Source: a virus
Reading direction: 5' to 3' (one strand)
Length of the DNA: 37,371 nucleotides
IMG/VR virus record: IMGVR_UViG_3300030419_001248
Coordinates: 1-37,371 of that record
Positions 1-37,371 of the stretch are shown piece after piece. A program made the translations under genes and the position numbers. Within the stretch, counting starts at the first letter, position 1; every line of letters starts with the position of its first letter. The notes below the pieces were generated by a model. It did not search any database, was not told the DNA's origin, and saw nothing but the letters and a program-made list of their open reading frames with translations.

Positions 1-309
1 CATAGCAGTATAAGACATTTTTACACCTTTATGGAAAACCTGAGTAACTCCTGTAAATGCAACTCTGTCTCTACCTAAGTATTCTGTAGGTTGAGCACCT
101 TCTTGACCTTTAGTAGGTTCAGAAGAAATTGTTGCACTATCAGCTACCTGAATTTGCCAGAAAGTTGATTGTAATACTTTACCACCATTTAAACCACCGA
201 TTGCGGAGAGGAAGGGAGTCCTTTGACCACCAACACGAAATAACTCACCAGTAAAATTGTTAATATTCTGGGAGTAAATTGTACTATTTGTCAAGCTTAT
301 GCTTGCCAT
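1..309 (-). CDS. Major capsid protein, N-terminal part (HK97-fold, SU10/DUF5309-like), cut by window edge
   Basis: The first 103 residues are present; the gene runs off the left edge. It starts with MASISLTNST. Motifs typical of the SU10/DUF5309 capsid group are visible: GELFRVGGQRTPFLSAIGGL near residues 21-40, and a VTQVFHKGVKMSYTA segment near the end of the visible part, matching the conserved 'VTQIF...V..S.TA' block of that family. The start is set by a strong GGAGGT (320-315) five bases upstream of ATG. It lies directly downstream of a scaffold-like gene, as expected for capsid genes in the order terminase-portal-scaffold-capsid. It would form the icosahedral shell. Family membership is from remembered consensus; the full length is unknown here. 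Confidence 0.75.
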   Translation of the reverse strand, partial: MASISLTNSTIYSQNINNFTGELFRVGGQRTPFLSAIGGLNGGKVLQSTFWQIQVADSATISSEPTKGQEGAQPTEYLGRDRVAFTGVTQVFHKGVKMSYTAM

Positions 310-351
310 AATATACCTCCGTATTTAGTTGTTTAGCTTGTACTTAATTTA
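310..351 (-). promoter_or_regulatory. Capsid gene leader with strong RBS and TACAAGCTA motif
   Basis: This short spacer between scaffold and capsid carries GGAGGT at 320-315 and, upstream of it, TACAAGCTA (342-334). The same nine bases form the core of the 3' helix strand in the three early-operon leaders. No nearby complementary strand is present here, so the helix seen in those leaders cannot form locally. Confidence 0.45.
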
Positions 352-822
352 TTATGTGGCGTTCTTTTCGTCTTCCATCAGAGTAAGTTTTGCACGGATA
401 GCATCTTTAGTACTACCTTTAGCAACTATGTTCTGTAGTTGAGCCAGAACGTCATCATCAGATACGTCACTTACAGAATTTGCATCAAGTGCTTGTACTC
501 TAGACCTTGCATCATCATTTATTACAGGTTGTTGTTCAGATTGTGTAATTTCCTGAACTTGACCAGTAGGTTCATAACCATACTCTGTCTTAGCAAACTC
601 GCTGACGGCTTCTATTGTTACATCTCCGTCATACACTTGTTTCAAAGCTTTACCAAAACCATTTTCAGGATTTAAACCAATACCTTTTACAGCATCATTA
701 AGTTTTTCATCCTTATGACCAGAGAGTTCAGCCTGTAACTTAGCTATCTCTTCGTTCTTTCTATCAATGGTTTCACGCATTGCTTTAGCTCCCGAATTAT
801 CGAGACCTTCAAATTCGTCCAT
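352..822 (-). CDS. Probable capsid scaffolding protein
   Basis: This 156-residue acidic protein starts MDEFEGLDNSGAKAMRETID. Residues about 14-40 are charged and helical (RETIDRKNEEIAKLQAEL), likely a coiled coil. The rest is low in aromatic residues and rich in D, A, Q and T, as in phage scaffolds. It lies immediately upstream of the capsid gene, the usual place for a scaffold or scaffold-protease. No serine protease motif was recognised. An upstream in-frame ATG at 837 would add five residues, but those codons are themselves the Shine-Dalgarno sequence (GAGGAGGT), so the ATG at 822 is the likely start. Function is inferred from position and composition. Confidence 0.6.
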   Translation of the reverse strand: MDEFEGLDNSGAKAMRETIDRKNEEIAKLQAELSGHKDEKLNDAVKGIGLNPENGFGKALKQVYDGDVTIEAVSEFAKTEYGYEPTGQVQEITQSEQQPVINDDARSRVQALDANSVSDVSDDDVLAQLQNIVAKGSTKDAIRAKLTLMEDEKNAT

Positions 823-837
823 ATCGTACCTCCTCAC

Positions 838-1020
838 AGTGTTTACCTATCAGACTAAGCCTGTGGAACTTAGCCGCGGTGTTACCCTTACACTTGACTT
901 TCGGGCTGGGTAACTAACTCCCTAAGTCCTTACTCTGCGGTTTTTATACAAGCTTTCTACGCAGGCTTTGAAAGCTGATGCAGGTCTATTAAGCGGACCA
1001 CGCAACGCTAATCTTTATTA
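838..1020 (-). ncRNA. Candidate structured RNA upstream of scaffold/capsid
   Basis: About 180 bases lack a plausible reading frame and look richer in GC than the flanking genes. Read as minus-strand RNA, successive stems can be drawn: GGTC/GACC (999-996 with 986-983), AGCTTTC/GAAAGCT (976-970 with 957-951), CCGC/GCGG (940-937 with 877-874) enclosing GTTACCC/GGGTAAC (914-908 with 887-881), and GGCTAAG/CTTAGTC (875-869 with 859-853). The last stem contains a G-U pair that is valid only on the minus strand. An alternative pairing GGACTTAG (929-922) with CTAAGTTCC (873-865) competes with it. The RNA sits inside the late transcript, between the 324-aa protein gene and the scaffold gene, where capsid expression must rise. 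It could be a processing or stability element, a translational regulator or a separate ncRNA. No known family was recognised. Confidence 0.5.
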
Positions 1021-1024
1021 TACA

Positions 1025-1999
1025 CTAACTTTCTAAAAGTCCACTCACTTTTCCATCTTTTTTTGCTGCTCCAGTTTGAACACTAGACATTGAAGCACCT
1101 TCAGCTGCTAATAAACTTAATTGTTTTTGTGCATCTATATCCCCTATAGCAGCAGCTTCAGCAGTAGCTATATCAAAACCAGTACCAGTTTGTCTTCCTA
1201 TAGACTGAAAAGTATCAGCTTGTTGATATACTTGTCTAGCTTTATCTTGTGTTAAACCAGCTTTTCTTAGTGATTCAAATCTAGTAAAGCTTCTATTAAA
1301 TCCAGCAGCTCTAGCTTCTGCACCAATAGCAATAGTCTCTAAATCTCCTCTTAATAATTTATCTTGTATATCAGGATTAATTAATGCAGCAAATATAGTT
1401 GGAGTATCAGAATTAATATTATATCTTTCTCTAAATAATTGTTCTACTTGAGGTATATTATTCTTAACAGCACCCCAAACAGTATCTATTCTTTGTTGAA
1501 ATTCATCAGCAGAAACTTCACCTTTAATTAAAGCTTCAAATTGATTTTCAAATTCACTTGTATCTGCAATACCTATTTCTCCTAATGTTTCTCTATATGC
1601 AGCTTTAGCTGTTACTGCTTCTAACTCACTCATAATAAAAGAGCCATCGTCTCTTTTTAAATATCCAAATTCTTTATCCCAAGCAGCAGTTTGTCTAGTT
1701 GCAGCTTGAGCTAGTTTAGTATCTCCGTATTCTATCCATTGTTTAGCAAATTCATTTCTTACTGATTCAGGCATAAATTGAAATAATAAATTAGCTTGTT
1801 GTATTCCTTCATCTAAAGTTCTATTAGGGTCTTGTGATTGGTCTTCAACATTTCCAGTATAGTTTTGACCACCTGGTGTTCTAGAACCAGCTTCTGCTTC
1901 TTCATAACTTGTTGTATAACCACTAGCTTGAAAATCAGCTAATTCAGCATCATTTATTTCATAACCTTGTAGGAAATCTTTCCTATATACCATTACCAT
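1025..1999 (-). CDS. Virion-associated protein, function unknown (324 aa)
   Basis: The protein is alanine- and glutamine-rich and mostly helical by eye, without signal peptide or obvious membrane span. It begins MVMVYRKDFLQGYEI; a start at the second Met (1993) is possible. It is the last of five consecutive large genes between portal and capsid. Its start overlaps the stop of the 415-aa gene by one base (TAATG). Soluble helical proteins in this location are often internal virion or ejection proteins. That assignment is inference from position only; no family was recognised. Confidence 0.55.
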   Translation of the reverse strand: MVMVYRKDFLQGYEINDAELADFQASGYTTSYEEAEAGSRTPGGQNYTGNVEDQSQDPNRTLDEGIQQANLLFQFMPESVRNEFAKQWIEYGDTKLAQAATRQTAAWDKEFGYLKRDDGSFIMSELEAVTAKAAYRETLGEIGIADTSEFENQFEALIKGEVSADEFQQRIDTVWGAVKNNIPQVEQLFRERYNINSDTPTIFAALINPDIQDKLLRGDLETIAIGAEARAAGFNRSFTRFESLRKAGLTQDKARQVYQQADTFQSIGRQTGTGFDIATAEAAAIGDIDAQKQLSLLAAEGASMSSVQTGAAKKDGKVSGLLES

Positions 2000-3246
2000 T
2001 ATGGTGTGTACCTACCTTCCAATGACCCCTGTACTCTGACAATATCATCACCATATGCTTGTCCTACAGCAGTCTTATAATCTTTAGTAACCTTTTCATT
2101 ACCTGTTTCTAGTCCTTTAGTTCTTAAATATTTATTAGCTTTATTAGTATCATTCATTTTTATTACATCAATTAATACTGAATCACCACTTTGAGGAGTT
2201 ATTCCCCAAGCATTTTCTATTAAAGAAATAGCTTTTCCTTCAATTACAGCCCACTCTATATCTTTATCATACATACCATATTCAGCAAATCTAGCATTCT
2301 TAGCCATCTCTTCTACCTCTTTTATATATAAAGGATTTCTTCTTACTTTGGAAGCTAAATCACCTACATCAAATAGGTCATGTAAATGAGCAGGTGCATA
2401 TTTATCTAGAATATCTTGAACTTCACTTTGTTTTTTAGTAGTTGTTGGTATTTGCATACCATCAATAGCTTTTGCTAATTCATCATCTAAAGTATAATAT
2501 CCACCATTTTCTGCTCTTGAATCAGGGTCAACTAAAGCTTCTATCTGTATAGCTAATGCACTCTTAGCACTATCTGAACCTACTACTCCAAAATGGCCTG
2601 CATTTAATTTATATGCTAATAAGTCTAAAGCATTTTTTAAGTTAGGACTTTCATTAATTATTTGAGCACCAGTAGAACCTAAAGCATTTATAGCAGTTGC
2701 CATTACTACTGATGTTGCTAATTCACTATCTAAACCATATTGTTCTGGGTCTAATCTTTCATCTACACTTCTATTCCAAGTTTCTTTTGTTACACCATCT
2801 TCACCAAATGCTGCTCCAATTGCAGAGGAATTTCTTAAATCTGTTAAGAAACCATCACTATCAAATTCATCTTTAACTGAATCATAGTTATTTTCCCAGA
2901 TATCTACATAAGCATCTCTAAATTCTTCATTTTGCCACCAGGTTTCATTAGCACTAGCTGTTTTAATACTGTTAATAACATCTTGTGTAGTCTCAGTATA
3001 TTGGTCTAGTTCTCCCCAGTACACATATAAATCATCATCAATAAATCTTCTCTCAAAATCTAATTCAGTTGAATCAGTTTCTTCTATTTCTATAACATCT
3101 TTATATATTTCAAGTGTTTCTTCATATGATTGTGTTGGTTCAAATACAAACTTGACACCACCAGTATCTACTACTACATAGAAATCATTAGTCCATTCAC
3201 CATTTTCATCTACAATTTTAATTATCTGTGGTTTATTTTCTTCCAT
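1999..3246 (-). CDS. Virion-associated protein, function unknown (415 aa)
   Basis: The protein is acidic, with a beta-rich N-terminal segment (residues about 1-75) followed by a long, mostly helical body. There is no signal peptide, and no catalytic motif was recognised. Its start overlaps the stop of the 1182-aa gene by one base, and its stop overlaps the next start in the same way, so its translation is tied to both neighbours. It probably belongs to the set of internal or ejected virion proteins between portal and scaffold. It could instead be a neck or tail component, because no recognisable head-tail connector or tail genes are present in the window. Confidence 0.5.
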   Translation of the reverse strand: MEENKPQIIKIVDENGEWTNDFYVVVDTGGVKFVFEPTQSYEETLEIYKDVIEIEETDSTELDFERRFIDDDLYVYWGELDQYTETTQDVINSIKTASANETWWQNEEFRDAYVDIWENNYDSVKDEFDSDGFLTDLRNSSAIGAAFGEDGVTKETWNRSVDERLDPEQYGLDSELATSVVMATAINALGSTGAQIINESPNLKNALDLLAYKLNAGHFGVVGSDSAKSALAIQIEALVDPDSRAENGGYYTLDDELAKAIDGMQIPTTTKKQSEVQDILDKYAPAHLHDLFDVGDLASKVRRNPLYIKEVEEMAKNARFAEYGMYDKDIEWAVIEGKAISLIENAWGITPQSGDSVLIDVIKMNDTNKANKYLRTKGLETGNEKVTKDYKTAVGQAYGDDIVRVQGSLEGRYTP

Positions 3247-6200
3247 TAATAATCCTTCATATTAGCTACATTTCCAAGCCATGCATTGTTATCAACAGTA
3301 GCAGGTATAAATGGTTCAACTTGATTTGCGAACTCTTCTTCATCTGCTTCTGTTAATATTGGTTCTTCATCAGGTATAACCCAATCTTCTAAACCAACTT
3401 TTGGTAAAAACCAATTCTCAAAAGGTACTTCAATACCACTTATTACTGGAGACCTTTTAATTGCAGGAGCTAATCCTGGTCTAGGAAGTACTCCTAAGTT
3501 CATTAATGCATTATCGGAATTAACACCGAATATATCATTAAGGTCAGTAAACCAACCTTTAGGCATTCTCTTTTGTTGCCATACAACATTAACTTTATCC
3601 ATATTATCGTAATGTTCTGTGCCTAAAAATTCGTGTACTACACCCATCCATTTATTATTTGTTTGATTAATATAATTTTCAGTAAATCCATCTTCTAATA
3701 TTCCTTCAGCTTCAGCTTGTTCTAAGCTATTTATTAAAGGCCAAGGTCCAATCTTATCTAAAATACCATTACTTTCTGCCCATTCTTCATAATCTCCACC
3801 TAATTGTTGTCTAATACTATTATCACCAAATGAATCTCTTGATATAATTCCTAATGTTTCAATAGCTGACAATGTTAAACCACTAAGCATTGCATAAAGG
3901 AAGTTATATTTCTCATAAAGCTTTACACCTTTAACTAAACCTTTAGCACCTTTACCTGGTACATCTGTTCTTCCTAATTTTATTCCTTCACTAGCAGCTG
4001 TTACTTTTGCTCTAGTACCCATAGAACCTATTCCACCTCTTACTTTAGGTAATAAACCTTTTCTAATACCTTCTTCTGCAGTTTCTCTAGCTAATCTTCT
4101 TGTTATCATACGAGATTTTGGAAATTGTTCAGTAACACCAAGAATACCTTTTTCTACTTGACTAATAACTGCATTAACTCCTGCTGCACCAAATCCAAAT
4201 ACATACTCACCATAGTCTAATAACGGTGCTGCTTTTAATAATAAAGCACCTGCTTTCTTTAAATTCTTAATTCCATACTTATGACCCATAAAGTTTTGTA
4301 TTGCAGTATCAGTTTTAATATCTGCTTCTAAATGTATAGGTCTTACATCTTCCCATTTATAATTTGGGTCATCTAAATCAATTTTTTCTATTTCAAAATA
4401 CCAAGCTCCAGCATATTTCTGCTTCTTAAAAGGAGCCTGTTTATTATTCTTACCAGTAAGCATTCTTTCTTTTAATGCATCTTCAGTTATATTTAAACCA
4501 CGTGCTATTCTTTGTGCTAATTTTGGATTAGCTTCAATGAAATCAATATCTATTTTTTCAGGTAATTGAAATGCTTTAACAACTTTTACAGGTACACCAT
4601 AATTTTCACCTAATCCTGCAACTGCTGCCTCGCTACTCTGTGCAGAGTCTTTAATATAATCTATAATTTTCTTTTCTTCATTAATACCAAATCCTACTGT
4701 AACAATATCTCCTTCTTTAATTAATCCTTGAACTTTAGCTGAACCTTCTTCTAATACTTCTTTAGTTCTAGGGTCTTCTTGCCCAGGTTTAGTTCTTTGA
4801 TAAGTTGGAACATCTTCTTCCATAACAGCTTGTGGATTATAAGTAATATCTGCAATATTTTGTTGAAGTAATATACCTGTTTGGTGTCCATTTAAAACAT
4901 GTACAGGTTCAAAAGCAGTAGTTGCTGCTATCCCATTAATTTTATTAGCAGGATTTATTTCACTTTCTAATATTCTCATACCTAATGGAAGATACCTTAC
5001 AAATTCTGATACTCCATCAACTGATGCAACTGGAATCTTATTTTGATAAGCTTTATTTAACCAAAACTCTTGAATAGAAACTGTTCCTGCTTTTCTAGTA
5101 GGTATTTCATCTTTAATATCAGGTTGTACTGCAGGTTCTTTTATTTTTGTTTCTTTTTTAGATACAATTTCTCTTATAAGATTTTGGTCAGCTTTAGTTT
5201 GCTTAAGGAACCAAGCATCTTTAGCTGATTTTGGAGCATTCCACAGACCATCTATTTCTTTTGATAATCTTTTAATTCTAGCACTTTCATCTTTAGCTAA
5301 TTTAGGAGCTGTTTTACCCTGTGTTACAGGTACCTTGTCTGCTTTTTTAGTTAATGCTGCATCATTAAAGCTACCATCTTCATTAGTCTTTACTACTTCT
5401 AGAAATTCAAAAATATCATCTGGATGATTACCTTTTCTAGTAACATTATTTAAATCTATAAATAATCTATCTTTAGGAAAATGAACTCTGGCGGGATAAC
5501 CAAATTTGTTTGCATATCTTAAAGCAGATAAATCAAAACCATTTTGACCACCACTTCTAATAATGCCGCTACCAGGTATTAATTCTCCACTAGCTTCAAC
5601 CATTTCCATAAATTGACCAAAAAGTTTGTCTGTTTGAAATTGTTTATTTTTTCCAGCAAATCTTTGAGCTCTACTACCTGCAATATTTATTGTTCCACCT
5701 TTATTTAAAACTTTTCTTACTTCATTAGCTATTCCTTCTATTGTTTCTTTATTAGTAGCAAATGTTCCATCTGGATTAACAAGAATTTGTTTATATAATT
5801 TATCAAGTATTTTTTCTTGAGATAGATTAGCGTACTTTGGTATTTTTTTAATTTGTGTAATTAGATAACCATTTGCTTTTTTAGTAGCACCACTACCTAT
5901 TTCTTGTAATGAAAAATCTACAGTAAATCCTCCTTGTTGAGCAGCAGCTAAATAATTCTCTCCTGTTCTAACTGGCCATTTATCACTTCCACTTCTTGAA
6001 AAACCAGGACCTGTATCATCTATATCTACTCTAGTACTAATTGGATTAGGTTTATCTGGTTGCCTAGCTATTCCAGTATCAAATAGTTCTTTACCCAAAA
6101 GATTTGTGTGTCCAGCTAATTCATTATCAAGAATAATAGAAATTGCCTCATCTTGTCTTACTCTACCTGGTTGAGCAAATGTATCAACAAACTCTGCTCC

Positions 6201-6794
6201 TATTCTTCTAGCTTCTAAAGCTTCTTCAAATACATCAGGATTTTCTTTAAACCATTCTTCCCAAAGTTTTCTATATTCTATTTTACTTCGTTCAAAAGAC
6301 TGACCATCTAAGATACTTTCTTTTGATGGAGGTTTATTTTTACCTGATTTTTTAATTTCTTTTTGCCATACATCTTCTATGCTTTTTCCAGCATAAGGAC
6401 CTTCTTTAAAAATTGCTTTTAATGCAGATAATTTTTTTCCTAATGGATGTGTAGATTTACTATCAGCTTGTATAAATAATGGTTTTAAAGCATCTGGAGT
6501 TTCTGCTGCTTTTGATGCTTTCACTTGAACTTCAGGACTCATTTCTTCAAAAAGAGCAACATCTGTTGCTGCAACTTCTCTTGGTGTTAAATCATTTAAC
6601 AATTCTTGAAATATTTCAATATTAAGTATGCCATCTTCATATGCTTCTAAAGCTTTAAAATGTTTTTCATCAAGTACTGTATCTTTAGGTAAAGATTCAT
6701 ATTTTTCTATTAATTCAGATTTAACTCCTTCAGGTAAAGTATCTGCAGCTCTTATAGCATTTATAAATTGTTGTATTTTATTTTCTTCAGCCAT
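3246..6794 (-). CDS. Large virion protein with a SLOG/YspA-like nucleotide-binding domain (1182 aa)
   Basis: This multidomain protein has a helical, charged N-terminal part. A Rossmann-like segment at about residues 368-442 starts with a beta strand and loop INIAGSRAQRF and continues with IIRSGGQNGFDLSALRYANK and FGYPARVHFPKD. The GSR, then SGG-x-x-G-D-x-x-A, then G-x-P order matches the DUF2493/YspA branch of the SLOG superfamily, which binds nucleotide-derived ligands. Two hydrophobic segments follow (about 845-876 and 963-985) and may insert in membrane. Lying between portal and capsid among other very long proteins, it is a candidate internal protein ejected with the DNA. The SLOG call rests on motif order; the rest is unrecognised. 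It overlaps both neighbouring genes by one base. Confidence 0.55.
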   Translation of the reverse strand: MAEENKIQQFINAIRAADTLPEGVKSELIEKYESLPKDTVLDEKHFKALEAYEDGILNIEIFQELLNDLTPREVAATDVALFEEMSPEVQVKASKAAETPDALKPLFIQADSKSTHPLGKKLSALKAIFKEGPYAGKSIEDVWQKEIKKSGKNKPPSKESILDGQSFERSKIEYRKLWEEWFKENPDVFEEALEARRIGAEFVDTFAQPGRVRQDEAISIILDNELAGHTNLLGKELFDTGIARQPDKPNPISTRVDIDDTGPGFSRSGSDKWPVRTGENYLAAAQQGGFTVDFSLQEIGSGATKKANGYLITQIKKIPKYANLSQEKILDKLYKQILVNPDGTFATNKETIEGIANEVRKVLNKGGTINIAGSRAQRFAGKNKQFQTDKLFGQFMEMVEASGELIPGSGIIRSGGQNGFDLSALRYANKFGYPARVHFPKDRLFIDLNNVTRKGNHPDDIFEFLEVVKTNEDGSFNDAALTKKADKVPVTQGKTAPKLAKDESARIKRLSKEIDGLWNAPKSAKDAWFLKQTKADQNLIREIVSKKETKIKEPAVQPDIKDEIPTRKAGTVSIQEFWLNKAYQNKIPVASVDGVSEFVRYLPLGMRILESEINPANKINGIAATTAFEPVHVLNGHQTGILLQQNIADITYNPQAVMEEDVPTYQRTKPGQEDPRTKEVLEEGSAKVQGLIKEGDIVTVGFGINEEKKIIDYIKDSAQSSEAAVAGLGENYGVPVKVVKAFQLPEKIDIDFIEANPKLAQRIARGLNITEDALKERMLTGKNNKQAPFKKQKYAGAWYFEIEKIDLDDPNYKWEDVRPIHLEADIKTDTAIQNFMGHKYGIKNLKKAGALLLKAAPLLDYGEYVFGFGAAGVNAVISQVEKGILGVTEQFPKSRMITRRLARETAEEGIRKGLLPKVRGGIGSMGTRAKVTAASEGIKLGRTDVPGKGAKGLVKGVKLYEKYNFLYAMLSGLTLSAIETLGIISRDSFGDNSIRQQLGGDYEEWAESNGILDKIGPWPLINSLEQAEAEGILEDGFTENYINQTNNKWMGVVHEFLGTEHYDNMDKVNVVWQQKRMPKGWFTDLNDIFGVNSDNALMNLGVLPRPGLAPAIKRSPVISGIEVPFENWFLPKVGLEDWVIPDEEPILTEADEEEFANQVEPFIPATVDNNAWLGNVANMKDY

Positions 6795-8404
6795 TAAAAT
6801 TTACCTGCCATTGCTTGCAATATATTTGATTGCTTAGTTCTTTTTTTTCTACCTGCTTCAATCATATCTTTTTGTGCAGATAAATCATCTTGTATCTGAT
6901 AAAAAGTAGCTGTAGATGCATCTGTAACTGTTGGTATTTTATCTCTAGTACCTACTATTCCAGTTAATACATCTCCTCCAGCTCCAACATCATCTTGCAT
7001 AGCTTTTACTTCTTCTAGACTTAAAGTTCTACCTGATTCAATTAAATAATGTTCTACATCCATACCTATAGATGCAACTTTATTTGCATACTCAATTTGC
7101 TTACCGTATTCTGTATGATTAGAAATCCAAGCATCTGTATACTTTTTTACTTGTTCATCAGTAGCATCTACACCAATTTCTTCTCTAACCCACCTGTTAA
7201 TATTAGCTGCCATTTCTTGAGTTGAAATTAATGGTTTCTCTAATAAAGCTTGTTTACCTGCTTCTGCAGCTGATAATTCAGCAGATTTCTTTTCTAATCC
7301 TTTATATTGTGATAATACTACACCTATTAATCCCCATTCAAATTTTTGTTGGTCAGTTAAACGGTCAGTAATAGAACCAAATAAATTTCCAGAATTATTA
7401 ACTAATTTATAATAATCATCACTTTTATATTTTATATGACCATATTGAGTATTAGCTTTTTCAACAATATTTTCCATTAATGTTTGTAAAGTAGAGTCAA
7501 CTACACCAACACCATAAAAATCATCTTCTTTAGCTACACCAGACATTATTAAAACATCTTTTAAATGTTCTATTTTATCTGGACCTAATCCATTATTTAA
7601 TAAATCATTAAATGTACCAGGAACTATATGTTGTTCAGGTTGAGCAGCTATAGGAATAGGAATAAAATGTTCAACACCATCTTCATCTACATGATAATGA
7701 ACAGCTGGTTTTCTTACTTTATCTTCAGCATCCCATTTATATATTTGACCAAACTTTGAAGGGTCTGAATTTGTAACATTAGCCCATGCTTCTGCAGGTG
7801 TCATTCCATTTTTAACAATGTAATTTAAATATCGTTCCCATTGGCTTAATTGGTCATTTACTCTTTCTAAACCTATAGTATTATCTTGAAAATCTTCTGG
7901 AGAATAAAACCTAGATGCAGGGTCTACTGGTTCTTCTTTTGTTAATTCTTGAAATGCAGGGTCTGCAGCTTCTTCAGCATCCATTTCTTCTTGAATTTCA
8001 CCTGTAGCAACTGTTGCTTCTGCTTTTGGACTTTCATCAATAACGACTTCCCCTGATTCAACTAATTCAGTTGGGTCCCAATCTGGGGGTAAACCAAAAA
8101 CTGCTCCCCAAAATCCAACTTCCATAGGTTCATCCCAAGCATCTAAGTATCCTGGTATTTCTTTTAAAGGTATCTTTACACCACTAACTACAACATGAGT
8201 TGGTTTATTACCTTTTTTGATAAACTTAAAACCGTAATCATCTAAATCATCAGTTAAACTTAGTTCTCCATATTCAGGTAATTCTTCAGGTGTTAAACCA
8301 TACTTCTCATAAAAGAAATTAGCACCTTCTTTTGTAGAAAAAAACTCTTCTATCCATTCTTTAAATGCTAAACCTCTTTCATAACCTTTATTATTTTCAG
8401 ACAT
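6794..8404 (-). CDS. Virion-associated protein, function unknown (536 aa)
   Basis: The protein is acidic, with an especially acidic stretch near residues 110-160 (ESGEVVIDESPK, EEMDAEEAADPAF) and a helical C-terminal half with a basic tail (GRKKRTKQ). No signal peptide or membrane span is seen. Start and stop overlap the neighbouring genes by one base each, giving a rigid translational chain 1941-536-1182-415-324 aa. It is likely part of the same internal or ejection complex as its neighbours. No domain was recognised, so this is position-based inference. Confidence 0.5.
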   Translation of the reverse strand: MSENNKGYERGLAFKEWIEEFFSTKEGANFFYEKYGLTPEELPEYGELSLTDDLDDYGFKFIKKGNKPTHVVVSGVKIPLKEIPGYLDAWDEPMEVGFWGAVFGLPPDWDPTELVESGEVVIDESPKAEATVATGEIQEEMDAEEAADPAFQELTKEEPVDPASRFYSPEDFQDNTIGLERVNDQLSQWERYLNYIVKNGMTPAEAWANVTNSDPSKFGQIYKWDAEDKVRKPAVHYHVDEDGVEHFIPIPIAAQPEQHIVPGTFNDLLNNGLGPDKIEHLKDVLIMSGVAKEDDFYGVGVVDSTLQTLMENIVEKANTQYGHIKYKSDDYYKLVNNSGNLFGSITDRLTDQQKFEWGLIGVVLSQYKGLEKKSAELSAAEAGKQALLEKPLISTQEMAANINRWVREEIGVDATDEQVKKYTDAWISNHTEYGKQIEYANKVASIGMDVEHYLIESGRTLSLEEVKAMQDDVGAGGDVLTGIVGTRDKIPTVTDASTATFYQIQDDLSAQKDMIEAGRKKRTKQSNILQAMAGKF

Positions 8405-11400
8405 TAAGCATTCACCATATACATTTCATAATCGTCCCTAAACATTCTACTAATTATATTAGTCCAAATAGGTGCAAAATCAGGAGATTCCTGTATTATT
8501 TGCTCAATAAAATTAGCCATATCTGCACGCATCATAATAGCTAAATTATTAGTACTAGACAACCACCATGTAGGGCTTTCAGATGGAGACATTCTAATAG
8601 ATTCATTTTCCATAGCTTTCCATCTAGGTAGGAACTCATCAACAAAAGCTTTCCCTGCTTCTGTTTCTCTAACTTCTGGTATATTTGGCCATTTATTAAC
8701 CATCTCAAGTAATATTTCTTTTGAAGTAGCTGGTACTCTTAAACCACCTGTAGCTTCAAAACCTGGAAGTTCTTGTATTAATGCAGTTCTATATATACGG
8801 AATAACTTATTCTTTTCATTTTCAGGCATATTAGAATATTCATACTTTTCTTTAAAAGCTGTGTACATAAAGTAACCTATAGTATCGTTAGCAGCTCTAT
8901 TAAACTCTTCTAGACTTAATACTTCTCTTTCTCCTATTTCATACTCTTCAATAATTCTTTGATAATTTCTTTCTTCATAAGGACTATCAGGTAAAACATA
9001 GAAAGAACTCTTAGGTAAATGTGTTAGTATATTTTTATTATCTCTCTGCCATGAAAGTACTCTATCACTATAAGCTTTCTTACCTGACTTACTTGTACTC
9101 TTAGAAGTTGTTAACCAACCATGTTGATAACCGTATAATCTTACAAATGACTCATATGCTGCTACGTGGTCTCCACCATGTTTTTGAACTAAGTTCTGAT
9201 ATTCTTTTGCTAATAACTGTGTAGCCCATATTTTTCCATTCTTATCTTCAGCATAATATCTAGGAGAGAAACCAGTAGGAAGTACAAATTGAGCACAAAA
9301 TCTTAAAGCAAATGATGTACTTGTTTTATCTTTACAATATCCCTGTAATGCTGTATCTATAATATCTGGAGTTAATTCATTATCTGGTAACTTATCAGCA
9401 GTAGTACCTTTCCATTCTATCTCTGCTAGATAAGGGTCTAATGTACCATCTTTTAGCCACCTATCTTCTGCACCTTCCATTTTTAATAACCTAAATAATT
9501 CAATTGAAGTACTTGCTCTTGCTGAATCTATTTCAGCTTGATTTCCAAATGGTGTTGCACCTATAGTTATCCAGAATTTATTTAAAGAAGCATTATCAGG
9601 CATAATTGAATCTAAGAAACCATCGCCTGTAGGAGGACCGAAATCACCATATAATACACTTCTTAATTCATCACCAGTACCATTATCAGGTAATAGTTTA
9701 TCAATAGCATATCCAGCCATTGGAGTAGGACCAGGAACAAATCCTTGACCTAATATGTTTACTCCAGTTACAAATCCTCTTGGAGACATCTTAATATTTG
9801 AATCTTCACCGAATATTAAGTTAGACATCCAACCACCAAATGGGTATACGAACATTTGTTCGCCTGAACCATTAGGGTCTTCTGTAAAGAAACCGTCTCC
9901 TGTATATCCTAATCCTGATGCTCCAGCTCCACCTTTTACACCTAATTGAACTTTTCTTACTATTGTAGGATTTTCAGCTATTAACCTAGGCCATGTAGTT
10001 AATAACTCAAACCATACTTCAGGGAATGGAAATAAGTTTCTTAATTTATGAGAAATATTATGTCTCTTAGTTACATCATAAAGTAACTCTTTTGTTGCAG
10101 CTAAACCAAAAGCTTTTGAAGTATCATTGATTGCTTCATAATTTGATTTATTGTATCTAGTACCTACTTTTGGAGCATCTACTAAATCCCATCCTGATTT
10201 ATTTATTTGAAATATATCATCTAAACCTGAAGCTTTTATTTCATCAATATATATTTTTCTTAAATCTTTATCGAATAAATGCCACATATCCATAATCTTT
10301 TCCCAACGATATTGTTTGAAAACAACACTTCTATTTAAATAATTCAAGTTCTTTTCTACTAATTTTTCAAAAAAGATATTTACGCCTTTATCCCATTGTT
10401 GTTCTAATTTAGCTATTCCTGTTACTTCGTTATCAAAATGTTTTTTAAATATAGTACCAAAGTCCATTTCATCACCATAAGCATCAATATATTTTTGTAT
10501 TTCTTTTTTAATTGCTACTTCATCTACAGCAGATATTGCTTTTAATGTACCAAACTCATCTGATTCAGACAGTAAATCAATAAATTCGTCAGAATCATAT
10601 TTTTTAAATTTTCCATCAGCAATAACATCTCTTAGGAATTGATGACCTATATATTCTGAATCAACATTATGGCTTAACTGTGCATCTATTAATGCATTAA
10701 TATTATTTTGTTTTTGGTCTTTATAAGAATATTTTTTATAATCAATACCTTCAGTTAATTGATGTCCAGTTAATTGTCTAATATGGTTTTCTCTAGATTT
10801 TAGATAAGCAATAGCATGTTCATCATCTCTTGCAACTTTAATCCAATCTTCCCCACCTCTTTCTAGTAAACGTTTTCTTTCATTACTTGTAAGGAACCAT
10901 TCAATAAGAGGCTGAGTAACTCCACCTTCTTTAGCTACCATTCTAGTTACAGGGTCCATTCTTAATTTAAATATTCCATCATAAATAGCATCTGCATAAT
11001 CTGCGTCTCCAAAATTAACTTCTTTAAAACTATGTTTATATTGATTATCATACTTATGGTCAGCTAAAATATTTTTATAATGATTTTCATGCATTAATGA
11101 TTTATATTCAGGACTATTAAAAATATTCTCTATATTATCACCATGTTGTTTCATCATTGCTTTTTGTTGTTCTTCTGAATGAGAAAATACCCAAGATAAA
11201 TATCTAAAAGGATGGTTATATGCTGAATCAAGTCCAGCTGCTGCAACCCTTGCTTGTTCTTCTAAAAATATTCTTGTAAAGAAAGCATATCTAACAAGTA
11301 CAATTGGTTTAAATAATTTTCTTGTATAAGTATCAAGTAATAAAGTTACTGCATCATCCATAGTTTTATTTGTAGGAATATATCCTCCTATTTCAGCTGC

Positions 11401-14229
11401 ATACTTCTTAACTCCTTTTTTTCCATCTTTTTTAAATGCTTCTACAAATTTCTTATAATGAGGTCTAGCTAATGAAAACCCTTTAAAAGTTTTAATATCA
11501 TCAGATGACAAAGCAAAGAAACCTTTTCCTGCAACTCTATCTACAATATCTTGATTAAGAAAAGGAAAATAGTTATCAGTCATTTCACCTAAAGTACTTG
11601 CTTTAGGTATTAAAATTGTTTGATAATCTCCTTTTAAGTTAAATTTCTTTGTATCGAATATTGCACCAGTTGAAGAACCAGGAAATACCATATTATATAA
11701 TCTTTCATCATCAAATCCTGAACTCTTCCAATATGCTTTTTCACTATTCCAATCTGTTATTATTCTATTGGCATGTTTTTCTAATGCTTTAATATTTTCA
11801 CCTTGATATTTAACTCCTGCTTTTTCTGCTCTATCTTTAACTTTTTTAATAGCATGAGATAAAGAAGTTTCCATATAATCCATTAAGAAATTATTCTTAG
11901 CACGATATTGTTTTTCAATAGGTAGTTCTAATATTGTTTCCCATTCATCTATAAGTTCTATGAATTTTTTATCACTAAATCCTTGTAGATTCATATTATT
12001 TATTAAAGCTTCTGTTCCATCTATAGTGCTTGTCATACTCATATAGTTAGGACTTCTAAGTGCTAACATTTTTTTCATGTTCTCACTCATACCAGTTTGA
12101 TAAGCAGAACTAAATCCTAAGTGTTTTTTAATACCTGTAGCTTTTGGATTTATTTTATTTTTGTAAAAGAAGTTTAAAGACTCCCAAGCATCTGGTACAC
12201 CATCAACAAGTCCTGCTGTTACTTTATTTGCTTCTGTAAATTTTCTTGCTTCAGTTACTACATCATCATAATGTCTTAAAGTTCTCATTGTAAATTTACT
12301 CATATTCCAAGTACGAATAGCTCCTGCACCAAGAACAGAACCCATACTTCTCATTGCTATATCAGGTCTTCCTGTAACTTTTCTCATTGCAGCATTAGTC
12401 ATGTAAGAAAAACCTTTAGGCAACTCAGTTGCTTGAAAAACTGTAGGTTTTTTCCCAATATTCATACTTGCAGTATGATAACCATCACCTAATAAGTCTT
12501 TAAATATAATATCTATATCTACTTCACTTTTTCCTGCCATCTTCTTCCAAAACATTTTAGAACCAGGAATCCATTTATTTAAAGTAGGGTCATTCATTAG
12601 TTCTACTGGATTAGCTTCTGATATATGTTTTCTTAATGTTTTATATTCTGGTAAAGCCATAAGTTTTCCACCATCTTTAGCAAATACACTTTGAACTCTT
12701 CCATTAATTAATCCATGTTTCCTTCTTAATTTTCTATCTGCTTTTAATGCTTGTTGAACAGCAGGTATTACTTCATCCATCATTGTCGGATTAAGCGATA
12801 CCTTAGCTAATTCTTCTGAATTTTGAGATAATGTTCTAGCTATATCTTTTTCTTCTTTAGATAAATTATTCCAAGCTTTTACAGATGCTTTATCTCTACC
12901 TTTAGCAGCAGTAGCAATTTCTTTAGAAAGTTCCATAGCTTCTTTTTTATTAGCAATATACCTAACATCACCGTATTTTAATCTTTTAGCTGATTCTCTT
13001 GCTAATATATCTGTACTTCTTGACCATTTTCTAATTTTAGTAAGACTTAATAATCCACCATTAAAATATTCAGCAGGTAAAGCTGAAGCAAAATCTAACA
13101 ATCCAGAAGTTACTTTATATGCAGTAGTACCTGGTTGATATATTTGTCCTGCTTCATATCTACCCCATGAATAATCAGTTAACTGTCCATCATTTAAAAA
13201 TTCTCTTTCAGCATATTCAGTAATATTCATGTCGTTATAATTAGTTCTTCTATCAGCAAATATTTTTATTTTATTTGGATTATCAATACTTAAATAATTA
13301 ATTTGTCCATTAGCATCTAGTTCTTTGATAGGAGAACCAATCTTTAGATAATATAATTCTTTAGCTTTCTTTTCATCTCCACCGAATTTTAAAAGTAAAT
13401 CATTATACATAGGGTCTTCTTCAGCATGTATAGATTCAAAGAAGAATCTTTTACTTCTATCCATGTTTACAGCTTCACCACGCATAACTTTTTTAGCAGC
13501 AGCCCAGATATAATTTTCTCCTGCAAACTTAATAGCTTCTTTCATGAAATCAATATTTTGTTCAAGCTCTCCTGGACCTAGGTCTCTACCTAAGTTAGGA
13601 ACTTGAGATATATTAACTAATGTAGCTATATTTGCTTGAGCTACTTCTGGTGTATATCCTTTTTCTAATAATTCATCATATCTTCTAAGGTCTTGATAAT
13701 ATCTCCAGATACGACCCTGTGCTCTATAAGGAACACCACCACCTCCAAATTGCATTATGTCTGAAGTTGGTAGTGGATTCCATTTATTCCAAGTTTCTCT
13801 AATTGCATCTAATGTTCCTATTACGTATATTGGTAATGACCAATTTCCTACTTCTTTAGGAGTTCTTCCACCAGGAGCCCATCCACCAGATAATATATCA
13901 ATAATACTTAGATTCATATCATCAGTGATTTTTTCACTTCTAAATTTCTCAGATAAAGCTTTCCAATTTTCTGATTCTTGTACTACCCATTCTTCTTGAG
14001 CTTTATCAGCTAACATTTGTTTTGATAAAGTATCTGTGACTGGAAGTACCTGTGCTGCAGTTACTAAATTTTTATCTAAGATATCATAAGCAAGTGAATC
14101 TCTAATTACTCCTTCAGATAAAGCTTGTATCATAGGTCTATTTTCAGGACTTGTGTAGAACTTCATTACATCTTCTTCTAGTTTCCTAGAGAGATAGAAC
14201 TCACGCTCCATCATTGGGTCAATAAACAT
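8404..14229 (-). CDS. Giant internal virion protein candidate (1941 aa)
   Basis: This is the longest gene in the window. The predicted protein is mainly helical and strongly charged, with many Lys, Tyr and Trp residues. A glycine-rich stretch (GVKGGAGASGLGYTGDG, about residue 1436) is followed by hydrophobic and aromatic segments (MFVYPFGGWMSNLIFG). No polymerase, lysozyme or protease signature was recognised. Proteins of this size between portal and capsid are known in podoviruses as internal core or ejection proteins, or as virion enzymes. Its start overlaps the preceding stop and its stop overlaps the next start by one base each. The ejection role is inference from size and location. Confidence 0.5.
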   Translation of the reverse strand: MFIDPMMEREFYLSRKLEEDVMKFYTSPENRPMIQALSEGVIRDSLAYDILDKNLVTAAQVLPVTDTLSKQMLADKAQEEWVVQESENWKALSEKFRSEKITDDMNLSIIDILSGGWAPGGRTPKEVGNWSLPIYVIGTLDAIRETWNKWNPLPTSDIMQFGGGGVPYRAQGRIWRYYQDLRRYDELLEKGYTPEVAQANIATLVNISQVPNLGRDLGPGELEQNIDFMKEAIKFAGENYIWAAAKKVMRGEAVNMDRSKRFFFESIHAEEDPMYNDLLLKFGGDEKKAKELYYLKIGSPIKELDANGQINYLSIDNPNKIKIFADRRTNYNDMNITEYAEREFLNDGQLTDYSWGRYEAGQIYQPGTTAYKVTSGLLDFASALPAEYFNGGLLSLTKIRKWSRSTDILARESAKRLKYGDVRYIANKKEAMELSKEIATAAKGRDKASVKAWNNLSKEEKDIARTLSQNSEELAKVSLNPTMMDEVIPAVQQALKADRKLRRKHGLINGRVQSVFAKDGGKLMALPEYKTLRKHISEANPVELMNDPTLNKWIPGSKMFWKKMAGKSEVDIDIIFKDLLGDGYHTASMNIGKKPTVFQATELPKGFSYMTNAAMRKVTGRPDIAMRSMGSVLGAGAIRTWNMSKFTMRTLRHYDDVVTEARKFTEANKVTAGLVDGVPDAWESLNFFYKNKINPKATGIKKHLGFSSAYQTGMSENMKKMLALRSPNYMSMTSTIDGTEALINNMNLQGFSDKKFIELIDEWETILELPIEKQYRAKNNFLMDYMETSLSHAIKKVKDRAEKAGVKYQGENIKALEKHANRIITDWNSEKAYWKSSGFDDERLYNMVFPGSSTGAIFDTKKFNLKGDYQTILIPKASTLGEMTDNYFPFLNQDIVDRVAGKGFFALSSDDIKTFKGFSLARPHYKKFVEAFKKDGKKGVKKYAAEIGGYIPTNKTMDDAVTLLLDTYTRKLFKPIVLVRYAFFTRIFLEEQARVAAAGLDSAYNHPFRYLSWVFSHSEEQQKAMMKQHGDNIENIFNSPEYKSLMHENHYKNILADHKYDNQYKHSFKEVNFGDADYADAIYDGIFKLRMDPVTRMVAKEGGVTQPLIEWFLTSNERKRLLERGGEDWIKVARDDEHAIAYLKSRENHIRQLTGHQLTEGIDYKKYSYKDQKQNNINALIDAQLSHNVDSEYIGHQFLRDVIADGKFKKYDSDEFIDLLSESDEFGTLKAISAVDEVAIKKEIQKYIDAYGDEMDFGTIFKKHFDNEVTGIAKLEQQWDKGVNIFFEKLVEKNLNYLNRSVVFKQYRWEKIMDMWHLFDKDLRKIYIDEIKASGLDDIFQINKSGWDLVDAPKVGTRYNKSNYEAINDTSKAFGLAATKELLYDVTKRHNISHKLRNLFPFPEVWFELLTTWPRLIAENPTIVRKVQLGVKGGAGASGLGYTGDGFFTEDPNGSGEQMFVYPFGGWMSNLIFGEDSNIKMSPRGFVTGVNILGQGFVPGPTPMAGYAIDKLLPDNGTGDELRSVLYGDFGPPTGDGFLDSIMPDNASLNKFWITIGATPFGNQAEIDSARASTSIELFRLLKMEGAEDRWLKDGTLDPYLAEIEWKGTTADKLPDNELTPDIIDTALQGYCKDKTSTSFALRFCAQFVLPTGFSPRYYAEDKNGKIWATQLLAKEYQNLVQKHGGDHVAAYESFVRLYGYQHGWLTTSKSTSKSGKKAYSDRVLSWQRDNKNILTHLPKSSFYVLPDSPYEERNYQRIIEEYEIGEREVLSLEEFNRAANDTIGYFMYTAFKEKYEYSNMPENEKNKLFRIYRTALIQELPGFEATGGLRVPATSKEILLEMVNKWPNIPEVRETEAGKAFVDEFLPRWKAMENESIRMSPSESPTWWLSSTNNLAIMMRADMANFIEQIIQESPDFAPIWTNIISRMFRDDYEMYMVNA

Positions 14230-14639
14230 TACGTACTTCTACTGTTAAGTAATTGAGCAATAACAGGATGAGGATTAACTTGATACATTGCTGATAAAAG
14301 TATATCTACGTTATTAGCAATATCTCTTGTAGGTCCTCCGCCTTCTCCAATTGGTATTCCTTCTGTTGCTGGTTGACTTGGTAAATCTGTTGCTCCAAAA
14401 ACATTTGGTCCTGCTGCTTGTTGCATAGGGAAAGGAGAGTTAGCTCCACCAGAATCTCCTAAAGGAGCACCTTGTTGTTGTTGTTGATATGCAGTACTTT
14501 CTCCATATGCCATATCTTCTCCACGCATAATAGGTTGAGCTCCATCAGTTCTCTGACTTAAAGCTCCTGGTCCACTTACTGCATTCTTTCTATTAGGGGT
14601 AGGTTTTCTATATCCACCTCTAGAACGGCTCTTCGCCAT
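14229..14639 (-). CDS. Disordered head-associated protein (136 aa)
   Basis: The N-terminus is basic (MAKSRSRGGYRKPTPNRKN), followed by VSGPGALSQRTDGAQP, a Q-run near residues 52-56, Gly/Pro-rich linkers and a short helical C-terminus (DILLSAMYQVNPHPVIAQLLN). The 'GPGALSQRTDG' segment is one I recall from small proteins next to portals in uncultured marine and actinobacterial phages; no function is known. The start at 14639 is preferred over 14654 because the five extra codons form the Shine-Dalgarno sequence GAGGAGG. It follows the 53-aa gene, overlapping it by 20 bases. Confidence 0.6.
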   Translation of the reverse strand: MAKSRSRGGYRKPTPNRKNAVSGPGALSQRTDGAQPIMRGEDMAYGESTAYQQQQQGAPLGDSGGANSPFPMQQAAGPNVFGATDLPSQPATEGIPIGEGGGPTRDIANNVDILLSAMYQVNPHPVIAQLLNSRST

Positions 14640-14781
14640 AACTATCCTCCTCATTTAACATAATAATAATATTTGGTAAAGGTCTAATGATTGTATATCT
14701 TGGAAGCAATTCATCACCGTATGGAACATCTCCAAACTCTTGATTAATAATAGTCCAAAATGATTGTTCTATATCTTCCAT
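14620..14781 (-). CDS. Small conserved-position protein after portal (53 aa)
   Basis: The reading frame MEDIEQSFWTIINQEFGDVP... ends in ...NEEDSYGEEPF. It has AGGAGG six bases upstream, inside the end of the portal gene, and its ATG overlaps the portal stop by one base (TAATG). Its own end overlaps the start of the 136-aa gene. The protein is acidic with a hydrophobic middle (YTIIRPLPNIIIML). The position suggests a minor head or portal accessory protein, but no family is recognised. Confidence 0.6.
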   Translation of the reverse strand: MEDIEQSFWTIINQEFGDVPYGDELLPRYTIIRPLPNIIIMLNEEDSYGEEPF

Positions 14782-16595
14782 TATATTCCTCCTAATGCAC
14801 CAGCTACTGTAGGAGGACCTTGTGGTGCTGGTAATCCACCAGGAGCACCTTGTTGCTGAGCCATTTGTTGTTGTATCATAGCTTCTTCTTCTGGAGACAT
14901 CTGTGGTTCTTGAGGAGTATAGAACATTCTCATTATATCTGTCATTTCTGCTGGATATTCATAAATAGCTATAACAGCCATAGTAGCTGCAGGGTCTCCC
15001 TGAGCTGACCTAGCAAGAATAGATTCAAATAAAACATTCTCTGCTTTATTCTTTCTAATACGTTCTTGTACCTTAGCTATGTTATCAAGACCATCAATAT
15101 TATCTTGTAAGGTCTCTACGTCTATAACACCTGCTTGTAACAATTGCAAACCAGTAACAATCTTTTGTGGTTCATCAAAACCAGCCATAACTCCATAAAC
15201 ACGTCTTGTTCTGAAATCTCCACCAATATCTGCTATAGGAGCATAGTTTTCAGAAAATGCAGTTCCTGCATAAAAACCTTGTATTGGTTTCTTTCTTAAT
15301 TCATCAAACTGTGCAGCTAATAAACTATCAAGTTCTAATCTCTTTTCATCCATACTTTCAAGACCATGCTTAATAACTTCTCTATATTCATTAATCATTA
15401 ATGACATAGTTCCATTAAGTTCTTGTAGTCCTGCACCAGTAACAAATGAGTTAGGAGATTGAGCATCATCAGTAACTGGATATCCACCAACTAATCTGAG
15501 TTGTCTTTCTAATCTATCTATCTGTTGAAATAATTGATAAGGTATATTGTTCTGTGGTTTAGAAACTTGAGTACCAGGAGCAAGATAGTTAATTGCAAAT
15601 CTACCTCTTCTATATTGTCCTGATTCAAGTTCTCCTGATATGTTAGTTTCTGTGAATACAGAGTCTTCCATAGCTATTGCTGACATAATATTAATCTTTG
15701 CCATCATAGCCATTAAACCTATAACATGGTCATACTGACCTTTGAGTTCATCAAAAGATGTTCTCTTCATAAATACAAATTGAGGAGTACTTAAATAATT
15801 TGGTATGAAATCCAGAATCATTTTCTTTTCTGGGAATATTACATATGTACCACCAATATCATAATATTCAATTATTCTTACACCTTGACCAGTATTATCT
15901 TCCCAGTTATTATCTTTATCATTTTCATACTGCAATCCAACTTTACCGCCACCAGGACCATAAGCTGCTTCTGTAGTTTCACTTTCATCAGGATTTAATA
16001 TTTCTTTTGCAAATTCTGGATATAACTGAGCTAGTTTATATCTAGGTATTCTTCTTAATACAGCTAATTCTCTTGGTTCTTGATTAGGCCCAAAGTTTCC
16101 TGGGAACGTATCAAAAGGGTCACGGAGCTCTGCTGTAGGATATATATAACCATTTTTATCAGTTCTTGTCGTTATAATCCAAGCACAGTATCCGTAACCA
16201 GGTAACCATCTAGCTGCCTGATTTAATTGTAAATTTAAATTTTGTTTCTCATCATAAGAGGTAACAATTCTTTCTAGTTTCTCTGCTCTTCTCTTAGCTC
16301 TATCAGAACTATTATGATTTAATATATCTACTCTTACTTGAGGTATTCCTGAAATCTTTTGAGCTAATCTATCTATTCCTGATTGAAGCATATTAGGAGC
16401 TGGTAATAAATCAACATCTGAGGTTTCCATCTTATTTCCAAGTAATGCTTTCATACCATCAGCACCACCATTTAAAATAGCTTTAATTCTAGCCTTTTGC
16501 ATTTGTCTATGCTTTGAAGGTTTACCTACTACTAATTGTGTAGCATTGTCAACTATCTCTTGATAATTTTTTACATCTAAATTTTCTATCCCCAT
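14781..16595 (-). CDS. Portal protein (604 aa)
   Basis: The portal forms the dodecameric ring at the capsid vertex through which DNA enters and leaves. Evidence is the length (typical 450-700 aa), position directly after the terminase, and composition. An N-terminal helical segment is followed by a region with PNMLQSGIDRLAQKISGIPQVRV, the repeated arginine/lysine helix SDRAKRRAEKLERIV, an aromatic GYGYCAWIITT strand, and a C-terminal helical region ending in a Gln/Pro-rich tail (MIQQQMAQQQGAPGG), common in portals. The start codon lies inside the end of the terminase gene (10-base overlap). The family was inferred from context plus these features, not from an alignment. Confidence 0.75.
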   Translation of the reverse strand: MGIENLDVKNYQEIVDNATQLVVGKPSKHRQMQKARIKAILNGGADGMKALLGNKMETSDVDLLPAPNMLQSGIDRLAQKISGIPQVRVDILNHNSSDRAKRRAEKLERIVTSYDEKQNLNLQLNQAARWLPGYGYCAWIITTRTDKNGYIYPTAELRDPFDTFPGNFGPNQEPRELAVLRRIPRYKLAQLYPEFAKEILNPDESETTEAAYGPGGGKVGLQYENDKDNNWEDNTGQGVRIIEYYDIGGTYVIFPEKKMILDFIPNYLSTPQFVFMKRTSFDELKGQYDHVIGLMAMMAKINIMSAIAMEDSVFTETNISGELESGQYRRGRFAINYLAPGTQVSKPQNNIPYQLFQQIDRLERQLRLVGGYPVTDDAQSPNSFVTGAGLQELNGTMSLMINEYREVIKHGLESMDEKRLELDSLLAAQFDELRKKPIQGFYAGTAFSENYAPIADIGGDFRTRRVYGVMAGFDEPQKIVTGLQLLQAGVIDVETLQDNIDGLDNIAKVQERIRKNKAENVLFESILARSAQGDPAATMAVIAIYEYPAEMTDIMRMFYTPQEPQMSPEEEAMIQQQMAQQQGAPGGLPAPQGPPTVAGALGGI

Positions 16596-18502
16596 GGTGC
16601 CTCATTATAGTCGGTTCTATCGAAGTCTGTGAAACTTGCGTTATAATCTAATCCCATTGTCGCTAACTGCTCCTTGTTCATTCTTCTAAATACTTTCATT
16701 GGAAACCATGCTGCCATAACTAAGTCTGTCTTTTCTTTATTTCTGGTACTAACAGGCTTTCCATCAAAGTACAATAATTGTTGTCTATAAGAATTAACTT
16801 TAGCAAGACTTTCAGAATTTCCTGTCGGTAAAAATATTTTTTGATTTTCAAATAATCCAGCCATAGAACCTACACCATACATAGGGTCATGTTTATTTTT
16901 TCCAGTAACATGTCCTTGCATAGTAATTCCACTTCTTAAAACAAAATCTTTTATTTTATCATCTTGTCTAATAGCAGTTTGGAAACCATTCTCTTCAATA
17001 ATCCAATGTTGTAAATCATATTGTTGATACCAATCAGACATAATCTGTAGTGCATGTTTAACTCCTCCACCTTGTCTATTTTCAAGGTCTATAAGATATA
17101 GCTCTCCTCTATAAGAATTAATTCCCCATAGAACAGCAGCTTGATATCCAGAAGAAGCAGGGTCAAGTCCAGCAACTAAATGTAAATTACCTGGTACCTG
17201 CCCTAAAACAAAATCAGGTCTCATACATTGGTCAATCATATTCATAGTAAAGATTTGTGTACCTTCTACATATGCCTGATTGTAATAAACCATTTCATAA
17301 ATCTTTCTACCACCAGTAGTCTCTGCAGCTTGCATACGTGACATCAACCATTTATGTGTTCTCTTAGTTGGCCATAACATACAATCTATATGTTCATCTG
17401 AAAAGTGGTCAGGTATAGAACAATCTATACTATGTGCTGTTTCCACTATTGTTGTAAAACTATCATTAGAGAGTAAGTGGTGATATAAATCATCAGAGTG
17501 TTGTCTTGAACCTATAACTACTACAGCAGTATGTTCCTCTTTCCTTGATGATAGAGTTGTAGTCCACCACTGTCTTGTATTCTCTCTAGCACCAGGTTGC
17601 ATAGTAGTCTGATGGTCCTCAATGTCATCTGCAATGATTAAGTCACAGTCTCTTGAGAGTATCTTTCCACCCTTACCTACTGCTACCATAGTTGGAGATT
17701 TAATTCCTGGTACTGTTCTTGTACCTACAGTAAATTGATTCTGGCTCCAGTTCTTTCCTGACCTATTATCAGGTTTGAAGTTCTTACCTGGAGGACAAAA
17801 GTCTTCTCTAAGTCTTTCATTCTCATCTAGATGGTCTAACACAGAGCTTACAGCATTCTTAGCTATGTCTTCATTTCCACCTACCCACATGATTCTGATG
17901 TTAGGGTTCTTCATTATCTGGTAGACAGCGAAGTGTATTAGTAGTTCTGTCTTGCCATGTCTAGGGGGACTTAATATTAATAACTCTTTACCGTTAGATA
18001 TAGCATCATTAATGTTTTCTATCCAGTTCATATGGAAGTCAGCAGTTTCATACTTTTCCCCCGTTTCCGTAGCAAAATACTTATTGCGAAAGCTAGAAAA
18101 ATTTTCTAAATCATCAATTGCTTCTTCACTTACTTCCCAACCTTCACTATCTATCTCAGTTTGTTTATCTATCTTGTATGCAGCGAGCATACGTGATACG
18201 GTTGCTGAAGTACATTCAAGTGCTTTCGCTACCTCTCCTGTACTGAATATCCCTGCAGCGAGGTTATCTGCCCAGGTTTCTTTAAATTCTGTATAATATT
18301 TCCCCCTACGTACAGAAGCATAGTCTCCACTATCTGATTTAAATTCTTGATTTATAGGTTTAACTTCAGGTTCTGAACCGTCTCTCTTCTTTTGAGCCCA
18401 AGTTCTCTTATTACATTGCTCTGAACAGAACTTAGTTTGTCTTCCTTTTAACCATTTTTTACATCCAGTTGCCTCACACACTTTTTTAACTTTATTGGAC
18501 AT
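16586..18502 (-). CDS. terL: Terminase large subunit with N-terminal zinc finger and HTH (638 aa)
   Basis: This is the DNA-packaging motor and headful or site nuclease. ATPase motifs are Walker A SPPRHGKTE (178-186) and Walker B LIIADDIED (288-296). The RNase H-like nuclease starts at VAGLDPASSG (D447), with IIEENG (E503/E504) and a late Asp in EKTDLVMAAW (D593). Two N-terminal additions precede the motor: a C-x4-C-x11-C-x3-C motif (C9, C14, C26, C30) and a helix-turn-helix at about 84-112 (GIFSTGEVAKALECTSATVSRML). A separate small terminase gene is not visible, so the HTH may supply its DNA-recognition role. It starts at ATG 18502, with AGGAAG upstream and a good promoter about 37 bases upstream of the ATG. 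Confidence 0.92.
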   Translation of the reverse strand: MSNKVKKVCEATGCKKWLKGRQTKFCSEQCNKRTWAQKKRDGSEPEVKPINQEFKSDSGDYASVRRGKYYTEFKETWADNLAAGIFSTGEVAKALECTSATVSRMLAAYKIDKQTEIDSEGWEVSEEAIDDLENFSSFRNKYFATETGEKYETADFHMNWIENINDAISNGKELLILSPPRHGKTELLIHFAVYQIMKNPNIRIMWVGGNEDIAKNAVSSVLDHLDENERLREDFCPPGKNFKPDNRSGKNWSQNQFTVGTRTVPGIKSPTMVAVGKGGKILSRDCDLIIADDIEDHQTTMQPGARENTRQWWTTTLSSRKEEHTAVVVIGSRQHSDDLYHHLLSNDSFTTIVETAHSIDCSIPDHFSDEHIDCMLWPTKRTHKWLMSRMQAAETTGGRKIYEMVYYNQAYVEGTQIFTMNMIDQCMRPDFVLGQVPGNLHLVAGLDPASSGYQAAVLWGINSYRGELYLIDLENRQGGGVKHALQIMSDWYQQYDLQHWIIEENGFQTAIRQDDKIKDFVLRSGITMQGHVTGKNKHDPMYGVGSMAGLFENQKIFLPTGNSESLAKVNSYRQQLLYFDGKPVSTRNKEKTDLVMAAWFPMKVFRRMNKEQLATMGLDYNASFTDFDRTDYNEAPWG

Positions 18503-18538
18503 TTAATCTATCTTCCTGTAGATGGTTGCGTAGATTTA

Positions 18539-18567
18539 ATTATATGCTATATTAAGAACAATTACAA
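18539..18567 (-). promoter_or_regulatory. Sigma70-type promoter for the terminase/head operon
   Basis: On the minus strand TTGTAA (18567-18562) is followed by exactly 17 bases and then TATAAT (18544-18539). The predicted transcript start is near 18532, giving a leader of about 30 bases to the terminase ATG. With its host-type consensus, it would not require a phage polymerase. Confidence 0.65.
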
Positions 18568-18589
18568 ACATTGAGAAGGATTTAAGTTA

Positions 18590-18665
18590 CAAGTAAAGGT
18601 GCCATCGGGAGGCAGAAAGTTCGGGATACGAAAGTATACAGTAGAAACACAAACCGAATACTCAA
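18590..18665 (+). ncRNA. Possible structured RNA with GAAA tetraloop
   Basis: A hairpin ATAC-GAAA-GTAT (18626-18637) with a classical GNRA tetraloop is enclosed by GTTCGG/CCGAAT (18619-18624 with 18654-18659). GCC/GGC lies just upstream (18601-18603 with 18611-18613). The block is non-coding. It resembles no riboswitch consensus I could recall. Confidence 0.3.
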
Positions 18666-18786
18666 GGACTAATAAGACTGATTAATCAAATAAACCTTAT
18701 AATATAGGCCCGCTTATGCCCTAGACCCCTCTATACAGAAATTACCAGCATATATTTTATTACTTACACATATGCTAACGCAGGTG

Positions 18787-18855
18787 CAGATTAACATCTG
18801 TAGGTCTAACGACCTTACGCTAACGCTAAGCTAACGCATGAAGGACTAACGTCCT
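18787..18855 (+). repeat. Tandem hairpins with TAAC loops
   Basis: Three perfect 5-bp hairpins share the same four-base loop: CAGAT-TAAC-ATCTG (18787-18800), AGGTC-TAAC-GACCT (18802-18815) and AGGAC-TAAC-GTCCT (18842-18855). Between the second and third lies CGCTAACGCTAAGCTAACGC, which repeats CTAA three times. The stems differ in sequence while the loop is kept, so the selected feature appears to be the loop in RNA or single-stranded DNA. Confidence 0.6.
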
Positions 18856-18934
18856 ACTGTGAGTAAATGTTACTGTAATCTAATCTAATCTGTTCCCATC
18901 TGTAGATAAAGTATCTTAATTAAAACTGCATGAG

Positions 18935-18975
18935 GGAGCCCTAACGGTCTCCATATAATCTTTCTCTTTTTTAAT
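18935..18975 (+). terminator. Terminator-like hairpin with CTAAC loop and T-rich tail
   Basis: GGAGCC/GG(T)CTCC (18935-18952, one bulged T) closes a CTAAC loop. It is followed by CATATAATCTTTCTCTTTTTT. Both loop and tail resemble the clearer terminator at 26697-26730. Because it precedes the first early gene, it implies a short plus-strand transcript arising upstream, or attenuation of the early operon. Confidence 0.45.
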
Positions 18976-19022
18976 CTATCATTTTAATAATCAAAAATGA
19001 ATTAAACTAAAAGGAGGTTAAA

Positions 19023-19421
19023 TTGGTAGAGTTAAAAAAATATGAGGGAGCTCTCAATCTAGACGGCTACTTCATGGATATTGGAACAATAACTACCATA
19101 ACAAAAGACCCTAAAGAAAAGGGAAGTGTAGGAAACGGTGTCTATTTTGGCATAAAGTTTCTTGGTAGTAAAAACAGAGGTGCGGCCAAAGCGTTTGGTA
19201 AGACAGCTGTATTGTTACAAGAACTAATCGCTAACGCTGAACTAACTGATAAGCAAAGACCAATGACTGAAAAAGTAATAGTTAAAGGATATGCTGCAGA
19301 TAGTGCAAAAAAGAATGATGATGATACTTGGAATAACTACCCAATGCAAATCACCATTGAAGAAGTCTACAACGCTGAAGGTGTAAAGATGACTGCACTT
19401 TGGAGCCAAGACCAAGAATAA
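19023..19421 (+). CDS. First early protein, unknown; possible OB-fold/SSB-like (132 aa)
   Basis: It starts at TTG with AAGGAGGT five bases upstream, a very strong RBS. The protein is beta-rich by eye, with a Gly-rich strand (GNGVYFGIKFLGSKNRG), a helix (AVLLQELIANAELTDKQRP), then VIVKGYAADS and MQITIEEVYN, and a short acidic C-terminal tail ending DQE. Size, fold impression and acidic tail would suit a small single-stranded DNA-binding protein, but no diagnostic motif is present and this is a guess. It is the first gene of the rightward operon and ends at a GC-rich hairpin (19431-19448), so it may be expressed as its own unit. Confidence 0.6.
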   Translation: MVELKKYEGALNLDGYFMDIGTITTITKDPKEKGSVGNGVYFGIKFLGSKNRGAAKAFGKTAVLLQELIANAELTDKQRPMTEKVIVKGYAADSAKKNDDDTWNNYPMQITIEEVYNAEGVKMTALWSQDQE

Positions 19422-19430
19422 GTAGAATAA

Positions 19431-19448
19431 GGGGGGCTAACGCCCCCC
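19431..19448 (+). terminator. GC-rich hairpin with TAAC loop after first early gene
   Basis: GGGGGGC-TAAC-GCCCCCC is a perfect 7-bp, all-GC stem with the recurring TAAC loop, nine bases after the stop codon. There is no T-run behind it, so it may stabilise a 3' end or reduce read-through rather than act as a classic intrinsic terminator. Confidence 0.55.
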
Positions 19449-19519
19449 AAGTTCTAAAAAACCAATTGGTGTCCCTGTAACACCCATGACAGACGAAGAA
19501 CTTGAAAGGAGTTACTTCT

Positions 19520-19588
19520 ATGAATAAATTATTACTATTTATATGGACTATATTACTATTCGCTGGAATGAATTTGTATTACTTATGA
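19520..19588 (+). CDS. Single-span membrane micro-protein (22 aa)
   Basis: MNKLLLFIWTILLFAGMNLY... is almost entirely hydrophobic after a single Lys and would form one membrane helix. AAAGGAG lies upstream of the ATG. Its stop overlaps the next start as ATGA. It is too short for homology detection; the RBS and coupling are the support. The role is unknown. Confidence 0.45.
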   Translation: MNKLLLFIWTILLFAGMNLYYL

Positions 19589-19827
19589 AATTTATTAGTG
19601 TCAGTATGAATGGAAAATTATTACTAATGAAAGACTGTTGGTTAATAAGAAATAAAATAACGAGTAAGTTATATATAGCCATTGTTAAATACAAGAATGA
19701 ATTTATATTAAGACTGTTGTTATTTATTAGCAACACACATGCTAAATACTTTACTAATCATTGGATAAAAAATAATGATTGGTATGACCATAAAATAGAA
19801 GAATATTTAGTTAAGTTAGGATATTAA
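19585..19827 (+). CDS. Small basic protein, unknown (80 aa)
   Basis: The frame is open from 19543, but the start at 19585 is preferred because it overlaps the stop of the upstream micro-protein in an ATGA junction. The product (MKFISVSMNGKLLLMKDC...) is rich in Lys, Asn, Ile and Trp, with a hydrophobic segment FILRLLLFISN near the middle. The stop is directly followed by the ATG of the next small gene. No family was recognised. Confidence 0.45.
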   Translation: MKFISVSMNGKLLLMKDCWLIRNKITSKLYIAIVKYKNEFILRLLLFISNTHAKYFTNHWIKNNDWYDHKIEEYLVKLGY

Positions 19828-19929
19828 ATGAAATACACCTGCTTAGATAAATGTAAGAATAATCAAAGCGGTTCACATTACATAGACTATGGACGATGTC
19901 TATGGTGCGATGTAAAATGTGACTGCTGA
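19828..19929 (+). CDS. Cysteine-rich zinc-binding-like peptide (33 aa)
   Basis: MKYTCLDKCKNNQSG... ends RCLWCDVKCDC. Cysteines are spaced C-x3-C, C-x2-C, then C-x-C, consistent with binding one zinc ion. The ATG follows the previous TAA with no gap. This is one of several tiny Cys-rich proteins in the window. It immediately precedes the first switch-like leader. Confidence 0.45.
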   Translation: MKYTCLDKCKNNQSGSHYIDYGRCLWCDVKCDC

Positions 19930-19937
19930 ATAAAATA

Positions 19938-20106
19938 AAGCTATCTATTAGTAAGAGTTAAGAACTAGCCCTGTTGCTTAACCACTGAAAGTAGGTAGCT
20001 TGTAGCACATAATGAGGTAATGGTTGGTAACAATGGTAACCTTATTTCGGCTTGCACTTAAATAAGGTATGTGTAATTGTGTGTTACAAGCTATCTATTA
20101 AGGAGG
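19938..20106 (+). promoter_or_regulatory. Switch-like RNA leader, copy A
   Basis: The central strand (19991-20009) can pair over 19 positions with 20080-20098 (three G-U pairs, no mismatch), ending two bases before the AAGGAGGG RBS of the next gene. An upstream strand (19938-19947) pairs over 10 positions with 19992-20001, so it competes with the 3' half of the long helix. Nested hairpins are GTTAAG/CTTAAC in the upstream loop and ACCTTATTT/AAATAAGGT (20039-20047 with 20060-20068) in the inner loop. The 13 bases AAGCTATCTATTA occur at both ends (19938 and 20088). This is probably a translational control element or processed small RNA. Confidence 0.65.
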
Positions 20107-20110
20107 GTAT

Positions 20111-20278
20111 ATGAGAATAGCTATTTGTAATGAATGTCGCAAAGATAAAAGTCTTAAACAATATAAAAGAAAAACTAATACTTTTAATTGTGATTTATGT
20201 GACGCTGAAACAAAAACTAATTTTCGTATAGAATTAGAAAAATATAAAATCAAACAAAAAATATTTGATGATAATTAA
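20111..20278 (+). CDS. Small zinc-ribbon protein (55 aa)
   Basis: MRIAICNECRKDKSL... has two CxxC knuckles (C6/C9 and C27/C30: CNEC and CDLC) typical of a zinc ribbon, followed by a basic helical tail. AAGGAGGG is spaced correctly before the ATG and directly abuts leader copy A. It may be a nucleic-acid or host-protein binding factor; no specific function can be assigned. Confidence 0.6.
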   Translation: MRIAICNECRKDKSLKQYKRKTNTFNCDLCDAETKTNFRIELEKYKIKQKIFDDN

Positions 20279-20281
20279 ACT

Positions 20282-20490
20282 AAGTTATCTATCTATTAGG
20301 TAGGTAGCTTGTAATCTATAACTTGACAATAATTGCAGGTGGCCAACATCTAGGCGTTTAGCTTTGTATGAAAAAAGATTAACTAGATTAGAAATGACTG
20401 CCCATCGTAAAAAGGAATGGATAACAGTTGGATAAGGACTTGGGTTAGAGTCCCAATTAGTTGTAGGTTACAAGCTATTTATAAAGGAGG
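20282..20490 (+). promoter_or_regulatory. Switch-like RNA leader, copy B
   Basis: The central strand 20301-20322 pairs with 20460-20481 over 22 positions without mismatch (four G-U). The 3' strand ends three bases before the AAGGAGG RBS (20484-20490). An upstream strand 20282-20291 pairs with 20301-20310 in a 9-base-loop hairpin. The inner loop is about 137 bases and carries a GGACT/AGTCC or, alternatively, TTGGG/CCCAA hairpin (20436-20456). A TTGACA at 20323-20328 lacks a convincing -10. Confidence 0.65.
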
Positions 20491-20494
20491 ATAT

Positions 20495-20722
20495 ATGGCA
20501 CAAATGAAAGCTATACAATTGGAGTATCAAGAACTACTTGACCAATTAACAGCTTCACAAAAGAATGACATATTAATGTTCATGTTAATGGATTTAAATA
20601 TGTGGAGTAAAAATGAAGATGTCCTTGAAAGAATTAAAGGACATTCAGCAATGCTATTAGAAATGTTGATATATAATATTAACAAGAAGATAGCTATAAA
20701 TAATATGGGAGAGGAACAATAA
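20495..20722 (+). CDS. Small helical protein, unknown (75 aa)
   Basis: MAQMKAIQLEYQELLDQLTA... is mostly helical, with several Met and Leu residues, and ends NNMGEEQ. The start at 20495 is chosen because AAGGAGG of leader B precedes it; the open frame further upstream is non-coding leader. Its stop overlaps the next ATG (TAATG). No family was recognised. Confidence 0.55.
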   Translation: MAQMKAIQLEYQELLDQLTASQKNDILMFMLMDLNMWSKNEDVLERIKGHSAMLLEMLIYNINKKIAINNMGEEQ

Positions 20723-20898
20723 TGGTTGACTATACCGAAAAAGAAAAAGATTGGGAAGACTACAATCAACACACAGTAAATGTAGATATAGCAGATACTT
20801 TAGTTCGCATCCAAGATATATTACAAACACATCAGAAGATGATAGAACTTGTTGCAAAATATGTTGGTATGCCTGTTGAGATTGAAGAGGAAGAATAA
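20722..20898 (+). CDS. Small acidic helical protein, unknown (58 aa)
   Basis: MVDYTEKEKDWEDYNQHTVN... then ADTLVRIQDILQTHQKMIELVAKYVG and an acidic tail EIEEEE. The central helix looks amphipathic, suggesting oligomerisation. Start and stop both form TAATG junctions with the neighbouring genes, which supports its being translated. Confidence 0.55.
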   Translation: MVDYTEKEKDWEDYNQHTVNVDIADTLVRIQDILQTHQKMIELVAKYVGMPVEIEEEE

Positions 20899-20990
20899 TG
20901 TGTAATTGCACAAATAAAGGTACATTCACAGTACATTATTGTCATATAAAGAAAGAGAGGAATAATGTCAGGACCAGATATGGATTATGA
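20898..20990 (+). CDS. Cysteine-containing micro-protein (30 aa)
   Basis: MCNCTNKGTFTVHYCHIKKE... contains C-x-C and a third Cys next to His residues, a plausible metal site. Its ATG overlaps the upstream stop (TAATG). Its end overlaps the start of the next gene, whose RBS (AGAGAGG) lies inside it. The evidence is the junction and the Cys pattern; it could merely couple translation. Confidence 0.35.
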   Translation: MCNCTNKGTFTVHYCHIKKERNNVRTRYGL

Positions 20991-21207
20991 ATTTTCAGAT
21001 GAATTATATGTATATAAGAACACAAACAAGAGACAATATACACAAGATTTAACTGTCACATTCACTTATCCTGAAGAAATGACAGAAGAAGAAATAACAG
21101 ATAATATACATAAGGTTATAGAAAAAGCTGGGAAAAATAAGAAATTTATTAGCTATAGCCTTGATATGTTAGAAGTATGGGAGCCAGACTTTGATATCCC
21201 TGAATGA
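20965..21207 (+). CDS. Small acidic protein, unknown (80 aa)
   Basis: MSGPDMDYEFSDELYVYKNT... alternates strands and helices (DLTVTFTYPEEMTEEEITDNIHKVIEKAGKNKK) and ends with an acidic, hydrophobic tail. It has the look of a small alpha/beta domain. AGAGAGG precedes the ATG. It overlaps the Cys-rich micro-gene at its start and the zinc-ribbon gene at its end, within a tight cluster. Confidence 0.5.
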   Translation: MSGPDMDYEFSDELYVYKNTNKRQYTQDLTVTFTYPEEMTEEEITDNIHKVIEKAGKNKKFISYSLDMLEVWEPDFDIPE

Positions 21208-21445
21208 ACCACATAATTTATTAGATGAATGGACCATGATGTTTACACCTAAGTGTATACATTGTGGAGATACAGGTTATGTAAGAGTAAAAAGAGTAGA
21301 TGAATCTACTTGGAAATACACATCAAGATATCTTAGACCATTAGTTCAGGATTTGTTTCATTATATTGATAGAGATTTAAGAGAACAAATAATGACAGGA
21401 ACCCATCCTAAATGTTTCATTGAAATGTTTGGGGAAGAAGAATGA
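21191..21445 (+). CDS. Small protein with zinc-knuckle-like motif (84 aa)
   Basis: CIHCG near residue 22 and a later HPKC could together bind zinc; the middle is basic and aromatic (TWKYTSRYLRPL). The likely start is TTG at 21191, with GGGAG seven bases upstream and a 17-base overlap with the previous gene. The alternative ATG at 21236 has no RBS. The stop overlaps the next start (ATGA). The function is unknown. Confidence 0.5.
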   Translation: MISLNEPHNLLDEWTMMFTPKCIHCGDTGYVRVKRVDESTWKYTSRYLRPLVQDLFHYIDRDLREQIMTGTHPKCFIEMFGEEE

Positions 21446-21654
21446 ACTTCATTAAAAAGAAATTAAAGGAAAGAGAAATAGAAAAATCTTTAATAGCTTT
21501 ACATGAAGAAAGCAAAAAAGAATTTTGCACATGTGGACATGAACTTCAATTTGATTATGATGAACCACATTTGTGGTGGTGTAATAAATGCAAAGCAGTT
21601 TATCAGGATTCTGAAATAACTGGTGCTGGTAGCATTTATTTTTACGGCACATAA
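21442..21654 (+). CDS. Zinc-ribbon protein (70 aa)
   Basis: A basic N-terminal helix (MNFIKKKLKEREIEKSLIAL) is followed by CTCG and WWCNKCKAVYQ: a CxC plus CxxC arrangement fitting a zinc ribbon. It is the last gene of the small cluster before leader copy C. A transcription- or nuclease-related role is possible but not shown. Confidence 0.55.
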   Translation: MNFIKKKLKEREIEKSLIALHEESKKEFCTCGHELQFDYDEPHLWWCNKCKAVYQDSEITGAGSIYFYGT

Positions 21655-21676
21655 GCACTAATCCCAGCAGGATAGT

Positions 21677-21878
21677 AGCTATCAACAATACTTTCCCCTA
21701 AGTATGTACGATGTTGATAGCTTGTAGCACATGGATATATCTCTAATAGCGTGCTGTTAGAGCAGTAGACATTATGTCATATATCATTGTTTTGGAACTT
21801 GAACCATTTTCCAATGATATCACTCACTTATAATGTAAGTATTATTTGTGTGTTACAAGCTATTAATAGAGAGAGGAG
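21677..21878 (+). promoter_or_regulatory. Switch-like RNA leader, copy C
   Basis: The central strand 21712-21733 pairs with 21847-21868 over 22 positions without mismatch (five G-U). The upstream strand 21677-21687 forms a perfect 11-bp Watson-Crick helix with 21712-21722 and encloses ATACTT/AAGTAT (21688-21693 with 21700-21705). The inner loop holds CTCTAA/TTAGAG and ATATCATTG/CAATGATAT (21781-21789 with 21812-21820). The RBS AGGAG (21874-21878) follows the 3' strand closely. The upstream and central strands have changed together relative to copies A and B. Confidence 0.65.
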
Positions 21879-21883
21879 TGATA

Positions 21884-22462
21884 ATGGCAGAAGAGGAAAA
21901 CTGTGATTGTGGAAATGAACATAGTGATGAAAAATCTATGTTCGCTGAACATGAATCAGTTGAATTAGTAAGTAAAGGAAGATATAAGTATCATGTTATA
22001 TGTACTTACTTGAATAAAGCAGTAAATAATGATTTATTTGCATCAAGAGTAGCACATATAGATGCACCATCATTAACTACTAGATATGTAGTTGAAGCAA
22101 ACAATGCACAACAAGCAATTCAGTTAGCTTTAGAACTAGATAGATATAGAAAGATGGAAGTATTAACAGGATTCTTTAAAATTCTTAGTAAAAAGAATCT
22201 AAATGACACAAACGCACCAGAAGGGTTAGAATTTAGCTTTGAGGTAGTGAGTGATTTTAGAGAATTTTTACTACATGAAGAAGTGTTTCATAAATTCTAT
22301 ATGGCAGAGCCAACTGCTATACAATGTGTGTTAGCTGATAATGATGAGTTAATGCAAAATGCAGCTATGTCAAATACTGTAGAATATATGGACCATATGG
22401 GAGAACATCTTGCTAAAGATGTAGAAGAATGGTTAGGTAAACGTGACGATTCAGAAGAGTAA
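21884..22462 (+). CDS. Acidic early protein, unknown (192 aa)
   Basis: MAEEENCDCGNEHSDEKSMF... starts with a short C-x-C segment, then an alpha/beta-like domain (GRYKYHVICTYLNKAV; TTRYVVEANNAQQAIQLALELDRYRK) and an acidic C-terminus (EEWLGKRDDSEE). The chosen ATG has AGGAG of leader C six bases upstream; the open frame before it is leader. It is the largest gene directly behind one of the switch-like leaders. No family was recognised. Confidence 0.55.
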   Translation: MAEEENCDCGNEHSDEKSMFAEHESVELVSKGRYKYHVICTYLNKAVNNDLFASRVAHIDAPSLTTRYVVEANNAQQAIQLALELDRYRKMEVLTGFFKILSKKNLNDTNAPEGLEFSFEVVSDFREFLLHEEVFHKFYMAEPTAIQCVLADNDELMQNAAMSNTVEYMDHMGEHLAKDVEEWLGKRDDSEE

Positions 22463-22748
22463 ACTCGAAAGAAAAAATCCCCCAGCTGCTGGTATTAATA
22501 GAAGTGGCAAACGACCAACTCTATTAACTGATGAAAAAGTAAGAACTTTATTATCAACACCAGAAGAATGGTATGTTCTTGGAACATCTGATAAATGGAT
22601 ATCAGGTGTTAAATCTAACATAGAACAAATGAAACAAAGAAATATCTCACACTTAATAAATAAAGGTAAGTTTGAGATAGCACAAAGAAAAAATGAAGAT
22701 GGATTTATAGAGATATATTGTAGATTTGTACCTTTTAAACCATTTTAG
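22443..22748 (+). CDS. Small basic protein, unknown (101 aa)
   Basis: It starts at GTG inside the end of the previous gene (20-base overlap). The N-terminus is basic and Pro-rich (KLERKNPPAAGINRSGKRP), followed by a helix and a compact domain with several Trp and Ile residues (TPEEWYVLGTSDKWISGV) ending YCRFVPFKPF. It may bind nucleic acid. It lies directly upstream of the AAA+ ATPase gene. Confidence 0.5.
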   Translation: MTIQKSKLERKNPPAAGINRSGKRPTLLTDEKVRTLLSTPEEWYVLGTSDKWISGVKSNIEQMKQRNISHLINKGKFEIAQRKNEDGFIEIYCRFVPFKPF

Positions 22749-22759
22749 GAAAGGAAAAT

Positions 22760-23515
22760 ATGAAAGACTGTTGGAAAGCGGTAGCTAATGCTATCGGTTA
22801 TGCAGATAGAATATTATTATATGGTCCACCAGGGACAGGTAAAACATATGCTGCTGCAACTAACAAAGTAGGATACACATTAGAGGGAGAACCAAACGTG
22901 TATCAAATAACTATGACTGAAGATACTGCAAGTGCAAACCTAGAAGGTTTTTATAAACCTAATAGTAGCGGTTCATTTGAATGGCATGATGGTATTGCGA
23001 TACAAGCATGGCGAAGAGGTGGAAGATTAGTAGTCAATGAGATTGACCACGCATCACCAGACGCTATGACATTCTTGCATGCAATATTAGATGACAAAGA
23101 TATAGCACAATTGACATTAAATAATGACAATAAAGAAACAGTAAGGCCTGCTAAGGGATTTACAGTTATTGCAACTACGAACTCTCTACCTGAGAGTTTA
23201 CCTATGGCATTGAAAGATAGGTTCCCTGTTAAAATTAATGTTGATAAGATACATCCAAAGGCATTGGATATGTTTCCAAAATCTTGGCATGGTGTTATTA
23301 ATGATACTTCATTAAGTGATGATATAGAAACAAGAATATCAATTAGAGCATGGAGAGAGTTCTTTGAACTTATGCAAAAAGGATTGAATAAACTTGAAGC
23401 ATCTGAACTTATCTTTGGAGATAGAGCTGAAGAACTATTAGACGCAGTCACACTATCTGATGAAGTTAATATCAATGAAACAGAGTTGAACAATGCTACA
23501 TCAGAAGAAGAATAA
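22760..23515 (+). CDS. MoxR/CobS-like AAA+ ATPase (251 aa)
   Basis: An ATP-driven remodelling protein. Walker A is GPPGTGKT (22-29), Walker B LVVNEID (90-96), sensor 1 TTN (139-141), arginine-finger segment LKDRF (151-155), and a possible sensor 2 Arg near 196 (SIRAWREF). Length and motif spacing fit the MoxR/CobS group, whose members act with VWA-domain partners to insert cofactors or assemble complexes. The partner is encoded directly downstream and overlaps by 23 bases. AGGAAAGG precedes the ATG. CobS-like genes are known in marine phages, but their target is not established; cobalamin synthesis should not be assumed, since no other Cob gene is present. Confidence 0.8.
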   Translation: MKDCWKAVANAIGYADRILLYGPPGTGKTYAAATNKVGYTLEGEPNVYQITMTEDTASANLEGFYKPNSSGSFEWHDGIAIQAWRRGGRLVVNEIDHASPDAMTFLHAILDDKDIAQLTLNNDNKETVRPAKGFTVIATTNSLPESLPMALKDRFPVKINVDKIHPKALDMFPKSWHGVINDTSLSDDIETRISIRAWREFFELMQKGLNKLEASELIFGDRAEELLDAVTLSDEVNINETELNNATSEEE

Positions 23516-25046
23516 TAAAGTCCCTTTCCCTGAAATAGTTTCGGGGAAAGAAGGATGGAAAGTATTCGAAGATAATAAAAATCCTAGAACATCTAATTTA
23601 TCAAAAGAAATGTATGTACCATTTGATGATGAATGTCTTGAATGTGGAAGATATCATGCGAAAGCAATAAGAAGACACGAATTAGGACATGTTAAATGGT
23701 CACCACAAACTATTGGTAAATTAGGACCTGATGAATCAGAAACATGTGTTCAAATTATGGAAGAAGTTCGTATTAGTTATTTATTAGCTAGAAAAGGACT
23801 ATTTATAGATGATTTACATACATGTGAAGATAACATAAGAAAAAATATTATGGAACTAATGTATAATGCATCACCATTTAAAATGCTTTGCTATGCATTA
23901 GCAGGTATGTGGCCATCTACTGATGAAGACAATAGTTATTATCGTAGATTTCAACCTAGTAATGAAGAGTGGCGAATTATGCAAGAAATGCTTCATGAAG
24001 CTATAGAAGGTAATGAATTTACACGTCTAAGAAAGATGCATTTCTCATGGGTTGAACAAAAAGCTTATCATTTCTATGATAGATTAACAAGAATGAGAAA
24101 AGGTGGATGGACTTATGCTGATACAATTAGTTATAGAAAAACTAGAAACATAGCAAAAGAACTATTCAGATATCAATTAGAAGAGAATGGTTTTAATGAT
24201 GAACCAACACCTGAACAAGTTCTTGAATCTGCAAGAATAGCAGCTGAAAAGAAGAAGTTAGCTAGTTCTTCATTAGCTAATATGAAAACAAGTGGAAATG
24301 AAGAATCTGAAGAAGATGGTAAACAAAATAACCAGACTTTAGAAGAGGCTGAATTTCATACTAATAAAAGAATATCAGAAATAATGAATACTCATGGTGG
24401 AAATCTAAACTATCAACCTGATTTAAATGATATGTCAGGTAGATGGGGAAGAATGGTTATAAGAACACCAGAGTTAGCAGTTAACTTACAAGGTAGAATC
24501 AAAGGTGGTAGAGACTATAGACCGATGGACTTCGGTGTAACACCTAAATATATGAATCGTTGGTGTATTGATAAGAAAGTATTTCAACAGAAACAAAGAG
24601 TATATGGTGGAACTATATTAATAGATGCATCAGGTTCTATGCATTTTACAGGAGATGATATCTTAGAGATTATGCAAATACTACCAGCTGTAAAGATAGC
24701 TATGTATAACTCTACCTATGAAGATGATAGAACTTCTGGTTCTGGTTATGGAGAAACAGGTTCTTTAAGAGTTATAGGAGATAATGGTAAACGAGTTACA
24801 ACTGAATATTTAGATAAACATTCAGGTGGAGGTAATTTAGTTGATGGACCAGCTTTAAAATGGTTATCACAACAGAAACCTAAACGTATATGGGTATCAG
24901 ATATGTATGTATTTGGTAGAGATAATACCAGTACAGGTAACTTGTTACAGGAGTGCCACCAGATAATGAAACAATCTGGAATAACTAGACTGGCCGACAT
25001 AGATGAAGTTAAACGCTTCGCTTTGGAGTTAAATCGGCTACAATGA
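23493..25046 (+). CDS. CobT-like VWA protein with HELGH metalloprotease-like motif (517 aa)
   Basis: Partner of the AAA+ ATPase. The N-terminal domain has HELGH (62-66), a fit to the HExxH zinc-protease signature, followed by a conserved-looking acidic segment CVQIMEEVRISYLL (E90/E91 as possible third ligand). A charged linker (about 260-300) leads to a von Willebrand A domain with MIDAS motif DASGS (378-382), GGGNLVDG (445-452) and WVSD (D470). This combination is that of CobT/VWA-peptidase proteins paired with MoxR ATPases. The only in-frame early Met lies inside the ATPase gene, so translation is coupled. Activity is predicted from motifs only. Confidence 0.75.
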   Translation: MLHQKKNNKVPFPEIVSGKEGWKVFEDNKNPRTSNLSKEMYVPFDDECLECGRYHAKAIRRHELGHVKWSPQTIGKLGPDESETCVQIMEEVRISYLLARKGLFIDDLHTCEDNIRKNIMELMYNASPFKMLCYALAGMWPSTDEDNSYYRRFQPSNEEWRIMQEMLHEAIEGNEFTRLRKMHFSWVEQKAYHFYDRLTRMRKGGWTYADTISYRKTRNIAKELFRYQLEENGFNDEPTPEQVLESARIAAEKKKLASSSLANMKTSGNEESEEDGKQNNQTLEEAEFHTNKRISEIMNTHGGNLNYQPDLNDMSGRWGRMVIRTPELAVNLQGRIKGGRDYRPMDFGVTPKYMNRWCIDKKVFQQKQRVYGGTILIDASGSMHFTGDDILEIMQILPAVKIAMYNSTYEDDRTSGSGYGETGSLRVIGDNGKRVTTEYLDKHSGGGNLVDGPALKWLSQQKPKRIWVSDMYVFGRDNTSTGNLLQECHQIMKQSGITRLADIDEVKRFALELNRLQ

Positions 25047-25125
25047 AAGGAAAGTAGCACTAGATAAACACGCAAGTGTGCATAGTACTCCTTTCCTATG
25101 TTAAGTTTAGTGCTACATCTTTCAT
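25043..25125 (+). ncRNA. Structured 3' region after the VWA gene
   Basis: Long imperfect hairpin: ATGAAAG (25043-25049) with CTTTCAT (25119-25125), then GTAGCACTA (25054-25062) with TAGTGCTAC (25108-25116). Inside is ACAC-GCAA-GTGT (25068-25079), a GNRA-loop hairpin. A rival pairing GAAAGGA (25045-25051) with TCCTTTC (25089-25095) would make a pseudoknot with the 9-bp stem. It starts at the VWA stop codon and precedes a terminator. Confidence 0.45.
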
Positions 25126-25133
25126 GATGACGG

Positions 25134-25175
25134 GTGTAGTGGGTTATCATTCCCACTACATCTGTATTCTTTTAT
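25134..25175 (+). terminator. Probable terminator after the AAA+/VWA pair
   Basis: TGTAGTGGG (25135-25143) pairs with CCCACTACA (25152-25160) around an 8-base loop, followed by TCTGTATTCTTTTAT. The stem is strong and the tail moderately T-rich. It separates the AAA+/VWA unit from the HTH/phosphoesterase unit that has its own promoter-like site. Confidence 0.55.
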
Positions 25176-25202
25176 ATAACTCTACAATCTTGCATAATAT
25201 GG

Positions 25203-25215
25203 TATAATCTTTCTA
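25203..25215 (+). promoter_or_regulatory. -10 box suggesting leaderless transcription of the HTH gene
   Basis: TATAAT (25203-25208) ends six bases before the ATG at 25215, so transcription would begin at or next to the A of the start codon. No Shine-Dalgarno sequence lies in the preceding bases, unlike most genes here. The -35 region is weak. Leaderless mRNAs of this geometry are frequent in actinobacteria. Confidence 0.5.
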
Positions 25216-25454
25216 TGGATATAAAAGATATGCTAATAGAAGCAGAGCATGGAATGAAAGGAAACTATGTCGAAAGTAAAATTACTCCAGATGCAGAACC
25301 TTTCTGGATTGCTTTAAAAAACAGGGTAGTAAAAGAGAAGGTACCTATGAGACCTTCAGTTGTATGTAGGTTATTGCGTGAGAACTATGATATTCATATT
25401 TCTGATAGTGCAATGACTAGATATCTTAAACTATTGATGCAAAATAATGACTGA
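25215..25454 (+). CDS. Small HTH-like protein (79 aa)
   Basis: After a short N-terminal helix (MDIKDMLIEAEHGMKG) the C-terminal half reads as a helix-turn-helix: EKVPMRPSVVCRLLRENYDI then ISDSAMTRYLKLLMQ. It would be DNA-binding, perhaps a regulator of the phosphoesterase/recombination genes that follow. It is apparently leaderless and overlaps the next gene by eight bases. The HTH call is by eye; no specific family was recognised. Confidence 0.6.
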   Translation: MDIKDMLIEAEHGMKGNYVESKITPDAEPFWIALKNRVVKEKVPMRPSVVCRLLRENYDIHISDSAMTRYLKLLMQNND

Positions 25455-26502
25455 TAAAATAGATAAACTCTTAGCAGAAGCAGAGAGTAAACAAATTCAG
25501 GACTTAAAAAAAGATAATTTAAGATTATTAAAGCAACTAGATAAGGCAAAGAATAAAAAAGAAGATATGATAAATGCAGTATATGATGCTGTAAATGTCA
25601 ATCTTAAACTGTGGGATAAACCAAAGATACCTAAGCCAAAGAATATTAAGAAAAGTAAAGATGAAGAGATAGCAATAGCTATACTCTCTGATATTCAATT
25701 AGCTAAGGTAACACCTGATTACAACACAGAAGTAGCAGAAGAACGTGTCATAAAGTACGCTAATAAGATAGTTGACTTAGCTAATATACAAAGACAAGTA
25801 CATACAGTTAATAAATGTGCCGTCTTTGCAGCTGGCGACATCATAGAAGGCGAACTTATATTCCCAGGACAGTCACATCTAATTGATTCAAGCTTATATA
25901 AGCAAGTAACAGTTGATGGTCCTAGAATAATGACACAATTCTTTGACATATTACTTGCTAATTTCGATGAAGTAGATGTTCATTGGGTAATCGGAAACCA
26001 TGGTCACTTAGGTGGCAGGTCCCGCAAGGATTATCATCCAGATAGTAACGCTGACAGAATGCTAGGAAGTATTATGTCAATGATATATAGAGATGAGAAA
26101 AGAATAAAATGGACTATACCAGACAGTACAGGAGACAATCATTGGTTTGATATTGCTGATTTAGGACCTAAATCTAGGTTCTTTATATGGCATGGAGACA
26201 ATGTAAGAGGCTTTAACGGCTTTCCATGGTACGGATTTGGTAAAAAACTACAAGGTTGGAAGACATTAGCTGCTAATGGGTTAATGCCTGACTTTGATTA
26301 TGCTATAGCTGGACACTTTCATACACCTACAACAATGTATCTTAATGATATTAGGCTTTGGGTTAATGGAAGTACTGAAAGTTATAACACATATGCATTA
26401 GAACAGTTAGCAAGTATGGGTAGACCATGTCAATGGTTACTATTTTGTAGGCCTGAAAGTGGCGTAACTGCAGAATATCTTGTTAAACTAGATGATGTAT
26501 AG
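25447..26502 (+). CDS. Calcineurin-like metallophosphoesterase (351 aa)
   Basis: Predicted di-metal phosphoesterase or nuclease. The motif ladder is present in order: SDIQ (81-84, with Gln in place of the usual His of D-x-H), GD (130-131), GNH (183-185), WHGD (248-251) and GHFH (289-292). An N-terminal coiled-coil extension (about 1-50, Lys/Glu-rich) precedes the catalytic domain. Phages carry such enzymes near replication and recombination genes, where they may act as Mre11/SbcD-like nucleases, though the substrate is unknown. No SbcC-like ATPase is visible. A Rad52-like annealing protein lies downstream in the same strand block. Confidence 0.8.
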   Translation: MTDKIDKLLAEAESKQIQDLKKDNLRLLKQLDKAKNKKEDMINAVYDAVNVNLKLWDKPKIPKPKNIKKSKDEEIAIAILSDIQLAKVTPDYNTEVAEERVIKYANKIVDLANIQRQVHTVNKCAVFAAGDIIEGELIFPGQSHLIDSSLYKQVTVDGPRIMTQFFDILLANFDEVDVHWVIGNHGHLGGRSRKDYHPDSNADRMLGSIMSMIYRDEKRIKWTIPDSTGDNHWFDIADLGPKSRFFIWHGDNVRGFNGFPWYGFGKKLQGWKTLAANGLMPDFDYAIAGHFHTPTTMYLNDIRLWVNGSTESYNTYALEQLASMGRPCQWLLFCRPESGVTAEYLVKLDDV

Positions 26503-26520
26503 AACAAATGGATGGAGGTT

Positions 26521-26691
26521 ATGTCTAATCCAAATGTAAAAGATAAAGCTACAGTAATGTCTGTTGAATATGCAGGCTTAGGTAGTAAACCGTATTTTGT
26601 TATCGAAGTTGATGGCGAAATAAAGTTTATACCTATAGAACTAGGTTCTAATACAATTGCTGAAGCAAAATCTAGAGCTATAGAAGAATGA
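26521..26691 (+). CDS. Small protein, unknown (56 aa)
   Basis: MSNPNVKDKATVMSVEYAGL... continues with strands YFVIEVDGEIKFIPIEL and a helical end EAKSRAIEE, suggesting a small beta-hairpin plus helix. ATGGAGG precedes the ATG. The gene is followed six bases later by a strong terminator, so it ends a transcription unit with the phosphoesterase. Confidence 0.55.
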   Translation: MSNPNVKDKATVMSVEYAGLGSKPYFVIEVDGEIKFIPIELGSNTIAEAKSRAIEE

Positions 26692-26696
26692 ATATA

Positions 26697-26730
26697 GGAC
26701 TACTAACGTAGTCCATATATTTTTTCTCTA
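26697..26730 (+). terminator. Intrinsic terminator with TAAC loop
   Basis: GGACTAC-TAAC-GTAGTCC (26697-26714) is a perfect 7-bp stem with TAAC loop, extendable by TATA/TATA across an A-A mismatch, then TTTTTTCTCTATTTT. This is the clearest member of the TAAC-loop hairpin group. Confidence 0.8.
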
Positions 26731-26762
26731 TTTTATATTAATAAATAAGAAAAGGAGAAAGA

Positions 26763-27305
26763 ATGGTAGAAATAGATACCAATAAATTGCTATCCCCATT
26801 TCCATCTGATTTAGTGCGTAAAGCACCAGCAGGTAAGTTTGGGGACTATGTACCACACGCTAACTATGTAGAAAGACTACGTGATAGTGGTGTTACTTAC
26901 AGTTGGCACTGTGAACCAGTATATGGAAGAGTAGACGGGGTTAAAAGAATAGTTGGTGCTAAAGGTACTATAACTATAGAAGGTATGGGTTCATATGATG
27001 GATTCGGAGACGTAGATACCTTCAAATTAACTAATGATAAATTCAACGATGGAAGTAATCTAAAAGACGCAGAAAGTGATGCATTTAAGCGTGCATGTAT
27101 GCGATTTGGATTAGGCATTGAATTATGGAGTGGTTCTACACAGACTGAAGAAGAAGCTTCAGCTGCAAAAGGTAGAGCAGCAGCATATTCTGATAATGTA
27201 AAAGTAGAAAAAGTTGATATGCGTAAGAAAGAAAATAAACCTACAAAAGAAGATGTTGAACGTATGAACAGCATCATGGATAGTATTGTAGGCGAAGATG
27301 GCTAA
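26763..27305 (+). CDS. Rad52-like single-strand annealing protein (180 aa)
   Basis: Recombinase expected to bind ssDNA and anneal complementary strands during phage recombination or replication. Recognised features: YVPHANYVERLRD (29-41), YSWHCEPVYGRVDG (46-59), a Gly-rich strand ITIEGMGSYDGFG, then KDAESDAFKRACMRFGLGIELW (101-122), the signature block of the Rad52/Sak-type family. The C-terminal 55 residues are charged and probably flexible. AAAAGGAG precedes the ATG. It follows a terminator, so it likely has its own promoter, and it overlaps the next gene by eight bases. Confidence 0.78.
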   Translation: MVEIDTNKLLSPFPSDLVRKAPAGKFGDYVPHANYVERLRDSGVTYSWHCEPVYGRVDGVKRIVGAKGTITIEGMGSYDGFGDVDTFKLTNDKFNDGSNLKDAESDAFKRACMRFGLGIELWSGSTQTEEEASAAKGRAAAYSDNVKVEKVDMRKKENKPTKEDVERMNSIMDSIVGEDG

Positions 27306-27867
27306 ACAAAATCTACAATTTATAGCTGACACTATTAATAATATATTAAGTAATAAAGTAAATGACACAAATACTATCAATAAGATAATTGGTAGTGCTA
27401 ATCAATATGCACAAGTTAGGAAATTTGCACCCAATAAAGAAGATTGGACACATGAACAACTTGAGCAATACTTTTCTTTTATAGAGAAATTAGCTGATAT
27501 GCCTACTGTATATACACAAGATGAATTTGATAATCTTGATGTAATTAAGAAGGTAGAGAGTATAATGGGACCTGTAGAAGATATAACTCCAGGTGTAGAA
27601 CCAGCTGGTAATATGGTTGAAGGAATAGTTAATAAATTGGAAGAAAAAAAGAAGTATCGTGATGACTTAAAATGTCCCTACTGTCAGAGTATGGTATACG
27701 ATAATAGAAATAATAAAAAGTCTGACAAAAGTCCTGACTTTGTATGTGCTGAGAATGACCCTGCTAAATGTGGTGGACATACAGGCAAATGGCGTAAGTC
27801 ATGGTGGTTAGATAATAAAAATATCCCAGAAGAATGGGGAATGAATGAAGAAAAGCCTGCATTGTAA
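27298..27867 (+). CDS. Zinc-ribbon protein next to Rad52-like gene (189 aa)
   Basis: The N-terminal 120 residues are helical and charged. The C-terminus has CPYC (near 124-127), then C and C (FVCAENDPAKCGGH) followed by KWRKSWWLDN, which suggests a zinc-binding domain of the kind common in phage DNA-associated proteins. The start overlaps the Rad52-like gene. It may assist the annealing protein, but that rests only on proximity. Confidence 0.55.
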   Translation: MAKQNLQFIADTINNILSNKVNDTNTINKIIGSANQYAQVRKFAPNKEDWTHEQLEQYFSFIEKLADMPTVYTQDEFDNLDVIKKVESIMGPVEDITPGVEPAGNMVEGIVNKLEEKKKYRDDLKCPYCQSMVYDNRNNKKSDKSPDFVCAENDPAKCGGHTGKWRKSWWLDNKNIPEEWGMNEEKPAL

Positions 27868-27985
27868 AGAATGTGGAGAGGTTCTAGTTCAATTTAAAAA
27901 GAATAACAGTCAAGTAATTGGCTGTAAAAATCTAGGTTGTACAAAGTACAGCGTTATTATAAGAAGGAGAAAAGATGATAGTTAA
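27845..27985 (+). CDS. Zinc-ribbon micro-protein (46 aa)
   Basis: MKKSLHCKECGEVLVQFKKN... has CxxC (C7/C10) and C-x4-C (C27/C32), then a basic tail IIRRRKDDS. It overlaps the previous gene by 23 bases and the next by 11. GGGGA precedes the ATG. The pattern fits a minimal zinc ribbon. Confidence 0.5.
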   Translation: MKKSLHCKECGEVLVQFKKNNSQVIGCKNLGCTKYSVIIRRRKDDS

Positions 27986-28289
27986 ATCATTCAGAGGAAA
28001 GAAAATTCCTGAATATATTAAAAGTAAAAGTCAGTTAATAGAATATGTTCTTGTTACTGAAAGAGAAAATAATCCAATTAGTAATGGAGAATTTGTATTC
28101 GATTTAATGTGTACAAGATTCGGTGGTGTATTACATGATTTAAGAAAAGAAGGATACGATATAGTAACTCTACCTGCTAAGCAAAAGGGACATTATTTAT
28201 ACTATTTAGTATCAGCACCAAACGATTCTAAAGCAATGAAAGTAAAAGCTAAGAGAATAAATAAAAGAAATCTTAGGTTAGTTAAATAA
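27975..28289 (+). CDS. Winged-helix DNA-binding protein (104 aa)
   Basis: The segment FVFDLMCTRFGGVLHDLRKEGYDIVT (42-67, shown here by its key part) matches the recognition-helix pattern 'L-x-x-L-R-K-x-G-y-x-I' of the HTH_39-type winged helix found in small phage proteins. The C-terminal tail is very basic (KVKAKRINKRNLR). It is a probable transcription or replication accessory factor. AAGGAG precedes the ATG. The stop overlaps the next start (TAATG). Confidence 0.6.
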   Translation: MIVKSFRGKKIPEYIKSKSQLIEYVLVTERENNPISNGEFVFDLMCTRFGGVLHDLRKEGYDIVTLPAKQKGHYLYYLVSAPNDSKAMKVKAKRINKRNLRLVK

Positions 28290-28693
28290 TGATTGGATTA
28301 GTAATTAGTTGTGCATTATCCATTCCCGTGAGTGTGGACAGCATAACTAATTACATCCAATGTAGAGAAGAAAAAGCAAAAGTAATGTACGTTCAACAAT
28401 GGCAACCCACTATTGAACAGTATTTTAAACAAGAAGATGTCAAACAAGCAATGCTAATTGTCTATTGTGAAAGTAGGGGTAAAGCTACTGCAGTAGGTAA
28501 AAATCGTGATGGTACTTATGATAAAGGACTATGGCAATTTAATGATAGAACCTGGGCATGGTTAACACCTAAGTTAAACATTAAAGGTAATAGGTTTAAT
28601 GCAAAGTTATCAACAGCAATAGCTTCATGGTTAGTATATAATGACGGTTGGCATCATTGGAACAGCAGCTCAGCCTGCTGGAAGAAAGGTTAA
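28289..28693 (+). CDS. Secreted lysozyme/transglycosylase-like enzyme (134 aa)
   Basis: Predicted peptidoglycan hydrolase. A hydrophobic N-terminus (MIGLVISCALSIPVSV) looks like a signal peptide or anchor. The catalytic pattern of lysozyme-like transglycosylases follows: YCESRG with Glu61 as the general acid, GLWQFND (80-86, the 'GLxQ' element), and AIASWLVYNDGWHHW near the C-terminus. Two cysteines (C60, C130) could pair outside the cytoplasm. It is unusual in lying in the rightward early block, far from the holin/DUF5675 cluster; it may help entry, release or superinfection control. Substrate and class are by motif resemblance. Confidence 0.68.
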   Translation: MIGLVISCALSIPVSVDSITNYIQCREEKAKVMYVQQWQPTIEQYFKQEDVKQAMLIVYCESRGKATAVGKNRDGTYDKGLWQFNDRTWAWLTPKLNIKGNRFNAKLSTAIASWLVYNDGWHHWNSSSACWKKG

Positions 28694-28694
28694 G

Positions 28695-28901
28695 ATGAAG
28701 GAAATAAAGAAAGAAGAAGGAAATATATTTAATACACCAATGGATTTAAGAAATTGGGCAGTAACATTAATAGGATATTTAGGAAATAGTAATACAAATA
28801 CATTACCTAATACAGAAAAAGTAGACAATTTAATTCTAAAATTTGTAATGGATTACAATTTTTATTATGAGAAAATGTCAAGTCAGAATGAAGAGGAATA
28901 A
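28695..28901 (+). CDS. Small protein, unknown (68 aa)
   Basis: MKEIKKEEGNIFNTPMDLRN... has a Lys/Glu-rich N-terminus, a hydrophobic centre (WAVTLIGYLG) and an acidic end. AAAGG precedes the ATG at 28695, one base after the transglycosylase stop; the frame further upstream lacks an RBS and is rejected. Its stop overlaps the next ATG (TAATG). Confidence 0.5.
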   Translation: MKEIKKEEGNIFNTPMDLRNWAVTLIGYLGNSNTNTLPNTEKVDNLILKFVMDYNFYYEKMSSQNEEE

Positions 28902-29515
28902 TGGTAATTGACCAATTAAGAGGTGGACCTGCTTTTGCTACTAAAGAACAAAGACAGATAAAATCTAAAGATATATATGACATAATACAGGAAAAAGAAA
29001 ATAAGAAATTAATTGAAATTAATACAATAAAGTCAGTAGATAATTTTGGTGGTAGAAGATTTCTTGGATTAACACCTAAAGGTAAACCTGTATTTGTTTC
29101 CTTTAATATAAATAAAACTGAATTAAGACCAAATATAAAATTCAGTCATAATTTATCTGTATTAACTAAAGAAGGAGCTAAGTTTGCTAATGATAGATAT
29201 ATGTTTAAACATAATGAAAAGATAGAAGATTATAACATTATGGTAAGAAAACTAAAGAAAGTTAGAGGTGGAGAAGTTACTGTAAAAACTTTACAATGGC
29301 TTACAAGACTTAAACTTCTTGAAGAAATGAACTATATGAAAGCATTTGTTAAAGGTAAAGTTACTAAATATATCTTTACATTAGTATCAGATGCTATATA
29401 TATAGGAGATGAAAAAATAAATAAACATATGATACAAAAATATTGGAAGTTTCCTACAACAAATAATGATTATTTCTTAATTGAAAATACATGGAAATAT
29501 CCTGATAGTTTATAA
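28901..29515 (+). CDS. Last gene of the rightward block, unknown (204 aa)
   Basis: A basic protein (MVIDQLRGGPAFATKEQRQI...) rich in Lys, Asn and Tyr, with no signal peptide. The segment YNIMVRKLKKVRGGEVTVKTLQWLTRLKLLEEMNYMKAF could contain a helix-turn-helix-like region. It is followed within ten bases by a strong terminator that closes the early operon. No family was recognised. Confidence 0.5.
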   Translation: MVIDQLRGGPAFATKEQRQIKSKDIYDIIQEKENKKLIEINTIKSVDNFGGRRFLGLTPKGKPVFVSFNINKTELRPNIKFSHNLSVLTKEGAKFANDRYMFKHNEKIEDYNIMVRKLKKVRGGEVTVKTLQWLTRLKLLEEMNYMKAFVKGKVTKYIFTLVSDAIYIGDEKINKHMIQKYWKFPTTNNDYFLIENTWKYPDSL

Positions 29516-29560
29516 GATGATAAGAGCTGCTGTAACAAGCAGCTTGCATCTTTTTTTTTC
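29516..29560 (+). terminator. Strong intrinsic terminator closing the early operon
   Basis: AGCTGCT (29525-29531) pairs with AGCAGCT (29538-29544) around GTAACA, extended by AAG/CTT and GATG/CATC, then nine T residues (29551-29559). The loop again contains TAAC. It stops rightward transcripts before they collide with the leftward block. Confidence 0.85.
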
Positions 29561-29640
29561 GCATATAACGTTAGTATAAGATATACTAGACGGGCAATTA
29601 ATACCCCTTAAAACGCAAATATGAGGCTCTCAGGGCTACT
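29561..29640. other. Convergent spacer with inverted repeat
   Basis: No gene is seen. TAGTATA (29572-29578) and TATACTA (29582-29588) form a short AT-rich inverted repeat, and GGG/CCC and GAGGCTCTC motifs follow. A terminator for the leftward block is expected here, but no clear stem with T-run was found on that strand. Confidence 0.4.
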
Positions 29641-29709
29641 CTAATATCTTTTACTACCCTTACGGCCAGTTTTATATGCTTTCTTTTTACCTTTTTTAGT
29701 TATTGGCAC
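29641..29709 (-). CDS. Basic micro-protein (22 aa)
   Basis: GTG start, MPITKKGKKKAYKTGRKGSKRY in outline: almost half Lys/Arg. GAGAGG precedes the start and the gene begins two bases after the previous stop. Tiny MPxTxKGKK-type proteins are a recurring phage feature in my recollection, usually without known function. It is the last leftward gene before the convergence point. Confidence 0.5.
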   Translation of the reverse strand: MPITKKGKKKAYKTGRKGSKRY

Positions 29710-29711
29710 TA

Positions 29712-30059
29712 TTATTTTCCTCTCTTCCATTTAGGTGTTGACCTATAATTAGGATTGTTAAGATTTTTTTGTATATACCTTCTTCTACTTTCATTTTGTA
29801 ATTTAGTTCTTCCACCTTCCCACATATTAAATTGCTGTATTCTATCTTGATAATCTCTTTGATACATTCCATGACGATTAAATATATCATCACCTTGAAG
29901 TAATCCAGTTTCAGACCTTTTTAATCTTTTTTCAGCAGCAATAACTTGACCTTTAGCGAACTTAGCCATTTTCTTATGTTGTTCTAATCTCTTTTTTAAC
30001 TCACGTTCAGGCATACCATGTGTGGTATAGTCGTTGTATTTTTCATAAGGTGCAGGCAT
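29712..30059 (-). CDS. Basic protein, unknown (115 aa)
   Basis: MPAPYEKYNDYTTHGMPERE... is strongly basic and helical (LKKRLEQHKKMAKFAKGQVIAAEKRLKR) and ends in a basic, disordered tail STPKWKRGK. GGAA precedes the ATG. It might bind nucleic acid or act as a small virion protein packaged with DNA; neither is shown. It follows the r1t-like holin gene by five bases. Confidence 0.5.
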   Translation of the reverse strand: MPAPYEKYNDYTTHGMPERELKKRLEQHKKMAKFAKGQVIAAEKRLKRSETGLLQGDDIFNRHGMYQRDYQDRIQQFNMWEGGRTKLQNESRRRYIQKNLNNPNYRSTPKWKRGK

Positions 30060-30064
30060 TATTC

Positions 30065-30346
30065 CTACTTACTAATTTGTTTTTTAGCGTATGTCTTAAC
30101 TACTGCTAATGCAGCACCACCGCCAGCAAGAGCAGCTAACTGAATTGTTTCAGCTTCTACACCAACTAGAGGAGCAACTGTTAAGGCACCAATAAAGGCT
30201 TCAATGAATGTCCAAGCTGTTCGCTCTAACATATCTTTCAAGTCTTCACTCATCTTATAACTCCATGCTTCATTCCAAGGGGTCCACTTCACATCCGTCT
30301 TGAACGTCCCATCAGAGTTTCTTGCTCTTTTGAATTTCTCTAACAT
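30065..30346 (-). CDS. r1t-like holin (93 aa)
   Basis: A small membrane protein expected to form the lysis lesion. A charged, Trp-rich N-terminal part is followed by a helix FIEAFIGALTVAPLVG, a short turn, and a second helix IQLAALAGGGAALAVVKTYA, ending in Lys residues. This two-helix, Ala/Gly-rich layout matches the r1t-type holin family of Gram-positive phages. AGGAAAGG precedes the ATG. A second holin candidate lies at 34216-34428; which one triggers lysis cannot be told from sequence. Confidence 0.65.
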   Translation of the reverse strand: MLEKFKRARNSDGTFKTDVKWTPWNEAWSYKMSEDLKDMLERTAWTFIEAFIGALTVAPLVGVEAETIQLAALAGGGAALAVVKTYAKKQISK

Positions 30347-30352
30347 TATAGT

Positions 30353-33300
30353 CTAACCTTTCCTTGCTATCAACTTTAACGCATCTTTAAGCTGGTCATA
30401 AAAACCACCTCTTACAGCTTCCTCAGCTATGTTAATGTCTTTAGGAGCTGCTTCTATTAAGTCTAATGCACCTATAGTAGCAATGCTATCTTTAACATTC
30501 TTTTTCTTTAAAGAACCTTTAGGTAAATTATACTCTAATTCTTTAGCTGATATTAATAAATCAACTGTATCTTTAGGTAAAGCTTTTTGTAATTGTGATA
30601 CTGATGCTTTAGGAGTTAATACTTTAAGAGTCTTATCAGTTTCTCCTAATCCTTTTCTATATGATTTATATTCTTCAAACAATACACTTCTTTGCATTGC
30701 TTGTAATTTTTCTGTTATTTTCTTTTTACTCTTTAATGTATCTGCTGTAACATTTATATCAGGACCACCTAATCTCAATAAAAATTCAGATGAAGTCTTT
30801 GGTAATCCTTCAAATAAATATTTATGTTCTATAAGTTTTTCTAAATTAGCAGGTGCAAGCATACCTAATTTTGGATTTATTCCAATTTCTGTAGATAACT
30901 TATTAAGTAATTTCTGTTCAGTTGGACTTTCTATATAAACTTTCTCTGTATATATTTCCATATTTTTAGTTTCAAATCCTACCTTTTCTTTTTTAGTTTT
31001 AGGAACTCCAGCTTTTTTTAAAATAGATTCAGCTTCAGTTTCTAATTTTAATCTCTCTTCTTTAGGAACACTAGATATATATTCATAGCCAGATTTTTTA
31101 GCTAACTTTTCTACTAATGCTTTTTGTTTATCTTTAAAACTTGTTGATATTTCATAATATTGTTTACCAGTTTGAGCATCAAACTTAATCTCTGATTGTG
31201 CTTGTTTTGAACTCCAACCTCTTTGAGTTGCAATCATCATCTTCTGTGATTTAATTTCATTCTTAACTTGTTGTTCATAAGTTAAATTTAAATAAGGCAT
31301 TCTACTTTCTACACCAAGAGAAGGTTCAAAAATTACTTCTGTAGCATTCGGAACTACTGTACTTATTATCTCTTGACCAAATGCTTTACCTGATTTAATA
31401 TTTATTAGTTCTTCATTGATACTTAATAAATCTTGTTCTAATAATTTAACAACATCTTCTGTTTTCCAACCAAGTTCAGCAAAGTAACCTTTACTTGTTT
31501 CAAATGGTATATCTCCTTCAAATATATTTTTATATAAATCTTGTACAATAGGACCTATTCTTATAGCAGGGTCTTTACCTTTAAAGTTTCCTTTATTTAA
31601 AAAATCTAAACCAATTAAATATCTATTAAATATACTTTCACTAACAGCTGGTATTAAAGTATGCTTACCGCCTCTAGGGTCAACTAATTCTTTTACAGGT
31701 AACTTCATTCCAGATGCTACTAATAACTCATAAGTTTTAAAAAATTTATCTCCTACTCTTTGAAGAGCTTTTCGTTTAACATCATCTACATCAGTTAATT
31801 GAATGGTAGTTTTATCTTCAGATAATTTAAATGCTTCTCCTAATTCACTATGTGTATAATCAAGAGAATGTAAGAAACTATGAACAATAGGTCCTTGCTT
31901 AATAGGTTTAGAAAATGGTTCTGTTACTCCTGCAGGTTGGTTAACTCTATGTCTTGCTTTAGTTATATCAAAATCTCTATTCTTTTTAGCTTCTAATTCT
32001 TGACGTTGTTTTATATATTCTTTATCACTATATATATCAAGTCCCATCCATGTAGCAATTTCTTCTCCTCTTGGAGTATTCTTTAAATTATCTATAGTTT
32101 CTTGAATTGAAGTTGCTTCTAAAGCTGAGCCAACAGGAGTTATAGTTCCATCTTTACTAACCTTAACCCAACCCCAATCTTCTCCCCATTGAACCTGTTG
32201 TGAACCAGAAAAATGAAATACTGGATTTTTAGTTCTTGCATCATGTAAATCAATTACTTCTTCTATATCTGGTCTATCACCTATTTCAGATATAATACCT
32301 ATCTCAGCAGTCCTACCACCAGGTTCATTTCTACCTGAACCAAACACTTCAAGCTCTCCTAAGTCTCCTAAATCTATTATTGTATTTGATGCAATCTCAC
32401 TTGTCATATATGCTTTACCACCTTCAAGTGTTTCACCTGACTTTAATAAAGCTTCTCTTTGTTCTCTTATATTGTCTAGAAAGTCTTTATTTTTTTCATC
32501 AGTATTAGTACTAAGACGTACATTAAAAGAACTTATTAATTGGTCTCCAACATTCATTTCTTGTGATGCAACTTTTGCTGCATTAACAGAATTAGTTTCA
32601 GTTACAGTAGCTGATACTACATTTCTTTTCATTAAATCTAAATCAGAAATAACATTATCTTGTCTTTCAGCTATTTGATTAATAACTTCTTCACTGACTT
32701 CTATTTTATTTTTATTATCTGTTAAAAAATATTTACCTTTTATTTCTGTAAATATATTCTTTTTAAGAATTTCTACATTTGTTTCGTAATATATATTTTT
32801 TAAACCTTCTTGTAGTAAAGCAATATTTTTACCTAAATCCATAATAGTTTCAGTTAATGCAACTCTTGTTCCTTTAGTAATATTATGACCAGTAGCAAGT
32901 TTATGTTTAGCTTCTTCTATATCTAAAATACTATGTTTAAGTTCTGTCTCTAATGTATCTATAGATACACTATGTGATAATGGTTCATTTAAAAATTGAA
33001 GTGGTTTTTGTTTCACTTTTTTATTAGGTTTTTTTTCAGATAATTTAATTACTTCAGTACTACCTAATTTATTTAAATCTTGTCTTGTATTTTTTAAATA
33101 CTTTTGAACATGTTCATTTAAATCTTCTACATTAATAGCAGTTTTTTTCTGATTAATTTGTTCAACTTCTACACCTACTAACCAAGATGGTGTGTCATCT
33201 ATTGTTTCTGCTATATCTGATGTTTCAAAAATATCATCAATACCTGCATCTCTTAAAGGACCCGCTAATGTTCCTTCTCCTGAAGGAGAAGCTGCTGCTG

Positions 33301-33544
33301 CTTTTTCTGATGTCTCTAATACATCTTTTGGATATAACTTACTGCCTATTACATAATCATAAAATTTATTTATTTGTGAATCAGTTAGATTATTTAAACC
33401 TATTTTTTTAACTGTCGTATAAATTATACTTTGCTGACCTTCGTAAACTTTTTTTCCACCTTCTTTAGTCCAAGTTAAATTTTTACCACTTTCAGATACT
33501 AGAAACTTTTTAATTTCAATTAGCTTCTCTTGCTTTGAAGCCAT
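30353..33544 (-). CDS. Large late protein, unknown (1063 aa)
   Basis: The protein is Lys/Glu-rich and mostly helical, with several Thr/Ser-rich linkers and a conspicuous acidic/Gly segment near residue 400 (SGRNEPGGRTAEIGIISEIG) followed by a Trp-rich patch (VQWGEDWGWVKVSKDG). There is no signal peptide or membrane span. Late expression and size suggest a virion or ejected protein similar in style to the large proteins at 1999-14229, though no sequence similarity was established. Its start overlaps the stop of the DUF5675-like gene by one base. Confidence 0.5.
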   Translation of the reverse strand: MASKQEKLIEIKKFLVSESGKNLTWTKEGGKKVYEGQQSIIYTTVKKIGLNNLTDSQINKFYDYVIGSKLYPKDVLETSEKAAAASPSGEGTLAGPLRDAGIDDIFETSDIAETIDDTPSWLVGVEVEQINQKKTAINVEDLNEHVQKYLKNTRQDLNKLGSTEVIKLSEKKPNKKVKQKPLQFLNEPLSHSVSIDTLETELKHSILDIEEAKHKLATGHNITKGTRVALTETIMDLGKNIALLQEGLKNIYYETNVEILKKNIFTEIKGKYFLTDNKNKIEVSEEVINQIAERQDNVISDLDLMKRNVVSATVTETNSVNAAKVASQEMNVGDQLISSFNVRLSTNTDEKNKDFLDNIREQREALLKSGETLEGGKAYMTSEIASNTIIDLGDLGELEVFGSGRNEPGGRTAEIGIISEIGDRPDIEEVIDLHDARTKNPVFHFSGSQQVQWGEDWGWVKVSKDGTITPVGSALEATSIQETIDNLKNTPRGEEIATWMGLDIYSDKEYIKQRQELEAKKNRDFDITKARHRVNQPAGVTEPFSKPIKQGPIVHSFLHSLDYTHSELGEAFKLSEDKTTIQLTDVDDVKRKALQRVGDKFFKTYELLVASGMKLPVKELVDPRGGKHTLIPAVSESIFNRYLIGLDFLNKGNFKGKDPAIRIGPIVQDLYKNIFEGDIPFETSKGYFAELGWKTEDVVKLLEQDLLSINEELINIKSGKAFGQEIISTVVPNATEVIFEPSLGVESRMPYLNLTYEQQVKNEIKSQKMMIATQRGWSSKQAQSEIKFDAQTGKQYYEISTSFKDKQKALVEKLAKKSGYEYISSVPKEERLKLETEAESILKKAGVPKTKKEKVGFETKNMEIYTEKVYIESPTEQKLLNKLSTEIGINPKLGMLAPANLEKLIEHKYLFEGLPKTSSEFLLRLGGPDINVTADTLKSKKKITEKLQAMQRSVLFEEYKSYRKGLGETDKTLKVLTPKASVSQLQKALPKDTVDLLISAKELEYNLPKGSLKKKNVKDSIATIGALDLIEAAPKDINIAEEAVRGGFYDQLKDALKLIARKG

Positions 33545-34140
33545 TAGCTAAACCATTTACCGTCATTATCAACTTTACTTGTTAATACCTGTATCTCTCC
33601 ACTGATTTCTTGTAGTTTTTCCATTATCTCTGTGTCATTAGTATTAACAGCTTCTATGTCATTACTATTGACAGTACCATCGTGGTCTATATATGTCACA
33701 TATACATCACCTTGTTGTATAGCAGCAGCTACATAAGGATAAACTTTCTTATATGCATTAACACTAGAGCCTACAAAACCGTCTTTTTGTACTAAGTTAC
33801 TTGTTTGAGAGTCTCCTAAGAGCAAACAACCTGCAGTATTCTCGTCAGTATTACCCGTATGCCATAAGATATATTCAAATCCTGGTACATCATTAACATG
33901 TATCATACCTTTATGCATATCACCATACTTAGCTTGATATCTACTATGGAATCCACCTTCTTTTCTTAGTGAAAGTTTGTATTCACCAGCAGGTATTCTT
34001 GTTTCACCCCAGACTTTTACATCACGTTGTTCATCTTCTAATGTATAGCAAAGGAATTTCCTTTTACCATTAACAACATCAAATAAAATTCCAGATGTTG
34101 AGTCATCTTGTGAGCTTATTCTTAATACTTCTAATTTCAT
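33544..34140 (-). CDS. DUF5675/L,D-transpeptidase-like lysis protein (198 aa)
   Basis: The N-terminal 130 residues carry IPAGEY (49-54), IHVNDVPG (80-87), ILWHTGN (91-97) and AGCLLLG (103-109). The His...His-x-G-N...G-C order fits DUF5675, a phage family frequently found in lysis modules, and resembles YkuD-type L,D-transpeptidase active sites with a catalytic Cys105. A C-terminal helical extension (about 160-195) follows. It overlaps the neighbours on both sides by one base. A role in peptidoglycan processing is plausible; enzymatic activity is inferred. Confidence 0.65.
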   Translation of the reverse strand: MKLEVLRISSQDDSTSGILFDVVNGKRKFLCYTLEDEQRDVKVWGETRIPAGEYKLSLRKEGGFHSRYQAKYGDMHKGMIHVNDVPGFEYILWHTGNTDENTAGCLLLGDSQTSNLVQKDGFVGSSVNAYKKVYPYVAAAIQQGDVYVTYIDHDGTVNSNDIEAVNTNDTEIMEKLQEISGEIQVLTSKVDNDGKWFS

Positions 34141-34238
34141 TATCTACTCCCATACTTACAATTACAAATAGTTACATTAGTATAACCATTATCATGTTTA
34201 AATGTTCTACACCCGTTATCTACTACTTTTTTTGACAT
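34140..34238 (-). CDS. Cysteine-containing micro-protein (32 aa)
   Basis: MSKKVVDNGCRTFKHDNGYT... ends VTICNCKYGSR. One Cys near the start, a C-x-C and a His could form a metal site. AAAGGA lies upstream of the ATG. The gene overlaps the holin gene end by 23 bases and its stop overlaps the next start (TAATG), which supports translation. Confidence 0.5.
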   Translation of the reverse strand: MSKKVVDNGCRTFKHDNGYTNVTICNCKYGSR

Positions 34239-34428
34239 TATCTTTATCCTTTCTAAACCCTATGGTAAGTAACCATATGGCTAATGTAATTAAAGTCGCA
34301 AGACCTGTAACCTGTTGAGCTGAACCTGTAAGAGTAAGCGTAGCAATAACTAAACCTACTAAAGTCCAACTAAGATTTAAAGTTTCTTTAATTATGGTAA
34401 TAAACCAATCCCATATCTTTTTAAACAT
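34216..34428 (-). CDS. Holin-like two-span membrane protein (70 aa)
   Basis: Two hydrophobic helices (LSWTLVGLVIATLTLTG and GLATLITLAIWLLTIGF) are separated by a short polar turn, with an amphipathic Trp-rich N-terminus and a basic C-terminal tail (RKDKDNVKKSSR), the classic class II holin layout. It lies just upstream of the DUF5675-like enzyme and overlaps the acidic secreted protein gene by one base. Together with the r1t-like holin it makes two holin candidates in one block. Confidence 0.6.
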   Translation of the reverse strand: MFKKIWDWFITIIKETLNLSWTLVGLVIATLTLTGSAQQVTGLATLITLAIWLLTIGFRKDKDNVKKSSR

Positions 34429-36428
34429 TATGATTTCCTCATTATAAATGCTGCCATACTAGCTATTCTAGTCAAAATTACTGGGACTACAACTTCTTGA
34501 GCTTTTTCCTTTTGGTCATTAGTCATGTCAGAACTTATGTCACTTATATTTATCTCTTGTATATTTATATCAGTTAAAGTTTCTATAGGATTTTCAATAA
34601 ACTCTTCAAACTGTACTTCTGTAACAACATCAGCAAGGGTATAGTTCTCTACATCTTTATTTTCTACAGCTCTTTCAACATATTCTTCAACAGCAGTAGC
34701 AACTGATTCATCTTCTTTAACAGTTTCAGCGATAATCTCAACATCTTCAGCTTCTACTTGTAATACTTCAGCAACAACTTCAACCTGTTCTTCAGTTAAG
34801 TCTTCTATTTCTTCAATAGCTTCTTCAACTACAGCCTGTACTATCTCCTGTGTTTCCTCTGTGGCTTCGGATAGATTCTGTACACCAATATCATTAACTT
34901 CTTCTAAAACTTCAACTACTTCTTCAGTAGTAACTTCTTCTATAACAATATCTTCAATGACTTCTTCTACTTCTGCAACCTCTTCCTCAACCATCTCTTC
35001 AGAAAGAACTTCTTCTCCATCTTCTGTATCGAATATATTAAGTACTTCGAATACAGTTTCTTCAATAGGTTCTTCATCTTCCAGTATCTCAATGACATCA
35101 TCAAATACCTCTTCTTCAATCTCTTCTTCAATAAGTTCATCTTGTACTTCCTTTAAATCTTCTAATACATCTTCTTCTTTAGGTGGGAATAAATCATTAG
35201 ATATAAATATATCTATTAAATCTATATCTTCTTCAATTATAATTACTTCTTCTTCAAAGACATCAAGTTCTTCAATGTATTCTTCTACTTGAAGTATTGT
35301 CTCGATAAACTCTTTTGCTTCCTCTTCAGTTTCAAACTCATATATTTCAATCTCCTCTGTAAGTTCAAGGGCTTTAGCATCAATCTCCATTTGCTTTTCA
35401 AGTTCAAGTATTTCTTCTTCAGTAAGCTCAATAAATTCTTCATCTTCATATTCATCTGCCACAATGAGTACCATATCATCATCTTCAAAAAACTCTTCTC
35501 CGATTTCTTCATCTATAATTTCTTCAGTAAAATCACAATCACCACGTTCCAAAGCAGCGTCAGTAATATAACACCCATATAAATCTTCATTATTAGCACG
35601 TTCCTTATCTCTATCAATAGTACCATCATTCTGTTCTTTTTCAGTATAAGTAACTTCTTCATCACCAATAACTAAAGTTACATTAGTACGAGCTTCTCTT
35701 TCAGCACGCTCTTCATTAGTTTCGTTGTAACCAGTTTCAGCCATATTATCTTCCATTTCAATAGCTTCTTGTATTTCCATTTGGATAATTTCTTGTTGGA
35801 TAATAGCTTCTTCTTCTTCACGTTCACCACGTTCTTCATCAGTTTCTGATATACCATAAGAAGCAAAGTTAGCCTGGCGTTGTACATCTAAAGGATTAAG
35901 AGTTGTAGTAGTAGTGGTAGTAGTATCATATTTAATTGATATATCATCTACCAATGACCAATCATTAATAGTAATAACAAAACTATCTATAAATTTATTA
36001 GCTGTTTCTTTAACAGAGTAAACTATATCTTCATACATAGTTGTACTGTTTAAACCACTTTGTGCATCTATTGTATTTGATTGTGTAGTTTCATCATTAT
36101 GTGTGTACTCAACACTACCTTGATTATTAACAGCACCTATAGTAAAACCTACTTCATAGACATCATGTTCTGTAGGTAATGTAAATTCATAATCATTAGA
36201 TGCACCACCATGTTTCATATACTCTAGTTCTATATGATGACCATCCATACCATAAGAACCTGACCAAGTATTATCTATCTTTACTAAGTTATTGTTTTCA
36301 GTTGGAGGTACTACAATATCAGTAGTTTGTTCTCCATCATCAAAGGTTTCTATTTCTTCTACTTCTTCTGCGTATACAGGAGGTATGGGTAAAGCAAGAA
36401 AAAATGCTAATACTAATCTAAACAGCAC
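34428..36428 (-). CDS. Secreted, extremely acidic protein with N-terminal signal peptide (666 aa)
   Basis: It starts at GTG with a clear signal peptide (MLFRLVLAFFLALPIPPVYA, cleavage expected after AYA). Residues about 45-165 look like a beta-rich, lectin- or adhesin-type domain, followed by a run of threonines, then about 450 residues dominated by Glu, Asp, Val and Ile. The C-terminus is hydrophobic and then basic (VVVPVILTRIASMAAFIMRKS), perhaps a tail anchor. This fits an envelope-displayed or exported protein, possibly for superinfection exclusion, host-surface change or lysis; none is proven. The nearest strong RBS (GGAGG) is farther upstream than ideal, so start or coupling to preceding micro-frames is uncertain. 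Confidence 0.55.
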   Translation of the reverse strand: MLFRLVLAFFLALPIPPVYAEEVEEIETFDDGEQTTDIVVPPTENNNLVKIDNTWSGSYGMDGHHIELEYMKHGGASNDYEFTLPTEHDVYEVGFTIGAVNNQGSVEYTHNDETTQSNTIDAQSGLNSTTMYEDIVYSVKETANKFIDSFVITINDWSLVDDISIKYDTTTTTTTTLNPLDVQRQANFASYGISETDEERGEREEEEAIIQQEIIQMEIQEAIEMEDNMAETGYNETNEERAEREARTNVTLVIGDEEVTYTEKEQNDGTIDRDKERANNEDLYGCYITDAALERGDCDFTEEIIDEEIGEEFFEDDDMVLIVADEYEDEEFIELTEEEILELEKQMEIDAKALELTEEIEIYEFETEEEAKEFIETILQVEEYIEELDVFEEEVIIIEEDIDLIDIFISNDLFPPKEEDVLEDLKEVQDELIEEEIEEEVFDDVIEILEDEEPIEETVFEVLNIFDTEDGEEVLSEEMVEEEVAEVEEVIEDIVIEEVTTEEVVEVLEEVNDIGVQNLSEATEETQEIVQAVVEEAIEEIEDLTEEQVEVVAEVLQVEAEDVEIIAETVKEDESVATAVEEYVERAVENKDVENYTLADVVTEVQFEEFIENPIETLTDINIQEINISDISSDMTNDQKEKAQEVVVPVILTRIASMAAFIMRKS

Positions 36429-36453
36429 TATTAGCTACGATTTTCCTCCACAT

Positions 36454-36492
36454 TTATCTACCACCACAGTTGCAACTGCCACAGCAATCCAT
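36454..36492 (-). CDS. Cys-rich 12-residue micro-ORF
   Basis: The frame MDCCGSCNCGGR starts in a TAATG overlap with the previous gene and has AGGTGG upstream. Four of twelve residues are Cys. Its stop is followed at once by another ATG and a GGAGG before the acidic-protein gene, so it may act as a translated leader as much as a peptide. Confidence 0.35.
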   Translation of the reverse strand: MDCCGSCNCGGR

Positions 36493-36704
36493 TAGCCACC
36501 TATCTTCCATATAATTTCTGTTATCTCTCCAGATATACCACTCACTATTGTTATTACTTCAGCTAATCTTTCATTAGCATTTACAACTTCAGCTTTTAAT
36601 ACTGCAACTTCATTAGTTAATTGTTGTACAGTTCTAAATAACCAAGCTACTAAGGCAGCTAAACCACCTTGTATTATCTGACCAGGGTTTACTTTCATTT
36701 CCAT
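36492..36704 (-). CDS. Small membrane/coiled-coil protein, XhlA- or spanin-like (70 aa)
   Basis: A hydrophobic segment near the N-terminus (IIQGGLAALVAWLFRTV) is followed by a heptad-like helix (LTNEVAVLKAEVVNANERLAEVITIV). An N-terminal membrane anchor with a coiled coil is usual for small lysis accessory proteins. A start at the second Met (36698) is possible. It sits among other small membrane proteins. The precise role is unknown. Confidence 0.5.
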   Translation of the reverse strand: MEMKVNPGQIIQGGLAALVAWLFRTVQQLTNEVAVLKAEVVNANERLAEVITIVSGISGEITEIIWKIGG

Positions 36705-36707
36705 AAG

Positions 36708-36893
36708 TTACATTATAGTATTTAATAATGCAGCTGTGCTACTTAATCCAACTAACCAGCCAACAATTTCAGCTCTTGTAGGAGTTTTATTTATTTTTTC
36801 GTGTAAGTAATCTATTCTTTTATGCAAATCTTGTACCTCTACCCTAATAAGGTGAAGCATTTCTTTATTTGTATATCCGTTATTCTGTGTCAT
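36708..36893 (-). CDS. Small coiled-coil membrane protein, XhlA-like (61 aa)
   Basis: MTQNNGYTNKEMLHLIRVEV... has a helix with heptads (QDLHKRIDYLHEKINK), then TRAEIVGWLVGLSSTAALLNTIM, a C-terminal membrane helix. The layout mirrors hemolysin XhlA-type phage proteins. An upstream ATG at 36917 would add eight residues; the shorter start is preferred because the NGYT beginning is the usual one in similar proteins as I recall them. Neither start has a good RBS. It overlaps the preceding 43-aa gene. Confidence 0.45.
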   Translation of the reverse strand: MTQNNGYTNKEMLHLIRVEVQDLHKRIDYLHEKINKTPTRAEIVGWLVGLSSTAALLNTIM

Positions 36894-37011
36894 CTGAGTA
36901 AAACCAATCCCATTCATAGTCTTCTATAATTTTATTATCAGCTAATTTTCTTAACCAATTAAAGAATCTAGGTGTGTAATAACCCAATAAAAATCCTACT
37001 ATGTAATCCAT
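36880..37011 (-). CDS. Small membrane-associated protein (43 aa)
   Basis: MDYIVGFLLGYYTPRFFNWL... begins with a short hydrophobic segment and ends acidic and aromatic (EWDWFYSDDTE). Such tiny proteins beginning with one membrane segment are frequent near lysis genes. Overlap with the next gene is the main additional support. Confidence 0.45.
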   Translation of the reverse strand: MDYIVGFLLGYYTPRFFNWLRKLADNKIIEDYEWDWFYSDDTE

Positions 37012-37033
37012 GATGAGATATTATAGCATAGAT

Positions 37034-37282
37034 TCAGTCAGGTTCTATCATTATACATTCTCCAGGACATTCTTCTGCTGATTCTATAACTGCAGGTTCT
37101 TCTCCTTTAGGAACTGTAGCTAAACCTTTTGCACCTTCTTCATTACCTTCTGCTTCAGCATAGATTTTATCTCCATCTTTAACATAAAATAATCCATCAT
37201 CTAAACCAATGAATACATCAGGTGAAATTTCTTGACAGATACCATCACCAGTACAAAGGTCTTGGTCAATCCATACTTTCAT
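37034..37282 (-). CDS. Small [3Fe-4S]/[4Fe-4S]-type ferredoxin (82 aa)
   Basis: Soluble electron carrier. C10-x2-D13-x2-C16 (CTGDGIC) and a later CPGECI (C72, C76) match single-cluster ferredoxins in which Asp replaces the second Cys, typical of actinobacterial [3Fe-4S] ferredoxins that feed P450s and oxygenases, and of some Asp-ligated [4Fe-4S] proteins. The N-terminus (MKVWIDQDLCTGDGICQEISPDVF, key part C10-C16) is canonical. An acidic insertion (about 36-62) lengthens the protein. No redox partner gene is in the window. There is no RBS; TAATCT ends six bases before the ATG, and the start codon lies in a CTTTCA/TGAAAG palindrome. Confidence 0.8.
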   Translation of the reverse strand: MKVWIDQDLCTGDGICQEISPDVFIGLDDGLFYVKDGDKIYAEAEGNEEGAKGLATVPKGEEPAVIESAEECPGECIMIEPD

Positions 37283-37298
37283 AATGAAAGATTAAGTA

Positions 37299-37371
37299 TT
37301 AACTAGGTTTAGGGTTATCGTCTTTAACTTTTTTTACAGCAGCAAACCAGTCGCCTGACTTATCACCTTTA
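37299..37371 (-). CDS. C-terminal end of an unidentified gene, cut by window edge
   Basis: The last 23 codons of a minus-strand gene (KGDKSGDWFAAVKKVKDDNP...) end at TAA 37299. The frame is open to the window edge and ends 17 bases before the ferredoxin start. The tail is basic and too short to identify. Confidence 0.4.
   Translation of the reverse strand, partial: KGDKSGDWFAAVKKVKDDNPKPS

Follow-up and report, generated by a model that had tools for sequence, protein, structure and literature searches.

The leaders of early genes in one clade of uncultured marine phages contain a family of small RNA units, each ordered as a competitor strand (a), a linker hairpin, a strand B, a variable cassette and a strand C, in which B and C pair around the cassette and the cassette is exchanged as a block; both the architecture and the exchange are, in our judgement, hardly in doubt. 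The family comprises 311 distinct units on 174 contigs, three of them in the window, by which we mean the whole stretch of DNA that was analysed (37,371 bases, 32.5% G+C, from a virus record of 39,220 bases). The contigs are metagenomic and the conclusions rest on comparative sequence analysis; some sets of units were chosen by sequence pattern, and the key tests of covariation, carriage and exchange used selections that did not presuppose the outcome.

An initial annotation of the window had described three leaders in which a central strand pairs with a 3' strand over 19, 22 and 22 positions. All three lie where it placed them, and the uninterrupted B:C helices, with G-U pairs allowed, extend to 24 bp in unit 1 (19990-20013/20076-20099), 24 bp in unit 2 (20300-20323/20459-20482) and 26 bp in unit 3 (21712-21737/21843-21868). 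No local helix of the window, on either strand, is stronger than these in our helix search, and the only other one that is long and strong is a cross-pairing of units 1 and 2; the minus strand has no helix at the B:C threshold, while about 1.7 helices per strand reach it, just or better, in shuffled sequence. The upstream strand said to pair with the 5' half of the central strand is present in all three leaders (Table 1). Unit 3 has GTTGATAGC in B in place of GTAGGTAGC, and its upstream strand is altered to GCTATCAAC and its 3' strand to GCTATTAAT in step with B, so that both alternative helices are preserved. The inner loops had been described as differing completely, and the cassettes of units 1-3 indeed bear no relation to one another. 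Elsewhere in the window, a strong terminator-like hairpin (GGGGGGCGTTAGCCCCCC, 19431-19449) with a T-rich tail on the minus strand sits between the terminase and the early region, and a gene on the minus strand (34428-36428) encodes a 666-aa protein with many imperfect TTCTTC-type repeats (acidic, low-complexity stretches), which has no PHROG match.

Table 1. Features of the three RNA units and associated genes in the window.
Feature	Position	Strand	Remarks
Unit 1, competitor strand a, GCTATCTAT	19940-19948	+	Complementary to 5' half of B; starts about 10 nt past the stop codon of a small ORF (19828-19930)
Unit 1, linker hairpin, AGTAAGAG..CCCTGTT..ACTGAA family	19949-19990	+	Alignment of 43 sequences, 5/5 stem pairs covary
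Unit 1, strand B, 22 nt	19991-20012	+	From helix search
Unit 1, cassette, structured	20013-20076	+	Kin to cassettes in a few other contigs
Unit 1, strand C	20077-20098	+	3' end 3 nt ahead of the Shine-Dalgarno sequence of gene 20111
55-aa early ORF, interval of units 1-2	20111-20278	+	Missing there in the closest relative, L216
Unit 2, competitor strand a, GTTATCTAT	20284-20292	+	6 nt past a stop codon
Unit 2, strand B	20300-20321	+	Inner half GTAATCTATA, unlike units 1 and 3
Unit 2, cassette	20322-20460	+	Contains T-arm-like hairpin TTGGG-TTAGAGT-CCCAA
Unit 2, strand C	20461-20482	+	Compensatory to unit 2 B
75-aa early gene after unit 2	20495-20722	+	Homologues elsewhere follow units with other cassettes
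Unit 3, competitor strand a, GCTATCAAC	21678-21686	+	Covaries with unit 3 B
Unit 3, strand B, GTTGATAGC..	21713-21734	+	
Unit 3, cassette	21735-21845	+	
Unit 3, strand C	21846-21867	+	Directly ahead of the Shine-Dalgarno sequence of gene 21884
192-aa early gene after unit 3	21884-22462	+	Several homologues in other phages
Calcineurin-like exonuclease	25447-26502		
Single-strand annealing protein	26763-27305		

The two-strand pattern of the units matches 116 IMG/VR viral contigs, where by our own estimate about 0.1 would be expected in the collection, and further patterns add about 95 loci. Carriage was also determined among relatives sampled by the ATPase gene alone, i.e., the 66 with enough upstream DNA, picked without using the element: 49 have a stringent unit (shuffled DNA has none), and in 8 of the remaining 17 a unit with a shorter helix can still be recognised, which makes 57 carriers in all. 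Most units are 0.7-2.8 kb away from the ATPase gene, on its upstream side. The AT-richness of the genome could favour a chance or low-complexity artefact, yet with these counts, no match in the shuffled control and covariation in both the B:C helix and the linker hairpin, such an origin is vanishingly improbable.

Clade-wide genes are the terminase, an AAA+ ATPase, the calcineurin-like exonuclease and the single-strand annealing protein, with about 40-95% amino-acid identity. No DNA match to the units was found in 50,697 records of cultured phages, and 84,980 cellular genomes contained a single matching contig (L183, PAEL01000115.1), which is binned in a 'Gammaproteobacteria' MAG, bears a unit and an early gene of the phage clade, and is probably a phage contig inside the bin. 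Since the nearest cultured relative of the exonuclease belongs to Streptomyces phage Dagobah (42.9%) and those of the terminase to Streptomyces phages (27-30%), our guess from these similarities is that the host may be an actinobacterium.

The helix formed by B and C, which we call the socket, has a fixed size. Across the units, B:C pairing is 0.93-1.00 within an interval of 22 bp and about 0.35-0.4 just outside it, a boundary that is sharp except for one frayed position on the inner side, and this helix is preserved across more than a dozen sequences by compensatory change. In a test that left the inner half unselected, we located B by no more than its outer 9 nt and took as its partner the first strand resembling a that followed downstream. 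Of the inner halves obtained, 27 distinct ones depart from the common TTGTA type, and these were 85-96% paired over the first ten positions; shuffled inner halves were 40-61% paired at the seven most variable positions. An unbiased helix search also returned sockets of equal size and different sequence, such as GTAGGTAGCTCGTACTACA and TAGATAGCGTGGTGTGTA, at L124 174-258, L055 1301-1386, L060, L213, L008 467-547, L049 768-850 and others.

The upstream strand had been proposed to form a competing helix, and this is borne out across the family: strand a is complementary to B at 9 of 9 positions in 166 of 224 units, where about 5 would be expected; its competition for the 5' half of B is genuine and conserved. 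The outer 9 bp of B would thus sit in either of two helices, a:B or B:C. Opposite two G's of B, strand C has U (wobble) in 162 and 172 of 195 units, whereas strand a is Watson-Crick at the same G's in 106 and 79 of them, which means that the outer part of B:C is held weak. Computed free energies give B:C a median advantage of 3.1 kcal/mol over a:B, and a:B is never favoured by more than 2 kcal/mol. Units occur singly or in arrays alternating as a-B-a-B-a, in which each C doubles as the a of the next unit, and up to five units may stand ahead of one gene.

These properties could belong to a cis-acting translational or coupling switch, in which a terminating ribosome would cover a, B would shift to C and the standby space at the ribosome-binding site (RBS) would change, the cassettes being interchangeable folding cores. 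Such a switch would fit the two conserved and mutually exclusive helices, the two states within a few kcal/mol of one another, the U's kept in C where a more often has C, and the first strand a, which in 60 of 149 arrays follows an upstream stop codon by 0-20 nt. It needs neither more than 140 cassette families nor wholesale exchange between phages that are 99% identical, and arrays of up to five units ahead of one gene also speak against it. So does the predicted fold of the leaders, where the Shine-Dalgarno sequence is 0.66 unpaired, compared with 0.51 in other genes of the same phages (p = 4e-5). A plain switch that hides the RBS is weakened by this, and we think the coupling switch unlikely, if still deserving of serious attention. 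Here the initial annotation has to be divided: its RNA family with conserved competing helices stands, while the hiding of the RBS, as helices that could expose or hinder it had implied, is not supported, given the Shine-Dalgarno sequence predicted to be more open and the median preference of about 3 kcal/mol for B:C. In 105 of the 312 units with a called ORF (about a third) the unit directly precedes an RBS, which suits a cis role and counts against the explanation that we prefer below.

The orientation of the units follows that of the early genes: 160 of 163 lie on their strand, and as three positions are detectable on both strands, this may account for the three exceptions. Among hairpins with four-base loops, GNRA loops make up 28 of 117 in units and 113 of 3,205 in control DNA, and only 4 are seen when the units are read antisense; UGCA loops are likewise frequent (7/117 vs 6/3,205), as are T-loop-like loops among those of seven bases (8/115 vs 64/3,494). 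The shared orientation and the GNRA enrichment on the sense strand argue that the unit acts as RNA. The commonest linker hairpin is represented by 43 distinct sequences, including that of unit 1, for which RNAalifold gives the a:B helix and, further in, a stem of five pairs, each of them changed on both sides. The covariation score is 0.387 vs 0.182 for shuffled alignments, and the former value is attained in none of 500 shuffles. Covariation in homologues had been named as the check for the initial annotation, and compensatory change is present in socket and linker hairpin alike. The AGUA and GAA strands that flank the linker stem resemble a bulged-G (loop E) motif, a putative assignment on our part; if it holds, a:B is a real helix and not a mere possibility.

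Cassettes are very diverse. We distinguished 274 of them in 146 families, 83 of which are singletons, without relation between families, and the Chao1 estimate is about 260 families. Among the 17 families with at least four members, 8 show two-sided pair changes with 97-100% of cells paired, which indicates that the cassette folds are under selection. Modules of 38 cassettes are also present in linkers at the a:B position, and some cassettes have a common inner sub-frame (AGATAGAAC..TCTCAGACT) around differing cores. The cassette is not tied to the gene behind it, as one downstream family of 11 members, including a gene of the window, follows 8 different cassette families, and 45 downstream gene families are seen in total. 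Protein-coding cassettes were rejected (lengths are not multiples of three, and the sense frame is open in only 17 of 311 units), and so was a tRNA reading, as ARAGORN finds none although some cassettes hold T-arm-like hairpins. Palindromic loops were also considered as a general kissing signal, and only UGCA-type tetraloops stood out. Fully palindromic hairpins capped by UGCA (CTTTCTGCAGAAAG, ACTTATTGCAATAAGT) occur in many loci (e.g., L277 4980) with covarying stems and an odds ratio of 34 vs control DNA; a dimer contact is possible. A further long hairpin family (ATATGTAGGTCATA..) is present in the same phages (L026 3411-3521, minus strand; L047 754-867), where it came up as a weak micro-RNA-like match in Rfam.

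The initial annotation, drawn from one genome, contained neither interchangeable cassettes nor their fast exchange, which become visible between closely related phages. Three phages from three samples (L278, L280 and L281) are 97.3-98.4% identical over 3.1-8.2 kb, and in their alignment identity drops to 0.37-0.52 in a single stretch of about 50 nt that coincides exactly with the cassette. Similarly, L193 and L200 share 99.1% identity across 5,146 nt but have unrelated cassettes; between their socket helices a compensatory change from C-G to U-A is seen. Further near-identical phages from different samples with a wholly different cassette are L276/L283 and L277/L279/L282. In-register pairs taken from different loci were compared where the flanks agreed at 93% or more; there are 13 such pairs, and in 7 of them the two cassettes are unrelated, a share that is inflated by the merging of identical contigs ahead of the pair count. 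The converse is seen in 19 pairs that have letter-identical cassettes (at least 40 nt) in unrelated flanks. Misassembly at the repeated socket strands could have made some of the swaps, and it is unlikely as a general cause because the same cassettes recur across samples and the flanks are clean.

The closest relative of the window that we found, L216 (ATPase 92% identical), is identical to it over the first 75 nt of unit 1 and then has a different cassette, whose 3' socket runs straight into a homologue of the gene behind unit 2 of the window. The sockets are thus the borders at which cassettes and, at times, a small gene between units recombine, and the units may also serve the gain and loss of small early genes. 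The 55-aa ORF of the window is missing at L216 3554-3830, where two units are fused. Block exchange at the socket, and units that flank an early gene present in one phage and absent in another, would also be expected of a DNA-level feature, either a recombination hotspot or selfish non-coding cassettes homing into sockets, with RNA folding incidental. We consider this improbable, given the strand bias of 160:3, the G-U pairs confined to one strand, the GNRA loops seen in the sense orientation only, and the compensatory change in the socket even where its sequence is completely different.

Comparison with known systems supports the absence of a recognised family in the initial annotation. Rfam 15 gave no match at the gathering score in the window and 12 loci, and nothing meaningful in 17 more loci in a permissive search up to E=2; two weak micro-RNA-like hits fell on other long hairpins, not on the units. 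The drum and skipping-rope RNAs, which had been put forward for comparison, do not match either, unless they are absent from Rfam 15. Literature searches of open-licence papers found no description of such a system, and we know of no RNA system with wholesale cassette swapping inside a shared helix clamp. In a riboswitch, one conserved aptamer precedes functionally related genes. The units resemble a riboswitch with its expression platform in having three strands that make two mutually exclusive helices adjoining the RBS, whereas the would-be aptamer varies freely before the same gene family (the 11 genes with 8 cassette families), so that one conserved aptamer is not found.

Type III toxin-antitoxin loci combine tandem, near-identical RNA repeats (ToxI) with a ToxN-like toxin next to them. 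Like these loci, the units form arrays of small folded RNAs that might act in trans; however, the unit cassettes are unrelated and not tandem copies, no common protein follows them, and the neighbouring genes of the window gave no PHROG or Pfam match to a toxin. Integron attC sites are hairpins with a GTTRRRY / RYYYAAC core, used by an integrase. Exchange at conserved folded borders is common to both, but the cassettes of the units are non-coding, lie inside the helix rather than beside it and have folding evidence that points to RNA; by inspection, the GTTRRRY core is absent from strand C (GTTACAAG). GOLLD, ROOL and other ornate bacterial and phage RNAs are elaborate non-coding structures, partly phage-associated and with modular domains (PMC12286853). 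The units are likewise elaborately structured non-coding RNA; GOLLD and ROOL each have a single conserved large fold with an Rfam model, whereas the units are small, swappable, located in early leaders and without an Rfam match. The units are partly a two-state leader and partly a cassette-exchange system, without the tested defining features of a riboswitch, a type III antitoxin or attC, and their novelty is the combination of exchangeable folded RNA cassettes with a covarying helix socket.

The RNase III signals between the early genes of T7-type phages are irregular hairpins. They share with the units long helices between small early genes and an open RBS thereafter, and differ in having neither exchangeable structured inserts nor a conserved competitor strand. 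About two turns of double-stranded RNA, as RNase III uses, are provided by the 22-bp helix with its sharp ends. The units might accordingly be read as RNase III processing sites or 5' stabilisers of early mRNAs with inert spacers for cassettes; the exact two-turn helix whatever its sequence, the position between small early genes and the RBS predicted to be open all agree with such sites. For inert spacers, conserved loops, GNRA loops and compensatory pairs in the cassettes would be superfluous, and as judged from these sequence features we find this reading quite unlikely.

The best explanation overall, to which we would give a little under an even chance, is that of exchangeable RNA cassettes on a switchable socket, with a ligand or decoy role and under diversifying selection. 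The two-turn B:C helix holds the folded cassette, and the cassette is traded whole, up to the boundary that the socket sets. We propose that the socket strands act as short homology arms for recombination, perhaps by the annealing protein and the exonuclease that the phages themselves encode. The cassettes themselves may be RNA ligands or decoys expressed early, a suggestion from sequence towards which we lean somewhat less than away; they would target a factor of the host or of a competitor that differs between hosts, which would put diversifying selection on cassette identity. We infer that change of cassette is selected for, since spacers evolving neutrally would accumulate point mutations and lose their loops and pairs, although ready recombination, and not selection, could account for the fast exchange. 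The exchange of B between a and C, together with the two-turn helix, would control presentation or release of the cassette, e.g., through RNase III processing, which could free the cassette and leave a clean mRNA with an open RBS, so that these readings can coexist.

The rapidly swapped modules of phages known to us so far are protein genes. In this clade a short RNA with a fold of its own is exchanged instead, bounded by an RNA helix that compensatory change maintains. Tentatively, the clade may run a repertoire of hundreds of exchangeable non-coding RNA effectors, with the helix as both socket and homology arm and with the RNA cassette, not a protein, as the fast-changing weapon or disguise against hosts or rival phages. 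If the cassettes are effectors, they would make up a large library of natural RNA ligands or decoys that the conflict of phages and hosts has shaped; if the function is only in cis, the units would still form a new family of RNAs, unusual for the strand exchange built into it, and would be a clean example of how RNA domains are shuffled in nature.
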